NCBI GenBank assembly: GCA_020629115.1
Contig: JAHDDY010000015.1
Location: 1-59,157, forward strand
Direction of reading: 5' to 3'
Source of the DNA: Paracoccaceae bacterium
Lineage (GTDB): Bacteria; Pseudomonadota; Alphaproteobacteria; Rhodobacterales; Rhodobacteraceae
Length of the DNA stretch: 59,157 nucleotides
The notes under the pieces are model-generated. The model had not been told where the DNA came from, did no database searches, and saw nothing but the letters and a program-made list of their open reading frames with translations. A program made the translations under genes and the position numbers. Within the stretch, counting starts at the first letter, position 1. Each line of letters opens with the position of its first letter. Positions 1 through 59,157 of the stretch are shown here, piece after piece.

Positions 1-101
1 GCGAGGGGGCCTTCGAGATCGAGATCCTCGGCCAGCGCCGCAAGGCCACGATCGCGGACACCCCGCTCTTCGACGCGAACGGGTCGCGGATGCGGAGCTA
101 G
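1..101 (+). CDS. C-terminal end of a GcvT/dimethylglycine dehydrogenase-like protein (partial)
   Basis: The reading frame is open from the left edge (first full codon at base 3) and ends at TAG 99-101, leaving 32 residues. They include the stretch EIEILGQRRKATI followed by PLFDANGSRMR. This pattern resembles the last beta-strands of the aminomethyltransferase (GcvT) C-terminal barrel found in dimethylglycine/sarcosine dehydrogenase-type proteins, which oxidise N-methylated glycines and pass the one-carbon unit to folate. Only the tail is present, so the assignment is a motif-level guess; a stand-alone GcvT-like protein is equally possible. The next gene starts 10 bases downstream on the same strand. 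Confidence 0.45.
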   Translation, partial: EGAFEIEILGQRRKATIADTPLFDANGSRMRS

Positions 102-111
102 GGGCGGCCCC

Positions 112-825
112 GTGCCGAAGCGTCCTTTCCCGGGAAGCGCCGCCCTTGTGGCGCTTCTTTTCGTTCCCGCCGTCGCCCTGGCCGACCCGCCCGGGAGCGT
201 CGCGCTCGACCGAGCGGCGGACCGGCTCCATGCCTCGGTGGAGGTCGGAGATGCCATTGCGGCCTGTCCCGCAGACCTCTGGCGCACACGACTGACCTTA
301 TGGCACCGCGTGTTCGGCGCGGGGGACGGTTGGACGGTCGAGGGCTGCCGGCTGCGGTTCGGAGACTGCGCCGGGGACTGTCTTGACGCCTCTGACGGCT
401 CCGCGTGCCTGCACATGGCGCGCATCTTCGAGAAGGACGAGGAGCGCCGGTACGTGATGCCCGCGCGCGAAGCCTACGCCCTCGCCTGTGCGTCGGGCGA
501 CCCGTCGGGATGCACGAACCGGGGCGCGGGCATCCGCAACGTGCCGCTCGACGAGGATGCGCTCTCCCTGCGCTCTGGCGAGGAGATGGCGCCCTGCCTG
601 ATGCGCAGCTTCGCCATCGCCTGCGCGGCGGGCGACGCCTGGGGCTGCGCGATGGAGAGGCAGGCGCACCGCCTGGGCGAAGACGGGCCGGTCGATGCGG
701 GTACGGCGCGGGAGCGGCTGACCCGAGCCTGCGTCCTCAGCTCGGAAAAGGGATCCGAGGGAACGGAAGCGGCTCCGTGCCGCTTCGCCCGGGGCCAGAT
801 GGGCCGGCTGTCGGGGAAGGAATAG
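112..825 (+). CDS. Secreted cysteine-rich Sel1-like repeat protein
   Basis: This 237-residue protein starts at GTG. It has a basic N-terminus, a hydrophobic stretch and an Ala-Leu-Ala/Asp junction near residues 22-25, which together look like a Sec signal peptide. The mature part has many cysteines and at least two segments of the form AxACxxGDxxGC (ALACASGDPSGC and AIACAAGDAWGC). These resemble Sel1-like or Helicobacter-type cysteine-rich repeats, alpha-hairpin scaffolds that fold with disulphides in the periplasm. No catalytic motif is visible. It lies 10 bases after the preceding partial gene. Function unknown; a protein-protein interaction role is the family expectation. Confidence 0.6.
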   Translation: MPKRPFPGSAALVALLFVPAVALADPPGSVALDRAADRLHASVEVGDAIAACPADLWRTRLTLWHRVFGAGDGWTVEGCRLRFGDCAGDCLDASDGSACLHMARIFEKDEERRYVMPAREAYALACASGDPSGCTNRGAGIRNVPLDEDALSLRSGEEMAPCLMRSFAIACAAGDAWGCAMERQAHRLGEDGPVDAGTARERLTRACVLSSEKGSEGTEAAPCRFARGQMGRLSGKE

Positions 826-994
826 ACCGCCCTACGCCGCCGCCCTGTCCCCCGGCGTCGCCGCCCGTAGGGCCGAGGGGGCGCGCCTCCGCCTGCCGCG
901 CGTACATCTGGAGCCAGACGATGCCGGTGAGGATCAGCATCGCGGCGAGCGCGGCGGTACAGGGCAGGATGACGTGCGTGTAGCGGAGCCTCAT
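737..994 (-). CDS. Possible small single-pass membrane protein
   Basis: An 85-residue reading frame on the minus strand begins with an ATG at 994. It carries one convincing transmembrane helix at about residues 8-30 (ILPCTAALAAMLILTGIVWL), followed by a Gly/Pro/Ser-rich tail. The tail overlaps the end of the plus-strand gene at 112-825 by 89 bases, so the C-terminal part may be fortuitous. No strong ribosome-binding site is visible. It would be transcribed divergently from the TAXI binding protein at 1118. I keep it because the helix and start are well formed, but a chance open frame in GC-rich DNA is quite possible. Confidence 0.3.
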   Translation of the reverse strand: MRLRYTHVILPCTAALAAMLILTGIVWLQMYARQAEARPLGPTGGDAGGQGGGVGRSIPSPTAGPSGPGRSGTEPLPFPRIPFPS

Positions 995-1117
995 GGCTAT
1001 TTCGTAGGGCGGATTTCTGGACGATTGATTGCCGTCCATGGCCGAGGAGAGGATGGACCTCGCGGCCCGGGGCGGCCATAGTCGGGGGCAATCAACATAC
1101 CGGAAGGTCCCTCCGCC

Positions 1118-2068
1118 ATGCGCCGCATCCTGTACGCCGCCACCATCGCATCCCTCGCCGTCGCCCTGCCTGCCTTCGCGGAGGAGCGGGTGACGTTCAA
1201 GTCCGCCAAGACTGCCTCGTCCTACTACCAGATGTCCGTCCAGATCGCCGAGGCGGTCAAGGAGGCCACGGACGGCGAGATCGTCGTCACGGTCGAGGAA
1301 AGCCAGGGATCGGTGCAGAACGTGACCGAGGCCGCCCGGCGGTCCGGCAACTACGTCTTCACCACGCCCCCCGTCCTCGTGCGCCTCGCCCAGACCGGCA
1401 AGGGCATGTTCGAGGGCAAGGAGAACCCCAAATTCGCCGATATCCGCGCGCTCTTCCCCATCCCGTCGCTGACGATGCATTTCGTGATGCGCGCGGATGC
1501 CGGGGTCGATAGCTTCGCGGACCTGAAGGGCAAGACGATCCTCATCGGGCGCGGCTCGTTCGGCGCGCGGGAGGGGGCGAAGTATCTCGACCTCTTCGGG
1601 CTGGAGGGCGGCGTCGAGCTGGCCAACGTGGAGCTGAGCGCGGCCGTCGCCGCCCTGAAGAACCGGCAGATCGACGGCTTCGTCACCGCCGGGTCGTATC
1701 CCGCGCCCAACGTCGTCGAGGCGGCGGCGGGGACGGGGATCACGCTCCTGTCGATGACCGACGACCAGGTGACCATGACCGCGCGCACCCGCCTCGTCAT
1801 CCCGGGCGGCACCTATGCGGGCGTCGACGAGGATGTCGTCACCACCTCGCTGCCGGTCATCGCCCACACCACGACCGCGATGGACGACGACACCGCCTAC
1901 GCGCTGACCAAGGCGTACTGGACCGGCAAGGACGCGATGGGCGAGAACGCGGCGTGGTGGAACGGGGTCTCGGGCGAGATGCTCGCCAACGTCCACGGCA
2001 AGATTCACCCCGGCGCCCTGCGCTACTACGACGAGGCGGGGATCGACGTGCCCGAGGGGATGCGCTGA
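1118..2068 (+). CDS. TAXI family TRAP transporter solute-binding protein
   Basis: This 316-residue periplasmic protein has a signal peptide that ends near residue 22 (AFA/EE). The segments ASSYYQMSVQIAEAVKEA and VTVEESQGSVQNV are typical of the TAXI (TRAP-associated extracytoplasmic immunogenic) family of substrate-binding proteins. The central part (LKGKTILIGRGSFGAREGAKYLDLFG) matches the second lobe of these proteins. Family members deliver substrates such as dicarboxylates or amino acids to a fused membrane permease. That permease is encoded 3 bases downstream at 2072, so the pair is an operon. Substrate cannot be deduced. Confidence 0.88.
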   Translation: MRRILYAATIASLAVALPAFAEERVTFKSAKTASSYYQMSVQIAEAVKEATDGEIVVTVEESQGSVQNVTEAARRSGNYVFTTPPVLVRLAQTGKGMFEGKENPKFADIRALFPIPSLTMHFVMRADAGVDSFADLKGKTILIGRGSFGAREGAKYLDLFGLEGGVELANVELSAAVAALKNRQIDGFVTAGSYPAPNVVEAAAGTGITLLSMTDDQVTMTARTRLVIPGGTYAGVDEDVVTTSLPVIAHTTTAMDDDTAYALTKAYWTGKDAMGENAAWWNGVSGEMLANVHGKIHPGALRYYDEAGIDVPEGMR

Positions 2069-2071
2069 TCA

Positions 2072-3868
2072 TTGCTGCGGGGTGAGACGCCGGACGCGCC
2101 GCCCGGCCTGCCGCTCTGGGTGGGCCTGGGCTTCCTGAGCATCGGGTTTCACCTGTGGCTCGTCTTCAGCGGGCTGGTGCCGAACCTCGTCACCCGCCCG
2201 CTGCACATGGCGCTGGCGCTGCCCTGGGTCTTCGTCTTCGCGGCGCGCTCGCCGGCGGGGCGGTGGATCGGGGCCGCCCTCGCGGCCCTCGGCATCGCCT
2301 GCTGTCTCTGGATCGCGGCCAACGAGGCGCGGCTGGGCGACCAGTACGGCTATCTCGAAGGTCCGCTCCAGCTCGCCATCGCCGCCGCGCTCGTGGTCAT
2401 CGTGCTGGAGATGGCGCGCCGCGCCGTGGGCTGGCCGCTGCCCCTCATCGCGGCGGTCGCGCTCGCCTACGGGATGCTGGGCCGGCACCTCCCCGGCGAG
2501 TTCGGCCATCCCGGCCTGCCCCTGCGCAGCTTCCTCGGCACCATCACGATCGCGGAAGGCGGGCTGTGGGGGAGCCTGACGGGCGTGTCGGTCTCGATCA
2601 TCGCCGTCTTCGTCATCATGGGCGCGGTGCTGAACGCGGGCGAGGCGGGACAGGGCTTCATGAACCTCGCCAGCGCCGCCGCCGGACGCCTGCGCGGCGG
2701 GGCGGCGAAGGTCTCGGTCCTGTCCTCGGCCCTGTTCGGCTCCATCTCCGGCTCGGCCTCGGCCAACGTCGCCTCGACGGGGGCCATCACCCTTCCGGCC
2801 ATGCGCCGACTCGGCTACCCCAAGCGCCTCGCGGGGGCGGTGGAGGCGGTGGCGTCCTCGGGCGGGCAGATCATGCCGCCCCTGATGGGCGCGGGGGCCT
2901 TCGTCATGGTCGAGCTGACCGGCATTCCCTACACCGCCATCATGGCCGCCGCCCTGCCGCCCGCGATCCTGTTCTTCGCCTGCGTCTGGATCGGCATCGA
3001 CGCCTATGCCGTGCGCCACGACCTGAAACCCCTGCCGCGCGAGGCGATGCCGGGCGCGCGTCGGGTGCTGGTGACCGGCGCGTTCTTCCTCGTCCCCTTC
3101 GCGGTGCTGCTGGAGCGGATGTTCCGGGGCGGCTACACCCCGCAATACGCCGCCGCGAGCGCCATCCTCGCCGGGATCGCGCTCCTCGCCTTCGACGCCA
3201 CCCTGCGCCCCTCGGCCCGCCGCTTCGGACGGCGCATCGTCAGGGCGGCGCTGGCGGCGGGGGAGCAGATCGCGGTCATCGCCTCGATCATCCTCTGCGC
3301 CGGCCTCATCGTCAGCGTGCTGGGCCAGACCGGCCTCGGCGTGAAGATCACCTCGCTTATCCTTTCGGCGGGGGGCGAGCGGCTCTGGCCCGCGCTCCTG
3401 CTGACGGCGCTCGCCTGCCTGCTGCTGGGCATGGAGGTGCCGACGACCGCCGCCTACGTCATCTGCATCTCCGTCGCCGGTCCGGCCCTGCAGGAGCTTG
3501 GCGTCGCGCCATTGGTCGCGCATCTCTTCGTCTTCTGGTTCGCGCTCCTGTCGACCATCACGCCGCCCGTCTGCGGCGCGGTGTTCATCGCCGCCGGGAT
3601 GATCGGCGAGGACTGGCTGAAGACGGCGCTGACGGCGATGGCGCTGGGGGTGGGGCTGTACCTTATCCCCCTCGCCATGGTCGCGAACCCGGCGCTGCTC
3701 GCCTTGGGCGAGTCTCCCGGCGCGGCGATCCTGACCGCGGGTCAGGTCGGGGCGGGCCTCTTTCTCGTCTCGCGTGGGATCATCGCCCCCGGCGCGGCCC
3801 TGCGGCGGGGCTTGGGCATCGCGGCGGGGTTGGCGCTGCTTTTCGGGCCGCAAGTCGCGCGCGGGTAA
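2072..3868 (+). CDS. TRAP transporter permease, fused 4TM/12TM (TAXI type)
   Basis: This is a 598-residue polytopic membrane protein with many hydrophobic helices across its whole length. It resembles the fused small and large TRAP permease subunits (DctQ-like plus DctM-like) paired with TAXI binding proteins. The DctM-like core is recognisable in GSISGSASANVASTGAI and GGQIMPPLMGAGAFVM, and later in GMEVPTTAAYVI and STITPPVCGAVF, the repeated discontinuous-helix motifs. The start is a TTG codon 3 bases after the binding-protein stop; no ATG lies nearby in frame, so the start is somewhat uncertain. Secondary, sodium-driven import is known for the family. The end is followed after about 60 bases by surE. 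Confidence 0.88.
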   Translation: MLRGETPDAPPGLPLWVGLGFLSIGFHLWLVFSGLVPNLVTRPLHMALALPWVFVFAARSPAGRWIGAALAALGIACCLWIAANEARLGDQYGYLEGPLQLAIAAALVVIVLEMARRAVGWPLPLIAAVALAYGMLGRHLPGEFGHPGLPLRSFLGTITIAEGGLWGSLTGVSVSIIAVFVIMGAVLNAGEAGQGFMNLASAAAGRLRGGAAKVSVLSSALFGSISGSASANVASTGAITLPAMRRLGYPKRLAGAVEAVASSGGQIMPPLMGAGAFVMVELTGIPYTAIMAAALPPAILFFACVWIGIDAYAVRHDLKPLPREAMPGARRVLVTGAFFLVPFAVLLERMFRGGYTPQYAAASAILAGIALLAFDATLRPSARRFGRRIVRAALAAGEQIAVIASIILCAGLIVSVLGQTGLGVKITSLILSAGGERLWPALLLTALACLLLGMEVPTTAAYVICISVAGPALQELGVAPLVAHLFVFWFALLSTITPPVCGAVFIAAGMIGEDWLKTALTAMALGVGLYLIPLAMVANPALLALGESPGAAILTAGQVGAGLFLVSRGIIAPGAALRRGLGIAAGLALLFGPQVARG

Positions 3869-3927
3869 CGCTGTACAACCTTCGCCCGCCATGGTCTAAA
3901 CCCCATATCGAGCCGACAAGGGACGAC

Positions 3928-4695
3928 ATGCGGATTCTCATCACGAACGACGACGGCATCGACGCGCCGGGCCTGGCCATCCTGGAGGCGGCGGCCCGCG
4001 AGCTGAGCGACGACGTCTGGACCGTCGCCCCGGCGACCGAGCAGAGCGGGCAGAGCCAGTCCGTGACCCTCGTCGATCCCCTGCGCCTCGCGAAGATCGG
4101 TGAGCGTCGCTACGCCGTGGACGGTACCCCCGCCGACTGCGTCACCGTCGCGCTCCATGCCGTGCTGGGCACCGCGCCCGACCTGGTGCTCTCGGGGGTG
4201 AACCAGGGGTTCAACATCGCCGACGACATGCCCTATTCGGGCACGGTCGGCGCGGCGCTCCACGCCGCCGGGGCGGGCCTGCGCGCCATCGCCTTCAGCC
4301 AGGCCTACAGGCACCTCGGACAGGAGGCGGACGAGGATATCTGGAGCGCCGCCCGCGCCCATTGCGCCGAAACCCTGCGCACGCTCCTCGCCGTGGATCA
4401 GCCAAAGAGCGTCGTCCTCAACGTCAACTTTCCCCCCGTCCCCGCCGAGTCGGTCGAGGGGCTGTCGGCGGTGCGCCAGGGCGTGCGCGCGCAGCATGAG
4501 GTGCATCTCGACGACCGGCAGGACGTGCGCGGCAGCCCCTATTACTGGGTCCGCTTCCGCCGCGATCCGGGCGATGCGCCGGCGGATACGGATCTGGGCG
4601 CGATGGCGGCGAACCGCATCAGCGTCACGCCGCTGCGCGCCGACTTCACCGCGCAGGACGCCCTCGCCCCCCTCGCGGCGGCGCTGGCCCGATGA
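3928..4695 (+). CDS. surE: 5'/3'-nucleotidase SurE
   Basis: This 255-residue protein opens with MRILITNDDGIDAPGL; the Asp-Asp pair (D8, D9) is the metal-binding signature of SurE. Also present are EQSGQSQSVT and the loop SGVNQGFNIADDMPYSGTVGAA that completes the metal site. SurE is a metal-dependent phosphatase that acts on nucleoside 5' and 3' monophosphates. Length matches the family. The stop overlaps the pcm start as ATGA, so the two are translationally coupled, the classical surE-pcm arrangement. The pairing with a protein-repair methyltransferase suggests a role in stationary-phase maintenance. Confidence 0.95.
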   Translation: MRILITNDDGIDAPGLAILEAAARELSDDVWTVAPATEQSGQSQSVTLVDPLRLAKIGERRYAVDGTPADCVTVALHAVLGTAPDLVLSGVNQGFNIADDMPYSGTVGAALHAAGAGLRAIAFSQAYRHLGQEADEDIWSAARAHCAETLRTLLAVDQPKSVVLNVNFPPVPAESVEGLSAVRQGVRAQHEVHLDDRQDVRGSPYYWVRFRRDPGDAPADTDLGAMAANRISVTPLRADFTAQDALAPLAAALAR

Positions 4696-5318
4696 ACCCG
4701 GCGCGCGAGGCGTTCCTCGGGGCGCTGCACGATGACGGGGTCAGCGATCCGCGCGTGCTCGACGCGATGGCCCGCATCCCGCGCGACCGCTTCGTGGAGC
4801 CGCATTTCGAGGCCCGCGCCTACGACAACCTGCCCCTGCCCATCGACTGCGACCAGACCATCAGCCAGCCCTCCGTCGTCGGCCTGATGACCCAGGAGCT
4901 GGATGTCGGGCGGGGCATGAAGGTGCTGGAGGTCGGGGCGGGATCGGGCTACCAGACCGCGATCCTCGCCACCCTCGCGCGCCGCGTCTACGCGCTGGAG
5001 CGTCACGGCGCGCTGGTCGGCAAGGCCCGTGCTCGGCTCGACGCGTTAGGATTGTCCAACGTCGTTCTGGAACACGGCGACGGTTCGGAAGGCTGGCCCC
5101 GCCACGCCCCCTTCGACCGCATCCTCGTCGCCGCCGCCGCCGAGGACCCGCCCCGCCCCCTGCTCGATCAGCTCCGGGTCGGCGGTGTCATGATCCTGCC
5201 CGTCGGCGAGGAAGGAACGCTCCAGCAGCTCATAAAGGTCACGCGCGGGGTGGACGGGTATACCTATGACGAGCTGTCGAGTGTGCGTTTCGTGCCACTT
5301 CTGCACGGATTCGGCTGA
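4692..5318 (+). CDS. pcm: Protein-L-isoaspartate O-methyltransferase
   Basis: This 208-residue enzyme has DQTISQP at residues 54-60, the substrate-binding signature of the family, and VLEVGAGSGYQTAI around residues 78-91, the S-adenosylmethionine-binding glycine loop. It methylates abnormal L-isoaspartyl residues in damaged proteins to start their repair. Its ATG overlaps the surE stop. Length and motifs are complete. A gap of about 90 bases with AT-rich stretches follows before the next lipoprotein gene. Confidence 0.95.
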   Translation: MNPAREAFLGALHDDGVSDPRVLDAMARIPRDRFVEPHFEARAYDNLPLPIDCDQTISQPSVVGLMTQELDVGRGMKVLEVGAGSGYQTAILATLARRVYALERHGALVGKARARLDALGLSNVVLEHGDGSEGWPRHAPFDRILVAAAAEDPPRPLLDQLRVGGVMILPVGEEGTLQQLIKVTRGVDGYTYDELSSVRFVPLLHGFG

Positions 5319-5411
5319 ACGGTCCCTTTGCGGGAACATTCCGGGTTTAAGGCTTTCTTAGTCTGGGTAGACTTTACTCAATATATCTTAATCGGTGAGA
5401 GGTGTCTCTTC

Positions 5412-7457
5412 ATGTCGCGTCACAAGGGATTGAACCGGGCCTACGCCTCGGTCAGCGTCATGGCCGTTCTCGGCCTCCTGGCCGGGTGCTCGCAGCCCGC
5501 CTCCTACGCCACCGTCGATCTGGGCGGCAGCTACGGAAACGCCGCGCCGCAGGGGTACAGCGCCCTGTCGGGCCTGCCGGTCTACCAGGCCACGCAGGTC
5601 TACACGACGCCAGCCGCCCCCTATTCGCCCTCCCAGCCGCAGCTCGTCTACCGCGATGCGCCGGCCAACCAGGTCGCCTCGCTCTCGCCGGGATACGGTA
5701 GCTACGGCCAGTTGCAGCAGAGCTATCCGGTCTTCGATTCCGTCGCCCAGGGCACGATCCTGACCGACGAGACCATCCTGCGCAGCGACGGGTACATCGA
5801 CGTCGGACCCTATGGCGGCCAGCAGACGGCGGTCCTGTCGCCGGGGGTCGGGTCCATCGGCTTCGAGCAGGCTCCGGTGATGACCGACGTGCCCCGATAC
5901 GCCCCCGCGCCGGTCCAGCAATCCTACGCGCCGCAGGCCTTCGAGCCGCCGCCCTATTCGGAGCCGGTCCAGACCGCCCCGCTCACGACGGCACTCCTGC
6001 CCCCGCCCGCGCCTATGCAGCCCGCGCCTCTGCAGGTCGCTCCGATCTACGAACCGCTCGCCGCGCCTGTACAGGCCGCGCCTCTGCAGGCCGCGCCCCT
6101 GCAAGCGGCTCCGGTCGCCCAGCCGGACCTCTTCGCCGCGCAGCCAGCCCGCGACGACGTGCAGGGGGTGATCGACTATTACGACATCGGCAACCCCGCC
6201 ACCCGTGCCCCCGCGCCGCAGAACGTGGCCCTGTCCGCGCCGCAGCCGGCCCCTTTGCAGGCCGCACCCATACAGGCCGCCCCGTCGCAATCCGCGCCGG
6301 TCTCGCAGATCGCGCCCGCGGGCGATATCGCGCTGCCTCCGGCCTCCCAGGCCTATCCCCGGCCCTATGAGGCGCTGCCCCCCGGCTTCTTCCCGACCTA
6401 CGAGTTCCCGTCCGAGAACGATTTCATCTCGCAGGCCCCCGCGCCCGCCCCGGTCGAGGTCGCCGAACTACTCAACCCCGTTCTGACCGGCAACACGCTG
6501 ACCGCCAATGACGGCATCGTCGTCGCGCCGACCCCGCGGATCGAGCAGGCCAGCGTCGCCACCGTGCCGGGCTTCCGGTACACCATCCAGCCCGGCGACA
6601 CGCTCTACGCCATCGCCCGGATGCACGGCGTGACCCCGCGCGCCATCGCCATGGCCAATGGCCTGCCCATGGCCGGGACCATCTACGCGGGCAACACGCT
6701 GACCATCCCGACCGGGGGCCGGGGCACGGGTCGCCCCGAGACGCTGGGCGACGCCCCCATCGTCGTGCTCCAGAGCGCCGAGGCGATGCCCGCGCCGGTC
6801 GCGACCATGCCCCTGCCCGTGACGTCGCCCGCGCCGTTCGTCGCCGACGCCGCCTCGATCAACACCTACACCACCGACCTGACCGGCCAGTCCGGCGACA
6901 CGATCACCATCGACGAGCTGGCGCGCATGTTCCGCGACCGCGAGAACGGCATGCCCGGCGCGGCGATGCCCGTCATCAGCGCCCAGACCGGCGAGGCCCT
7001 GCGCGGGCGCGTCGACCTGACGCCGACCGAGATCATCTCCGACCCGATAGGCGCGCGCATGGGTCCGACCGTCATCATGCCGATGGCGGAGGTGGCGGCC
7101 ATGGCCGCGCCGGCACCCAGCGCGCGGCCCAGCTACGCCTGGCCCGTCCAGGGCGATGTCTTCCGCCTGCCCGCGGGCGGCATCGAGATCGGCGCCCCCG
7201 CCGGTCAGCCGGTGACGGCGGCGGCGGGCGGGCGCGTGGTGCATGTCGAGGACGGCCCGCGCGGAACGCTGGTCGTCGTCGAGCATGCCGACGGCTGGCG
7301 CTCCCTGACGCTCGGAATGCGCGAGGCGGTGGTGCAGGTCGGGCAGACCGTTCCCGCCGGCGGCACGCTCGGCATCACCGACGGCCGCCGCATCACCTTC
7401 GAGCTGCGCGACGGGGCCTCGAACGTGGCGGAGGCGCTGGGCATCCTCCAGGGCTGA
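5412..7457 (+). CDS. Lipoprotein with LysM and degenerate LytM/M23 domain (NlpD/DipM-like)
   Basis: The 681-residue product starts at ATG 5412, preceded by GAGAGGTG, and has a lipobox (LLAGC) near residue 20. A long low-complexity stretch rich in Pro, Ala and Gln, with repeated PLQAAP units, fills roughly residues 170-300. A LysM domain (FRYTIQPGDTLYAIARMHGV) lies at about 388-431. The C-terminal LytM-like domain occupies about 575-681. The zinc ligands expected of active M23 endopeptidases are missing: GGIEIGAP replaces the HxGIDxxxP pattern, and the final HxH is TFELR. It is therefore probably an activator of cell-wall amidases, like NlpD, EnvC or DipM, and not a hydrolase. A bidirectional terminator follows directly. 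Confidence 0.85.
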   Translation: MSRHKGLNRAYASVSVMAVLGLLAGCSQPASYATVDLGGSYGNAAPQGYSALSGLPVYQATQVYTTPAAPYSPSQPQLVYRDAPANQVASLSPGYGSYGQLQQSYPVFDSVAQGTILTDETILRSDGYIDVGPYGGQQTAVLSPGVGSIGFEQAPVMTDVPRYAPAPVQQSYAPQAFEPPPYSEPVQTAPLTTALLPPPAPMQPAPLQVAPIYEPLAAPVQAAPLQAAPLQAAPVAQPDLFAAQPARDDVQGVIDYYDIGNPATRAPAPQNVALSAPQPAPLQAAPIQAAPSQSAPVSQIAPAGDIALPPASQAYPRPYEALPPGFFPTYEFPSENDFISQAPAPAPVEVAELLNPVLTGNTLTANDGIVVAPTPRIEQASVATVPGFRYTIQPGDTLYAIARMHGVTPRAIAMANGLPMAGTIYAGNTLTIPTGGRGTGRPETLGDAPIVVLQSAEAMPAPVATMPLPVTSPAPFVADAASINTYTTDLTGQSGDTITIDELARMFRDRENGMPGAAMPVISAQTGEALRGRVDLTPTEIISDPIGARMGPTVIMPMAEVAAMAAPAPSARPSYAWPVQGDVFRLPAGGIEIGAPAGQPVTAAAGGRVVHVEDGPRGTLVVVEHADGWRSLTLGMREAVVQVGQTVPAGGTLGITDGRRITFELRDGASNVAEALGILQG

Positions 7458-7480
7458 TCCTCCCGGCCCCTCCGGCAAGA

Positions 7481-7514
7481 AAGAACGCCCCGGACGCGAG
7501 TCCGGGGCGTTCTT
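7481..7514. terminator. Bidirectional intrinsic terminator between the LysM lipoprotein and tsf
   Basis: A perfect 14-bp stem, AAGAACGCCCCGGA with its complement TCCGGGGCGTTCTT, is closed by a 6-base loop. The A/T ends of the arms supply a short U-tract in both directions. It sits between two converging genes (stop at 7457 on plus, stop at 7542 on minus) and so can end both transcripts. Confidence 0.9.
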
Positions 7515-7541
7515 CGTTCTCGGTAGAGAAAAACGGGCGGA

Positions 7542-8477
7542 TCAGCCGCCCATCGTCTTCGCGACTTCCGCCGCGAAATCCTCCTCGACCTTCTCGATGC
7601 CCTCGCCCACGGCGAGGCGGCTGTAGGCGGCGACCTTCACGGGCGCGCCGATGTCGCCCTCGGCCTCGGCCACGGCCTTCTCGACGCTCAGGTCCGGGTT
7701 CATCACGAAGTCCTGCTTCATCAGGCAGACTTCCTGGTAGAACTTGTTCATCCGGCCCGTGATCATCTTCTCGATGACCGCCTCGGGCTTGCCGGATTCG
7801 CGGGCCTGCTCGGTCAGGACGTTCTTCTCGCGCTCGACGAGGGTGGGGTCCAGATCGTCGACGTCGAGCGAGGCGGGGCTGGTCGCGGCGATGTGCATGG
7901 CGATCTTGCGGCCCAGATCCTCCAGCTTCGCGGTGTCGCCGGTGGATTCGAGCGCGACCAGCACGCCGATCTTGCCCATGCCGTTCGCGGCGGCGTTGTG
8001 GATGTAGGACGCGACGATACCGTTCTCGACGGTCAGGCGGGCGGCGCGGCGGGCGGCCATGTTCTCGCCGACGGTGGCGACCTTGTCCTTGACGTGCTCC
8101 TCGACGGTCTTGCCGGAGGAGGCCACGGTCGCGGCCTTCACGGCCTCGATAACGTCCTGGCCCGTCGCGTCGACATCCTTCGCGACGCCCGCGATCTCGC
8201 CGACCATCTCCTGGAACTCGGCGTTGCGCGCGACGAAGTCGGTCTCGGAGTTCACCTCGACCGCCGCGCCGACGCCGCCCGAGGCGGCCACGCCGACCAG
8301 GCCCTCGGCGGCGGTGCGCCCGGCCTTCTTGTCGGCCTTCGCGATGCCCTTCGAGCGCAGCCAGTCGACCGCCGCTTCCATGTCGCCGTTATTCTCGGTC
8401 AGCGCCTTCTTGCTGTCCATCATGCCTGCGCCGGTCTTGTCGCGCAGCTCCTTCACCAGTGCAGCGGTAATCGCCAT
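7542..8477 (-). CDS. tsf: Translation elongation factor Ts
   Basis: The 311-residue protein begins with [20 protein letters not shown], including the UBA-like N-terminal domain with the [12 protein letters not shown] motif. It also carries [12 protein letters not shown], the TDFV signature that contacts EF-Tu. EF-Ts is the guanine-nucleotide exchange factor of EF-Tu. It lies 118 bases downstream of rpsB on the same strand, the conserved rpsB-tsf operon. Somewhat longer than the E. coli protein, as expected for alphaproteobacteria. Confidence 0.97.
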
Positions 8478-8595
8478 GGTGTTGCCTCCTCATGGGGCAC
8501 CCGTGCCCCCGGACGGGGCAGGGCGCGGTACTGTAGATGACGGGAAGTCGCGCCCCATATCGGGGGCGCGCTCGGGTCTTTCAAGAGCGGACGGC

Positions 8596-9375
8596 TCAGC
8601 CCGCGGCGGGGACCGCCTCGGCCTCGGCGGGCAGCTCCTCGGCCATCGGCTCGTCCATCTCACCCATGTCGATGCCGGACGCGCCGGCGGCGACGCTGAT
8701 GCCGTCGAGGGCGGCGGCGGCGATCAGGTCGACATAGAGGGAGATGGCGCGCGACGCGTCGTCATTGCCCGGGATCGGGTAGTCGATGCCCTCGGGCGAG
8801 CAGTTGGAATCGAGGACGGCGACCACGGGGATCTTCAGACGGTTCGCTTCCTTGATGGCCAGCTCTTCCTTGTTGGTGTCGACCACGAACAGCATGTCGG
8901 GCACCGACCCCATCTCCTTGATCCCGCCCAGGGCGAGGGAGAGCTTCTCCATCTTGCGCTGACGGCTCAGCAGCTCGCGCTTGGTGTAGCCCGTGCCGCC
9001 GTCCTCCAGTTCGGATTCGAGGCCCTTGAGCTGGTTGATGGACTTGGAGACCGTCTGCCAGTTGGTGAGCGTGCCGCCCAGCCAGCGGTGGTTGATGTAG
9101 TACTGCGCGCTGCGCTCGGCGGCCAGCGCGATCGGCTCCTGCGCCTGGCGCTTGGTGCCGACGAACAGCACGCGCCCACCCTTGGCCACCATGTCGCGCA
9201 CGGCCACGAGGGCGGTGTGCAGCAGGGGCACGGTCTGGGTCAGGTCGATGATGTGGACGCCGTTGCGCGACCCGTAGATGTAGGTGTCCATGCGCGGGTT
9301 CCAGCGGTGGGTCTGGTGCCCGAAATGGACGCCGGCTTCGAGAAGCTGGCGCATGGTGAATTCCGGCAAAGCCAT
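8596..9375 (-). CDS. rpsB: 30S ribosomal protein S2
   Basis: The 259-residue protein begins [21 protein letters not shown] and contains the S2 hallmarks [28 protein letters not shown] and [25 protein letters not shown]. The C-terminal tail is acidic and Ala/Glu-rich, common in this group. S2 is a late-assembling protein of the small subunit. First gene of the rpsB-tsf operon; the 222-base region upstream (9376-9597) is shared with the divergent DUF2383 gene. Confidence 0.98.
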
Positions 9376-9417
9376 GAATCGTCTCCGTTTTCCGGTTTGT
9401 CCTCGGCGCGCCTGTCA

Positions 9418-9433
9418 TCCCGCCGGAGCGGGA
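9418..9433. repeat. Short palindrome of the alphaproteobacterial intergenic repeat type
   Basis: TCCCGC-CGGA-GCGGGA forms a 6-bp-stem hairpin preceded by GTCA. The GTCATCCCGC...GCGGGA pattern is typical of dispersed palindromic repeats in alphaproteobacteria. It lies in the divergent region between rpsB and the DUF2383 gene; no other clear element was seen in that gap. Confidence 0.4.
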
Positions 9434-9597
9434 CACCGGGTGGATGCGACGGGGATGTCTCCCCCGCGCACCCGAAAGCGCACCTGTGAAGTGGGGCGCG
9501 CATAGCCCTTTTGCGGCGCGCGCGCAAGGGATTTTCGGGAACGGATGCCGCCTCCGCGGATTCTCACACCCGGTACACGACAGAAGGAGATATCACC

Positions 9598-10023
9598 ATG
9601 GCCGAGAAACCGACCACCTGCCTGCACCAGGTCAATTCCGGTATCCAGGACGTCCTGAAGGGATACGAGACCCTGAAGGAGCGCGCCGAGCCGGCGATCG
9701 CCGGCATCGTGGACGACCTCGACGCGATGCACCGCCGCCACGCCGCCGAGATCGGCGCGCGCCTCGTCGCCTATGGCGAGAATGCCGACGACGCCACCCT
9801 GCGCGGCACGTTCAACCAGGCGCTGACGACGGTGCGCGACTGGGTGGGCGACATGGGCGAGGACGCGCTCTCGTTCATCCGCACGGGCGAGCAGCGGATG
9901 CTCGACGTCTACGACGCCGCGCTCGCGGCCTGGGAGGCGCACGACGCGCCGAAGGACCGCGAGATCGTCGTCGCACAGGCGGACGAACTGCGCGGACGGG
10001 TCGAGACGCTGCCGAAGGCCTAG
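9598..10023 (+). CDS. DUF2383 (PA2169-like) four-helix-bundle protein
   Basis: The 141-residue product starts at ATG 9598 after a good ribosome-binding site (AGAAGGAGA at 9581-9589). It is almost entirely helical and charged, with no signal peptide or membrane segment. The pattern CLHQVNSGIQDVLKGYETLKERA followed by helices with EIGARLVAYGENADD resembles the DUF2383 family, which is predicted to form a ferritin-like four-helix bundle and is often stress-associated. No metal-ligand set could be confirmed by eye. Its stop codon overlaps the stop of the convergent lytic transglycosylase gene. Confidence 0.6.
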   Translation: MAEKPTTCLHQVNSGIQDVLKGYETLKERAEPAIAGIVDDLDAMHRRHAAEIGARLVAYGENADDATLRGTFNQALTTVRDWVGDMGEDALSFIRTGEQRMLDVYDAALAAWEAHDAPKDREIVVAQADELRGRVETLPKA

Positions 10024-11951
10024 CCCCGCGCCAGCCGCGCGCGGTAGATGTTCATCCCCTCCAGGACCCGCTGCACGTAGTTGCGGGTCTCGCGGAAGGG
10101 GATGCGCTCGATCCAGTCGATCAGGTCGATCTCGCCGGTCCGGGGGTCGCCGAACTCGCGCAGCCAGCGATCCACCCGCCCCGGCCCGGCATTGTAGCCC
10201 GCGATGGCCAGCGGGTAGGACCCGTCGAACCGCTCCAGAAGCTGCGACAGGTAGCATTGGCCGATGCGGGCATTGTAGTCGCGCTCGCTGCTCAGGCGCG
10301 ACAGGGAGTAGGGCAGGCCCGCCGCCTTGGCGGTCATCTTGCCGGTGCCGGGCATGACCTGCATCAGGCCCCGCGCCCCGGCCCCACTGCGCGCGCGCGC
10401 GTCGAAGCCGCTTTCCTGACGGATGACGGACAGGACCAGTGCGCGCTCGGGCGCGGCGATATCGGTGCAGCCCTTGCGCGTCATCGACAGGATGGGGTGC
10501 GAGATCTCCGGGATGAAGATCGACTTGCGGCGCAGCTTCGAGCCGATGCCGACGCTGATGCGGAACGCGCCGAGGCCCTCGGCATGCAGGCCCAGCGCCT
10601 TGGCCTCCTCGGGCGAGGCGCACAGCTCCAGCGCGTGATAGAAGAAGAGCCGCGCCTCCACGATCGCCCCGCCCAGCGCCAGCGCCGAGCCGACATCGAC
10701 CGACGGATCGGTGACGCACGGCCCGCGCCGCGCCTCGATCCGGCGGGGGACGCCGTGGGAGAGGTTGCCGTGCAGGCGCTTGGCCGAAAGCTGGCCGTAG
10801 AAGGCGCTCGAATATTCCGCCGCGATGCCGTGCCAGCGGATCGCCTCCTCCGTCCGGCCCATCTCCGCGCTCGCCTCGCCCGCCCAGAAGGCGGCACGCG
10901 CGCGGCTGACGGGGGTGACGACGCCGTCGAGCAGGCGACTGAAATGCGCGAGGGCCTTTTCCGGCTCGTCCAGCTTGCGCAGGGCCAGCCAGCCGGCCAG
11001 CCATTCCAGCTCCGCGAAGGCGACCCCCTCGCTCAGGCCGTTCCCGGCGGCGAGGGTGTAGGCGCGGCGGAGATCGCCGTCCTTGATGGCCCCGCGCACG
11101 AAGACGGCGCGCTCGTCCGCCCATTTCCCGGGCTGGCCGAGCTGTCCGCGCGTCGAGGCCGAGACCATCATGGCCTCCGCCGAGGTGGTCAGGCCCTTCT
11201 TCTTGCGCCAGTGCATCCGTGCGTAGTTGAGGCCCGGGTCGTCCTTCAGCGCGGCGGGAACCTGCTTGACCAGCCCGTCCACGTTGCCCTTGGCCCGCAG
11301 CAGCGCGATGCGCGCCTCGCCGAGGCGGCGGATATCGCGCGGGACGCGGGAGAGGTGGCGCTCCGCGTCGCTGAGATAGGTCTTCCAGATCAGCGCATCG
11401 AGGCGCTCGGCGTGGAGGGGGGCGAGGGTCTTGCCAAAGGCGCCCAAGAGACGGCGCTCGTCCGCCGCGCCGAGATTCTTGCCAAGCCATGCCTCCTTCG
11501 CGATGACCCGTGCGTCCCCGGGCCGGCCCGCCCGCTCCAGCGCCAGCGCGTAGCGCGTCGCGGCGGGGCCGGTCTTCGGGGCGAAGCGGTCGAAGAAGCG
11601 GATCACCCGCGCATCGCCCGTGCTTCCGTCCAGCGCCAGCTCGCCCCGCACCTGGATCCGCGATTCGGACGGCCAGCCGGGATGCGCCTCGACCCAGGCC
11701 GCCATGCGCTCGAAATCGTCGATGCCGTCCTGACGCAGGCGCAGCCATTCGTAGGCGTCCGTCGCGGCCCGTTCGCCGGTCCTGCGTGCGGCGTCCCGGG
11801 CGGCGACCCACTGGCCGTCCTCCGCCCGCTCGACCATGCGCGTCAGCAGCGCCTCGTCCCCGGTGGAGAATTCGACGGCCCGGGCGGCGGACACGGCACC
11901 GATGGCGAGGGTGGCGGCAAGGGCGAGGATCGCGCGGCGGGGAAGGGGCAT
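10020..11951 (-). CDS. Soluble lytic murein transglycosylase (SLT family)
   Basis: Starting at ATG 11951 the product has 643 residues with a signal peptide (LALAATLAIGAVSAARA). A long alpha-superhelical middle region is followed by a C-terminal SLT domain. The catalytic glutamate is in VIRQESGFDARA (about E513), followed by GARGLMQVMPGTGK and the GYNAGPGRVDRWL motif of Slt70-like enzymes. These enzymes cleave the glycan strand of peptidoglycan and make 1,6-anhydromuropeptides. The frame stays open further upstream, but the signal peptide fixes the start. Its TAG shares bases with the stop of the converging DUF2383 gene (CTAG at 10020-10023). Confidence 0.9.
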   Translation of the reverse strand: MPLPRRAILALAATLAIGAVSAARAVEFSTGDEALLTRMVERAEDGQWVAARDAARRTGERAATDAYEWLRLRQDGIDDFERMAAWVEAHPGWPSESRIQVRGELALDGSTGDARVIRFFDRFAPKTGPAATRYALALERAGRPGDARVIAKEAWLGKNLGAADERRLLGAFGKTLAPLHAERLDALIWKTYLSDAERHLSRVPRDIRRLGEARIALLRAKGNVDGLVKQVPAALKDDPGLNYARMHWRKKKGLTTSAEAMMVSASTRGQLGQPGKWADERAVFVRGAIKDGDLRRAYTLAAGNGLSEGVAFAELEWLAGWLALRKLDEPEKALAHFSRLLDGVVTPVSRARAAFWAGEASAEMGRTEEAIRWHGIAAEYSSAFYGQLSAKRLHGNLSHGVPRRIEARRGPCVTDPSVDVGSALALGGAIVEARLFFYHALELCASPEEAKALGLHAEGLGAFRISVGIGSKLRRKSIFIPEISHPILSMTRKGCTDIAAPERALVLSVIRQESGFDARARSGAGARGLMQVMPGTGKMTAKAAGLPYSLSRLSSERDYNARIGQCYLSQLLERFDGSYPLAIAGYNAGPGRVDRWLREFGDPRTGEIDLIDWIERIPFRETRNYVQRVLEGMNIYRARLARG

Positions 11952-12156
11952 GGCCTGTCGGCTCCGTATCTGCGGCGCGGGCTTTACGACGTCCGGGGGA
12001 CGATAGCAGGTCCCGGGAAAGGACGAAAGCGGCGCACCGCCCCGGCGGGCATCGCCCCCCGTGCGTCCCGCGTCCACGGAAAAGCGTTTGGCCCGCGCGC
12101 GATTTGGCTTAAGGATCGCGCTCCGAACCGCATTGCCGAACATCAGGGGCATTTTC

Positions 12157-13059
12157 ATGGCCGACTCCACCGAACTCTCGTCCCGTCTGAAAGGGTCCTT
12201 CGTCGCGCTGGTCACGCCCTTCAAGGGCGGCGACGTGGACGAGGATGCCCTGAAGTCGTTAATCGAATGGCATATGGATAACGGAACGCACGGCCTGGTG
12301 CCCGTCGGCACCACCGGCGAATCCCCCACGCTCAGCCACGAGGAGCACGAGCGCGTCGTCGCCCTGACCGTCGAGACGGTGGCGGGCCGCGTGCCCGTCA
12401 TCGCGGGGGCGGGGTCCAACAGCACGCGCGAGGCGATGGATTTCGTGAAACATGCCGAGGCGGTGGGCGCGGATGCCGCGCTGGTGGTCACGCCCTACTA
12501 CAACAAGCCCAACCAGCGGATGCTGATCGAGCATTACCGCACGCTGCACGACAATTCCTCCGTGCCGATCGTGATCTACAACATTCCCGGGCGCAGCGTC
12601 ATCGACATGACGGACGCGACCATGGCCGAGCTGGCGAAACTGCCCCGGATCGTCGGCAACAAGTGCGCGACGGGGGATCTCTCCCGCTGCGGGCAGGAGC
12701 GGCTCGACTGCGGCCCCGGCTTCGCGCTGCTCTCGGGCGAGGACGCGACGGCGGTGGGCTACAACGCCATGGGCGGGCAGGGCTGCATTTCCGTCAGCGC
12801 CAACGTGGCGCCCGCGGCCTGCTCGGCGATGCAGGCGGCGTGCCTGGAGGGCGACTACGCGACCGCGCTGGGCTGGCAGGACAGGCTCTACCCGCTGCAC
12901 CGCGCGATGTTCCTGGAATCCTCCCCCGCCCCCGCGAAATACGCGCTGTCCCTCCTCGGCCTCTGCTCGGAGGAGGTGCGCGCGCCGATCTACGGATGCG
13001 CCGACGAGACAAAGACCGCCATCCGCGCGGCGATGGAGGGGCTGGGGCTGCTGTCGTAG
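12157..13059 (+). CDS. dapA: 4-hydroxy-tetrahydrodipicolinate synthase
   Basis: The 300-residue protein has [22 protein letters not shown] near the N-terminus, [16 protein letters not shown] in the substrate loop, [10 protein letters not shown], and the Schiff-base lysine in [11 protein letters not shown] (about K169). It condenses pyruvate with aspartate semialdehyde, the first committed step of lysine and diaminopimelate synthesis. ATG 12157 is chosen because the family N-terminus begins just after it; upstream in-frame codons overlap promoter DNA divergent to the transglycosylase gene. Confidence 0.96.
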
Positions 13060-13086
13060 GGCATCGCCTGTTGCCTCTCCCCCGCG

Positions 13087-13149
13087 CCGTCATCCTCGCA
13101 ATCGTTCGCGCTGAAGGATGGATAGTCGGAACGAGTCCGACTATGACGG
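13087..13149. repeat. Nested palindromic element between dapA and smpB
   Basis: CCGTCAT at 13087-13093 pairs with ATGACGG at 13143-13149. Inside it are two smaller hairpins: CATCCT 13091-13096 with AGGATG 13115-13120, and a perfect 9-bp stem ATAGTCGGA 13122-13130 with TCCGACTAT 13136-13144. The layout is that of a Y-shaped palindromic repeat. It could end dapA transcripts, but no T-tract follows. Confidence 0.55.
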
Positions 13150-13181
13150 GTTGAGATGTCGTCCTACGCCACGGAGTTTCG

Positions 13182-13664
13182 ATGGCCGCCAAGAAGAAGA
13201 AACCCGACGACAACAACAAGCTGGTCGCGGAGAACCGCAAGGCCCGCTACAGCTATGCCGTCGAGGACACGCTGGAGGCCGGGCTGCTGCTGACCGGGTC
13301 GGAGGTGAAGTCCCTGCGCGACGGGCAGGCGAACATCGCCGAGAGCTACGCCTCGCCCGAGAAGGGCGAGATGTGGCTCATCAACAGCGCGATCCAGCCC
13401 TATCCCCAAGCCAAGCACTTCAACCACGAGGAGCGCCGCCCCCGCAAGCTGCTGCTCAAGCGCCGCGAGATCGAGCGCCTCAAACAGGCGCGCGAGCGGC
13501 AGGGCATGACCATCGTGCCGCTCAAGCTCTACTTCAACGAGCGCGGTCTGGCCAAGCTGCTGATCGGCCTCGCCAAGGGCAAGAACGTCGCCGACAAGCG
13601 CCAGACCGAGAAGAAGCGCGACTGGGGCCGCGAGAAGGCCCGCCTGCTCCGCGACCGGGGGTAA
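13182..13664 (+). CDS. smpB: SsrA-binding protein
   Basis: The 160-residue protein contains [29 protein letters not shown], the conserved SmpB core, then [19 protein letters not shown] and [23 protein letters not shown]. The C-terminus is the usual basic tail ([16 protein letters not shown]) that enters the mRNA channel. SmpB binds tmRNA and is needed for rescue of stalled ribosomes. The tmRNA gene itself was not seen in this window. Confidence 0.97.
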
Positions 13665-13674
13665 GCGATACGGA

Positions 13675-13755
13675 CCCCGTCCCCGGCTTGACCGGGGACC
13701 TCGATAGGCAGCGCTTCGTTCGTCGAGGCCCCGGGTCGTTGCCCGGGGCGGGGTG
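13675..13755. repeat. Paired-hairpin intergenic repeat, family A copy 1
   Basis: Two hairpins lie in tandem. CCCCGG...CCGGGG is followed by a spacer with GCAGCGC and TCGTTCGTCGAGG, and then CCCCGGG...CCCGGGG. The same order, spacing and much of the same sequence occur at 36155-36232. It lies between smpB and the GbsR-type regulator. Confidence 0.6.
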
Positions 13756-13774
13756 CTGGTACCTTCGATACATG

Positions 13775-13816
13775 TTGACATGGCCAATCGCTTCTCCTAG
13801 TTCTGTCTGAACAGAA
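13775..13816 (+). promoter_or_regulatory. Promoter region with perfect palindromic operator for the GbsR-type regulator
   Basis: TTGACA at 13775-13780 is a consensus -35 hexamer. A perfect palindrome TTCTGT-CTGA-ACAGAA covers 13801-13816, where the -10 or start region would be, 16 bases before the regulator's ATG. A closely related site with the same 4-base spacer lies at 14388-14403. Placement and duplication suggest an autoregulatory operator; binding by this regulator is an inference. Confidence 0.6.
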
Positions 13817-13831
13817 TGGAGAGAAAGAGCC

Positions 13832-14368
13832 ATGACACTCACCGATGCGGAACAGGCCTTCGTCGTCCACTGGGGCGAGATGGGGTCGCGGTGGGGGGTC
13901 AACCGGTCTGTGGCGCAGATCCATGCGCTGCTGCATTTGGCGGGCAAGCCGATGACGGCGGAGGAGATCGCCGAGACGCTGACCATGGCCCGCTCGAACG
14001 TCTCCACCAGCCTGCGCGAGCTTCAGACCTGGCGCCTGATCGAGACGACGAACGTGCTCGGCGACCGGCGCGACCATTTCACGGCCGTCGCGGACGGGCT
14101 GGAGATGGCCAAGCGCATCGTCGAGGGCCGCCGTCAGCGCGAGTTCCTGCCCACCCTCTCGGCGCTGTCCACCATGGTCGAGACCGCGAAGGCGGACGGG
14201 GCCACGCCGCGCCAGTCCGTCGAGCGGATGGAATCCACCCTCGACCTCATGCGCCAGGCGGATGCGTGGTACCGCGAGATGAGCGCGCTATCGCCCAAGG
14301 TCCAGTCCGGTCTCCTGCGCATGGGCGCGCGTATCGCGAAGTTCCTGCCGACGCGGGACAAGGAGTAG
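13832..14368 (+). CDS. GbsR/MarR-type transcriptional regulator
   Basis: The 178-residue protein has a winged-helix domain in its first half: AQIHALLHLAGKPMTAEEIAETL, then ARSNVSTSLRELQTWRLI as the recognition helix, then ETTNVLGDRRDHFTA as the wing. The fold and the VHWGEMGSRWGVNRS N-terminus are typical of GbsR-type regulators, a MarR-like family. In Bacillus GbsR controls glycine betaine synthesis in response to choline, but family members vary. It heads a three-gene plus-strand group with two membrane proteins, and palindromes lie before it and before the second gene. Ligand unknown. Confidence 0.8.
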   Translation: MTLTDAEQAFVVHWGEMGSRWGVNRSVAQIHALLHLAGKPMTAEEIAETLTMARSNVSTSLRELQTWRLIETTNVLGDRRDHFTAVADGLEMAKRIVEGRRQREFLPTLSALSTMVETAKADGATPRQSVERMESTLDLMRQADAWYREMSALSPKVQSGLLRMGARIAKFLPTRDKE

Positions 14369-14387
14369 ACTTTTTTTGCCTTGTTAT

Positions 14388-14403
14388 TTCTTTCCATACA
14401 GAA
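14388..14403 (+). promoter_or_regulatory. Second, imperfect copy of the regulator palindrome
   Basis: TTCTTT-CCAT-ACAGAA differs from the perfect site at 13801-13816 by one arm base and has the same 4-base spacer. It lies in the 59-base gap between the regulator stop and the ATG at 14428, just after a run of seven T. It probably marks a second regulated promoter for the membrane-protein pair. Confidence 0.5.
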
Positions 14404-14427
14404 GCGACTGACCAAAGAGAAAGTACC

Positions 14428-14793
14428 ATGACCCTCATCCTGCTCACCCTCGGTACCGGCATCGTCGTCGTGATGGGCCTGTCGATGCTGCTGCTCGAAC
14501 TCGGCAAGGAATGCCGCAAGTGCCCCACCACCGGGCCGGCGGCGACCGCGGCGACGCTGAGCGTCATGGGGGCGTTCACCTCCATAGGCTTCGGCGTCGT
14601 CGCCCTCTTCGCCGCCTTCGCGGGCGAGCTGCACCTCGGCAGCCTGCCCACGGCCCTCGTCTCGACCGGCGGCGCGGCGGTGGTGCTCGGCATCGGCTTC
14701 TCCATCGCCGCGACCGCCCTGCGCGATGCGCTCAGCCGCGCGGGGCGCGAGACGAACGAGGCGATCCTGGCCCGGCGGGGGGAGGCGGCATGA
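14428..14793 (+). CDS. Small membrane protein of unknown function
   Basis: The 121-residue product starts at ATG 14428 after AAAGAGAAAG. Three hydrophobic segments are visible: about residues 2-24 (LILLTLGTGIVVVMGLSMLLLEL), 44-66 and 75-96. A CRKC motif at about 29-32, between the first and second segment, could bind metal or form a disulphide. The C-terminus is charged. I do not recognise a family. Its stop overlaps the next start (ATGA), so the two membrane proteins are probably made together under control of the adjacent GbsR-type regulator. Confidence 0.7.
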   Translation: MTLILLTLGTGIVVVMGLSMLLLELGKECRKCPTTGPAATAATLSVMGAFTSIGFGVVALFAAFAGELHLGSLPTALVSTGGAAVVLGIGFSIAATALRDALSRAGRETNEAILARRGEAA

Positions 14794-15260
14794 GCGCCGC
14801 GGCCCGCAATCCCTGGGCACTGGCGGAACCGGCGGTGCGGGTATCCGCGCCACCGGCCCTACCGGAGAAGGCCGCCCGCTGCCCGCGTGGTCCCTACGCG
14901 CCGAGCGCGGGCAAGCTGGCCCGCTTCTGGATCGCCGGGCCGCTGACCCTGATCCTCTTCACGCCGATCCTGCTTGCGGGAGTCTTCGGCGCACCGACCA
15001 TGCTGATCGGCATGGTGCTGGCCTACATGGCCCTGCGAACCGGGCGCGACGCTTATTCCGACTTCGCCGCTCTCGGCTTCCATGCCGGTCTCGCCACCAT
15101 GATCGTGGTCGCCTTCATCAACGTGCAGGTCATCGGCATTTTCGTTCTCGGCCTGCTGTTCGGCCCGCTCATGGCGATGACGTTCCGCCTTGTCGCCGGA
15201 CGCTGGCGACCGGATGACGAGCGCAACAAACCCCCGAAATATCCCGCCGCTTCATCCTGA
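14790..15260 (+). CDS. Membrane protein of unknown function
   Basis: The 156-residue product overlaps the preceding gene by 4 bases (ATGA). The first 45 residues are Ala/Pro-rich and hydrophilic. They are followed by about four transmembrane helices, including WIAGPLTLILFTPILLAGVFG, a segment around TMLIGMVLAYMAL, and VIGIFVLGLLFGPLMAMTF. No catalytic or transport motif is recognised. Coupling to the upstream small membrane protein and to the regulator suggests a three-gene unit. Confidence 0.7.
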   Translation: MSAAARNPWALAEPAVRVSAPPALPEKAARCPRGPYAPSAGKLARFWIAGPLTLILFTPILLAGVFGAPTMLIGMVLAYMALRTGRDAYSDFAALGFHAGLATMIVVAFINVQVIGIFVLGLLFGPLMAMTFRLVAGRWRPDDERNKPPKYPAASS

Positions 15261-15352
15261 TCGTGCGCCGTACGCCATAAGCCGCGTTGACAGCGCGGGG
15301 CGCATCGACCATCTAGCGGCGGTCGCGTTCGTCCCGTCCGAAGAGAGGCACC

Positions 15353-18010
15353 ATGGCTGTCGTCATCGTCGAATCCCCCGCCAAGGCCAAGACCATCGAG
15401 AAATATCTCGGCAAGGGGTTCGAGGTGGTGGCCTCCTACGGCCACGTGCGCGACCTGCCGTCGAAGGACGGGTCCGTCCTGCCCGAGAACGATTTCGAGA
15501 TGAAGTGGGAGACGGGCGACGACCGCTCCCGCAAGCAGCTCAAGACCATCGCCGACGCGGTCAAGGGCACCGACAAGCTGATCCTCGCCACCGACCCCGA
15601 CCGCGAGGGGGAGGCGATCTCGTGGCATCTGCTGGAGGCGCTGCGCAAGCGCCGCTCGCTCAAGAAGGACGTGCCGGTCGAGCGGGTCGTCTTCAACGCC
15701 ATTACCAAGCCCGCCGTGCTGGCGGCGATGAAGAACCCGCGCGATGTCGACATGCCGCTGGTCGAGGCGTATCTGGCCCGCCGCGCGCTCGACTACCTCG
15801 TCGGCTTCAACCTGTCGCCCGTCCTGTGGCGCAAGCTGCCCGGCGCGCGCTCGGCGGGGCGGGTGCAGTCGGTCGCCCTGCGGCTCGTCTGCGAGCGCGA
15901 GACGGAGATCGAGCGCTTCCGCCCGCGCGAATACTGGTCCGCCCGCGCCCGCTTCGCGACGCCGAAGGGCGCGGATTTCGAGGCGCGGCTGACGGTGCTG
16001 GACGGGCGCAAGCTCGACCGCTTCGACCTGGCGACCGCCGAGGACGCGACCCGCGCCATCGAGGCCGTCGACGCGCGCGACTTCACGGTCGCGTCGGTCG
16101 AGGCGAAGCCCGCGACCCGCAACCCCTCGCCCCCCTTCATGACCTCCACGCTCCAGCAGGAGGCGTCGCGCAAGCTCGGCATGGGGGCCAAGGGCGCGAT
16201 GCAGGTCGCCCAGCGCCTGTATGAACAGGGGTTCATCACCTACATGCGGACGGACGGCCTCGACATGGACCCGGACGCGGTGAAATCGGCCCGGTCGACC
16301 ATCGACGGCCGCTACGGCAAGCAGTACGTGCCCGCCAAGCCGCGCGTCTACAAGTCGAAGGCGAAGAACGCGCAGGAAGCGCACGAGTGCATCCGCCCGA
16401 CCGATTTCGACAAGGCGCCGAAGGACCTGAACCTCTCGGGCGACGAATTCCGCCTGTACGACCTGATCTGGAAGCGCGCCATCGCCTCGCAGATGGAAAG
16501 CGCGAAGCTGGAGCGGACCACGGTCGAGATCGCGAGCGCGGACAGACAGGTGGGCCTGCGCGCGACCGGGCAGGTGGTGAAGTTCGACGGCTTCCTCGCC
16601 GTCTACGAGGAGGGGCGCGACGACGCGCAGGATGATGAATCCCGCCTCCTGCCCCCCATGGCCCAGGGCGATGCGCTGAAGAAGGTCATCGGCGCGATGA
16701 AGGCCGATTTCGCCAAGGCGTCCGCCCCCAGGGAGGGCGAGGACGAGGGCGAGCTGGTGGAGAAGGAGACCGATCCCGCCACCGGGCTGACCGCCGTTCT
16801 CTCGAAGGACGAGAGCGCGCTGGCCGTCCAGCATTTCACCCAGCCGCCGCCGCGCTTCACCGAGGCATCGCTGGTGAAGCGCATGGAGGAGCTGGGCATC
16901 GGGCGGCCCTCGACCTACGCCTCCATCATCTCCGTCATCCAGGATCGCGGCTACGTCGAGAAGGACGGCAATCGCCTGATCGCCTCGGACAAGGGGCGCC
17001 TGGTGACGGCGTTCCTGGAGAACTACTTCCCGAAATACGTCGAATACGATTTCACCGCCGATCTGGAGGAGGAGCTGGACGGCGTCTCCGCCGGGAAGGT
17101 CGCCTACAAGGATCTGCTGTCGAGCTTCTGGCGCGAGTTCTCGCATACCGTCGAGGACACCAAGGAGCTGCGCACCCGCGAGGTGCTGGATCGGATCAAC
17201 GATGCGATGGGCGACCATGTCTTCCCCGACCGGGGCGACGGGTCGAACCCGCGCGCCTGTCAGGTCTGCGGCAAGGAGGGACGCGCGGACGGTATCCTGT
17301 CGATCAAGACGGGGCGGTACGGGGCGTTCATCGGCTGCTCGAACCACCCCGAATGCAAGTTCACCCGCCCCTTCGGCGTCTCGGCCGAGGAGGCGGAGAA
17401 GCAGGCGGCGGCGTCGGTCGACGTGGAATTGGGGGTGGACCCCGAGACCGGCAAGCCGGTGCACCTGCGCTCGGGCCGCTTCGGGCCGTACATCCAGCTC
17501 GGCGAACCGGAAGGGGAGGGCAAGAAGAAGACGAAGCCGCCCCGCGCCTCGCTGCCCGACGGGGTGACGCCGGAGACGATCACGCTCGACATGGCGCTGA
17601 ACCTGCTCTCGCTCCCCCGCGAGGTGGGCGCGCATCCGGAGGACGGCGAGCCGATCGTGGCGGCCATCGGCCCCTACGGCGCTTATGTGAAGCACGGCAA
17701 GACCTACGCGAACATGCCCGACTGGCGCGAGGTATTCGAGGTGGGCATCAACCGCGCGGTCGACCTGATCGCCGAGAAGAAGGCCAATCCCGGCAAGGGC
17801 CGGGGCCGCGCCGCCGCGAAGCCGCCGCTCAAGGATCTGGGCGAGCATCCGAAGGAGGGCGGCGAGATGAAGGTCCTCGAAGGGCGCTTCGGGCCGTACG
17901 TCAAGTGGGGCAAGGTCAACGCGACGATTCCGAAGGACACCAAGCCCGAGGACGTGACCGTCGAGATGGCCCTGGAGATGATCCAGAAGAAGCTGGACAA
18001 GAAGAAGTAG
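15353..18010 (+). CDS. topA: DNA topoisomerase I (type IA)
   Basis: The 885-residue enzyme starts MAVVIVESPAKAKTIEKYLG, the Toprim domain, with the acidic TDPDREGEAISWHL motif. The active-site tyrosine is in EQGFITYMRTDG (about Y297). A four-cysteine zinc finger (CQVCGKEG...CSNHPEC) starts near residue 637. Three C-terminal repeats of the type GRFGPYIQLG, GPYGAYVKHG and GRFGPYVKWG follow. It relaxes negative supercoils. A ribosome-binding site (GAAGAGAGG) precedes the ATG. Full length for alphaproteobacteria. Confidence 0.98.
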   Translation: MAVVIVESPAKAKTIEKYLGKGFEVVASYGHVRDLPSKDGSVLPENDFEMKWETGDDRSRKQLKTIADAVKGTDKLILATDPDREGEAISWHLLEALRKRRSLKKDVPVERVVFNAITKPAVLAAMKNPRDVDMPLVEAYLARRALDYLVGFNLSPVLWRKLPGARSAGRVQSVALRLVCERETEIERFRPREYWSARARFATPKGADFEARLTVLDGRKLDRFDLATAEDATRAIEAVDARDFTVASVEAKPATRNPSPPFMTSTLQQEASRKLGMGAKGAMQVAQRLYEQGFITYMRTDGLDMDPDAVKSARSTIDGRYGKQYVPAKPRVYKSKAKNAQEAHECIRPTDFDKAPKDLNLSGDEFRLYDLIWKRAIASQMESAKLERTTVEIASADRQVGLRATGQVVKFDGFLAVYEEGRDDAQDDESRLLPPMAQGDALKKVIGAMKADFAKASAPREGEDEGELVEKETDPATGLTAVLSKDESALAVQHFTQPPPRFTEASLVKRMEELGIGRPSTYASIISVIQDRGYVEKDGNRLIASDKGRLVTAFLENYFPKYVEYDFTADLEEELDGVSAGKVAYKDLLSSFWREFSHTVEDTKELRTREVLDRINDAMGDHVFPDRGDGSNPRACQVCGKEGRADGILSIKTGRYGAFIGCSNHPECKFTRPFGVSAEEAEKQAAASVDVELGVDPETGKPVHLRSGRFGPYIQLGEPEGEGKKKTKPPRASLPDGVTPETITLDMALNLLSLPREVGAHPEDGEPIVAAIGPYGAYVKHGKTYANMPDWREVFEVGINRAVDLIAEKKANPGKGRGRAAAKPPLKDLGEHPKEGGEMKVLEGRFGPYVKWGKVNATIPKDTKPEDVTVEMALEMIQKKLDKKK

Positions 18011-18089
18011 CCTTCGCCGCTATCCCGCCCGGGAACGATGGGGTTCCGGCGCGCGTTCATGACGAAATCATCCGAGGGAGGAGACCGTC

Positions 18090-18362
18090 TTGAGCGCAGA
18101 CAAGGAACCGCGCCCCGACCATGAAGGGTCCGGCGGCCATAGCAGCGAGCGCAAGCGCCATCAGGACCGCGAGCAATTGCGCGACGGGGCCGACGAACCG
18201 TTGCTCCAGCGCGAGGGCGAGGCCGCGCGGGAGTATGCCGTCGAGGAGCGCGCCTACTCGCTCGACCCCGATGCGAAGCCCGCCGACGATCTGGAGAAGA
18301 AGACCGACAAGGAAGACCCGGGCCTGAGCGACCCCTCCCGCCGCCGGGGAGAGCGCGCTTGA
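18090..18362 (+). CDS. Small hydrophilic protein of unknown function
   Basis: This 90-residue frame starts at TTG 18090 after a very strong ribosome-binding site (GAGGGAGGAGA at 18073-18083). The product is highly charged (many Asp, Glu, Arg, Lys), has no hydrophobic segment and is probably intrinsically disordered, with stretches such as EGSGGHSSERKRHQDREQLRD. An ATG at 18059 opens only a 21-codon frame in another register, so TTG is preferred. It follows topA by 79 bases. No family recognised. Confidence 0.5.
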   Translation: MSADKEPRPDHEGSGGHSSERKRHQDREQLRDGADEPLLQREGEAAREYAVEERAYSLDPDAKPADDLEKKTDKEDPGLSDPSRRRGERA

Positions 18363-18519
18363 CGGTGTTTCCAATCGGTCGAGCCGATGAGCGCCATGTT
18401 TCACGCAGCTTTTGGCGCGAGACATGGGCCGACTTGTTCGGGAATGACCCGGAATATCCGTTTTCCATACGGGTCTGTCACCCCCGGGCGCGGCTGCTCT
18501 ATATGATCTCTGGGATGAG

Positions 18520-19680
18520 CTAGCGCCGGCCGGTGATCCACCCGCCGCCCAGGACGCGCGTTCCCGTCGCCGCGTAGAAGACGCAGGCCTGCCCGGGGGC
18601 GACGCCGTCCTCCGGCTCCGACAGATGCGCCACCGCCGTCCCGTCCGGCCCCGGCACCACGCGGGCGGGCGTCGGCGGGCGGGTCGAGCGGACCTTCACG
18701 GCGACATCCCAGCCGCCCTCCGGCGCATCGGCGAACGCGCCGTCGCCCAGCCAGTTGATCTGGTGCAGCCGCACCTCGCTCGCGCCCAGCGCCTCGCGCG
18801 GGCCGACGATCACGCGCCGCGCCTCCGCATCGAGCTTCACGACGTAGAGCGGCTCGCCGCTGGCGATGCCGAGGCCCCGGCGCTGGCCGATGGTGTAGTT
18901 CAGCACGCCCCCGTGCTCGCCCAGCACCCGCCCGTCGAGATGCACGATCTCGCCCGGCTGCGACACGCCGGGGCGCAGCTTCTCAATGACGTCCGTGTAG
19001 CGGCCCTCGGGCACGAAGCAGATATCCTGACTGTCCGGCTTGTCGGCGACCGCCAGCCCGTGCCGCGCGGCCATCGCCCGCACCTCGGCCTTCGTCTCGA
19101 TCCCGCCCAGGGGAAAGCGCAGATAGGCGAGCTGCTCGCGGGTGGTCGTGAACAGGAAATAGCTCTGATCCTTGGCCGGATCGGCGGCGCGGTGCAGCTC
19201 CGGCCCATTCGGCCCGTCGATGCGGCGGATGTAATGTCCCGTCGCCAGGCAATCGGCATCCAGATCGCGGGCGAGCTGCATCAGGTCCGCGAACTTCACC
19301 CGCTCGTTGCAGCGGATGCAGGGGATGGGTGTCGCGCCCGCCAGATAGGCGTCGGCGAACTCGTCCATCACCGCCTCGCGGAAGAGGGTCTCGTAATCCA
19401 GCACGTAATGCGCGAAGCCCATCGCGGCGGCGACCCGGCGCGCGTCGTGGATGTCCGCGCCCGCGCAGCACGCCCCCTTCTTCGCCAGGGCGGCCCCGTG
19501 GTCGTAGAGCTGCATCGTCAGCCCGATCACGTCGAAGCCCTGCTCCGCTAGCATCGCCGCAACCACGGACGAATCCACCCCGCCGGACATGGCGACGGCC
19601 ACCCGGGTACGCTCGGGTTTCTTGGCGAAACCGAGACTGTCGGTCGTTTCAAGGCGTTCCATGGTTTCCATGCCGCGCAT
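18520..19680 (-). CDS. mnmA: tRNA-specific 2-thiouridylase
   Basis: The PP-loop [15 protein letters not shown] lies near the N-terminus. The two catalytic cysteines are in [12 protein letters not shown] and [10 protein letters not shown]. MnmA activates U34 of Lys, Glu and Gln tRNAs with ATP and inserts sulphur. Three in-frame ATGs are close together (19680, 19671, 19662). I chose 19680 because GGAA lies 9 bases upstream, but 19662 also has GGAA 5 bases upstream. The 146-base region up to sciP (19681-19826) is divergent and contains several TTAA tetramers. Confidence 0.95.
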
Positions 19681-19826
19681 ATCGCGTTCCGGCCCGTCCG
19701 CGTCAAGCCGCGCCGCGGAAGACAACGGGAACGGTTAATCGGAAAGGTTACTCAAGAAAGGGGTTAACTTATTTAAAATGCTGCGTTTTTCCGATTTGTT
19801 AGGGGGTCGATGTGTAAATTGTCCGC

Positions 19827-20135
19827 ATGAGCCATCAACCGGACAAGCCGATGAGCGAGACCAATGAGAACCGTCCCCGATCCGTTATCGGGCCTGACGG
19901 TCAGCGTCTGACACGCAACGATCTGCCGCCCGCGAACACGCGGCGCTGGGTCATCCGCCGCAAGGCCGAAGTCGTCGCCGCCGTGCGTGGCGACCTCCTG
20001 ACGCTCGACGAGGCCTGCGACTACTACAACCTCTCCCACGAGGAATTCGAGTGCTGGCGCAAGACGATCGACCGGCATGGCATCCAGGGGCTGCGCACGA
20101 CCCGCATCAAGAAATACAGGCCGCATCAGCTATGA
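19827..20135 (+). CDS. sciP: CtrA inhibitor SciP (DUF1153)
   Basis: The 102-residue protein has the DUF1153 core: GPDGQRLTRNDLPPANTRRWV, RRKAEVVAAVRGDLLTLDEAC and the trihelical DNA-binding segment YNLSHEEFECWRKTIDRHG. It ends GLRTTRIKKYRP. In Caulobacter SciP binds CtrA and DNA and blocks CtrA-activated transcription of flagellar genes in G1. ATG 19851 (residue 9) is an alternative start closer to the usual family length. It overlaps the next gene (ATGA) and lies 1.2 kb from ctrA, so the regulator and its inhibitor are neighbours here. Confidence 0.92.
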   Translation: MSHQPDKPMSETNENRPRSVIGPDGQRLTRNDLPPANTRRWVIRRKAEVVAAVRGDLLTLDEACDYYNLSHEEFECWRKTIDRHGIQGLRTTRIKKYRPHQL

Positions 20136-20953
20136 CCGCCCCGATCCGACGCAGGGAGCCTTCCATCGCCTTCGGGATGCCGGAGGATGCGGCCTCCGTA
20201 CCGCCGCTCCCGCCCGTGCCCGACATTGCCCCTGCGCCGAGCCTGCTGAGACGCACGCGCGGGCGGTTCGGCGCGCTGTGCCGCGCCATGGATCTCTCGC
20301 CGGGCATGGTCGAGGCGCTGGCCGAGGCGCTGGGGCCGCGCGACATGGACGAGGCGAGCCTCGCGCGCGCGCTCGATACGGTCTTCGATTTCGAGCCGGT
20401 CTCGCCGGGCACCACGCATCCGCTCGTGCTGATCGGCAGCGGCGCGGCGCTGAGGCGGCGCGTGGCGCTGTCGCTGGCGCAGCGGATCGAGTGGACCGGC
20501 CGTCCGGTGGCGCTCTACTCGCTGCGGGAGGGGCGCTTTCCGACGCCGCTGGCCATCTATTCCGGCGGGCTGGACGTGCTCTACACGGGGACGGTCGAGG
20601 CCTGCCTCGATGCCGTGCGCGCGCGGGACAGCGACGAGATGGCGATCGTCGACGCCTGCTGCCTCGACGACGGACCGGAGGCGGCCGCCGCGCTGTCCGG
20701 TCTCATCCGCGCCCTCGACGCCGAGGCCGTCTATGTCGGCGACGGCTCGACCCCCCTGCCCACGGGTTCGGAGGCGGGCGACGTGGAGCGCATGGTCCTG
20801 GCGGGTCGCCACGCGCCGCACAGGCTCGGCGCGCTCCTCGGGCTGGCGCACCGGCAGGGTTGGGCCATCGCGGGCCACCACTCCGCGGCGGGCATCTCCC
20901 GCCCCCTGACATCCGCCGTCCTGGCCGACCGCCTCATGCTGCTGACCCATTGA
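20132..20953 (+). CDS. Degenerate FlhF/SRP-GTPase-like protein
   Basis: The 273-residue protein has a Pro-rich N-terminus and then a region that follows the order of SRP-type GTPases such as FlhF. PLVLIGSGAALRRRVALSLA stands where the P-loop should be, EMAIVDACCLDDGPEAA where the DTAGR motif should be, and HRLGALLGLAHRQGWAIAG where the region after TKLD should be. The P-loop lacks the GxGKT lysine, so GTP hydrolysis is unlikely. Translation is coupled to sciP (ATGA overlap). A role in flagellar control or placement is an inference from sciP linkage and the FlhF resemblance; an unrelated fold cannot be excluded. Confidence 0.5.
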   Translation: MTAPIRRREPSIAFGMPEDAASVPPLPPVPDIAPAPSLLRRTRGRFGALCRAMDLSPGMVEALAEALGPRDMDEASLARALDTVFDFEPVSPGTTHPLVLIGSGAALRRRVALSLAQRIEWTGRPVALYSLREGRFPTPLAIYSGGLDVLYTGTVEACLDAVRARDSDEMAIVDACCLDDGPEAAAALSGLIRALDAEAVYVGDGSTPLPTGSEAGDVERMVLAGRHAPHRLGALLGLAHRQGWAIAGHHSAAGISRPLTSAVLADRLMLLTH

Positions 20954-20983
20954 TCCCGGCCCCGCCCGTCCCATTCGCGAACG

Positions 20984-21018
20984 AAAGGCCGTTCTCCCTT
21001 CCGGGGGGACGGCTTTTT
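20984..21018 (+). terminator. Intrinsic terminator after the sciP operon
   Basis: GCCGTTCTCCC pairs with GGGGGGACGGC (two G-T wobbles) across a TTCC loop. The stem is extended by AAAG against the following T-run (TTTTT at 21014-21018). It lies 30 bases after the stop of the FlhF-like gene. Confidence 0.8.
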
Positions 21019-21298
21019 CGGTTTCTTACGGAACCGGAGAGACGTATACGGAGTAAAGAGCCGGCCCGGTTTCGAATCAGTTACCGGCGCGTCCGCTGGC
21101 CATCGTGACGAGAGCGAGGCATGGATCTGGAGAAGCACAAAAGGGCCCTTTGCCAGCATATTCCGTCCGTTGACAGGGTTTGTTCAGTACACCGGCAAAT
21201 ACCTGCCAATGTTATCAATAGCTGGTGAGAGTTTTTTTACTTTTGTTTTCTAGCCTGCTTAACGATGATGATTAACCTGAAGGCGGTCGAGGGATACC
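21019..21298 (+). promoter_or_regulatory. ctrA upstream region
   Basis: About 280 non-coding bases precede ctrA and are clearly richer in A+T than the rest of the window. They contain TTGACA at 21170-21175, a possible -35 box; a T-rich tract at about 21234-21250; and a direct repeat TTAAC-N8-TTAAC at 21259-21276. A GAATC (GANTC, the CcrM methylation site) lies at 21074-21078. In Caulobacter, CcrM methylation and CtrA itself control ctrA transcription. The TTAA pair here is spaced by 9 bases, not the canonical 7, so CtrA binding is only possible. Confidence 0.4.
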
Positions 21299-22006
21299 AT
21301 GCGAATCTTGCTGATTGAGGACGACAGCGCCATGGCGCAGAGCATCGAACTGATGCTCAAGCAGGACGGCTTCAACGTCTACACGACGGATCTCGGCGAG
21401 GAAGGTATCGACCTCGGCAAGCTGTACGACTACGACCTGATCGTGCTCGACCTGAACCTGCCGGACATGAACGGCTACGACGTGCTGCGCCAGCTCCGCG
21501 TCGCGAAGATCGGCACGCCGATCCTGATCCTCTCGGGCCTGTCGGGCACCGAGGACAAGGTGAAGGGCTTCGGCTTCGGCGCCGACGACTACATGACCAA
21601 GCCGTTCAACAAGGACGAGCTGATCGCGCGCATCCACGCCATCGTGCGCCGCTCGAAGGGGCACAGCCAGTCGATCATCACCACCGGCATGATCAAGGTG
21701 AACCTCGATGCCAAGACCGTCGAGGTCAACGGCAACCGGGTCCACCTGACCGGCAAGGAATACCAGATGCTGGAGCTGCTCTCGCTCCGCAAGGGCACGA
21801 CCCTGACGAAGGAGATGTTCCTGAACCATCTCTACGGCGGCATGGACGAGCCGGAGCTGAAGATCATCGACGTGTTCATCTGCAAGCTGCGCAAGAAGCT
21901 GTCGAACGCCACCGGCGGGGTCAGCTACATCGAGACGGTCTGGGGACGCGGCTACGTGCTGCGCGAGGTCGAGGAAGAGACCAAGCCCGAGGCCGCCAGC
22001 GCCTGA
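21299..22006 (+). CDS. ctrA: Cell-cycle response regulator CtrA
   Basis: The 235-residue protein is an OmpR-type response regulator. The receiver domain has the acidic pair in IEDDS, the phospho-acceptor D51 in [15 protein letters not shown] and the lysine in MTKPFNKDE. The C-terminal winged helix shows [21 protein letters not shown] and [10 protein letters not shown]. CtrA is the master regulator of the alphaproteobacterial cell cycle; in Rhodobacterales it mainly controls motility, gene-transfer agent and quorum-linked genes and is not essential. Monocistronic by position, with a terminator directly downstream. Confidence 0.97.
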
Positions 22007-22040
22007 AAGGACGACGCGCCGGTCGATCCGTGAGTTGCGA

Positions 22041-22068
22041 GACCCGCCCCCGCCAGGGCGGGTCTTTT
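22041..22068 (+). terminator. Intrinsic terminator after ctrA
   Basis: A perfect 9-bp stem GACCCGCCC / GGGCGGGTC with a 6-base loop is followed by TTTTCTTGT, a classic Rho-independent terminator 34 bases after the ctrA stop. Confidence 0.92.
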
Positions 22069-22132
22069 CTTGTCGCATCGTCCCGGGAGGGGCGGCCCCC
22101 TATATTCCTTCCGAACCTGGGAGGAACGATCC

Positions 22133-22522
22133 ATGGATACCGCCGCGCTGCTCGCCGCCGCCACCCTGCTGGGCGGCATGGTCTTCTTCAGCTTCGGCTT
22201 CGCGCCCGTCCTGTTCAAGCAGTTGCCGATGAAGCAGGTGCGCCCGCTGCTGCGCGGGACGTTCCCGTACTACTACCTCGCTGTCATCGCGGTCTCGGCC
22301 GTCGCCACGCTGCTGACGCTGACGGTCGGGACGATGCCCGCCCTGCTGCTGGGTGCGGTCTGCCTCGGCACGGTCTACGCGCGCCAGATCCTGATGGCGC
22401 AGATCAATGCCGCCACCGATGCGGGCGACGACGGGCGGTTCAAGGCGCTGCACGGCCTGTCGGTCGGCATCCAGCTCGTGCAGATCGGCTTGGCCGGCTG
22501 GGCCGTGGCGCTGCTGGGGTAG
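22133..22522 (+). CDS. DUF4149-like small membrane protein
   Basis: The 129-residue protein has four hydrophobic helices: AALLAAATLLGGMVFFSFGFA, then YYYLAVIAVSAVATLLTL, then a segment around PALLLGAVCLGTVYA, and VGIQLVQIGLAGWAVALLG. The motif MVFFSFGFAPVLFKQLP and the overall layout resemble the DUF4149/TMEM205-like family, of unknown function. A ribosome-binding site (GGGAGGAACG) precedes the ATG. It stops 6 bases from the end of the convergent bhcR gene, with no room for a terminator between. Confidence 0.65.
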   Translation: MDTAALLAAATLLGGMVFFSFGFAPVLFKQLPMKQVRPLLRGTFPYYYLAVIAVSAVATLLTLTVGTMPALLLGAVCLGTVYARQILMAQINAATDAGDDGRFKALHGLSVGIQLVQIGLAGWAVALLG

Positions 22523-22528
22523 GGACCG

Positions 22529-23368
22529 TCATCTCCGCGCCGGGGGAACGCCGCCCACGAGATCGGTGATGGCCGCGGCGGCGGCGCGCACGTGCCCGGC
22601 CATCGTCTCCAGACCGGCATCGGGAAAGCGCACCGCCGGGCCGGAGACGGATACCCCCGCCACCGCCTCGCCCTCGGTATCGAAGATCGGGGCCGCGATG
22701 CAGCGCATCCCGAGATGCCGTTCCTCGTCGTCATAGGCCCAGCCCCGCGCCCGCGTCCGCGCGAGATCGGCCCGCAACGCCGCGTCGGTCGTCAGGGTGC
22801 GCGCCGTGTAGGCATCGAGGGGCGCGCGGGCCAGCAGGGCCGCCACCTCCGCCTCCGGCCACTGCGCGAGCAGCGCCTTGCCGATGCCCGAGGCGTGGAG
22901 CGGGCCGCGCGTGCCGGGGCGGAAGAAGGCGCGGACGGGGTTGTGCGATTCCACCTGTCCCATGAACACCACGCCCCGCGCATCCGCGATGGCCAGGTTC
23001 GCCGTCTCCCCCGTCTCGCGCATCAGGTGGCGCATCGGCTCCCGCGCCGCCTCGGCCACGCTGACCCGATGCACGAAGGCCCGCCCGATGCGGAACGCCT
23101 CGACCCCGATCATCCATTCCTGCGCCGTCCCGTCGAAGGCGACGATGCCGTGCCCCTGCATGGTGGTGAGCAGGCGATAGGCGGAGGAGGGCGGGATGCC
23201 GATCCGCGCGGCGATGTCCGACAGGCTACCCTTGCCCCCTTCCGCCAGCGCCGACAGGAGGGTCAGCCCCCGGTCCAGCGCCTGCACGACCCCGCCCGGC
23301 GCGGTGTCGTTCGCCCCGCTCCCCCGGGGCCGGCCGCGCGGACGCTTGGGCGTATCGGTCGTCGTCAT
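22529..23368 (-). CDS. bhcR: IclR-type regulator of the beta-hydroxyaspartate cycle (BhcR)
   Basis: The 279-residue protein has an N-terminal IclR winged helix (VVQALDRGLTLLSALAEG, then LSDIAARIGIPPSSAYRLLTTM) and a C-terminal effector domain (RGPLHASGIGKALLAQWPE, then GMRCIAAPIFDTEGEAVAGVSVSGP). The N-terminus is basic (KRPRGRPRGSG), an AT-hook-like extension. It is divergent from bhcA. In Paracoccus denitrificans BhcR controls the bhc cluster and responds to glyoxylate. ATG 23368 follows from the start of this extension; the frame is open further upstream but into the promoter region. Confidence 0.9.
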   Translation of the reverse strand: MTTTDTPKRPRGRPRGSGANDTAPGGVVQALDRGLTLLSALAEGGKGSLSDIAARIGIPPSSAYRLLTTMQGHGIVAFDGTAQEWMIGVEAFRIGRAFVHRVSVAEAAREPMRHLMRETGETANLAIADARGVVFMGQVESHNPVRAFFRPGTRGPLHASGIGKALLAQWPEAEVAALLARAPLDAYTARTLTTDAALRADLARTRARGWAYDDEERHLGMRCIAAPIFDTEGEAVAGVSVSGPAVRFPDAGLETMAGHVRAAAAAITDLVGGVPPARR

Positions 23369-23439
23369 GCTGCGGGTCGCCTCCGAATGATGTGCGGGAT
23401 TCCGCATTTCCGGAGAGCGGAAAATAGGAAACCCTTGCC

Positions 23440-23485
23440 TGCGCAATCACCTAGCGTATTTTTGCGCATCGTGAAAATATTTTTC
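23440..23485. promoter_or_regulatory. Putative BhcR operator / bhcA promoter region
   Basis: The 181-base divergent region holds a perfect inverted repeat TGCGCAA (23440-23446) and TTGCGCA (23462-23468), with half-site centres 22 bases, or two helical turns, apart. This suits an IclR-type dimer of dimers. It is followed by the near-palindromic GAAAATATTTTTC at 23473-23485 and A-rich DNA, very unlike the surrounding GC-rich sequence and probably part of the bhcA promoter. Assignment to BhcR rests on position. Confidence 0.55.
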
Positions 23486-23549
23486 GGAAAAATTGAAAAA
23501 ACGGTCGGGCGCGGTATCTTCCTCTTCAGCACCACGAGGAGGGTATCCC

Positions 23550-24743
23550 ATGAGCAATCAGAACCCGGTCTTCATCCCCGGCCCGACGAACATCCCCGAG
23601 CGCCTGCGCCATGCGATGAACGTGCCCACCTTCGATCACCGCGCGCCCGATTTCGTGGACCTGCTCGACCCGCTTCTGTCCGACCTGAAGACGGTCTTCA
23701 AGACCGAGACCAGCCATGTCGTCACATTTCCGGCCAGCGGGACGGGCGGCTGGGAGGCGGCGATCACGAATACGCTCTCGCCCGGCGACCGGGTGCTCGT
23801 CGCCCGCTACGGCATGTTCTCGCACCGCTGGATCGACCTGTGCGAACGCCATGGCCTCGACGTGGAGGTGATCGAGCGGCCCTGGGGCGAGGGTGCGCCC
23901 GCCGACCTGTTCGCCGAGCGCCTGGCCGCCGACGGGGACCACGCCATCAAGGCCGTCCTCGTCACCCACAACGAGACCGCCACCGGCGTCGTCAGCGATA
24001 TCGCCGCCGTACGCCGGGCGATGGATGCGAGCGGGCATCCCGCGATGCTCTACGCCGATTGCGTCAGCTCGCTCGCCTCGATGGACTTCCGCATGGACGA
24101 ATGGGGCGTCGATCTCGCCGTCTCCGGCTCGCAGAAGGGGTTCATGCTCGCCACCGGCATGGCCGTCGTGGGGGTCAGCGAGAAGGCCGTCGCGGCGATG
24201 GACAGCGCCGCCTGCCCGCGCTGCTTCTTCGACTTCCGCGACATGATGGGCGCGAACGCGAAGGGCGGCTATCCCTACACGCCCCCCGTCCAGCTTCTGC
24301 ACGGCCTGCGCGCCAGCCTCGACATGCTGCTGGAAGAGGGGCTGGAGGCCGTCTTCGCGCGCCATGCCCGCATCGCCGGGGGGGTGCGCGCGGCGGTCGA
24401 TGCCTGGGGCCTGACGCTCTGCGCCAAGTCGCCCGACCTGTATTCCGATACCGTCAGCGCGATCTACGTCCCGGAAGGGTTCGACAGCGACGCCCTGACC
24501 GAACGGGCCTTCGGGGACTACGGCGTCTCCTTCGGCGTGGGCCTCGGCGAGATGGCGGGCAAGGCGTTCCGCATCGGTCATCTGGGATCGCTGACGGATG
24601 TCATGGCGCTGTCGGGGCTTGCGGCCATCGAGATGGCGATGAAGGATGAGGGCTACCCCATCGCGCTCGGCTCGGGCGTGGCGGCGGCGCAGGAGCATTA
24701 CCGCGCGACCCGGGCGCGGCCCGACATGAAGGAAGCGGCATGA
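23550..24743 (+). CDS. bhcA: L-aspartate--glyoxylate aminotransferase BhcA
   Basis: The 397-residue protein is a class V PLP aminotransferase of the serine-glyoxylate/alanine-glyoxylate type. It has FIPGPTNIPERLRHAMN at the N-terminus, FPASGTGGWEAAITN for phosphate binding, and the PLP lysine in VSGSQKGFMLA (K196). In the beta-hydroxyaspartate cycle BhcA converts glyoxylate plus aspartate to glycine and oxaloacetate. A strong ribosome-binding site (GAGGAGGG) precedes the ATG. The assignment over a generic serine-glyoxylate enzyme rests on the complete bhcRABCD context. The stop overlaps bhcB (ATGA). Confidence 0.93.
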   Translation: MSNQNPVFIPGPTNIPERLRHAMNVPTFDHRAPDFVDLLDPLLSDLKTVFKTETSHVVTFPASGTGGWEAAITNTLSPGDRVLVARYGMFSHRWIDLCERHGLDVEVIERPWGEGAPADLFAERLAADGDHAIKAVLVTHNETATGVVSDIAAVRRAMDASGHPAMLYADCVSSLASMDFRMDEWGVDLAVSGSQKGFMLATGMAVVGVSEKAVAAMDSAACPRCFFDFRDMMGANAKGGYPYTPPVQLLHGLRASLDMLLEEGLEAVFARHARIAGGVRAAVDAWGLTLCAKSPDLYSDTVSAIYVPEGFDSDALTERAFGDYGVSFGVGLGEMAGKAFRIGHLGSLTDVMALSGLAAIEMAMKDEGYPIALGSGVAAAQEHYRATRARPDMKEAA

Positions 24744-25699
24744 GCGATCTCGACCTGCCAGACTACGACGATGTGCTCGCCGCGCACGCGCGCATCGCGC
24801 CGCATATCCACCGCACGCCGATCCTGACCTCCGAGTATCTGGACGGCCTGACCGGGGCCTCGCTGTTCTTCAAGTGCGAGAACTTCCAGAAGGCCGGGGC
24901 GTTCAAGGCGCGGGGGGCCTCGAATGCCGTCTTCGGCCTGTCGGACGACCAGGCTTCGAAGGGCGTGGCGACGCATTCCTCGGGCAATCACGGCCTGTCG
25001 CTCAGCTACGCGGCGGGGCGGCGGGGCATCCCCGTCTCGGTCGTCATCCCCCGCACCGCGCCGCAGGCGAAGAAGGATGCCATGGCGGGATACGGCGCGC
25101 GGATCGTGGAATGCGAGCCGTCCACGTCATCGCGCGAGGCGACCTTCGCCAAGGTGCAGGAGGAGACCGGGGCCGATTTCGTCCATCCCTACAACGACCC
25201 GCGCGTGATCGCGGGGCAGGCCACCTGCTCGCGTGAGATGATGGAGCAGGTGGAGGGCCTCGACGCCGTGATCGCCCCCATCGGCGGCGGCGGCATGGTC
25301 TCGGGCACCTGCCTGACCCTTTCGAACATCGCCCCGCACGTGGAGATCTACGCCGCCGAGCCGGAGCAGGCGGACGATGCGTATCGCAGCTTCAAGGCCG
25401 GGCACATCATCGCCGACGATGCGCCGGTCACGGTCGCCGACGGGCTGAAGGTGCCGCTGAAGGAACGCACCTGGCATTTCGTCTCGAACCATGTCACCGA
25501 TATCCTGACCGCCAGCGAGCAGGAGATCGTCGACGCGATGCACCTGACCTGGCAGCGCATGAAGATCGTCATCGAGCCAAGCTGCGCCGTGCCGCTGGCG
25601 ACGATCCTCAAGAACCGTGAGGTCTTCGCGGGCAAGCGCGTCGGCGTCGTCATCACGGGCGGCAACGTGGACCTGAAATCCCTGCCGTGGATGACCTGA
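24740..25699 (+). CDS. bhcB: Beta-hydroxyaspartate dehydratase BhcB
   Basis: The 319-residue enzyme belongs to the serine/threonine dehydratase PLP fold. It has FFKCENFQKAGAFKARGASN with the PLP lysine (K56), THSSGNHGLSLSYAAG, and the glycine loop APIGGGGMVSGTC. BhcB dehydrates erythro-beta-hydroxyaspartate to iminosuccinate. It is translationally coupled to bhcA (4-base overlap) and followed 19 bases later by bhcC. On sequence alone it could be a serine racemase or threonine dehydratase; the operon decides. Confidence 0.93.
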   Translation: MSDLDLPDYDDVLAAHARIAPHIHRTPILTSEYLDGLTGASLFFKCENFQKAGAFKARGASNAVFGLSDDQASKGVATHSSGNHGLSLSYAAGRRGIPVSVVIPRTAPQAKKDAMAGYGARIVECEPSTSSREATFAKVQEETGADFVHPYNDPRVIAGQATCSREMMEQVEGLDAVIAPIGGGGMVSGTCLTLSNIAPHVEIYAAEPEQADDAYRSFKAGHIIADDAPVTVADGLKVPLKERTWHFVSNHVTDILTASEQEIVDAMHLTWQRMKIVIEPSCAVPLATILKNREVFAGKRVGVVITGGNVDLKSLPWMT

Positions 25700-25718
25700 A
25701 CCAGAAGGAAGAAGAGCG

Positions 25719-26885
25719 ATGAACGCCTACACCAAGATCACCGACAACTACGAAGTCGGCTACGACATCCCCGCCGCCATCGGCATGGACGAGGCGGATA
25801 TCCAGACGCCGTGCCTCCTCATCGACCTCGACGCCTTCGAGCGCAACGTGAAGAAGATGCGCGATCATGCCGCGAAGATGGGCGTGCGCCACCGGGTCCA
25901 CGGCAAGATGCACAAGTCCGCGGACGTGGCGCATTACCAGATCGAGCATGGCGACGCCGTGGGCGTCTGCTGCCAGAAGGTCTCCGAGGCCGAGGCCTTC
26001 GCCCGGGCCGGGGTAAAGGACGTGCTCGTCTCAAACCAGGTGCGCGACCCGGCAAAGATCGACCGGCTGGCGCAGATCCCCAAGCTGGGCGCGCGGGCCC
26101 TCTGCTGCGTCGACGATATCGAGAACGTGCCCGACCTGTCGAACGCGGCGGTGAAGCACGGGACCGAGATCGAGTGCCTCGTGGAGATCGACTGCGGTGC
26201 GGGGCGCTGCGGCGTGACCACGACCGAGGACGTGGTCGCCATCGCCAGGGCCATCGACTTCGCGCCGAACCTGAAGTTCGCCGGCATCCAGGCCTATCAG
26301 GGCGCGATGCAGCATCTCGACAGCTACGACGAGCGCAAGGCCAAGATCGACATCGCCATCGCCATGGTCCGCGACGCGGTGGAGGGGCTGAAGGCCGCGG
26401 GCCTCGAATGCGACATCGTCGGCGGCGGGGGGACCGGGTCGTATTACTTCGAGGGCAATTCGGGCGTGTACAACGAGCTGCAATGCGGCTCCTACGCCTT
26501 CATGGACGCCGATTACGGCCGTATCCTCGACAAGGACGGCAAGCGCATCGACCAGGGCGAATGGGAGAACGCGCTGTTCATCCTCACCTCGGTGATGAGC
26601 CACGCAAAGGCCGACAAGGCCATCTGCGACGCAGGGCTGAAGGCGCAGTCGGTGGATAGCGGTCTGCCGGTCATCTACGGGCGCGATGACGTGGAATACG
26701 TCAAGTGCTCCGACGAGCACGGCGTCATCGCCGACCCGAAGGGCGTGCTGAAGGTCAACGACAAGCTGAAGCTCGTGCCCGGCCATTGCGACCCGACCTG
26801 CAACGTCCATGACTGGTATGTCGGCGTGCGCGACGGCAAGGTCGAGGCCCTGTGGCCGGTGACGGCGCGGGGTCTGGCGTATTGA
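25719..26885 (+). CDS. bhcC: Beta-hydroxyaspartate aldolase BhcC
   Basis: The 388-residue enzyme has the alanine-racemase N-terminal fold of D-threonine aldolase-like proteins. QTPCLLIDLDAFERNVKKM precedes the PLP lysine region RHRVHGKMHKSADVA (K63), with IDCGAGRCGV and IVGGGGTGSYYFE in the barrel. The C-terminal metal-binding segment includes SDEHGVI and VPGHCDPTCNVHD. BhcC joins glycine and glyoxylate to beta-hydroxyaspartate. A ribosome-binding site (AGAAGGAAGAAGAG) lies before the ATG. Transcription beyond it runs into a large inverted repeat and then a toxin-antitoxin module. Confidence 0.94.
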   Translation: MNAYTKITDNYEVGYDIPAAIGMDEADIQTPCLLIDLDAFERNVKKMRDHAAKMGVRHRVHGKMHKSADVAHYQIEHGDAVGVCCQKVSEAEAFARAGVKDVLVSNQVRDPAKIDRLAQIPKLGARALCCVDDIENVPDLSNAAVKHGTEIECLVEIDCGAGRCGVTTTEDVVAIARAIDFAPNLKFAGIQAYQGAMQHLDSYDERKAKIDIAIAMVRDAVEGLKAAGLECDIVGGGGTGSYYFEGNSGVYNELQCGSYAFMDADYGRILDKDGKRIDQGEWENALFILTSVMSHAKADKAICDAGLKAQSVDSGLPVIYGRDDVEYVKCSDEHGVIADPKGVLKVNDKLKLVPGHCDPTCNVHDWYVGVRDGKVEALWPVTARGLAY

Positions 26886-26897
26886 CGACGGCGATTG

Positions 26898-26928
26898 GTG
26901 ACTGCATATCTTCGTGATGTGCAGTCAC
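26898..26928. promoter_or_regulatory. 13-bp-arm inverted repeat ahead of the toxin-antitoxin genes
   Basis: GTGACTGCATATC and GATGTGCAGTCAC, separated by TTCGT, form arms of 13 bases with a single mismatch (the outer 9 bases are perfect). The repeat begins 13 bases after the bhcC stop and ends 16 bases before the antitoxin ATG. Such palindromes are typical operators bound by the antitoxin-toxin complex in FitAB/VapBC modules. Folded as RNA it could also act as an attenuator between bhcC and the downstream genes; TTTTC follows. Confidence 0.65.
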
Positions 26929-26944
26929 TTTTCAGGAGGTGCCC

Positions 26945-27208
26945 ATGGCCATGTCGATCCGGGGATTGCCCGATGACGTGAAGGACGGTCTGAGAGTCGA
27001 GGCAAAGCGTCAAGGCAAGTCGCTGAACGCGCATGTCGTGGAAATCCTCTCCCGCGAAGTCGTGGACGAGGACCCTGTCGTGAAGATCGCCAGATCGTAT
27101 GCGGGGAAGTACACGCGCGAGGACATGCTGGAGGCTCGACGGTTGGAGCGGGAAGCCGCGCTCGACTGGAGCATGTATGGCGACGACGATGATCCATCTG
27201 GACGGTAG
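26945..27208 (+). CDS. Ribbon-helix-helix antitoxin (FitA/VapB-like)
   Basis: The 87-residue protein opens MAMSIRGLPDDVKDGLRVEAKRQGKSLNAHVVEIL, a clear Arc/MetJ-type ribbon-helix-helix domain: short beta-strand SIRGLP followed by two helices. The C-terminal half is charged, as expected of a toxin-neutralising tail. A perfect AGGAGGT at 26934-26940 precedes it; ATG 26945 is chosen, with ATG 26951 and GTG 26939 as alternatives. Its 3' end overlaps the PIN-toxin start by 20 bases. Codon use is visibly less GC-biased than in bhcC, suggesting later arrival in the operon. Confidence 0.85.
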   Translation: MAMSIRGLPDDVKDGLRVEAKRQGKSLNAHVVEILSREVVDEDPVVKIARSYAGKYTREDMLEARRLEREAALDWSMYGDDDDPSGR

Positions 27209-27575
27209 CGTCATAGAGGCGATCATTTCCGGGGAATGGAACCTTCAAGAGCCGGCAGCCATGAGCGCCATCGCTTATTCCGAGGCGATCAGGGGCGCGG
27301 TTCTCAGTCCGACGAGTGGTTTTCTCATCGACAAGGCGTCGTTCGTTCGCAAGATACCACTCGACAGGATAATCTCCTTCGATCGCGACATCGCCGAAAT
27401 CTTCGCGGACCTCTCCCCCGGACGTACCGGCGGACAGCAGGCCCGCGACCTGATGATCGCCGCGACCGCCATCGCCCGGGGGGCGCGGCTGGCGACGAAC
27501 GACCGGCGGCTTGCCGCGCTGCACGGGGCGAGCGTGCCGGGGCGCGCACCGCTCGACATCCTTCATATCGAATAG
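27189..27575 (+). CDS. PIN-domain toxin (VapC/FitB-like)
   Basis: The 128-residue protein carries the four acidic positions of PIN nucleases: D5 (MIHLDGSVI), E32 (AIAYSEAIRG), D87 (ARDLMIAATA) and D105 (ATNDRRLAAL). VapC-type toxins cleave initiator tRNA or rRNA. The start at 27189 overlaps the antitoxin by 20 bases, usual for these modules. The first strand is atypical: LDGSV replaces the common LDTNV. The gene ends 11 bases before bhcD, whose ribosome-binding site overlaps this stop codon. Base use is less GC-rich than in neighbouring bhc genes. No frame disruption is seen, so the toxin is probably active. Confidence 0.85.
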   Translation: MIHLDGSVIEAIISGEWNLQEPAAMSAIAYSEAIRGAVLSPTSGFLIDKASFVRKIPLDRIISFDRDIAEIFADLSPGRTGGQQARDLMIAATAIARGARLATNDRRLAALHGASVPGRAPLDILHIE

Positions 27576-27586
27576 GAATTCATCCC

Positions 27587-28552
27587 ATGCTCATCGTCTC
27601 CGAAGAGGCCTGCAAGGCCGTCATCGACCGCGCCGCCGCCTTCACCGCCGTCGAGAGCGTCTTCGGCGCGATGGCGCGGGGGGATGCGTACAACTTTCCG
27701 GTCATCCGCGAGGCCATCGGCCATGCCGATGCGCTATACGGGTTCAAGTCCGGCTTCGACCGGGCGGGCATGGCGCTGGGGGTGAAATCGGGCGGATACT
27801 GGCCCGGCAACGCGGCGAAGGGGCTGACGAACCATCAGTCCACCATCTTCCTCTTCGATCCCGATACGGGCCAGCTCGCCGCGCTGGTGGGGGGCAACTA
27901 CCTGACGGCGATGCGCACGGCGGCCTCGTCCTCCGTCTCCATCGCCCATCTGGCGCGCCGGGACGCGAAGGTTCTCGGCATGGTCGGGGCGGGGCACCAG
28001 GCTGCCTTCCAGCTGCGCGCCGCCGCCGAGCAGCGCGATTTCGAGCGTGTGGTCGCGTGGAACTTCCACCCCGACATGCTCCCCGCGCTGGGCAAGGTGG
28101 CCGAGGAGATCGGCCTTCCCTTCGAGGCGGTCGAGCGCGAGCGGCTGGGCGCGGAGGCGGACGTGATCGTCACCATCACCTCGGCCCATGACAGCCTGCT
28201 GATGCGCGACTGGGTAACGCCGGGCACGCATGTCGCCTGCATGGGCACGGATACGAAGGGCAAGCAGGAGGTCGACCCGGCGCTCGTGGCCGCGGCGACG
28301 GTCTTTGCCGACGAGGTGGCGCAATCGGTCTCCATCGGCGAGGCGCAGCACGCGGTCGCATCCGGCGCGCTCGCCGAGAGCGCCATCACGCCCATCGGCG
28401 CGGTCATCAACGGCGATCATCCGGGGCGGACGTCCGATGACGAGATTACGCTGTTCGACGGGACGGGTGTGGGTCTTCAGGACCTCGCCGTCGCCTCGGT
28501 CGCGGCGAAACTGGCCGAAGAGCGGGGCGAGGCGCAGGTGGTGGCGCTGTAG
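27587..28552 (+). CDS. bhcD: Iminosuccinate reductase BhcD
   Basis: The 321-residue enzyme is of the ornithine cyclodeaminase/mu-crystallin family. It has GVKSGGYWPGN (K67), GGNYLTAMRTAA (R110), the nucleotide-binding loop LGMVGAGHQAAFQL (residues 130-143) and a C-terminal FDGTGVGLQDLAVAS. BhcD reduces iminosuccinate to L-aspartate with NADH, closing the cycle by regenerating the amino donor for BhcA. The ribosome-binding site TAGGAA includes the stop codon of the PIN toxin, so bhcD translation depends on a transcript that also carries the toxin. Confidence 0.93.
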   Translation: MLIVSEEACKAVIDRAAAFTAVESVFGAMARGDAYNFPVIREAIGHADALYGFKSGFDRAGMALGVKSGGYWPGNAAKGLTNHQSTIFLFDPDTGQLAALVGGNYLTAMRTAASSSVSIAHLARRDAKVLGMVGAGHQAAFQLRAAAEQRDFERVVAWNFHPDMLPALGKVAEEIGLPFEAVERERLGAEADVIVTITSAHDSLLMRDWVTPGTHVACMGTDTKGKQEVDPALVAAATVFADEVAQSVSIGEAQHAVASGALAESAITPIGAVINGDHPGRTSDDEITLFDGTGVGLQDLAVASVAAKLAEERGEAQVVAL

Positions 28553-28562
28553 GGAAAACGCT

Positions 28563-28642
28563 CTGCCCCGCACTCGATGCGGGGCCTATCACCGTCGAGA
28601 GCTTCGTTCGAACAGGTCCCGGATCAAGCCCGGGGCATAGCA
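28563..28642. repeat. Paired-hairpin intergenic repeat, family B copy 1
   Basis: TGCCCCGCACTCGATGCGGGGC is followed by a spacer with GAGCTTCGTTCGAA and then TCCCGGATCAAGCCCGGGGCA. The order and much of the sequence recur at 57608-57682. It lies between the converging ends of bhcD and folC and may help terminate both. Confidence 0.6.
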
Positions 28643-28651
28643 TGTGTTCAA

Positions 28652-29952
28652 TCACCCGTTCTCGCGCAGGATGCCGCCCGCGAGGTAGAGCGAGCCGCAG
28701 ATGAGGATGCGGGGCGGTTCCAGATCGGTGCTTTCCTCGCCGCCGACGAGGCGCAGGGCGGTCGCCACGTCCTCCACCGCCACCGCGTCGAGATCGGCGT
28801 CGAGGGCCGCGTCCATCAGGTCCTCGGCGGGGATGGTCGCCTTCTCGCCGGGGATATCGACGCAGTAGACCCGGCGCACGAGGCCGTGGAACGGCTCCAG
28901 GTAGCCGGTCGGGTCCTTCGTGTCGATCATGCCGCAGACCATGTAGAAGGGCTTCGAGCCGTGCTCCTCCATGTCGGCGATGAGGGAGGCGACCGCTTCG
29001 CCCGCCGCCGGGTTGTGGCCGCCGTCGAGCCACAGCTCCGCCCCTTCGGGCGCGATATCGACCAGGGGGCCGTGGCGCAGGCGCTGCATCCGGGCGGGCC
29101 ATTCGGCGCGGGTGACGGCGGCGCTGGCGACGCGCTCCTCGGCATGGCCCAGCAGCGACAGCGCCATGATGGCCGCGCCCGCGTTCTCCAACTGGTGCTC
29201 GCCGGGCAGGACAGGGCGGGGCAGATCGAGCAGGCCGTCGGGGTATTGCACCGAGAAGCCGTTCGCCTCGCGCCGCACCGACCAGTCGGCGCCGAGGGCG
29301 TGAACCGTCGCCCGCTGGCGCGCGGCCCGCTCCGCGATGACCTTCAGCCCGGCCTCGTCCTGCCGCCCGACGACGACCGGGACGCTGGGCTTGATGATGC
29401 CCGCCTTCTCGCCTGCGATCTCCGCGATGGTATCGCCGAGATAGCCCTGATGGTCGAGCGAGACGGGGGTGATGACGGTCAGCGCCGGGGTCTCGACCAC
29501 GTTCGTCGCGTCGAGCCGCCCGCCGAGGCCGACCTCCAGGATGCAGTAATCCGCCGGGGTCCGGGAGAAGGCGAGGAAGGCGGCGGCGGTGGTGATCTCG
29601 AAGAAGGTGATCGCGTTACCGTCGTTCGCGGCCTCGCATTCCGCCAGCAGGGCGGCGAGCGCACCCTCGTCGATCAGCTCTCCGGCGAGACGGATGCGTT
29701 CGTGGAAGCGGGCGAGATGGGGCGAGGTGTAGGCGTGGACGCGCTGGCCCGCCGCCTCCAGCCCCGCGCGCAGGAACGCGCCGGTCGAGCCCTTGCCGTT
29801 CGTCCCCGCGATGTGGATGACGGGGGGCAGGGCGCGCTCGGGGTTGCCCAGCCGGTCGAGCAGCCGGGTAAGCCGGTCGAGGGACAGGTCGATCAGCTTC
29901 GGATGCAGGTCGAGCAGGCGCGCGAGGACGGCGTCGCTGGTGACGGCGTCGC

Positions 29953-29956
<4 letters not shown>
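28652..29956 (-). CDS. folC: Bifunctional folylpolyglutamate synthase / dihydrofolate synthase
   Basis: The 434-residue enzyme has the P-loop [15 protein letters not shown] (G51-S57), [14 protein letters not shown], and [22 protein letters not shown], the Mur-ligase-type signature of Fol[16 protein letters not shown] is in the C-terminal domain. It adds glutamate to dihydropteroate and folates. The start overlaps the accD stop (ATGA), so accD-folC form an operon. Confidence 0.96.
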
Positions 29957-30882
<926 letters not shown>

Positions 30883-30930
30883 CGCGGGGGCATCCGGTGC
30901 TGGGGGCGCGGCGTCATGCGCGACAACCTA

Positions 30931-31755
30931 TCACCCGCGCGCGGAATGAACAGCCTCGGCCAGCGATTTCACGAAGGCGGTGACGTTCTTCACGAGGCCG
31001 ACCTTCGGCCCGCCCTTCTTGTCGAGCCGCCCGGCGATGGTATCAACGATGGCCGAGCCGACGACCACGCCATCGGCCACCCCGGCCAACGCCGCGCCCT
31101 GTTCGGGGGTCTTCACACCGAAGCCGACGACGACGGGGAGGTCCGTCTTGTCCTTGATCCGCCTGACCGCGCTCTCCACGGCCTCCGTCGTCGCACTGCC
31201 CGCGCCGGTGATGCCGGTGATAGAGACGTAGTAGACGAAGCCGGACGTGTTCTTCAGCACCGTCGGGAGCCGCGCATCGTCGGTGGTCGGCGTTGCGAGG
31301 CGGATGAAGTCGATCCCGGCCTCACGCGCGGGGATGCAGAGTTCCCCGTCCTCCTCGGGCGGCAGGTCCACGACGATCAGGCCGTCGACCCCGGCCTCCT
31401 TCGCATCCCTGAGGAACGCCTCGACCCCATGGTTGAAGATGGGGTTGTAGTAGCCCATCAGCACGATGGGCGTCTCGTCGTCGCCCTTGCGGAAGGTGGC
31501 CACGGCGTCGAGCGTCTTCTTCAGGGTCTGCCCGGCAGCGATGGCGCGCTGGCCGGCGAGCTGGATGGCGGGGCCGTCGGCCATCGGATCGGTGAAGGGC
31601 ATCCCGATCTCGATGACGTCGACCCCCGCATCGGGCAGGCCCTTGAGCAGCTTGCCGAAGGTGGTCGGCGTCGGATCGCCCGCCATGACGAAGCTGACGA
31701 ACGCCGCGCGGTTCTCTTCCTTCAGCGTCGCAAAGCGTCGTTCGATGCGCGACAT
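30931..31755 (-). CDS. trpA: Tryptophan synthase alpha subunit
   Basis: The 274-residue protein has the catalytic acids at the standard positions: E49 in [12 protein letters not shown] and D60 in MADGPAIQ. It cleaves indole-3-glycerol phosphate to indole, which is channelled to TrpB. ATG 31755, with GGAAGAG upstream, matches the family N-terminus MSRIERRF. It lies 104 bases downstream of trpB; that gap has no clear terminator and the two are probably co-transcribed. Confidence 0.97.
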
Positions 31756-31859
31756 GGGCACTCTTCCTTCCGGGGGGCGCGGGCGTGGCCTGCGCGTGCT
31801 GATCGTCTGGATCGTGTATCTAGAGGTTCGCCCCGCGCGGGTCCAGCCCCGCGCGATGC

Positions 31860-33077
<1,218 letters not shown>

Positions 33078-33259
33078 GGCGTGTCCTCGGGGCAGGCGGA
33101 TGATCGTGCGATGACTGGCTTTAGTCCGGTTCGGGAGGAAACGAAACCGTTTTCCGAGGGGGCGGGGCAGGGTGCCGCGCATGGCGGGCGGGATCGCGGC
33201 GGTTGAGGCGCGCCCCGAATGGGCCTATGCCTCTCCGGCCATCCGGGAGGGGACGAGCC

Positions 33260-34324
33260 ATGAAGACCCGCGCCGACAAGATTCGCGATGCCGAGGCGGA
33301 GGGGCTGGCCTTTCCCTTTCCCGATCCGCCCGCGCCGGGGGAGGCGGTCGCGGTCGCGCCCGGTGTCCTGTGGCTGCGCCTGCCGCTGCCGATGGCGCTC
33401 GACCATGTGAACGTCTATGCCCTGGAGGACGGGGAGGCGGGCTGGGTGCTGGTCGATACAGGCATGGATACGCCCACCACCCGGGCGGCATGGGAGGCGG
33501 CGCTGGACGGGCCGCTCGCCGCGCGCGGCGTCTCGCGCATCCTCGTCACGCATTTCCACCCCGACCATATCGGCCTCGCCGGATGGCTGTGCGAGCGGAC
33601 CGGGGCGCCGCTGGTGACGACGCGCACGAGCTATCTGCTCGCCAAGGCGCTACAGCTCGACGAATGGGACGAGCCGCCCGCCGGGGCGGTCGCGTTCTAC
33701 AGGGCGGCGGGCTACGGCGAGGCCGAGATGGAGGCGCTGCGCGCGCGGGCGAAATACGGCTTCTCCCGGGTGTGTGCGCCGCTGCCGGTCGGGTTCCGGC
33801 GTATCGCGGAGGGAGGCGTCCTGCACGTCGGGACGCGGGAGTGGCGGGTGCTGACGGGGCACGGCCATGCGTCAGAACACGCGGTCTTGTGGTGCGAGGC
33901 GGATGGGCTGGTGCTGGCGGGGGATCAGGTCCTGCCGCGCATCACCTCGAATATCGGCGTCTATCCGACCGAACCGGAAGGCGATCCGCTGGGGGATTTT
34001 CTCGAGTCCTGCGCGGCGTTGCGCCGGTCGCTGCCGGAAGGGGCGCTGGTACTGCCGGGACATAACGAGCCGTTCACCGGCCTGCATATCCGTCTCGATC
34101 AGCTCATCGCCCATCATACGGAGGCGCTCGATGCGCTGCACGGAGCGCTGGGCGAGCCGCGGACAGCGCTGGAATGCTTCGATGTGCTGTTCGACAGGGA
34201 GATCGGCGACAGCCTGCGTGGATTCGCGATCGTGGAAGCCGTCGCCCATCTGAACCGCCTGTGCGCCGCGGGGCGGGCACGGCGGGATGCGGCGGGCGGG
34301 GTGCATCGCTACATCGCGATCTAG
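33260..34324 (+). CDS. Metallo-beta-lactamase-fold hydrolase
   Basis: The 354-residue protein has the metal-binding motif VTHFHPDHIGLAG (H98, H100, D102, H103), a further histidine in GHGHASEHAVLW, LAGDQVLP carrying the bridging aspartate, and LPGHNEPF for the last ligand. The C-terminal part contains a helical extension typical of LACTB2/hydroxyacyl-hydrolase-like proteins. Substrate unknown. ATG 33260 is preceded by GGGAGGGGACGAG. Divergent from trpB. Confidence 0.88.
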   Translation: MKTRADKIRDAEAEGLAFPFPDPPAPGEAVAVAPGVLWLRLPLPMALDHVNVYALEDGEAGWVLVDTGMDTPTTRAAWEAALDGPLAARGVSRILVTHFHPDHIGLAGWLCERTGAPLVTTRTSYLLAKALQLDEWDEPPAGAVAFYRAAGYGEAEMEALRARAKYGFSRVCAPLPVGFRRIAEGGVLHVGTREWRVLTGHGHASEHAVLWCEADGLVLAGDQVLPRITSNIGVYPTEPEGDPLGDFLESCAALRRSLPEGALVLPGHNEPFTGLHIRLDQLIAHHTEALDALHGALGEPRTALECFDVLFDREIGDSLRGFAIVEAVAHLNRLCAAGRARRDAAGGVHRYIAI

Positions 34325-34348
34325 CCCCGCCCGCCGTTCTTCAGGCGC

Positions 34349-35044
34349 TTACTGGTAGTACTGCGCGTCGGCGAGGCGGTATTCCAGACCGTCCTCGCGG
34401 CGGCATGCCTGCTCGGCACCCGTCGGGTCGCCGACCCAGCTCACGACCTGTCCGCCAGCGGCGAAGCAGGCGTCCATGACGGCCGTGTTGCCACCCAGCG
34501 GGGTGGCGGCCGATGCCGTGTTGCCGGCTGCGGTGGTGGCGGGGTCCATCAGCGAGCTGTCGTTGCCGCTGGGCATCTGGCCCGGCTCACGCATCACCAT
34601 GTTGTCGTTGATCATCGCCTCGGCGGGCGTGAGGCCGGTGGGCATACGCGTCGTCGCGGTGGTGTAGGGGTCCATCAGCGAGCTGTCGTTGCCGCTGGGC
34701 ATCTGACCCGGGTTGCGGAAGACCATGTTGTCGTTGATCGCCGCTTCGGAAGGCGTCAGGCCGGTGACGCTAGGGTCGGCGGCGCGGGTGTAGGGGTCCA
34801 TCATGGCGGATTCGTTGACCATGCGGGTCGGGCTGGTGATGACGCCCATGTCGTCGACCAGGGCCTCGGCAGCGGTCAGGTTGCTGGCGGCGGTCTGCGT
34901 GACGGCGTTCGGAGCGGACGGCGCGGCGGCCGGCGTGGAGACGACCGGCTGGTTGTAGACGGGGGTCGGGTCGTTCATCGTCGAGCAGCCGGCCAGGGTC
35001 ATGGTGCCCAGGGCAACGGCGGTCATGGTCGTGCGGATGTTCAT
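34349..35044 (-). CDS. Lipoprotein with tandem 42-residue repeats and DUF333-like tail
   Basis: The 231-residue protein has a lipobox (MTLAGCS, Cys20). It contains three related repeats: about 56-95 (degenerate), 96-137 and 138-175. The last two are nearly identical, with LTP(S/A)EA, INDNMV and NPGQMPSGNDSSLMDP. At DNA level the repeat period is 126 bases (compare 34545 and 34671). The C-terminal part (ACFAAGGQVV...CRREDGLEY) with two cysteines resembles DUF333-like domains. No enzymatic motif. Function unknown; surface or periplasmic anchoring is inferred from the lipobox. Confidence 0.75.
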   Translation of the reverse strand: MNIRTTMTAVALGTMTLAGCSTMNDPTPVYNQPVVSTPAAAPSAPNAVTQTAASNLTAAEALVDDMGVITSPTRMVNESAMMDPYTRAADPSVTGLTPSEAAINDNMVFRNPGQMPSGNDSSLMDPYTTATTRMPTGLTPAEAMINDNMVMREPGQMPSGNDSSLMDPATTAAGNTASAATPLGGNTAVMDACFAAGGQVVSWVGDPTGAEQACRREDGLEYRLADAQYYQ

Positions 35045-35246
35045 GGAGTATCCTTCTCGTATGTCGTTGAGCGTTACGTATGGCTGAACAATGCGCCGTA
35101 GGGGGATGTGTTCCAAAATTTAAAGACTTCGACTCCTGAGCATGTTTTTTCGCTCTTCATCCGGTCTCCATGCCCCTACGACAGCGTTTTCGCCGGGTAG
35201 AACCCTAGCTAAGGTGCAGACCGCAAAAGTCACAGGAGAATGCGAT

Positions 35247-36131
35247 ATGGACGGCAAGACGGTTTTCATCTCGGGCGGCAGCCGCGGTATCGGGCTGGCC
35301 ATCGCGGAAGCCTGCGCGAAGGCGGGGGCGAACGTCGCCATCGCCGCCAAGACCGACCAGCCGCACCCCAAGCTGCCCGGCACCATCCACACCGCCGCCG
35401 AGGCGATCCGCGCCGCCGGGGGCCAGGCCCTGCCGCTCGTCTGCGATATCCGGGACGAGGCGCAGACCGCCGCCGCGGTGGATCGGACGGTCGAGGAATT
35501 CGGCGGCATCGACATGGTGGTCAACAATGCCAGCGCCATCAGCCTGACCCCCACGGCGGCGACCGACCTCAAGCGGCTCGACCTGATGCTCGGGGTGAAC
35601 GCGCGGGGCACGTTCTGCGTGACCAAGACATGCCTGCCGCATCTGATGAAATCGGCAACTCCGCATGTCCTGACCCTGTCGCCGCCGCTGGACCTGCGGA
35701 CGATCTGGTTCAAGAACCATCCGGCCTACAGCCTCGCGAAATACGGCATGAGCCTCCTGTCGCTCGGCTGGGCGGGGGAGTTCGCCGGCAGGATCGCCGT
35801 CAACTGCCTCTGGCCGCGCACGACCATCGACACGGCGGCGGTGCGCAACCTGCTGGGCGGCGATTCGATGGCCTCGAAATCGCGCACGCCCGAGATCATG
35901 GGCGACGCGGCGGCGGCGATTTTGTCGAAGGGGACGGATTTCTCGGGCTGGTTCTGCCTCGACGATCTTGTCCTGGCCGCCGAGGGGACGACCGATTTCG
36001 AGCAGTATTCGGTAACGCCCGGCTCGAAGCTGCAACTCGACTTTTTCATCCCCGAGAACGCGCCGGAACCGGAGGACGCGGGCGGCACGGTCGGCTGGCG
36101 CGAGCCGGTGCTGCCGTTCGGCGGGGCGTAA
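35247..36131 (+). CDS. SDR family oxidoreductase (HSDL2-like)
   Basis: The 294-residue protein has the cofactor motif GGSRGIG (residues 10-16), NNAS in VVNNASAIS, and the catalytic YSLAK (Y161, K165) after a serine in LSPP. The insertion KTDQPHPKLPGTIHTAAEAI and WPRTTIDTAAVRNLLGG are features of the hydroxysteroid dehydrogenase-like 2 group of short-chain dehydrogenases. Substrate unknown. ATG 35247 has AGGAGAA upstream. The 202-base gap to the divergent lipoprotein contains an AT-rich stretch around 35115-35130 but no recognisable operator. Confidence 0.88.
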   Translation: MDGKTVFISGGSRGIGLAIAEACAKAGANVAIAAKTDQPHPKLPGTIHTAAEAIRAAGGQALPLVCDIRDEAQTAAAVDRTVEEFGGIDMVVNNASAISLTPTAATDLKRLDLMLGVNARGTFCVTKTCLPHLMKSATPHVLTLSPPLDLRTIWFKNHPAYSLAKYGMSLLSLGWAGEFAGRIAVNCLWPRTTIDTAAVRNLLGGDSMASKSRTPEIMGDAAAAILSKGTDFSGWFCLDDLVLAAEGTTDFEQYSVTPGSKLQLDFFIPENAPEPEDAGGTVGWREPVLPFGGA

Positions 36132-36154
36132 GCGTAGATCGTTGCGTAATGCGC

Positions 36155-36232
36155 CCCGTCCCCGGCGAAGACCGGGGACCTCGCAGAGCAGCGCGTCGAT
36201 CATCGAGGCTCCCGGTCTTCGCCGGGAGCGGT
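36155..36232. repeat. Paired-hairpin intergenic repeat, family A copy 2
   Basis: TCCCCGG...CCGGGGA and CTCCCGG...CCGGGAG hairpins flank a spacer with GCAGCGCGTCGATCATCGAGG. It aligns along its length with 13675-13755. It lies between the converging SDR and rpoD genes. Confidence 0.6.
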
Positions 36233-36239
36233 GGTTCGC

Positions 36240-38288
<2,049 letters not shown>

Positions 38289-38345
38289 GGTCACTCTTTC
38301 GTCCTCTCGCCGGCATCGTTCCGCGCGGGAACGTCCGGTCTCGTT

Positions 38346-40250
38346 CTACCGCTTCTTCCACAGTTCCCTGTCGATGAAGCCCTGTACGCTCGCGCTCTCG
38401 CCCTCCGTCAACGCCGGTACCACCGTCTCCAGCGCCGCGCGGTGAGCGGCCCGGGCGGCGACCATGCGCTGGAAGGCGCGCTCGTCCCCTTCTTCGTAGA
38501 AGCTGTGCTCCGCGTCGCGTCTTTCCACCTCTCGCGCGCAGATCGCCGTGTAACGATCCAAGGCTGACGACAAATGGTCACTGTCCGGTGAATCTCCCAC
38601 GGGAACGGACAGCCGCTCGACGAGAGCGGTACAAGCGGGCGGTATCCTGCGCCGGATCTCCTCAAGGAGCTGTGAGACGGTCGAGCCTGTCTCCGGGTCG
38701 GCGAGGTCGAAATATGCAGATATGAGCGCCGACCGAATGGTGTCAAGGTCGCGATTCGCGAATTCCGCCTCGGCCAGCGAATCACCGCACGCCTCGATGC
38801 CTTCGGGGCAGGTAAGGGCGAGGGCGACGATATGGCGCTCCAGCGCATGGCGCAGGTCGGGCGCGCCGCCGGCCACGAGGGTGGAGTGGCGCGTCTCGGT
38901 CCGCGCGAGGGCGGGCATGGTGCGGCGGCCGGGGCGATACGCGCCCGGCGCGCCGTCCTGCCGGGGCCTCGGGGCGGCGAACATCTCGTCGCGCCATTCG
39001 CGGAACTGTGCGGTGTAGTGGTGGCGCACGCCCTTGTCGGCGATGCGGCCCAGCAGCGTGCGGATGCGCTTCTCGAAGGCGGCGCGGCGCTCGGGCGTGT
39101 CGAGCGCCTGCTTGCCCGTCTCCTGCCGCCAGAGGAAGCGCGACAGGGAGACGGCGCTTTCCAGCACCGCGTCGATCCCCGCCCGCCCGCTGTCGCGGAT
39201 GAGGTCGTCCGGGTCCTTGCCCTCGGGCAGCAGCGCGAACAGCAGCGTCTTGCCCGGCTGGAGCAGCGGCAGCGCCAGCTCCGCCGTCCGCGCCGCCGCG
39301 CGCAGGCCCGCCGCATCCCCGTCGAGCGCCACGATCGGCTCGTCCACGGCCCGCCACAGGAGCGAGAGCTGATCCCCGGTCAGGGCGGTGCCGAGCGGGG
39401 CGACCGCCGCCTCCAGCCCCGCCCGGTGCAGCGCGATCACGTCCATGTAGCCCTCGGCCACGATCATCGGCTGGCCCTTGCCCGCCGCCGCCCGGGCGGG
39501 GCCGAAATTGTAGAGCGTGCCGCGCTTGGAGAAGAGGGGGGTCTCGGGCGAATTGAGGTATTTCGCCTTCGCGTCCGCTTTCATCGCCCGCCCGCCGAAG
39601 GCGATCACCCCCCCGCGCTGGTCGTGGATGGGAAAGAGGATGCGCTCGCGGAAGACGTCGTAGGTCGAGCCGTTGTCGTTGGTGCCGACGAGGCCGGCCT
39701 CCTTCAGGACCGCCTGGTCGAAGCCCTGGCCGCGCAGCGTCTCGCCCAGCGCGCCGCCGCCGGGGGCGTAGCCGATGCCGAACCGCTCGATCAGCCCCCG
39801 TTCCAGCCCCCGCCGCTCGATGTACGCACGCGCGTCGCGCGCCGCCGCGCCGCCGAGCTGGGCGCGGTAGAAGCGGTGCGCGGCCTCCATCGCCTCGGAT
39901 AGGCCGTTGCGCTTTTCCTGCTTCTCCCGGGCGCGGGGGTCGCGGGCGGGGGGCTGCATCCCGGCCTCGCGGGCGAGCAGCTCGACCGCCTCGCCGAAGC
40001 CGAGATTGTCGTTCCTCATCACGAAGCCGATCACGTCGCCCTTCTCCTGACAGCCGAAGCAGTAGAAGAAGCCCTTGCGGTCCTCGACGTGGAAACTGGG
40101 CGTCTTCTCGCCGTGGAAGGGGCAGCAGGCCCAGTAGTCCCCCCGCGCGGGGTTGGATTTGCGGACGTCCCAGTCGAGCCGCTTGCCGATCTGGTCGGCG
40201 ATGGAGACCCGGGCGCGGAGCTGGTCGAGATAGGCGGGTTCGATGGCCAT
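38346..40250 (-). CDS. dnaG: DNA primase
   Basis: The 634-residue protein has the N-terminal zinc motif (CPFHGEKTPSF and YCFGCQEKGD), the RNAP basic motif region ERILFPIHDQRGGVIAFGGRA, and the Toprim domain with VAEGYMDVIALH and VALDGDAAG. The C-terminal helicase-binding domain is poorly conserved and ends in WKKR. It makes RNA primers for replication. ATG 40250 follows GTG 40253 directly; either could be used. Confidence 0.97.
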   Translation of the reverse strand: MAIEPAYLDQLRARVSIADQIGKRLDWDVRKSNPARGDYWACCPFHGEKTPSFHVEDRKGFFYCFGCQEKGDVIGFVMRNDNLGFGEAVELLAREAGMQPPARDPRAREKQEKRNGLSEAMEAAHRFYRAQLGGAAARDARAYIERRGLERGLIERFGIGYAPGGGALGETLRGQGFDQAVLKEAGLVGTNDNGSTYDVFRERILFPIHDQRGGVIAFGGRAMKADAKAKYLNSPETPLFSKRGTLYNFGPARAAAGKGQPMIVAEGYMDVIALHRAGLEAAVAPLGTALTGDQLSLLWRAVDEPIVALDGDAAGLRAAARTAELALPLLQPGKTLLFALLPEGKDPDDLIRDSGRAGIDAVLESAVSLSRFLWRQETGKQALDTPERRAAFEKRIRTLLGRIADKGVRHHYTAQFREWRDEMFAAPRPRQDGAPGAYRPGRRTMPALARTETRHSTLVAGGAPDLRHALERHIVALALTCPEGIEACGDSLAEAEFANRDLDTIRSALISAYFDLADPETGSTVSQLLEEIRRRIPPACTALVERLSVPVGDSPDSDHLSSALDRYTAICAREVERRDAEHSFYEEGDERAFQRMVAARAAHRAALETVVPALTEGESASVQGFIDRELWKKR

Positions 40251-40292
40251 CACGGAGAGATGTGACAGCCCTCCCCGATTCGCAAGCGTACG

Positions 40293-40952
40293 CTACCCGT
40301 CAAGCAGAACTTCCTCGACGAGGGTGCGGAGCCGCGTCCAGCTCTCGGCCCGGTACTGCGCCGCCTCGACCTCGGGCAGGTAGGCGCGCAGGGTCTCGTC
40401 GCCGACGAAATGGATGCGTGCCACGTCGGGCGCGTCTGCGGCGGCGGAGGCGAGCTGGGTGGGGGAATCGTCGATGAAGGCCATGCGCCCGGCCCGCCGC
40501 GAGAGCCAGCGCAGCGCCGGTCCCTTCGGCCCGTGGTTCGCGATCAGCGGATAGTCGATGCCGTGCCCGGCGAGGTTCGCGACGCGCTCCTCCCGCGCGG
40601 CGAAGGGCACGTTGGTCAGGATGACGACCTGCATCCGCGACGACAGCGCGCGCAGGGCCTCGGACGCGCCGGGATAGGCGCGCTGGTGGCGCGTGCAGGT
40701 CTCGAAGAAGCCGTCGAGCACGCTGCGGAATTCCTGCCGGTCCGCCTCCGTCCCGTCCGCCCGCCACAGCGCGCCATCGAGCTTGTATCCGGTCAGGCGC
40801 AGGGCATATCCCCGCCCCTCGGCGTATTCCGTCAGATGCGCGGCCAGACCGACGATCACCTCGTCCACGTCCACCGCCAGCAGCGGGCGGCGCGGGTCCA
40901 GCGTCAGGGCATCGAGCTGCTCCGCGAGCGCTTCGGGAAGGCTCACGTCCAT
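40293..40952 (-). CDS. HAD-like hydrolase
   Basis: The 219-residue protein has HAD-type motifs: AVDVDEVI (D28, D30) as motif I, VILTNVP as motif II, KGPALRWL as motif III and FIDDSPTQL as motif IV. The spacing and cap resemble small phosphatases of the HAD superfamily, but the substrate cannot be predicted. It overlaps the start-proximal DUF3572 gene by 10 bases, so both are probably translated from one mRNA. Confidence 0.75.
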   Translation of the reverse strand: MDVSLPEALAEQLDALTLDPRRPLLAVDVDEVIVGLAAHLTEYAEGRGYALRLTGYKLDGALWRADGTEADRQEFRSVLDGFFETCTRHQRAYPGASEALRALSSRMQVVILTNVPFAAREERVANLAGHGIDYPLIANHGPKGPALRWLSRRAGRMAFIDDSPTQLASAAADAPDVARIHFVGDETLRAYLPEVEAAQYRAESWTRLRTLVEEVLLDG

Positions 40953-41251
40953 TCGGGCGTGTCCCCGCCGGGCAGGGCGCGCCGCGCGAGGGCGACTTCC
41001 TCCGGCGCCATCCCCGCCGCGCGGGCGAAGGCGAGCACCTGCGCGTCGTCCTGCAACAGGAAATCGAGCACGAAGCCCAGGAAGCCCGGATCGGCGGCCC
41101 GCGCCCGCACGTCGTCGGCATCCGTTCCCGCCTGTCCCAGGAATGCCCCGAAAAGGTCTTCATCCTCCGCCAGGAAGGTCAGCGCACGGATGCCGGTCAG
41201 GGCGGCATTGTCGGGGGATGGGAGGGTATGCCGCATGGCGGTGTCGCTCAT
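40943..41251 (-). CDS. DUF3572 family protein
   Basis: This 102-residue soluble protein has the pattern ALTFLAEDEDLFGAFLGQAGTDADDVR, then DPGFLGFVLDFLLQDDAQVLAFARAAGM, which is the DUF3572 layout. The family is found almost only in alphaproteobacteria and commonly lies divergent from divK, as here. Function unknown. It shares its 145-base upstream region with divK; that region contains TTGACT at 41266-41271 and the palindrome TTAATTAA near 41315, but no firm promoter could be assigned. Confidence 0.8.
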   Translation of the reverse strand: MSDTAMRHTLPSPDNAALTGIRALTFLAEDEDLFGAFLGQAGTDADDVRARAADPGFLGFVLDFLLQDDAQVLAFARAAGMAPEEVALARRALPGGDTPEWT

Positions 41252-41396
41252 CGCTTGAATAATCGTTGACTGGACGCCGTATCTGATAACATTCGGGGAG
41301 TCGGACGAAAGACTTAATTAACGGATGCCATCCTATCTTCGCCGCAGGGCATAAGCCGGTCCCGATGCCGGGACAATGATTTCTGGAGCGTCCTCG

Positions 41397-41762
41397 ATGA
41401 CGAAAACGGTTCTGATTGTCGAAGACAACGAACTTAATATGAAGCTGTTTCACGACCTGCTCGATGCGCAGGGCTACCGCACGCTTCAGACCCAGAACGG
41501 CATGGAAGCCCTGGAGATCGCGCGGACCGAGGGTCCGGACCTGATCCTGATGGACATCCAGCTGCCCGAGGTGTCGGGGCTGGAGGTGACCAAGTGGCTC
41601 AAGGAGGAGGACGACCTGCGCCATATCCCCGTGGTCGCCGTCACCGCCTTCGCCATGAAGGGCGACGAGGAGAAGATCCGCGACGGCGGCTGCGAGGACT
41701 ACATCGCGAAACCCATCGCGGTGACGGAGTTTCTGGCGACGGTGAAACGTTTCCTTGACTAG
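41397..41762 (+). CDS. divK: Single-domain response regulator DivK
   Basis: The 121-residue receiver protein has EDN near the N-terminus, phospho-acceptor D53 in [13 protein letters not shown], and the conserved lysine in YIAKPIAV. There is no output domain. DivK works in the PleC/DivJ phosphorelay and lowers CtrA activity through DivL-CckA in Caulobacter. It is followed 52 bases later by pleD, the conserved divK-pleD pair. Confidence 0.96.
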
Positions 41763-41814
41763 TCGTCCCTACGACTCGACGCGCGGGAAAAGCTGAAGAG
41801 AGAGGCCGGAGATC

Positions 41815-43206
41815 ATGTCAGCGCGTATTCTGGTGGTCGACGACATCCTACCGAACGTGAAGCTTCTCGAAGCGAAGCTCATGTCCGAGTACTACACCGT
41901 CCTGACGGCCAGCAACGGATTCGAGGCCATCGAGGTGGCCAAGGCCGAACAGCCGGACATGATCCTGCTCGACGTGATGATGCCGAAGATGGACGGGTTC
42001 GAAGCCTGCGCGCGGCTGAAATCCGATCCCACCACGGCGCATATCCCCGTCGTCATGGTCACCGCGCTCGACCAGCCGACGGATCGCGTGCGCGGCCTCG
42101 ATGCGGGGGCGGACGACTTCCTGACCAAGCCGGCCAACGACCTAGCCCTCTTCGCCCGCGTGCGCTCGCTCGTGCGGGTCAAGATGATGATCGACGAGCT
42201 GCGCCTGCGGGACGAGACCTGCCGCGAGCTGGGCTTCGAGGCGGGCTATACCGATATCGCGGACGACATGCTCAAGGGCGACGTGCTGATCGTCGACGAC
42301 CGGGCGAGCGCGGCGCAGGGCCTGGCGGACACGATCACCGGCACGCTCAACGTCACCTGCTCCGTCGTCGACAACCGCGACGACGCCATCGCCCGGATGC
42401 GCGCCGAGCCGAGCGACATCGTGATGATCAACTCCAGCCTCGAAGGCTATGACGGCCTGCGCCTGTGCTCGGAGATCCGGTCGCACCCGAACGCGCGGCA
42501 TTCGGCCATCGTGCTGATGGTCGACCACAACGACTTCAAGACCATCTCGGCCAGCCTCGACCTCGGCGCGAACGACTACGTCATGCGCCCGGTGGACGAC
42601 AACGAGCTGATCGCCCGCATCCGCTCGCAGTTGCGCCGCCTGTGCTATGCCGACCGGCTGCGCGACAACGTGCATAACAGCCTGAAGCTAGCCGTGACCG
42701 ATTCGCTCACGGGTCTCTACAACCGCCGCTACGCGATGCCGCACCTGAATGCGCTGATCGACCGGGCGACGGTGGACAATAACGGTCTGGCCGTGGCGCT
42801 CCTGGACATCGACTCCTTCAAGGCGGTCAACGACACCTACGGCCACGCGGTCGGCGACGAGGTGCTGAAGGAATTCGCCGCCCGGCTGCGGGTGAACATG
42901 CGCGGCATGGACATGACGGCGCGGATCGGCGGGGAGGAATTCCTCGGCATCATGCCGGAGACGGATATCGAGGGGGCGAGCGTGGTCGCCGAGCGCCTGC
43001 GCGCGATGATCGCGGCCAAGCCGTTTCCGATCACCCACCCCGAACGGGATTCGCTCGATATCACCGTCAGCATCGGCGTGGCGATGATGTCGCCCCAGAC
43101 CATGACCTCCGACGCCCTGCTCCAGGCAGCGGACGAGGCGCTCTACCGCTCCAAGCGCGAAGGGCGCAACCGGGTCACGCTGGCCTCGGCCCCGGTCGCC
43201 GCGTAG
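41815..43206 (+). CDS. pleD: Diguanylate cyclase response regulator PleD
   Basis: The 463-residue protein has two receiver domains and a GGDEF domain. The first receiver has D53 in ILLDVMMPKMDG. The second lacks the acceptor aspartate (VMINSSLEGYDG) and is probably an adaptor for dimerisation, as in Caulobacter PleD. The cyclase site GGEEF is at about 372-376, and the inhibitory RxxD site (RGMD, 363-366) is five residues before it. It makes c-di-GMP on phosphorylation of the first receiver and is feedback-inhibited by product. Confidence 0.97.
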   Translation: MSARILVVDDILPNVKLLEAKLMSEYYTVLTASNGFEAIEVAKAEQPDMILLDVMMPKMDGFEACARLKSDPTTAHIPVVMVTALDQPTDRVRGLDAGADDFLTKPANDLALFARVRSLVRVKMMIDELRLRDETCRELGFEAGYTDIADDMLKGDVLIVDDRASAAQGLADTITGTLNVTCSVVDNRDDAIARMRAEPSDIVMINSSLEGYDGLRLCSEIRSHPNARHSAIVLMVDHNDFKTISASLDLGANDYVMRPVDDNELIARIRSQLRRLCYADRLRDNVHNSLKLAVTDSLTGLYNRRYAMPHLNALIDRATVDNNGLAVALLDIDSFKAVNDTYGHAVGDEVLKEFAARLRVNMRGMDMTARIGGEEFLGIMPETDIEGASVVAERLRAMIAAKPFPITHPERDSLDITVSIGVAMMSPQTMTSDALLQAADEALYRSKREGRNRVTLASAPVAA

Positions 43207-43221
43207 GGGTCGAAAGCGCCG

Positions 43222-43241
43222 GAGGGGCCGCGCCGCCCCTC
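43222..43241. terminator. Hairpin between pleD and the minus-strand periplasmic protein gene
   Basis: A 7-bp GC stem GAGGGGC / GCCCCTC with a 6-base loop is followed on the plus strand by TCTCTT. It lies between converging stops at 43206 and 43255 and probably serves both strands weakly. Confidence 0.55.
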
Positions 43242-43254
43242 TCTCTTCGCAGCG

Positions 43255-43806
43255 TTATTCCGCCGCTGCCTGCCGCTCCGCATCGCGCCGACGGCGGCGC
43301 TCGCGCCAGTATTCAATCTTCTCGTCGAGATTTGCACGGGCAAGATCGGCGATCTGCTCGCGCTCCTCGTCCGTGAGCGTGGCGAGGAACGCGGCGCTCG
43401 TATCGTTGTAGAGCTGGCGCATGGACAGGCGGACCTCGATCTCGCGCCGCTTGGCCGCGCGCAGGGCATCCGCGTCGAAGGGCCGGGCGCGCAGGGCCGC
43501 GTCGATCTCGTCCCACGTCATGCGCAGTTCCCGCCACCTGTCGCGCATCAGCGGGCGCACCTCCCGGGTGAAGGCGCGGATCGCCTCCTGCCGCGCGTCG
43601 GGCAGGACCGCGCGCATCACGCGCGGATGCAGCGAATAGCCCAGCGAACCGGCGGCGGTCTGGGTCCGCGTCACCGCACTCTCCTCCTCCGAAACGGCGA
43701 AGACCTGCCCCCCGATCAGACCGACGAGGAACAGGTTCGCGGCAAGCGATGCCAGAAGCGCCAGCGTCAGCCATCGACGCCGGGGAGGGGGAGCACCCTC
43801 CGTCAC
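43255..43806 (-). CDS. CpxP-like periplasmic protein (heavy-metal sensor type)
   Basis: The 183-residue protein has an N-terminal membrane anchor at about residues 12-34 (LTLALLASLAANLFLVGLIGG) and a long alpha-helical, charged periplasmic part with features of the periplasmic heavy-metal sensor/CpxP-Spy group (LPDARQEAIRAFTREVRPLMRD; TLTDEEREQIADLARA). It overlaps the upstream anti-sigma-like gene by 4 bases. It is the last gene of a four-gene operon with an ECF sigma factor and so probably senses or buffers envelope stress. Confidence 0.75.
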   Translation of the reverse strand: MTEGAPPPRRRWLTLALLASLAANLFLVGLIGGQVFAVSEEESAVTRTQTAAGSLGYSLHPRVMRAVLPDARQEAIRAFTREVRPLMRDRWRELRMTWDEIDAALRARPFDADALRAAKRREIEVRLSMRQLYNDTSAAFLATLTDEEREQIADLARANLDEKIEYWRERRRRRDAERQAAAE

Positions 43807-44345
43807 AGCAAGGTCCCGTCACCGAGCAGGAGGTCCGCGTCGTCCTCCATCGCGAAGGCGAAGTCGATCACGCTGACCGCCGGGGCCGCCGTCGTCTCGA
43901 CCGGCGGAGGGGCGGGGGCGAGGACCTCTCGCTCCATCGTCGTGCCCATCACGAAGCCGAGCGTGAGGCAGGCCGCCAGCGCGAAGGCGGAGCGCCGGAC
44001 CCCGATCCCGCCGAACAGCCGCACGGCCCATCCCGCCGGTCGCGGCGCGGGACGGGCAGGAGAGGGCGCGGCGGCCCGCATCTCGCCGGCCACGGTACCC
44101 GCATCCGCCAGCACCCGCGCGAGCAGGTCTTCCGACGGCTGCGGCGCCTCCCACAGGTCGAGCGTCTCGTCGAGCGCCCGCGCCTCCCGGAGCATCGCCT
44201 TCGCCTCGGGCGAGGCATCGGCCAAAGCGCGGGCCGGCGCGCGGTCCTCCTCGGGCCAGCAGCCGACATCGCCGCCATAGGCCAAGGCGCGCATCTCGAA
44301 ATCGTCCATCGTCATCATGGTGGTCGTCATGTCACTCACCGTCAT
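43803..44345 (-). CDS. Probable anti-sigma factor (single-pass membrane protein)
   Basis: The 180-residue protein has a cytoplasmic N-terminal part of about 115 residues (MRALAYGGDVGCWPEEDRAPA and ARALDETLDLWEAP), one transmembrane helix at about 117-136, and a short periplasmic tail. No zinc-binding HxxxCxxC motif of ZAS anti-sigma factors is seen. The call rests on topology and on the 4-base overlap with the ECF sigma gene before it and the CpxP-like gene after it. ATG at residue 13 is an alternative start. Confidence 0.65.
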   Translation of the reverse strand: MTVSDMTTTMMTMDDFEMRALAYGGDVGCWPEEDRAPARALADASPEAKAMLREARALDETLDLWEAPQPSEDLLARVLADAGTVAGEMRAAAPSPARPAPRPAGWAVRLFGGIGVRRSAFALAACLTLGFVMGTTMEREVLAPAPPPVETTAAPAVSVIDFAFAMEDDADLLLGDGTLL

Positions 44346-45010
44346 TCTTCCATCAGCATCGCCCGCTGTCCCGCGAGCTTGTCACGCAAGGCGCGCCGTC
44401 CGCGCGCCAAGAGGGATTCGACCGCTTCCACGCTCACTCCCAAGATTTCCGCCGTCTCGTCGTTCCCGCGCTCCTCGAAATGCCGGAGCTGGATCGCGGC
44501 GCGCTGGCGTTCGGGCAGGGTCTCGATGGCCCCCTTGAGCGCGGCGAGGCGCTCGTCGGCCTCCAGCCCCTCCTGGGCCGAGGCCCGGTCGTCCGCCGGT
44601 TCCGCCACGTCGTCGAGCGAGGCCGAGCGGCGCTTGCGCAGGCGGTCGTAGCACAGGTTGAGCGCGACCTTGTGCAGCCAGGTCGAGAACTTCGCCCGCC
44701 CCGGCTCCCACTTGGCCGCGTTGCGCCAGGCGCGCATCAGCGCCTCCTGCGCCACGTCCTCCGCCTCGGCGGTATCGCGCAGCATCCGCGTCGCCAGCGC
44801 CAGCACCCGGCCCAGATGCCGCTCCGTCAGCAGGCGGGCGGCGGACTGGTCCCCGGCGGCGAACCGGGCCAGAAGGGCGTCGTCGTCCCCGGCATCGGTG
44901 CCCGGTGCGACGGGTCGTGCCGTCTCGGCCATGCTCGCGACCCCTTCGCTCCGCCCCGTGCGCTCCGGGGCGATGCCCGCCCCGATCTGTGCCACGACCC
45001 CGGCGCTCAT
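44342..45010 (-). CDS. ECF-type RNA polymerase sigma factor
   Basis: The 222-residue product has sigma region 2 (LARFAAGDQSAARLLTERH, then DTAEAEDVAQEALMRAWRNA) and region 4 (LPERQRAAIQLRHFEERGNDE, then GVSVEAVESLLARGRRALRD). Group IV sigma factors direct transcription of stress regulons and are held by partner anti-sigma proteins. The ATG at 45010 overlaps the EF-hand stop (ATGA); the extra N-terminal 26 residues are unusual, and ATG 44932 is an alternative start. Confidence 0.9.
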   Translation of the reverse strand: MSAGVVAQIGAGIAPERTGRSEGVASMAETARPVAPGTDAGDDDALLARFAAGDQSAARLLTERHLGRVLALATRMLRDTAEAEDVAQEALMRAWRNAAKWEPGRAKFSTWLHKVALNLCYDRLRKRRSASLDDVAEPADDRASAQEGLEADERLAALKGAIETLPERQRAAIQLRHFEERGNDETAEILGVSVEAVESLLARGRRALRDKLAGQRAMLMEE

Positions 45011-45558
45011 CGGCCCGCCCCGGCGATGGCCTCGTTCAGGGTGACGATGCCGTTCGCGTCGCGGTCCGCCTGCCGGAACATCATCATCATCTGCGCATCG
45101 AGCGCCGGAAGCGTAAGGGCCTGCGTCCCCGTGCCGCCCGATGCCGCCGCGGCGTCCTCGCCCCGCTGCATCTCTTGGAGCGAGAGCATCCCGTCGCCGT
45201 TCGTGTCGAGCTGCAGGATGCGGCGGTTCGCGCGCTGGCGGGCCACCTCCTGCATCTCGTAGGCGTCGAGCATCCCGTTGCCGTCCCGATCCGCCTGTCC
45301 GAAGCTCAGGCGCAGGCGGCTGTCGCGGCTGCCGTTCCGCTCGCCGGAATGGACAACCCCGTCGCCGTCCACGTCGAGCGCGTTGAACCGGGCGGCGGCG
45401 GCGGAGCGCATCTCCCGCACCGTCAACGCGCCGTCCCCGTTCAGGTCGATCTGGCCGAATAGTTGATCGAGCCGCTCCGTACCCTGCGCGCCCGCCCCGC
45501 CGCCCGTCAGCGCGACCGCGACCGCCAAACCACCCAGGAAACCAGTCTTTCTTCGCAT
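45007..45558 (-). CDS. Exported EF-hand calcium-binding protein
   Basis: The 183-residue protein has a signal peptide (GGLAVAVALTGGGAGAQG) and five EF-hand loops of 12 residues: 38-49, 62-73, 90-101, 118-129 and 165-176. The first four fit DxDxDG(x)6E-type spacing well; the last is DRDANGIVTLNE. Calcium binding in the periplasm is expected. It is the first gene of the sigma-factor operon and overlaps the sigma gene by 4 bases, suggesting that the pathway reads calcium or divalent metal. Upstream (45559-45738) is a 180-base divergent gap with no clear promoter match. Confidence 0.88.
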   Translation of the reverse strand: MRRKTGFLGGLAVAVALTGGGAGAQGTERLDQLFGQIDLNGDGALTVREMRSAAAARFNALDVDGDGVVHSGERNGSRDSRLRLSFGQADRDGNGMLDAYEMQEVARQRANRRILQLDTNGDGMLSLQEMQRGEDAAAASGGTGTQALTLPALDAQMMMMFRQADRDANGIVTLNEAIAGAGR

Positions 45559-45738
45559 GACCTTGCCTCCGTCCGTCTTTTCGTTCGTCTTTCATACGCA
45601 ACGGTCCGGGGATTCCGTCGCTCCGTAGGGAACCATTTTCACGGCTCGGCGACAAGACGACGCAAGTGCGCTCCCGTCGCATTCGCCTTGCGCGCCGGGT
45701 GCTGTATAGCGTGCATGCTGGCAGAGCGAGGGACGATC

Positions 45739-46113
45739 ATGGCGGTTGAGACCGACGAGCGCAAACTCGCGCCCGCGCTGAAGCGGGGCATCGCGCGCAA
45801 GTGCCCGCGCTGCGGTCAGGCACCGATGTTCGACGGCTACCTGAGCGTGCGCGAGGAATGCGGGTCCTGCGGACAGGAATTCCATCACCACCGCGCCGAC
45901 GACATGCCGCCCTGGATGACGATCCTCGTCGTCGGGCACATCGTCGTGCCGCTCATGCTGACGGCGGCCAAGCACTGGGACTGGCCCGACTGGCTGCACA
46001 TGGTGACGTGGCCGTCGATGGTGCTGGTGCTGTCGCTCCTCATCCTGCCCTTCGCCAAGGGCTTCGTCATCGCGCTGCAATGGGCGCTCAAGATGCACGG
46101 TTTCGCGCGCTGA
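45739..46113 (+). CDS. DUF983 zinc-ribbon membrane protein
   Basis: The 124-residue protein has a CPRCG...CGSCG zinc ribbon (C22, C25, C41, C44) followed by two transmembrane helices (WMTILVVGHIVVPLMLTAA and WPSMVLVLSLLILPFAKGF). This is the DUF983 layout, a family of unknown function common in alphaproteobacteria. ATG 45739 is preceded by GAGCGAGGGACG. It lies 67 bases before fabZ. Confidence 0.85.
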   Translation: MAVETDERKLAPALKRGIARKCPRCGQAPMFDGYLSVREECGSCGQEFHHHRADDMPPWMTILVVGHIVVPLMLTAAKHWDWPDWLHMVTWPSMVLVLSLLILPFAKGFVIALQWALKMHGFAR

Positions 46114-46180
46114 GCCTTGACCCGCCTGCGCCTTTCGGGGCAAGGCAGGGGCAGCGACGCGCAGAGCGAGGGAGCGAGGC

Positions 46181-46636
46181 ATGAGCGACGAGCCGGGGAG
46201 CGCCGATCTGGCGAAGATCATGCGGATGATCCCGCACCGCGCGCCATTCCTGTTCATCGACAAGGTCCACAGCATCGAGAACGGCACCTCCGCCGTCGGC
46301 GTGAAGAACGTGACGGCGAACGAGCCGCACTTCGCCGGGCACTTCCCCGGCAAGCCGATCATGCCCGGCGTGCTGATCGTCGAGGCCATGGCCCAGACCG
46401 CCGCCGTGATGGTGGTCGAGACGCTGGGCATGATCGACAAGGGCATGCTGGTCTATTTCATGACGGTCGACAAGACCCGCTTCCGCGCCCCCGTCGGGCC
46501 GGGCGACGTGCTGGAGCTGCACGTCACGGTCCAGCGGCACAAGGGTAACGTCTGGCGCTTCACCGGGCGCGGCATGGTCGGCGACCGGCTGTGCGCCGAG
46601 GCCGAGTTCAGCGCGATGATCGTCGACCCCGAATGA
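46181..46636 (+). CDS. fabZ: 3-hydroxyacyl-ACP dehydratase FabZ
   Basis: The 151-residue hot-dog enzyme has MIPHRAPFLFIDKV, the catalytic histidine in HFAGHFPGKPIMPGVL (H54) and the glutamate in VEAMAQ (E68). It dehydrates beta-hydroxyacyl-ACPs in fatty acid elongation and shares its substrate pool with LpxA, encoded 31 bases downstream. A strong ribosome-binding site (AGGGAGCGAGG) precedes it. Confidence 0.97.
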   Translation: MSDEPGSADLAKIMRMIPHRAPFLFIDKVHSIENGTSAVGVKNVTANEPHFAGHFPGKPIMPGVLIVEAMAQTAAVMVVETLGMIDKGMLVYFMTVDKTRFRAPVGPGDVLELHVTVQRHKGNVWRFTGRGMVGDRLCAEAEFSAMIVDPE

Positions 46637-46667
46637 ACGCCTCCCCCTCCAGACGGACGGAAACGAC

Positions 46668-47474
46668 ATGGCGATAGCCGAGACCGCGCACGTACACCCC
46701 ACCGCCATCGTCGAGGACGGGGCCGTCGTCGGCGACAGGACCGTCATCGGCCCCTACGCCATCGTCGGGCCGGAGGTGACCCTGGGCGCGGGCGTGCGCA
46801 TCGGCGCGCACGTGATGCTCGACGGGGTGACGGATATCGGCGCCGGGAGCGAGATCTACCCTTTCGCGTCCATCGGCACGCCCCCGCAGGACCTGAAGTT
46901 CGGGGGCGAGCGCACGCGGCTGGAGATCGGCGAGAACGTGCGCATCCGCGAGCACGTCACCATGAACCCCGGCACCGAGGGCGGCGGCGGCGTGACGCGG
47001 GTGGGCGACAACTGCCTGTTCATGGTCGGCTGTCACGTGGCGCATGACTGCATCGTCGGCAACAACGTGATCGCGGCCAACAACGCGACGATGGCGGGCC
47101 ATGTGGAGGTCGGCGATTTCGTGGTGCTGGGCGGGATCAGCGCGATACACCAGTTCGCCCGCATCGGCGCGCACGCCATGGTCGGCGGCATGACCGGGGT
47201 CGAGCGCGATGTCATCCCCTACGGCTCCGTGACCGGCAACCGGGCGCATCTGGCCGGGCTGAACATGGTCGGCATGAAGCGGCGCGGCTTCGACCGGCCG
47301 CAGATCCACGCCCTGCGCGCGGCCTACAAGGCGGTGTTCCACGGCGAGGAAGGCTCGCTGCACGAGCGCGCCAGCGCCGTGGCCGCGACCCTGACCGAGG
47401 ACGGCGCGTCGCGCGAGATGGTGAACTTCATCCTCGCGGGCGGCAGCCGCCGGTTCTGTGTCCCCGAAACCTGA
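46668..47474 (+). CDS. lpxA: UDP-N-acetylglucosamine O-acyltransferase LpxA
   Basis: The 268-residue protein has a left-handed beta-helix of hexapeptide repeats from VHPTAIVEDGAVVGD onward. It also has FASIGTPPQDLKF and the histidine region HVAHDCIVGNNVIAANN, ending with the helical C-terminal domain (HALRAAYKAVFHGE). It catalyses the first step of lipid A synthesis. The last 17 bases overlap the lpxI start. Confidence 0.97.
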   Translation: MAIAETAHVHPTAIVEDGAVVGDRTVIGPYAIVGPEVTLGAGVRIGAHVMLDGVTDIGAGSEIYPFASIGTPPQDLKFGGERTRLEIGENVRIREHVTMNPGTEGGGGVTRVGDNCLFMVGCHVAHDCIVGNNVIAANNATMAGHVEVGDFVVLGGISAIHQFARIGAHAMVGGMTGVERDVIPYGSVTGNRAHLAGLNMVGMKRRGFDRPQIHALRAAYKAVFHGEEGSLHERASAVAATLTEDGASREMVNFILAGGSRRFCVPET

Positions 47475-48282
47475 CCCGGCGGCCATCCGCAGGCTCGGCA
47501 TCCTCGCCGGCTCCGGCGCGCTGCCCCGGGCGGTGGCCGAGGCCTGCCGGGCGCGGGGGACCGGGCTTTACGTGATCGACCTGGAAGGGGCCGCCGCGGC
47601 CTGGGCGGGTGCGTATCCCGGCGCGCGCGTCTCGCTGGGGCAGGTCGGGCGCGTGCTGTCGCTGCTGGAGGCGGCGGGCTGCGACGCGGTGACCATGGCC
47701 GGGGGGCTGGTGCGGCCCTCGCTCGCCCGGGTCCGCTTCGACCGGAAGGGCCTGACGCTCCTGCCCCGGGTCGCGCGGCTGTTCCGCAAGGGCGACGACG
47801 GCCTGCTCTCGGGCGTGGCCGCCCTGTTCGAGGAGAACGGCTTTCCCGTCGTCGGGGCCGAGGCGTTCCTGCCGGAGGCGCTGGCGCGGGCGGGGGATAT
47901 CGTCGGCGCGGTGACCGATGCGGACGATATCGCGATGGGGCGGGCCATCCTGCGGGCGCTGTCGCCCTTCGATATCGGGCAGGCGACGGTCGTGGCGCGC
48001 GGGCGCTGTCTCGCGGTCGAGGGGCCGGAGGGCACGGCGGCGATGCTGGACCGCGCTGCCGCGCTCGATGCGCAGGGCGGCGTTCTCGTCAAGATGCCGA
48101 AGAGCGGTCAGGACCGGCGCGTCGACCGCCCCGCCATCGGCCCGGATACCGTCCGCGCGGCCCATGCGGCGGGGCTGTCGGGGATTGCGGTCGAGGCGGG
48201 GGGCGTCTTCGTGCTGGAGGGCGCGGAGGTCGAGCGGCTGGCCGCCGGGGCGGGCCTGTTCCTGCACGGCTTCGCCCCGTGA
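47458..48282 (+). CDS. lpxI: UDP-2,3-diacylglucosamine pyrophosphatase LpxI
   Basis: The 274-residue protein has RRLGILAGSGALPRAVAEACRARG at the N-terminus and the C-terminal LpxI domain (VLVKMPKSGQDRRVDRPAIGPDTV, then GIAVEAGGVFVLE), the DUF1009 layout. LpxI replaces LpxH in alphaproteobacteria and makes lipid X from UDP-2,3-diacylglucosamine. The start is GTG 47458 inside the lpxA end; lpxB starts within its stop. The gene order alone is diagnostic. Confidence 0.95.
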   Translation: MSPKPDPAAIRRLGILAGSGALPRAVAEACRARGTGLYVIDLEGAAAAWAGAYPGARVSLGQVGRVLSLLEAAGCDAVTMAGGLVRPSLARVRFDRKGLTLLPRVARLFRKGDDGLLSGVAALFEENGFPVVGAEAFLPEALARAGDIVGAVTDADDIAMGRAILRALSPFDIGQATVVARGRCLAVEGPEGTAAMLDRAAALDAQGGVLVKMPKSGQDRRVDRPAIGPDTVRAAHAAGLSGIAVEAGGVFVLEGAEVERLAAGAGLFLHGFAP

Positions 48283-49472
48283 GCGCGCCGCTGCACGTCA
48301 TGCTCGTCGCCGGGGAAAGCTCCGGCGACCGGCTCGGCGCGGCGCTCATGCGTGCTCTGCGGGCCGAGCACGGCGCGGCGCTCCGCTTTTCCGGCGTCGG
48401 CGGCGCGATGATGCGGGCCGAGGGGCTGGAGACGGTCTTCCCGGCAGAGGATATCGCCGTGATGGGCTTTGCCGAGGTGGTGCCGCACATCCCGCGCGTC
48501 CTGCGCCGCCTGCGCCAAGCCGCGGATTTCGCGGCGCGGGAGCGGCCCGACGCGCTCGTGACCATCGACGCGCAGGTCTTCTCGGCCATGCTCGCCAAGC
48601 GGGTGAAGCGCCATGCGCCGGGTGCCGCGCTGGTGCAGTACGTCGCGCCGACCGTCTGGGCGTGGAAGCCGTGGCGGGCGCGGAAGGCGGCGGCGATCTA
48701 CGACCGGATGCTGACGCTCTTTCCCTTCGAGCCGCCTTATTTCGAGCGGGAGGGGCTGGCCGCCGACTATGTCGGGCATCCGGTGGTCGAGCGCATCGCG
48801 TCGATGCCGGACGGGGCGGGGGCGGCCCTGCGCGCCGAGCTTGCCATCCCCGCGGACGCCCCGCTCCTCCTCGTCGCGCCGGGCAGCCGCCGGAGCGAGG
48901 TCGCGCGCCTGCTGGGGCCGTTCGGCGAGGCGGCGGGGCTGCTGGCCGCGCGGGTGCCGGGCCTGCGGGTGGTCCTGCCGGTGGCCGAGAGCGTGGCGGA
49001 TACGGTGATGGAGGCCGTGGCCGCCTGGCCCGTGCCGGTCCATGCGCTCGATGCTCGGGGCCTGCCGACCGACGAGGCCGAGTGCCGGAAGTTCGCGGCC
49101 TTCGGCGCGGCGGACGTGGCCCTGGTCGCGTCGGGCACGGTGGCGCTGGAGGTCGCGGCGATGCGCACGCCGATGGTGGTGGGCTACATCGTGCCGAAGG
49201 TCACCGAGTTCCTCGTCCGCCGCCTCGTGCGCGTGCGCAGCTTCACGCTGGTCAACCTCATGGCTGGGCGCAAGGCGGTGCCGGAACTGCTTCAGGAGCG
49301 GTGCACCGGGCCACGGCTGGCCGAGGCGCTCGCGGCGGCGCTGGCGGACGGGTCGGCCCAGCGCGCGGCCTTCGAGGAGGCCTTCGCGACCTTCGGAGAC
49401 GACGACGCGCCGCCCTCGACGAGGGCGGCGCGCGGGGTCCTGGCGGCGGTCGCGGGCAAGCGCGACCGATAG
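48279..49472 (+). CDS. lpxB: Lipid-A-disaccharide synthase
   Basis: The 397-residue GT19 enzyme has MLVAGESSGDRLGAALMRAL, VQYVAPTVWAWKPWRA, VGHPVVERI and ASGTVALEVAAMRTPMVVGY, all LpxB signatures. It joins lipid X with UDP-diacylglucosamine. GTG start overlaps the lpxI stop. A 12-bp perfect stem with a 3-base loop lies inside the gene end at 49406-49432, and the gene converges with gltA, whose stop is 1 base away. Confidence 0.97.
   Translation: MSAPLHVMLVAGESSGDRLGAALMRALRAEHGAALRFSGVGGAMMRAEGLETVFPAEDIAVMGFAEVVPHIPRVLRRLRQAADFAARERPDALVTIDAQVFSAMLAKRVKRHAPGAALVQYVAPTVWAWKPWRARKAAAIYDRMLTLFPFEPPYFEREGLAADYVGHPVVERIASMPDGAGAALRAELAIPADAPLLLVAPGSRRSEVARLLGPFGEAAGLLAARVPGLRVVLPVAESVADTVMEAVAAWPVPVHALDARGLPTDEAECRKFAAFGAADVALVASGTVALEVAAMRTPMVVGYIVPKVTEFLVRRLVRVRSFTLVNLMAGRKAVPELLQERCTGPRLAEALAAALADGSAQRAAFEEAFATFGDDDAPPSTRAARGVLAAVAGKRDR
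49406..49432. other. Perfect 12-bp hairpin inside the 3' end of lpxB
   Basis: CGCGCCGCCCTC and GAGGGCGGCGCG flank a 3-base GAC. It lies 40 bases before the lpxB stop at a tightly convergent gene pair with no intergenic space. It could hold back transcripts from either strand; there is no T-tract. Confidence 0.5.
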
Positions 49473-49473
49473 A

Positions 49474-50775
<1,302 letters not shown>

Positions 50776-50870
50776 GTCGTGCCCTCTCGTCAGGTGGACG
50801 CGATCCGGATGCGGCCCCCGGTACGGGGGCACCGGCCTCGGCGTCGTCTTCGATTGTCAGGGGATGCCGG

Positions 50871-52283
50871 TCAGCGCGCGATCCGGTCGTCGAGCCGCGC
50901 GAGCGTCTCGTCTCGTCCCAAGGTCGTCATCACGTCGTAGATGCCGGGTGATGAGGCCCGGCCCGTCAGGGCGGCACGCATAGGTTGCGCCACCTTGCCC
51001 AGCTTGACATCCTTGTCCGACGCGAAGGCCTTCACCGTGTCTTCCAGCGTTTCGGCCTGCCAGTCGGTAGCATTTCGCAGTCGCGAAGTCAATTCCGCGA
51101 GCAGCGTACAGGCCTCCTCCGACAGCAGTTTCGCGGCCTTCGCGTCGAGATCGAGGGGGCGCGTCGCGTAGATGTAATAGGCCGAATCGATCAACTCGAC
51201 GATCGTCTTCGCACGCTCCTTGAGGCCCGGCATGGCCTCGCGCAGGGCATCCTTCTGCGTGTCCGTCAGGTCGGGGCGGTCGTCGCTGCGCGCCATCGCG
51301 GCGGCGGCGGTCTCGGCGAGATAGGCGTCGTCGGCGGCGCGCATGTGCTGGCCGTTGAGGTTCTCCAGCTTCGCGAAATCGAACCGGGCCGCCGACTTGT
51401 TGATGCCGTCGAGACCGAACCACGCGACCGCCTGCTCCGTGGTGAAGAATTCCTCGTCCCCGTGCGACCAGCCGAGCCGGGCGAGATAGTTGCGCATCGC
51501 CTCGGGCAGGTAGCCCATGTCGCGATACTCGCCGACGCCGAGCGCGCCGTGGCGCTTCGACAGCTTCGACCCGTCCGGGCCGTGGATCAGCGGGATGTGC
51601 GCAAAGACGGGCGGGGTGTAGCCGAGCGCCTCGTAGATCAGCGTCTGCCGCGCGGCGTTGGTCAGATGATCGTCGCCCCGGATGACGTGGGTGACGCCCA
51701 TGTCGTGATCGTCCACGACTACGGCGAGCATGTAGGTCGGTGTGCCATCCGAGCGCAGGAGGATGAGATCGTCGAGCTGCTCGTTGCCGAAGGCCACCCG
51801 GCCCTGCACCGCATCCTCGATCACCGTCTCGCCCTCGCGCGGGGCCTTGAGCCGCACGGTGAAGGGCAGGTCGGAGGTCAGGTCCGGGGCCGCGTCGCGC
51901 CAGGGGCTGTCGAAGCCCAGGGGGCGCTTCTCGGCGCGGGCCTGCTCGCGGGCGGCGTCGATCTGCTCCTTGGTGGCGTGGCAGCGATAGGCGGTGCCGC
52001 GCGCGATCATCGCCTCGGCGGCGGCGCGGTGGGCGTCGGCGCGGCTCGCCTGGCTGACCGCCTCGCCGTCGTGATCGAGGCCGAGCCAGTCCATCCCCTC
52101 CAGGATCGCCGCCGTCGCCTCGGGCGTGGAGCGGGCGATATCGGTATCCTCGATGCGCAGGAGGAACGTGCCGCCGTGACGCTTCGCGAACAGCCAGTTG
52201 AACAGCGCCGTGCGCGCGCCGCCGATATGAAGGAAGCCGGTGGGCGACGGCGCGAAACGGGTGACGGGAGGGGTGGCGCTCAT
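50871..52283 (-). CDS. gltX: Glutamate--tRNA ligase
   Basis: The 470-residue class I synthetase has the HIGH-type motif [17 protein letters not shown] and the KMSKS-type motif [10 protein letters not shown], with RIEDTD in between. It charges tRNA-Glu. The four cysteines of the zinc-binding GluRS type are not seen. It is divergent from comEC, sharing a 38-base gap. Confidence 0.96.
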
Positions 52284-52321
52284 CGCTGGCTCCTGCTTTG
52301 GTGTGGCGGGACGGGGGGGTT

Positions 52322-54358
52322 ATGGCCGAGGCGCGGCATTCCGTAAAGCGGTTATGGCGAGGACAGGCGCGTCGTTTCGCGCTCTGGGTGCCTGTGCTTG
52401 TCGCCTGCGGCGTGTGGATGCGCTTCATCGGGGTCGCGCCTCCTTGGCTGCTCGCCGGGGCGGGGGTGGTGGCGCTCGCGTGGGTTTCGCCGGTGCGGTT
52501 GCCCGTCTTCTGGGCCGTATGCGCCCTCGCGGCGGGATTCGGGGCGGCGGAATGGCGCATTCGCGACGTGGCCGCGCCGGTGCTGGCGGAGCCGTGGCGC
52601 GGGGAGGTGTCGGGGCAGGTGCGGATCGTCGATGCCTCGCTGTCCGGGCGGCCGCGCCTGACGCTCGACGCGGTGGCGATGCCGGGGATGGCGGAGGTGC
52701 CCGCGCGCGTGCGGGTATCCGTCCGTCCCGGCGTGACGGTACGGGTCGGGGACCGGGTGCGCCTGCGCGCCGTCCTCGCCGCGCCGCGCGGGCCGCCGGA
52801 GCCGGGAGCGTTCGACTTCTCGCGCATGGCGTATTTCGACCGGCTGGGCGCGGTGGGCTACGCGACCGGGGCGGTGCGGGTATCGCCCATTCCCGCGCTC
52901 GGCCTGCCGGTCCGGCTGCGGGTGGACCGCTGGCGGGGCACGATCGCGGCGGCCCTGCGGGCGCGGATCGGCGGGGAGGAGGGGGGCATCGCCGCCGCGC
53001 TGACGGTGGGCGACCGGGGCGGCATCCCGCCGGAGGCGCGCGACGCGCTGCGCGATTCGGGGCTGGCGCACCTCCTCGCGATCTCGGGGCTGCATATGGG
53101 TCTTCTCGCCGGGCTGGTCTTCTGGACGGTGCGGCTCGCCCTCGCGCTGCCGCCCGTGCTGGCCGAGCGCATCGCGATCCGCAAGGTCGCCGCATCGTGC
53201 GCGCTGGCGGCGGCGGGGGCCTATCTCGTGCTGTCGGGGGCGGGGGTCGCGACGCAGCGGGCCTTCATCATGGCGGCGGTGGCGCTCGTGGCCGTTCTCG
53301 TCGACCGGACGGCGGTGAGCCTGCGCGGGGTGGCGGTGGCGGCGGTGCTCATCCTGCTGGCGCGGCCCGAAAGCCTGTTCGAGGCGGGGTTCCAGATGTC
53401 CTTCGCCGCGGTGGCCGCGCTGGTCGCTGGATACGATGCAACCCGCGGGTTCTGGCGCGCGCGGGCGGAGCGGCGGGGCATCGGGGCGCGGCTGGCGACG
53501 GGGGCGATGGCTACGGTGATGACCAGCGTGCTGGCCGGGGCGGCGACGGCCCCCTTCGCGGCCTATCATTTCAACCGGCTCGTGATCTGGAGCCTGCCCG
53601 CGAACCTGCTGGCGACGCCGGCCATGGGACTGTGGATCATGCCCTGCGTCATCCTAGCCGCCGTGCTGGCCCCCGTCGGGCTGGACGGTGTCGCCCTCGT
53701 CCTGCTGGGCATGGGAATAGCCTGGGTCATGGGGATCGCGCGGTGGTTCGGCGGGCTGGACGGGGCGGTCGAGGGCATCGCGGCAACGTCGCCGGTCGCC
53801 CTGGCCTGCATCGTCCTCGGCGGCCTGTGGGTGGTGATCTGGCGCGGCGGCCTGCGCCTTCCGGGGGCCGTCGTCGTGGCGGCAGGCCTGTGGCTGTGGG
53901 CGGGAACGGACCGGCCCGACCTGTTCGTCGCGCGCGACGCGGAATTGATCGCCGGTCGGGGCGAGGACGGGCGGCTCTGGGTCAGCCGCGCCCGCGCGGA
54001 GGGCTATACCGCCCGGCTGTGGCTGCGCCGGAACGGCTCCGCGCGGCCCGACCGCGATGCGGCCTACGACCGGCGCGAATGGTCCTGCAACGCGCGCAGA
54101 TGCCGGGGCTGGACGGGCGCGGGACAGGACCGGCGGGTCATCTTCCTGCGTAGGGGGGACGCGAATGCCTACGATTGCGCGGAGGGAGGCATCCTGATCG
54201 CGCCGCACCTTCCGGAACCGCAAACCCCCGCGTGCCTTTTCATCGGACAGGAGACGCTGGCCGGGATCAGCGGATTGACCGTCGCCTTTCCGGACGGGCG
54301 CGCGCCGGTCGTGCGGACGGCGCGGCCGTGGTCCGGTGCGGGCGATCAGGCGCGGTAG
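52322..54358 (+). CDS. ComEC/Rec2-like DNA-uptake membrane protein
   Basis: The 678-residue protein has N-terminal membrane segments, a soluble ComEC OB-like region, and the competence core with LAHLLAISGLHMGLLAGLVFW, SGAGVATQRAFIMAAVAL and FEAGFQMSFAAVAAL. These match the ComEC/Rec2 channel. A beta-lactamase-like C-terminal domain is reduced or lacking. ATG 52322 is chosen over GTG 52298 for its GGGGGGG upstream. ComEC moves single-stranded DNA across the inner membrane; in Rhodobacterales it is also needed for uptake of gene-transfer-agent DNA. Its end overlaps lexA by 13 bases. Confidence 0.9.
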   Translation: MAEARHSVKRLWRGQARRFALWVPVLVACGVWMRFIGVAPPWLLAGAGVVALAWVSPVRLPVFWAVCALAAGFGAAEWRIRDVAAPVLAEPWRGEVSGQVRIVDASLSGRPRLTLDAVAMPGMAEVPARVRVSVRPGVTVRVGDRVRLRAVLAAPRGPPEPGAFDFSRMAYFDRLGAVGYATGAVRVSPIPALGLPVRLRVDRWRGTIAAALRARIGGEEGGIAAALTVGDRGGIPPEARDALRDSGLAHLLAISGLHMGLLAGLVFWTVRLALALPPVLAERIAIRKVAASCALAAAGAYLVLSGAGVATQRAFIMAAVALVAVLVDRTAVSLRGVAVAAVLILLARPESLFEAGFQMSFAAVAALVAGYDATRGFWRARAERRGIGARLATGAMATVMTSVLAGAATAPFAAYHFNRLVIWSLPANLLATPAMGLWIMPCVILAAVLAPVGLDGVALVLLGMGIAWVMGIARWFGGLDGAVEGIAATSPVALACIVLGGLWVVIWRGGLRLPGAVVVAAGLWLWAGTDRPDLFVARDAELIAGRGEDGRLWVSRARAEGYTARLWLRRNGSARPDRDAAYDRREWSCNARRCRGWTGAGQDRRVIFLRRGDANAYDCAEGGILIAPHLPEPQTPACLFIGQETLAGISGLTVAFPDGRAPVVRTARPWSGAGDQAR

Positions 54359-55050
54359 CTGCGCATCAGGGCGGTCAGGCGCCCCTGGATCGTCACCTGA
54401 TCCGGGGCGTAGCGCTGCTTCTCGTAGATCGGGTTCTCTGGCTGAAGCACGATGGTGTCGCCGTCCATCTTCAGCGTCTTCAGCGTTGCCTTGTTCTCGT
54501 CGTGGATCAGGGCCACGACGATCTCGCCGGGGCGGGCCGTCTCGCTGCGCTCCACGATGACCGTGTCGCCGTCATGGATGCCCGCGCCGGTCATGGAGTC
54601 CCCGTCGACGGTCAGCGCGTAGAACTCGCCCGCAGCGGGAACCATCGCGTCGGGCACCGCCACGATATCGTCGGGCTGGCCGAGGGCGGCGTCGATCGGC
54701 TGACCGGCGGCGATCTTGCTGAGCTTGGGAATCTCCCGCACGCCGACCGGAAGCGCGGCGGGTCTGGCCTCTTCCTGTCTCCTGCCCCCCTCGATCACGC
54801 GGGGGCGGAACGGCATGGCATTCGCCTTCGCCATCTCCTCGGGGCGCTTGAGCACCTCCAGCGCCCGGGCGCGGTGCCGCAGACGGCGCAGGAAGCCGCG
54901 CTCCTCCAGGGCGCTGATGAGCCGGTGAATCCCGGATTTCGACTTGAGTTCCAGCGCCTCCTTCATCTCGTCGAAGGACGGCGAGATGCCCTTCTCGCTG
55001 ATATGCTGGTCGATGAAGGTCAAGAGCTGGTGCTGTTTCTTGGTCAGCAT
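54346..55050 (-). CDS. lexA: SOS regulator LexA
   Basis: The 234-residue repressor starts MLTKKQHQLLTFIDQHIS, with winged-helix residues PSFDEMKEALELKSKSGIHRLI. The autocleavage site is A115-G116 (KIAAGQP), the catalytic serine S152 (DGDSMTGAGI), and the lysine is probably K191. LexA represses SOS genes until RecA filaments trigger its self-cleavage. The upstream SOS box (55168-55182) shows autoregulation. The 3' end overlaps comEC by 13 bases in the convergent orientation. Confidence 0.96.
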   Translation of the reverse strand: MLTKKQHQLLTFIDQHISEKGISPSFDEMKEALELKSKSGIHRLISALEERGFLRRLRHRARALEVLKRPEEMAKANAMPFRPRVIEGGRRQEEARPAALPVGVREIPKLSKIAAGQPIDAALGQPDDIVAVPDAMVPAAGEFYALTVDGDSMTGAGIHDGDTVIVERSETARPGEIVVALIHDENKATLKTLKMDGDTIVLQPENPIYEKQRYAPDQVTIQGRLTALMRSYRA

Positions 55051-55167
55051 GTCGGGTCCCTCCGGGCTCCGGGGCGTGGCCCGGCGTTGTCGGCGCGCGG
55101 CAGTTCCCCCTGGGTTCTGCCTCAAGATACGCCTTGTTCCTGATACGGGTTCATGTAATCGCTTTTC

Positions 55168-55182
55168 GTTCTATTTTGGTTC
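55168..55182. promoter_or_regulatory. LexA (SOS) box upstream of lexA
   Basis: GTTC-TATTTTG-GTTC matches the alphaproteobacterial LexA operator GTTC-N7-GTTC exactly. It lies 118 bases before the lexA ATG in AT-rich DNA. A weaker GTTC-N9-GTTC pair lies at 55136-55152 and has the wrong spacing. Confidence 0.8.
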
Positions 55183-55237
55183 GTATCCCGTGTCAACGCC
55201 TCAGATATGGTTTATGTCTTTTTTCATAGCCGCCCGC

Positions 55238-55801
55238 TCAGCGGATGTTCCAGCCGGCGAGGGCCGTCCGATTCGGGTTGCGCCAGACGAGGGCGCGGTG
55301 GCCCCACTGGATCTCGAAGGCCATGCTACGCGCGATGGGCGCGCCGGTGACGTGCGCCGCGATCAGGCGCAGGGGGCCGCCATGGGATACGACGACGAGG
55401 GGCGCGTCGACCACCTCGACGCCGTCCCACCAGTCCAGCACCCGGGCGGCCACCGCCTCGACCGATTCTCCCCCGGGCGGGACGTAGCCGGTGACGTTCG
55501 CGGCCCAGGCGTCGACATGGTTCCTCGGCAGGTCATCCCAGGCCCGCCCCTCCCATTCGCCGAAATCCATCTCCACGAGGCGCGCATCCGTCGCGACCGG
55601 GCGGTCGCCCGCCAGCGCCTCGGCGAGCTTGCGCGCGCGCCGCTGCGGGCTGGCGACGAAACGGGCATCGGCGGGCAGCGCCGGCGCGAGGCGGGCGGCG
55701 TCGGCGGCCAGGTGCGCCGGGTCCGGCTCCAGATCGAGCGAGCCGTAGCACATCCCGAGGGGGGCGACGGTCCGGGGGTGGCGAATCAGGTGGATATCCA
55801 T
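55238..55801 (-). CDS. cobC: Histidine phosphatase, probable alpha-ribazole phosphatase CobC
   Basis: The 187-residue protein has the RHG-type motif DIHLIRHPRTVAP, with FVASPQRRARKLAEALAG, DFGEWEGRAWDDLP and VVVSHGGPLRLIAA containing the second histidine. These fit the phosphoglycerate-mutase-like family; linkage to cobS and cobT indicates removal of phosphate from alpha-ribazole 5'-phosphate. The start overlaps the cobS end by 16 bases. Confidence 0.85.
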   Translation of the reverse strand: MDIHLIRHPRTVAPLGMCYGSLDLEPDPAHLAADAARLAPALPADARFVASPQRRARKLAEALAGDRPVATDARLVEMDFGEWEGRAWDDLPRNHVDAWAANVTGYVPPGGESVEAVAARVLDWWDGVEVVDAPLVVVSHGGPLRLIAAHVTGAPIARSMAFEIQWGHRALVWRNPNRTALAGWNIR

Positions 55802-56592
55802 GCGCTCGCTCCGATGAGGAAGGCGGTTTCGGTGAGTTGCTGCTGCGCGCCCAGCGTATCGCCGGTCCAGCCGCCCAGGCGTCGACGCATCGTGCGCGCG
55901 AGAAGGGCGGCGGTCAGCGCGGACAGGATGACGGCGAGGGCAAGGGCAAGGGCGGCGAGACGGTGCGGATCGGCCGCGCGGGACAGCGCAAGGGGGGGGG
56001 CGAGGGTCAGGGCGGCGAAGAGGATCGTGCGCAGCCATTCGCCCCGGTGCACGGCCCGCGAAATCGGTGCGACCTTCGCGTCGGCGGGGTCGCGGGCGTA
56101 GTCGAGCGCCTTGACGGTCGGGTAGAGCCACGCGCGGCTCAGGCCGTGGGCGGCGACGAGGGCGGCGGCGGCGAGGGCGGGGGGCATCGCGGACAGCGCG
56201 GCGACCTTCGCGCCGAGGACGAGGACGAGGGCGACGACGCCGAACGCGCCGACATGGCTGTCTTTCATGATGGCCAAAGCCCGCCCGGAATCGCGCGCCC
56301 CGAGGCCGTCGGCGAAGTCGGCCAGCCCGTCCTCGTGCAGCGCCCCGGTCAGCACGATCCCCGTGCCGATGGCGAGAATCGCGGCGAGGGGCGGGACGAG
56401 AAGGGCGCTCGCCACGAGATGGACCGCGCCGCAGGCCGCGCCGATCAGCCCGCCGACGAGGGCGAAATGCGGCGTCGCGCGGTCGAGGCGTCCGGCCTCC
56501 CACCCCGTCCAGGCGGGGGTCGGCAGGCGGGTGAGGAACTGCACGGCAGAGAAGAACGCCTGCGCCTCGCGGTACGCCGCCCGCCGGATCAT
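55786..56592 (-). CDS. cobS: Adenosylcobinamide-GDP ribazoletransferase
   Basis: The 268-residue membrane enzyme has FFSAVQFLTRLPTPAW at the N-terminus, TGALHEDGLADFADGLGAR with the conserved acidic residues, and several hydrophobic helices. It joins adenosylcobinamide-GDP to alpha-ribazole, the last nucleotide-loop step. ATG 56592 overlaps the cobT stop (ATGA). The gene shows the expected length. Confidence 0.93.
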   Translation of the reverse strand: MIRRAAYREAQAFFSAVQFLTRLPTPAWTGWEAGRLDRATPHFALVGGLIGAACGAVHLVASALLVPPLAAILAIGTGIVLTGALHEDGLADFADGLGARDSGRALAIMKDSHVGAFGVVALVLVLGAKVAALSAMPPALAAAALVAAHGLSRAWLYPTVKALDYARDPADAKVAPISRAVHRGEWLRTILFAALTLAPPLALSRAADPHRLAALALALAVILSALTAALLARTMRRRLGGWTGDTLGAQQQLTETAFLIGASAWIST

Positions 56593-57596
56593 CGCGGGTA
56601 GTCGGCGAGATCCGTCAGCATGGCCGCCGCCGCCCGGACGAGCGGGATGGCGAGCGCCGCTCCCGACCCCTCTCCGAGGCGCAGACCTAGGTCGAGCAGC
56701 GGGTCGGCGTCGAGCGCGTCGAGGATGGCCTTCGCCCCCGGCTCGGCGGAGCGGTGGGCGAAGATCATGCGCTCGCGCGCCGCCGGAGCGATGCGCACGG
56801 CCGTCAGCGCCGCCGCCCCGGCGATGAACCCGTCCACGAGGACGAGGCGGTTCTCCGCGGCGCCGCCGAGCATGAACCCGGCCATCATCGCGATCTCGAA
56901 CCCGCCGAACTCGGCCAGCACGCCGTGCGGGTCGGTCGCGTCGGCGCGCGCGGCGGCCCTGGCGAGCGCGGCGCGCTTTCTCTCCAGCCCCGGATCGTCC
57001 AGCCCCGCGCCGCGCCCGATCACCGGGTCGAGGGGGGCGGGGGCGAGGCGATGGACGAGGAGGCTGGCGCTCGCGGTGTTGCCGATGCCCATCTCGCCGG
57101 GGGCGAGGATATCGACGCCCTCGGCCACCGCCTCGCGGGCCAGCGCGATGCCCGCGTCGAGGGCGGCGTCGCGCTGCGCCGGGGTCATGGCCGGCTCCCG
57201 GGCGGCATTGCGCGTGCCCGGCGCGATCTTCGCGTCGGTCAGGTCGGGATGGGCGGGCAGGGCGCTCGCCACCCCGGCATCGACCACCCGCAGTTCCGCC
57301 CCCGCGATCCGCGCGAAGGCCGAGATGGTCGCCCCGCCGGCGAGGAAGTTGCCGACCATGGCGGCGGTGACCTCGGGCGGATGGGCGGAGACGCCCTCGG
57401 CGGTCAGCCCGTGATCCCCGGCGAAGACGACCGAGCGGGCCTTGCCGAGCGCGGGCCGCGCCGTGCCCCGGACGAGGGCGATCTGCAAGGCGAGGTCTTC
57501 GAGCCGGCCGAGCGAGCCGACGGGCTTTGCCTTGCCGTCGATCGTCTCGCGCAGGGCGGGTTCGGCGGCGCGGTCGAGGGGGGGGATGTCGATCAT
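56589..57596 (-). CDS. cobT: Nicotinate-nucleotide--dimethylbenzimidazole phosphoribosyltransferase
   Basis: The 335-residue enzyme has KAKPVGSLGRLEDLALQIA, VVFAGDHGLTAEGVSAHP, GEMGIGNTASASLL and GFMLGGAAENRLVLVDGFIAGAAAL, the CobT signatures. It makes alpha-ribazole phosphate for cobalamin. It heads the cobT-cobS-cobC operon, all with overlapping ends. Upstream is a repeat (family B copy 2). Confidence 0.95.
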   Translation of the reverse strand: MIDIPPLDRAAEPALRETIDGKAKPVGSLGRLEDLALQIALVRGTARPALGKARSVVFAGDHGLTAEGVSAHPPEVTAAMVGNFLAGGATISAFARIAGAELRVVDAGVASALPAHPDLTDAKIAPGTRNAAREPAMTPAQRDAALDAGIALAREAVAEGVDILAPGEMGIGNTASASLLVHRLAPAPLDPVIGRGAGLDDPGLERKRAALARAAARADATDPHGVLAEFGGFEIAMMAGFMLGGAAENRLVLVDGFIAGAAALTAVRIAPAARERMIFAHRSAEPGAKAILDALDADPLLDLGLRLGEGSGAALAIPLVRAAAAMLTDLADYPR

Positions 57597-57607
57597 GGGG
57601 CATACGC

Positions 57608-57682
57608 TGCCCCGGACTCGATCCGGGGCCTTTCCGGGCAGGAGCTTCGATCCAATGGGTTCCGGATCAAGTCCGGCACAGG
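57608..57682. repeat. Paired-hairpin intergenic repeat, family B copy 2
   Basis: TGCCCCGGACTCGATCCGGGGC is followed by a spacer with GGAGCTTCGATCCAA and TTCCGGATCAAGTCCGGCACA. The layout matches 28563-28642. It lies between the FAD-oxidase end and cobT. Confidence 0.6.
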
Positions 57683-57689
57683 AGGAAAG

Positions 57690-59063
57690 TCAATTCAAAT
57701 CCACGATCTTCCCCGGGTTTAGGAGGTTCTGCGGGTCGAGCGTGCGCTTGATCTGGCGCATGATCTCGTAGCCGTGGCCGTGTTCGGCCTGCATGTACTT
57801 CATCTTGCCCATGCCGACGCCGTGCTCGCCCGTGACCGTGCCGCCCAGGGCCAGTGCGCGTTCGGCGATGCGGTGGGCAAGGGCCTCGGCGGCGTGCAAC
57901 TCGCTCGCATCCTCGGGGTCGATGAGGATGGCGAGGTGGAAGTTGCCGTCGCCGACATGGCCGACCACCGGGGCCATCATGCCGCTGTCGGCGATATCCT
58001 TCTTCGTCTCCCGGATCGCCTCGGCCAGGCGCGAGATGGGGACGCAGGCGTCGGTGACGTAGCCCTGGCAGCCGGGGCGCAGGGCGCGCACGGCGTAATA
58101 GGCGTCGTGCCGGGCGCGCCACAGGCGGTTGCGGTCCTCGACCTGCGTCGCCCAGTCGAAATCCCCGCCCCCGAACTCCCGCGCGATCTCGCCGAAGCGT
58201 TCGGACTGTTCCGCGACCCCCGCATCGGTGCCGTGGAATTCGAGGAAGAGGGTGGGCTTCTCGGCGAGGGACAGCTTGGAATAGCTGTTGACCGCGCGGA
58301 TCTGCAACTCGTCGAGGAACTCGATCCGCGCGACGGGCATCCCGCTCTGGATGGTCAGGATCACGGCATCGACCGCGCCCTCCACGCTGTCGAAGGTGCA
58401 GACGCCCGACGCCACCGCCTCGGGCTGGCCGTAGAGGCGCAGGGTCAGTTCCGTGATGATGCCGAGCGTGCCTTCCGAGCCGACGAGCAGCTTCGTCAGG
58501 TCGTACCCGGCGGAGGACTTGCGCGCGCGGGTGCCGGCGCGGACGATGCTGCCGTCGGCCATCACCGCCTCGACCGCCAGCACGTTCTCGCGCATGGTGC
58601 CGTAGCGCACCGCGTTCGTGCCGCTCGCCCGGGTTGCGGCCATGCCGCCCATGGACGCATCCGCCCCAGGATCGACGGGGAAGAACAGACCCGTGTCGCG
58701 CAGCTCCTCGTTCAGCCGCCGCCGGGTGACGCCAGGCTGGACCACGGCGTCGAGGTCCTCGGGGTGGACGGCGAGGATGGCGTCCATGCGGCTCATGTCG
58801 AGGCTGACCCCGCCCCGGATCGGCACCACATGCCCCTCCAGCGAGGTGCCGGTGCCGAAGGGCACGATGGGGCAGTTCCCCGCCGCGCAGGTCCGCACGA
58901 TCCGCGCCACCTCCTCGGTCGAGCCGGGAAACAGCACGGCATCGGGCCGCACGGGCGTATGATACGCCTCCCCCTTGGCATGATGGTCGCGGACGGCATC
59001 CGACGTGGCGCACCGCTCGCCGAACTCGGATTTCAGGGCGTCGATGGTGGTGTCGAAGGGCAT
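57690..59063 (-). CDS. FAD-binding oxidase, D-lactate dehydrogenase (cytochrome)/GlcD type
   Basis: The 457-residue protein has the PCMH-type FAD fold: IVPFGTGTSLEGHVVPIRGGVSLDMSRM and VDPGADASMGGMAATRASGTNA, then LLVGSEGTLGIITELTLRL. In the C-terminal part VVGHVGDGNFHLAIL and GGTVTGEHGVGMGK supply the substrate histidines. Enzymes of this group oxidise D-lactate, glycolate or other 2-hydroxy acids. A glycolate-oxidising role would make glyoxylate for the bhc pathway, but this is not decided by sequence and no glcE/glcF lies adjacent. Confidence 0.88.
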   Translation of the reverse strand: MPFDTTIDALKSEFGERCATSDAVRDHHAKGEAYHTPVRPDAVLFPGSTEEVARIVRTCAAGNCPIVPFGTGTSLEGHVVPIRGGVSLDMSRMDAILAVHPEDLDAVVQPGVTRRRLNEELRDTGLFFPVDPGADASMGGMAATRASGTNAVRYGTMRENVLAVEAVMADGSIVRAGTRARKSSAGYDLTKLLVGSEGTLGIITELTLRLYGQPEAVASGVCTFDSVEGAVDAVILTIQSGMPVARIEFLDELQIRAVNSYSKLSLAEKPTLFLEFHGTDAGVAEQSERFGEIAREFGGGDFDWATQVEDRNRLWRARHDAYYAVRALRPGCQGYVTDACVPISRLAEAIRETKKDIADSGMMAPVVGHVGDGNFHLAILIDPEDASELHAAEALAHRIAERALALGGTVTGEHGVGMGKMKYMQAEHGHGYEIMRQIKRTLDPQNLLNPGKIVDLN

Positions 59064-59076
59064 GGGGCTTCCTATC

Positions 59077-59157
59077 CTAGCTCGCCGCCTTCAGCAGGCT
59101 CTTGGCCGCGTCCTTCGCCGCCTTCGTCACGCTCTCGCCCGCCAGCATCCGGGCCAG
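59077..59157 (-). CDS. C-terminal end of an unidentified protein (partial)
   Basis: The last 26 codons of a minus-strand frame end at TAG 59077-59079. The residues include LARMLAGESVTKAAKDA and the end KSLLKAAS, a helical, lysine- and alanine-rich tail. This is too little to identify the protein. It lies 13 bases upstream of the FAD-oxidase start, suggesting a shared transcript. Confidence 0.5.
   Translation of the reverse strand: MARMLAGESVTKAAKDAAKSLLKAAS

What the first reader, a model, noticed from the sequence alone, without database searches (positions are those of the whole stretch)
26886..27586. Toxin-antitoxin module inserted inside the beta-hydroxyaspartate cycle operon
Between bhcC and bhcD, normally adjacent, lie an RHH antitoxin and a PIN toxin, both intact. 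The toxin's stop codon is part of the bhcD ribosome-binding site, so bhcD can hardly be translated without toxin mRNA being made from the same transcript. Codon use of the pair is less GC-biased than the bhc genes, suggesting insertion. Possible consequences: (a) stabilisation of the pathway genes against loss (loss of the region would free the toxin); (b) glyoxylate induction of bhc changes the toxin-antitoxin level; (c) the module's own promoter gives bhcD separate expression. No such link is known to me.
Basis: partly seen in the sequence, partly recalled or inferred. Interest (0 to 1): 0.7.

Follow-up and report, generated by a model that had tools for sequence, protein, structure and literature searches.

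The report
Toxin-antitoxin pair inside a metabolic operon
A small selfish toxin-antitoxin gene pair has landed between two genes of a glyoxylate-use operon without breaking it; the pair looks like one of several such landings in operons of this bacterium and its relatives rather than a special part of the pathway.

Summary
Between bhcC (ends 26885) and bhcD (starts 27587) lie an intact FitA-like antitoxin gene (26945-27208) and an intact PIN toxin gene (27189-27575). It is an insertion: of 126 bhcC-bhcD pairs measured in the family, 3 are 500 bp or more apart, the other two holding a permease gene, and the 8 other bhc loci of the genus lack the pair. It brings a 31-bp palindrome over a promoter-like site; the only other site in the genome fitting its pattern precedes a paralogous pair. 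The -35 box shares bases with the bhcC stop, and the toxin stop shares bases with the ancestral bhcD ribosome-binding site, so the landing is tight and probably non-polar. A special link to glyoxylate use is not supported: relatives of the pair lie at three other places in the genus, and other toxin-antitoxin pairs of this genome sit inside rph-rdgB and sucC-sucD and 4 nt before aceE. The sucC-sucD gap holds such pairs in 3 genomes of the genus and is empty in 3. Likeliest: a mobile, autoregulated module tolerated inside an operon, with bhcD now its third gene. Toxicity, promoter activity and read-through are untested.

The parts
22529..23368 (-). bhcR, IclR-type regulator of the bhc genes
   Evidence: NCBIfam NF045644, 362 bits, cut-off 350
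23553..24743 (+). bhcA, aspartate-glyoxylate aminotransferase
   Evidence: NF045640, 714.5 bits, cut-off 650
24740..25699 (+). bhcB, beta-hydroxyaspartate dehydratase
   Evidence: NF045641, 600.9 bits, cut-off 550
25719..26885 (+). bhcC, 3-hydroxy-D-aspartate aldolase
   Evidence: NF045642, 742.5 bits, cut-off 690
26882..26909 (+). promoter-like site TTGACG-N16-GCATAT; its TTGA includes the bhcC stop TGA
   Evidence: Same geometry (TTGATG-N16-GCATAT) before the paralogous antitoxin on contig C281 (sequences); not listed by the sigma-70 scan, whose -10 rule it fails
26898..26928 (.). 31-bp palindrome, proposed antitoxin operator overlapping the -10
   Evidence: 13-nt arms, 92% complementary; a pattern built from this site and the paralogue's has no third place in the 4.3-Mb genome, 0 in the reversed control
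26934..26939 (+). AGGAGG, ribosome-binding site of the antitoxin gene
   Evidence: Sequence
26945..27208 (+). FitA-like ribbon-helix-helix antitoxin, 87 aa
   Evidence: Pfam PF22513, 38.8 bits, cut-off 27
27189..27575 (+). PIN-domain toxin, 128 aa, compact N-terminus, acidic positions D5, E32, D87, D105
   Evidence: Pfam PF01850, 37.4 bits, cut-off 23.6; the four positions kept in 4 of 4 aligned members
27574..27577 (+). AGGA, ancestral bhcD ribosome-binding site, overlapped by the toxin stop TAG
   Evidence: AGGA in 7 of 8 and AGGT in 1 of 8 other bhcD leaders of the genus
27587..28552 (+). bhcD, iminosuccinate reductase
   Evidence: NF045643, 584.6 bits, cut-off 500

Best explanation
A mobile type II toxin-antitoxin module of the FitAB/VapBC kind, of a compact subfamily that I found only in this genus, landed in the bhcC-bhcD gap. 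The antitoxin (with toxin) binds the 31-bp palindrome over its own promoter and represses the pair. No terminator follows, so read-through from bhcABC continues; bhcD keeps its old ribosome-binding site and is now the last gene of a bhcABC-antitoxin-toxin-bhcD transcript, with an extra, TA-regulated start. The landing is tolerated because it is non-polar. It is one of several such landings in operons of this genome and has no specific role in glyoxylate use. Shown: gene content, insertion, palindrome architecture shared with the paralogue, junction anatomy, other landings. Inferred: operator function, repression, co-transcription, toxicity, neutrality.
For: Insertion: 3 of 126 linked pairs in the family have a gap of 500 nt or more, the window's with the TA pair and two with a permease gene; 0 of 80 named bhcD loci (79 with bhcC) carry a relative of either protein at E<=1e-3; 8 of 8 other bhc loci found in the genus lack it. 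Foreign composition: the two lowest third-position GC values of 59 genes. Own control element: palindrome and TTGAyG-N16-GCATAT geometry shared with the C281 paralogue (toxin 32%, antitoxin 31% identical), with no third place in the genome. Mobility: relatives at G303:C77 beside an ORF that looks like rimP and at G300:C30 beside a methyltransferase-like ORF, neighbours named by eye. General habit: rph-[TA]-rdgB-hemW, sucC-[TA]-two ORFs-sucD and [TA]-4 nt-aceE in the same genome; after the main sucC a TA pair follows in 3 of 11 genomes and the site is empty in 3.
Against: No expression or toxicity data. The toxin has Gly where its three aligned relatives have Thr after the first Asp, so activity is not certain. 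In the two more distant relatives the palindrome is matched by 190 and 490 of 2000 shuffles, so it is no evidence there. No close homologue of this very pair was found, so selection on it cannot be measured. 29 of 58 gene boundaries in the window are co-directional and under 100 nt, so TA pairs inside operons need no special preference. Gaps under 500 nt were not read one by one except in 2 family genomes (G002, G250) and the genus loci.
Confidence: 0.72

Rival explanations
1. Recruited regulation: the TA promoter gives bhcD its own expression, tied to antitoxin level, so stress or antitoxin loss raises iminosuccinate reductase independently of BhcR and glyoxylate.
For: Promoter/operator-like element in the gap and a tight junction with the bhcD ribosome-binding site. 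Precedent: E. coli mazEF-mazG and S. aureus mazEF-sigB are transcriptionally linked (PMC3920265, passages).
Against: Seen in one genome only; the 8 other bhc loci found in the genus lack the pair; no conservation to show selection.
Confidence: 0.14
2. Addiction: the module stabilises the bhc genes against loss because losing the region frees the toxin.
For: bhcD was not found in 5 of 14 genomes of the genus, some of them incomplete, so the pathway may be patchy.
Against: 8 genomes keep bhc without the module; modules of the same general kind sit beside housekeeping genes such as sucC and rdgB.
Confidence: 0.05
3. Decaying remnant: the toxin is already inactive and the pair is a drifting passenger.
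For: Gly instead of Thr after the first Asp; lowest PIN score of the genome's 8 PIN loci.
Against: Both frames open, four acidic positions kept, gene overlap and antitoxin ribosome-binding site intact. The low-confidence AlphaFold model says nothing either way, as its alignment held two sequences.
Confidence: 0.16
4. The palindrome is chiefly an attenuator or terminator hairpin that limits read-through to the toxin and bhcD.
For: The stretch 26880-26945 folds at -26.9 kcal/mol, z -3.8, and TTTT follows the palindrome.
Against: Any DNA palindrome folds so; only four T; the paralogue has the palindrome without a T run; not listed by the terminator scan.
Confidence: 0.1

Closest known systems
FitAB / VapBC type II toxin-antitoxin systems
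   Same: RHH antitoxin (FitA-like) upstream of and overlapping a PIN toxin; inverted repeat before the antitoxin gene, as described for vapBC operators (PMC3920265, passages).
   Different: Compact PIN with a short N-terminal part; at E<=1e-6 the toxin matched 1 of 394 family genomes and 1 of 385 class genomes, in both cases its own; set inside a metabolic operon.
TA modules transcriptionally linked to a following gene (E. coli mazEF-mazG, S. aureus mazEF-sigB)
   Same: A downstream gene shares the TA transcript (PMC3920265, passages).
   Different: There the linkage is reported as fact in a review; here it is inferred from the sequence, and the following gene is one step of a catabolic operon that the module interrupts.
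bhc operon of Paracoccus denitrificans (bhcR, bhcABCD)
   Same: Same gene set with an adjacent BhcR, an activator of bhc transcription (PMC11323563, passages including the abstract).
   Different: The passages seen mention no TA module between bhcC and bhcD.

Membership tests
FitAB/VapBC-type type II TA module | RHH antitoxin of the FitA-like family | tested here: met
   PF22513 38.8 bits, cut-off 27
FitAB/VapBC-type type II TA module | PIN-domain toxin with the acidic site | tested here: met
   PF01850 37.4 bits, cut-off 23.6; D5, E32, D87, D105 kept in 4 of 4 aligned members; that these residues form the site is recalled
FitAB/VapBC-type type II TA module | Antitoxin gene first, genes overlapping or abutting | tested here: met
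   20-nt overlap
FitAB/VapBC-type type II TA module | Autoregulation through an operator palindrome | tested here: inconclusive
   Palindrome present and its architecture shared with the paralogue; binding not testable here
FitAB/VapBC-type type II TA module | Toxin arrests growth, antitoxin rescues | not testable with these tools
   Needs expression
beta-hydroxyaspartate cycle operon | bhcA, bhcB, bhcC, bhcD and bhcR together | tested here: met
   All five over equivalog cut-offs
TA-linked metabolic gene (co-transcription) | One transcript spanning TA and the next gene | not testable with these tools
   No RNA data; the scan lists no terminator-like site between 26886 and 27586

The most novel reading that the evidence does not exclude
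Nesting in operons is a way of life for TA modules in this genus. Terminator-less modules settle between co-transcribed genes of core metabolism (sucC-sucD repeatedly, rph-rdgB, bhcC-bhcD, before aceE), so that their removal would be polar on a needed gene. That protects the module, and it places those genes under a second, TA-regulated promoter where the module carries one.
Probability: 0.2. Interest if true: 0.6.

Novelty: new member of a known kind. Interest (0 to 1): 0.36.

Why it matters
If the general reading holds, TA modules persist partly by sitting where deletion hurts the neighbours, which needs no function in stress, defence or plasmid keeping. The genus offers filled and empty versions of one site (sucC-sucD) for a direct test. 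For the bhc pathway itself it matters little unless the TA promoter proves to drive bhcD.

Tried and rejected
Plasmids: no match to either protein at E<=1e-3. Viral contigs: 16 pattern hits, none a relative of the toxin. Two-sequence toxin profile in 289 class genomes: 8 genomes besides the window's own, weak hits (E 1e-8 to 1e-5), 9 loci; the upstream gene was seen in 3 of the 9 and looked Phd-like by eye, so they were not counted as relatives. Antitoxin profile in 292 genomes of the order: only the window's own. AlphaFold model of the toxin: mean pLDDT 50.7, not used and not searched. PDB sequence searches: toxin best E 0.31; the antitoxin's best hits are designed alpha-repeat proteins (E 0.0011 and worse), taken as chance. 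Terminator reading of the palindrome: kept as a weak rival. Transposon ends: only a 9-nt near-repeat (26902-26910 and 27561-27569), taken as chance. Literature: nine searches; no title or abstract start in the listings is about a TA module in a bhc, sucC-sucD or rph-rdgB operon. Only listings and the passages of two papers (PMC11323563, PMC3920265) were seen, several lists were cut, and the library is open-access only, so this is weak evidence that it is not in print.

Of the bhcC rows printed I left out 20, all lower-scoring, 19 from genomes without a bhcD match and G222:C93 (a second bhcC on another contig than bhcD). One search also says that more matches are not listed. 6 of 132 bhcD matches had no linked bhcC and are outside the 126: in G183 and G126 the two lie on different contigs, the bhcC row of G166 was not printed, and G136, G178 and G271 have no bhcC match listed. 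The PIN survey of the window's genome used PF01850 only; other toxin families were not surveyed.

Full report
What is there. The stretch 26886-27586 is exactly the gap between bhcC and bhcD of a complete bhcR/bhcABCD cluster; all five genes pass their NCBIfam equivalog cut-offs. It holds an 87-aa FitA-like ribbon-helix-helix antitoxin (26945-27208) and a 128-aa PIN toxin (27189-27575), both over their Pfam cut-offs, overlapping by 20 nt. Four acidic positions of the toxin are kept in all four members aligned; a Thr after the first Asp in the other three is Gly here.

It is an insertion. In a sample of 295 genomes of the family, 132 bhcD matches were found in 129 genomes. Of these 126 have bhcC just upstream on the same strand, with a median gap of 85 nt; 8 gaps exceed 200 nt and 3 reach 500 nt. 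Of those three, one is the window and two hold a cytosine/purine-permease gene (L101, L102). Of the shorter gaps I read only G002 and G250. Among 80 named bhcD loci, 79 have bhcC in reach, and none of the 80 carries a relative of either protein at E<=1e-3; one of them (L029) holds a GNAT-type ORF in the gap. In the genus (record titles of its members: uncultured Neomegalonema), 9 of 14 genomes have bhcD, and the 8 besides the window have gaps of 69-495 nt without the pair. Third-position GC of the pair, 0.75 and 0.78, is the lowest of 59 called genes in the window.

Junctions. On the left, bhcC ends TAT TGA, as in two relatives (L010, L095). The TTGA opens a promoter-like TTGACG-N16-GCATAT (26882-26909), overlapped by a 31-bp palindrome (26898-26928); AGGAGG and the antitoxin follow. 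On the right, the toxin stop TAG runs into AGGA, the ribosome-binding site that 7 of 8 relatives have before bhcD (the eighth AGGT). So the module fills the gap to within a few bases on both sides. A palindrome of the same length and architecture precedes a paralogous TA pair on contig C281, with the same spacing to a TTGATG box. A pattern built from these two sites finds them and no third place in the genome, with 0 in the reversed control; finding the two is by construction, finding no third is the information. 1 and 0 of 2000 shuffles of the window's and C281's upstream stretches do as well; for the two more distant relatives 190 and 490 do, so those are no evidence. The sigma-70 scan did not list this promoter (its -10 fails the scan's rule) but did list one inside the toxin gene. 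As RNA the stretch folds well (z -3.8), but the four-T tail is weak and absent from the paralogue.

Where relatives of the pair are. At E<=1e-6 the toxin matches 1 of 394 family and 1 of 385 class genomes, both times its own, at two places; nothing in plasmids or viral contigs. With a two-sequence profile, two further clear members appear in the genus, at G303:C77 and G300:C30 (E 1.7e-21 and 4.7e-20; 14 genomes searched; two weaker hits, E 9.1e-6 and 3.9e-5, are the rph-rdgB pairs described below). Each of the two has an antitoxin gene directly upstream that aligns with the window's. They lie beside unrelated genes (neighbours named by eye). The subfamily is thus at four different places in three genomes.

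Other TA pairs in operons. As a control I looked at the 8 PIN loci that PF01850 finds in the window's genome. Three are inside what look like operons. They are bhcC-[TA]-bhcD; rph-[TA]-rdgB-hemW on C189, with a 4-nt overlap of toxin and rdgB; and mdh-sucC-[TA]-two small ORFs-sucD on C175, with 4-nt overlaps from sucC through the pair to the first small ORF. A fourth pair ends 4 nt before aceE on C157, and a fifth toxin gene lies 42 nt before an amidase-like gene on C127. rph, rdgB, hemW, sucC, sucD and aceE pass a curated NCBIfam cut-off; the mdh and amidase stretches I scored fall short of theirs, probably because my simple gene caller shortened both. The antitoxin of the sucC-sucD pair scores only below a Pfam cut-off; its toxin is over the PIN cut-off. 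The rph-[TA]-rdgB order also appears in G302, read by eye. At sucC-sucD, 11 of 14 genus genomes have the main sucC. Pairs related to this one follow it in 3 (window genome; G295, antitoxin 75% and a contig-cut toxin 70% identical; G306, 42% and 52%). The site is empty in 3 (G297, G300, G305). In G299 about 550 nt of other sequence lie there without a match to this pair. In 3 no sucD-side gene was found in reach, and in 1 the contig ends. That rph and rdgB are neighbours in most Alphaproteobacteria is recalled, not tested. For scale, 29 of 58 gene boundaries in the window are co-directional and under 100 nt, so three of eight inside operons is no excess.

How it most likely works. The antitoxin, alone or with the toxin, represses the pair at the palindrome, as described for vapBC (PMC3920265, passages). 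No terminator-like site is listed in the gap, so transcripts from bhcA should run through to bhcD, and the module's own promoter may add bhcD-carrying transcripts. Precedents for a gene sharing a TA transcript are mazEF-mazG and mazEF-sigB (same passages). In Paracoccus denitrificans BhcR activates bhc and glyoxylate raises expression (PMC11323563, passages including the abstract). If that holds here, glyoxylate would raise antitoxin and toxin together, which by itself should not free the toxin. That is inference.

Verdict. Real, correctly described, and a clean example of a TA module settled inside a catabolic operon without breaking it. The special link to the pathway is not supported; the module is one of several such landings. 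The wider pattern, above all the sucC-sucD site with filled and empty versions, is the more interesting lead.

Noticed in passing
L129 2772-3409 (G000:C175), L137, L138: A TA pair between sucC and sucD in three genomes of the genus (sucD side beyond the contig end in one), with 4-nt overlaps to its neighbours in the window's genome; the site is empty in three other genomes and holds other sequence in one.
   Followed up: partly
L127 3126-3802 (G000:C189) and L133 (G302:C21): A FitAB-like pair between rph and rdgB-hemW in two genomes of the genus, with the toxin stop overlapping the rdgB start.
   Followed up: partly
L130 3062-3495 (G000:C157): A FitAB-like toxin gene ends 4 nt before aceE (pyruvate dehydrogenase E1).
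   Followed up: no
L101, L102, L103: In two family genomes a cytosine/purine-type permease gene lies between bhcC and bhcD; a third (G002, 499-nt gap) may hold a remnant, which was not tested.
   Followed up: partly
L029 1912-2679: A GNAT acetyltransferase ORF between bhcC and bhcD in a genome titled Hyphomicrobiales.
   Followed up: partly
L012 4502-5001: A 495-nt bhcC-bhcD gap in a genus relative without a match to the TA proteins; origin unknown.
   Followed up: no
L009, L010, L013, L014 bhcC-bhcD gaps: The gap in several genus relatives carries GC-rich stem-like repeats (such as CCCTCTCCC...GGGAGAGGG), seen by eye, as if it often takes up small elements.
   Followed up: no
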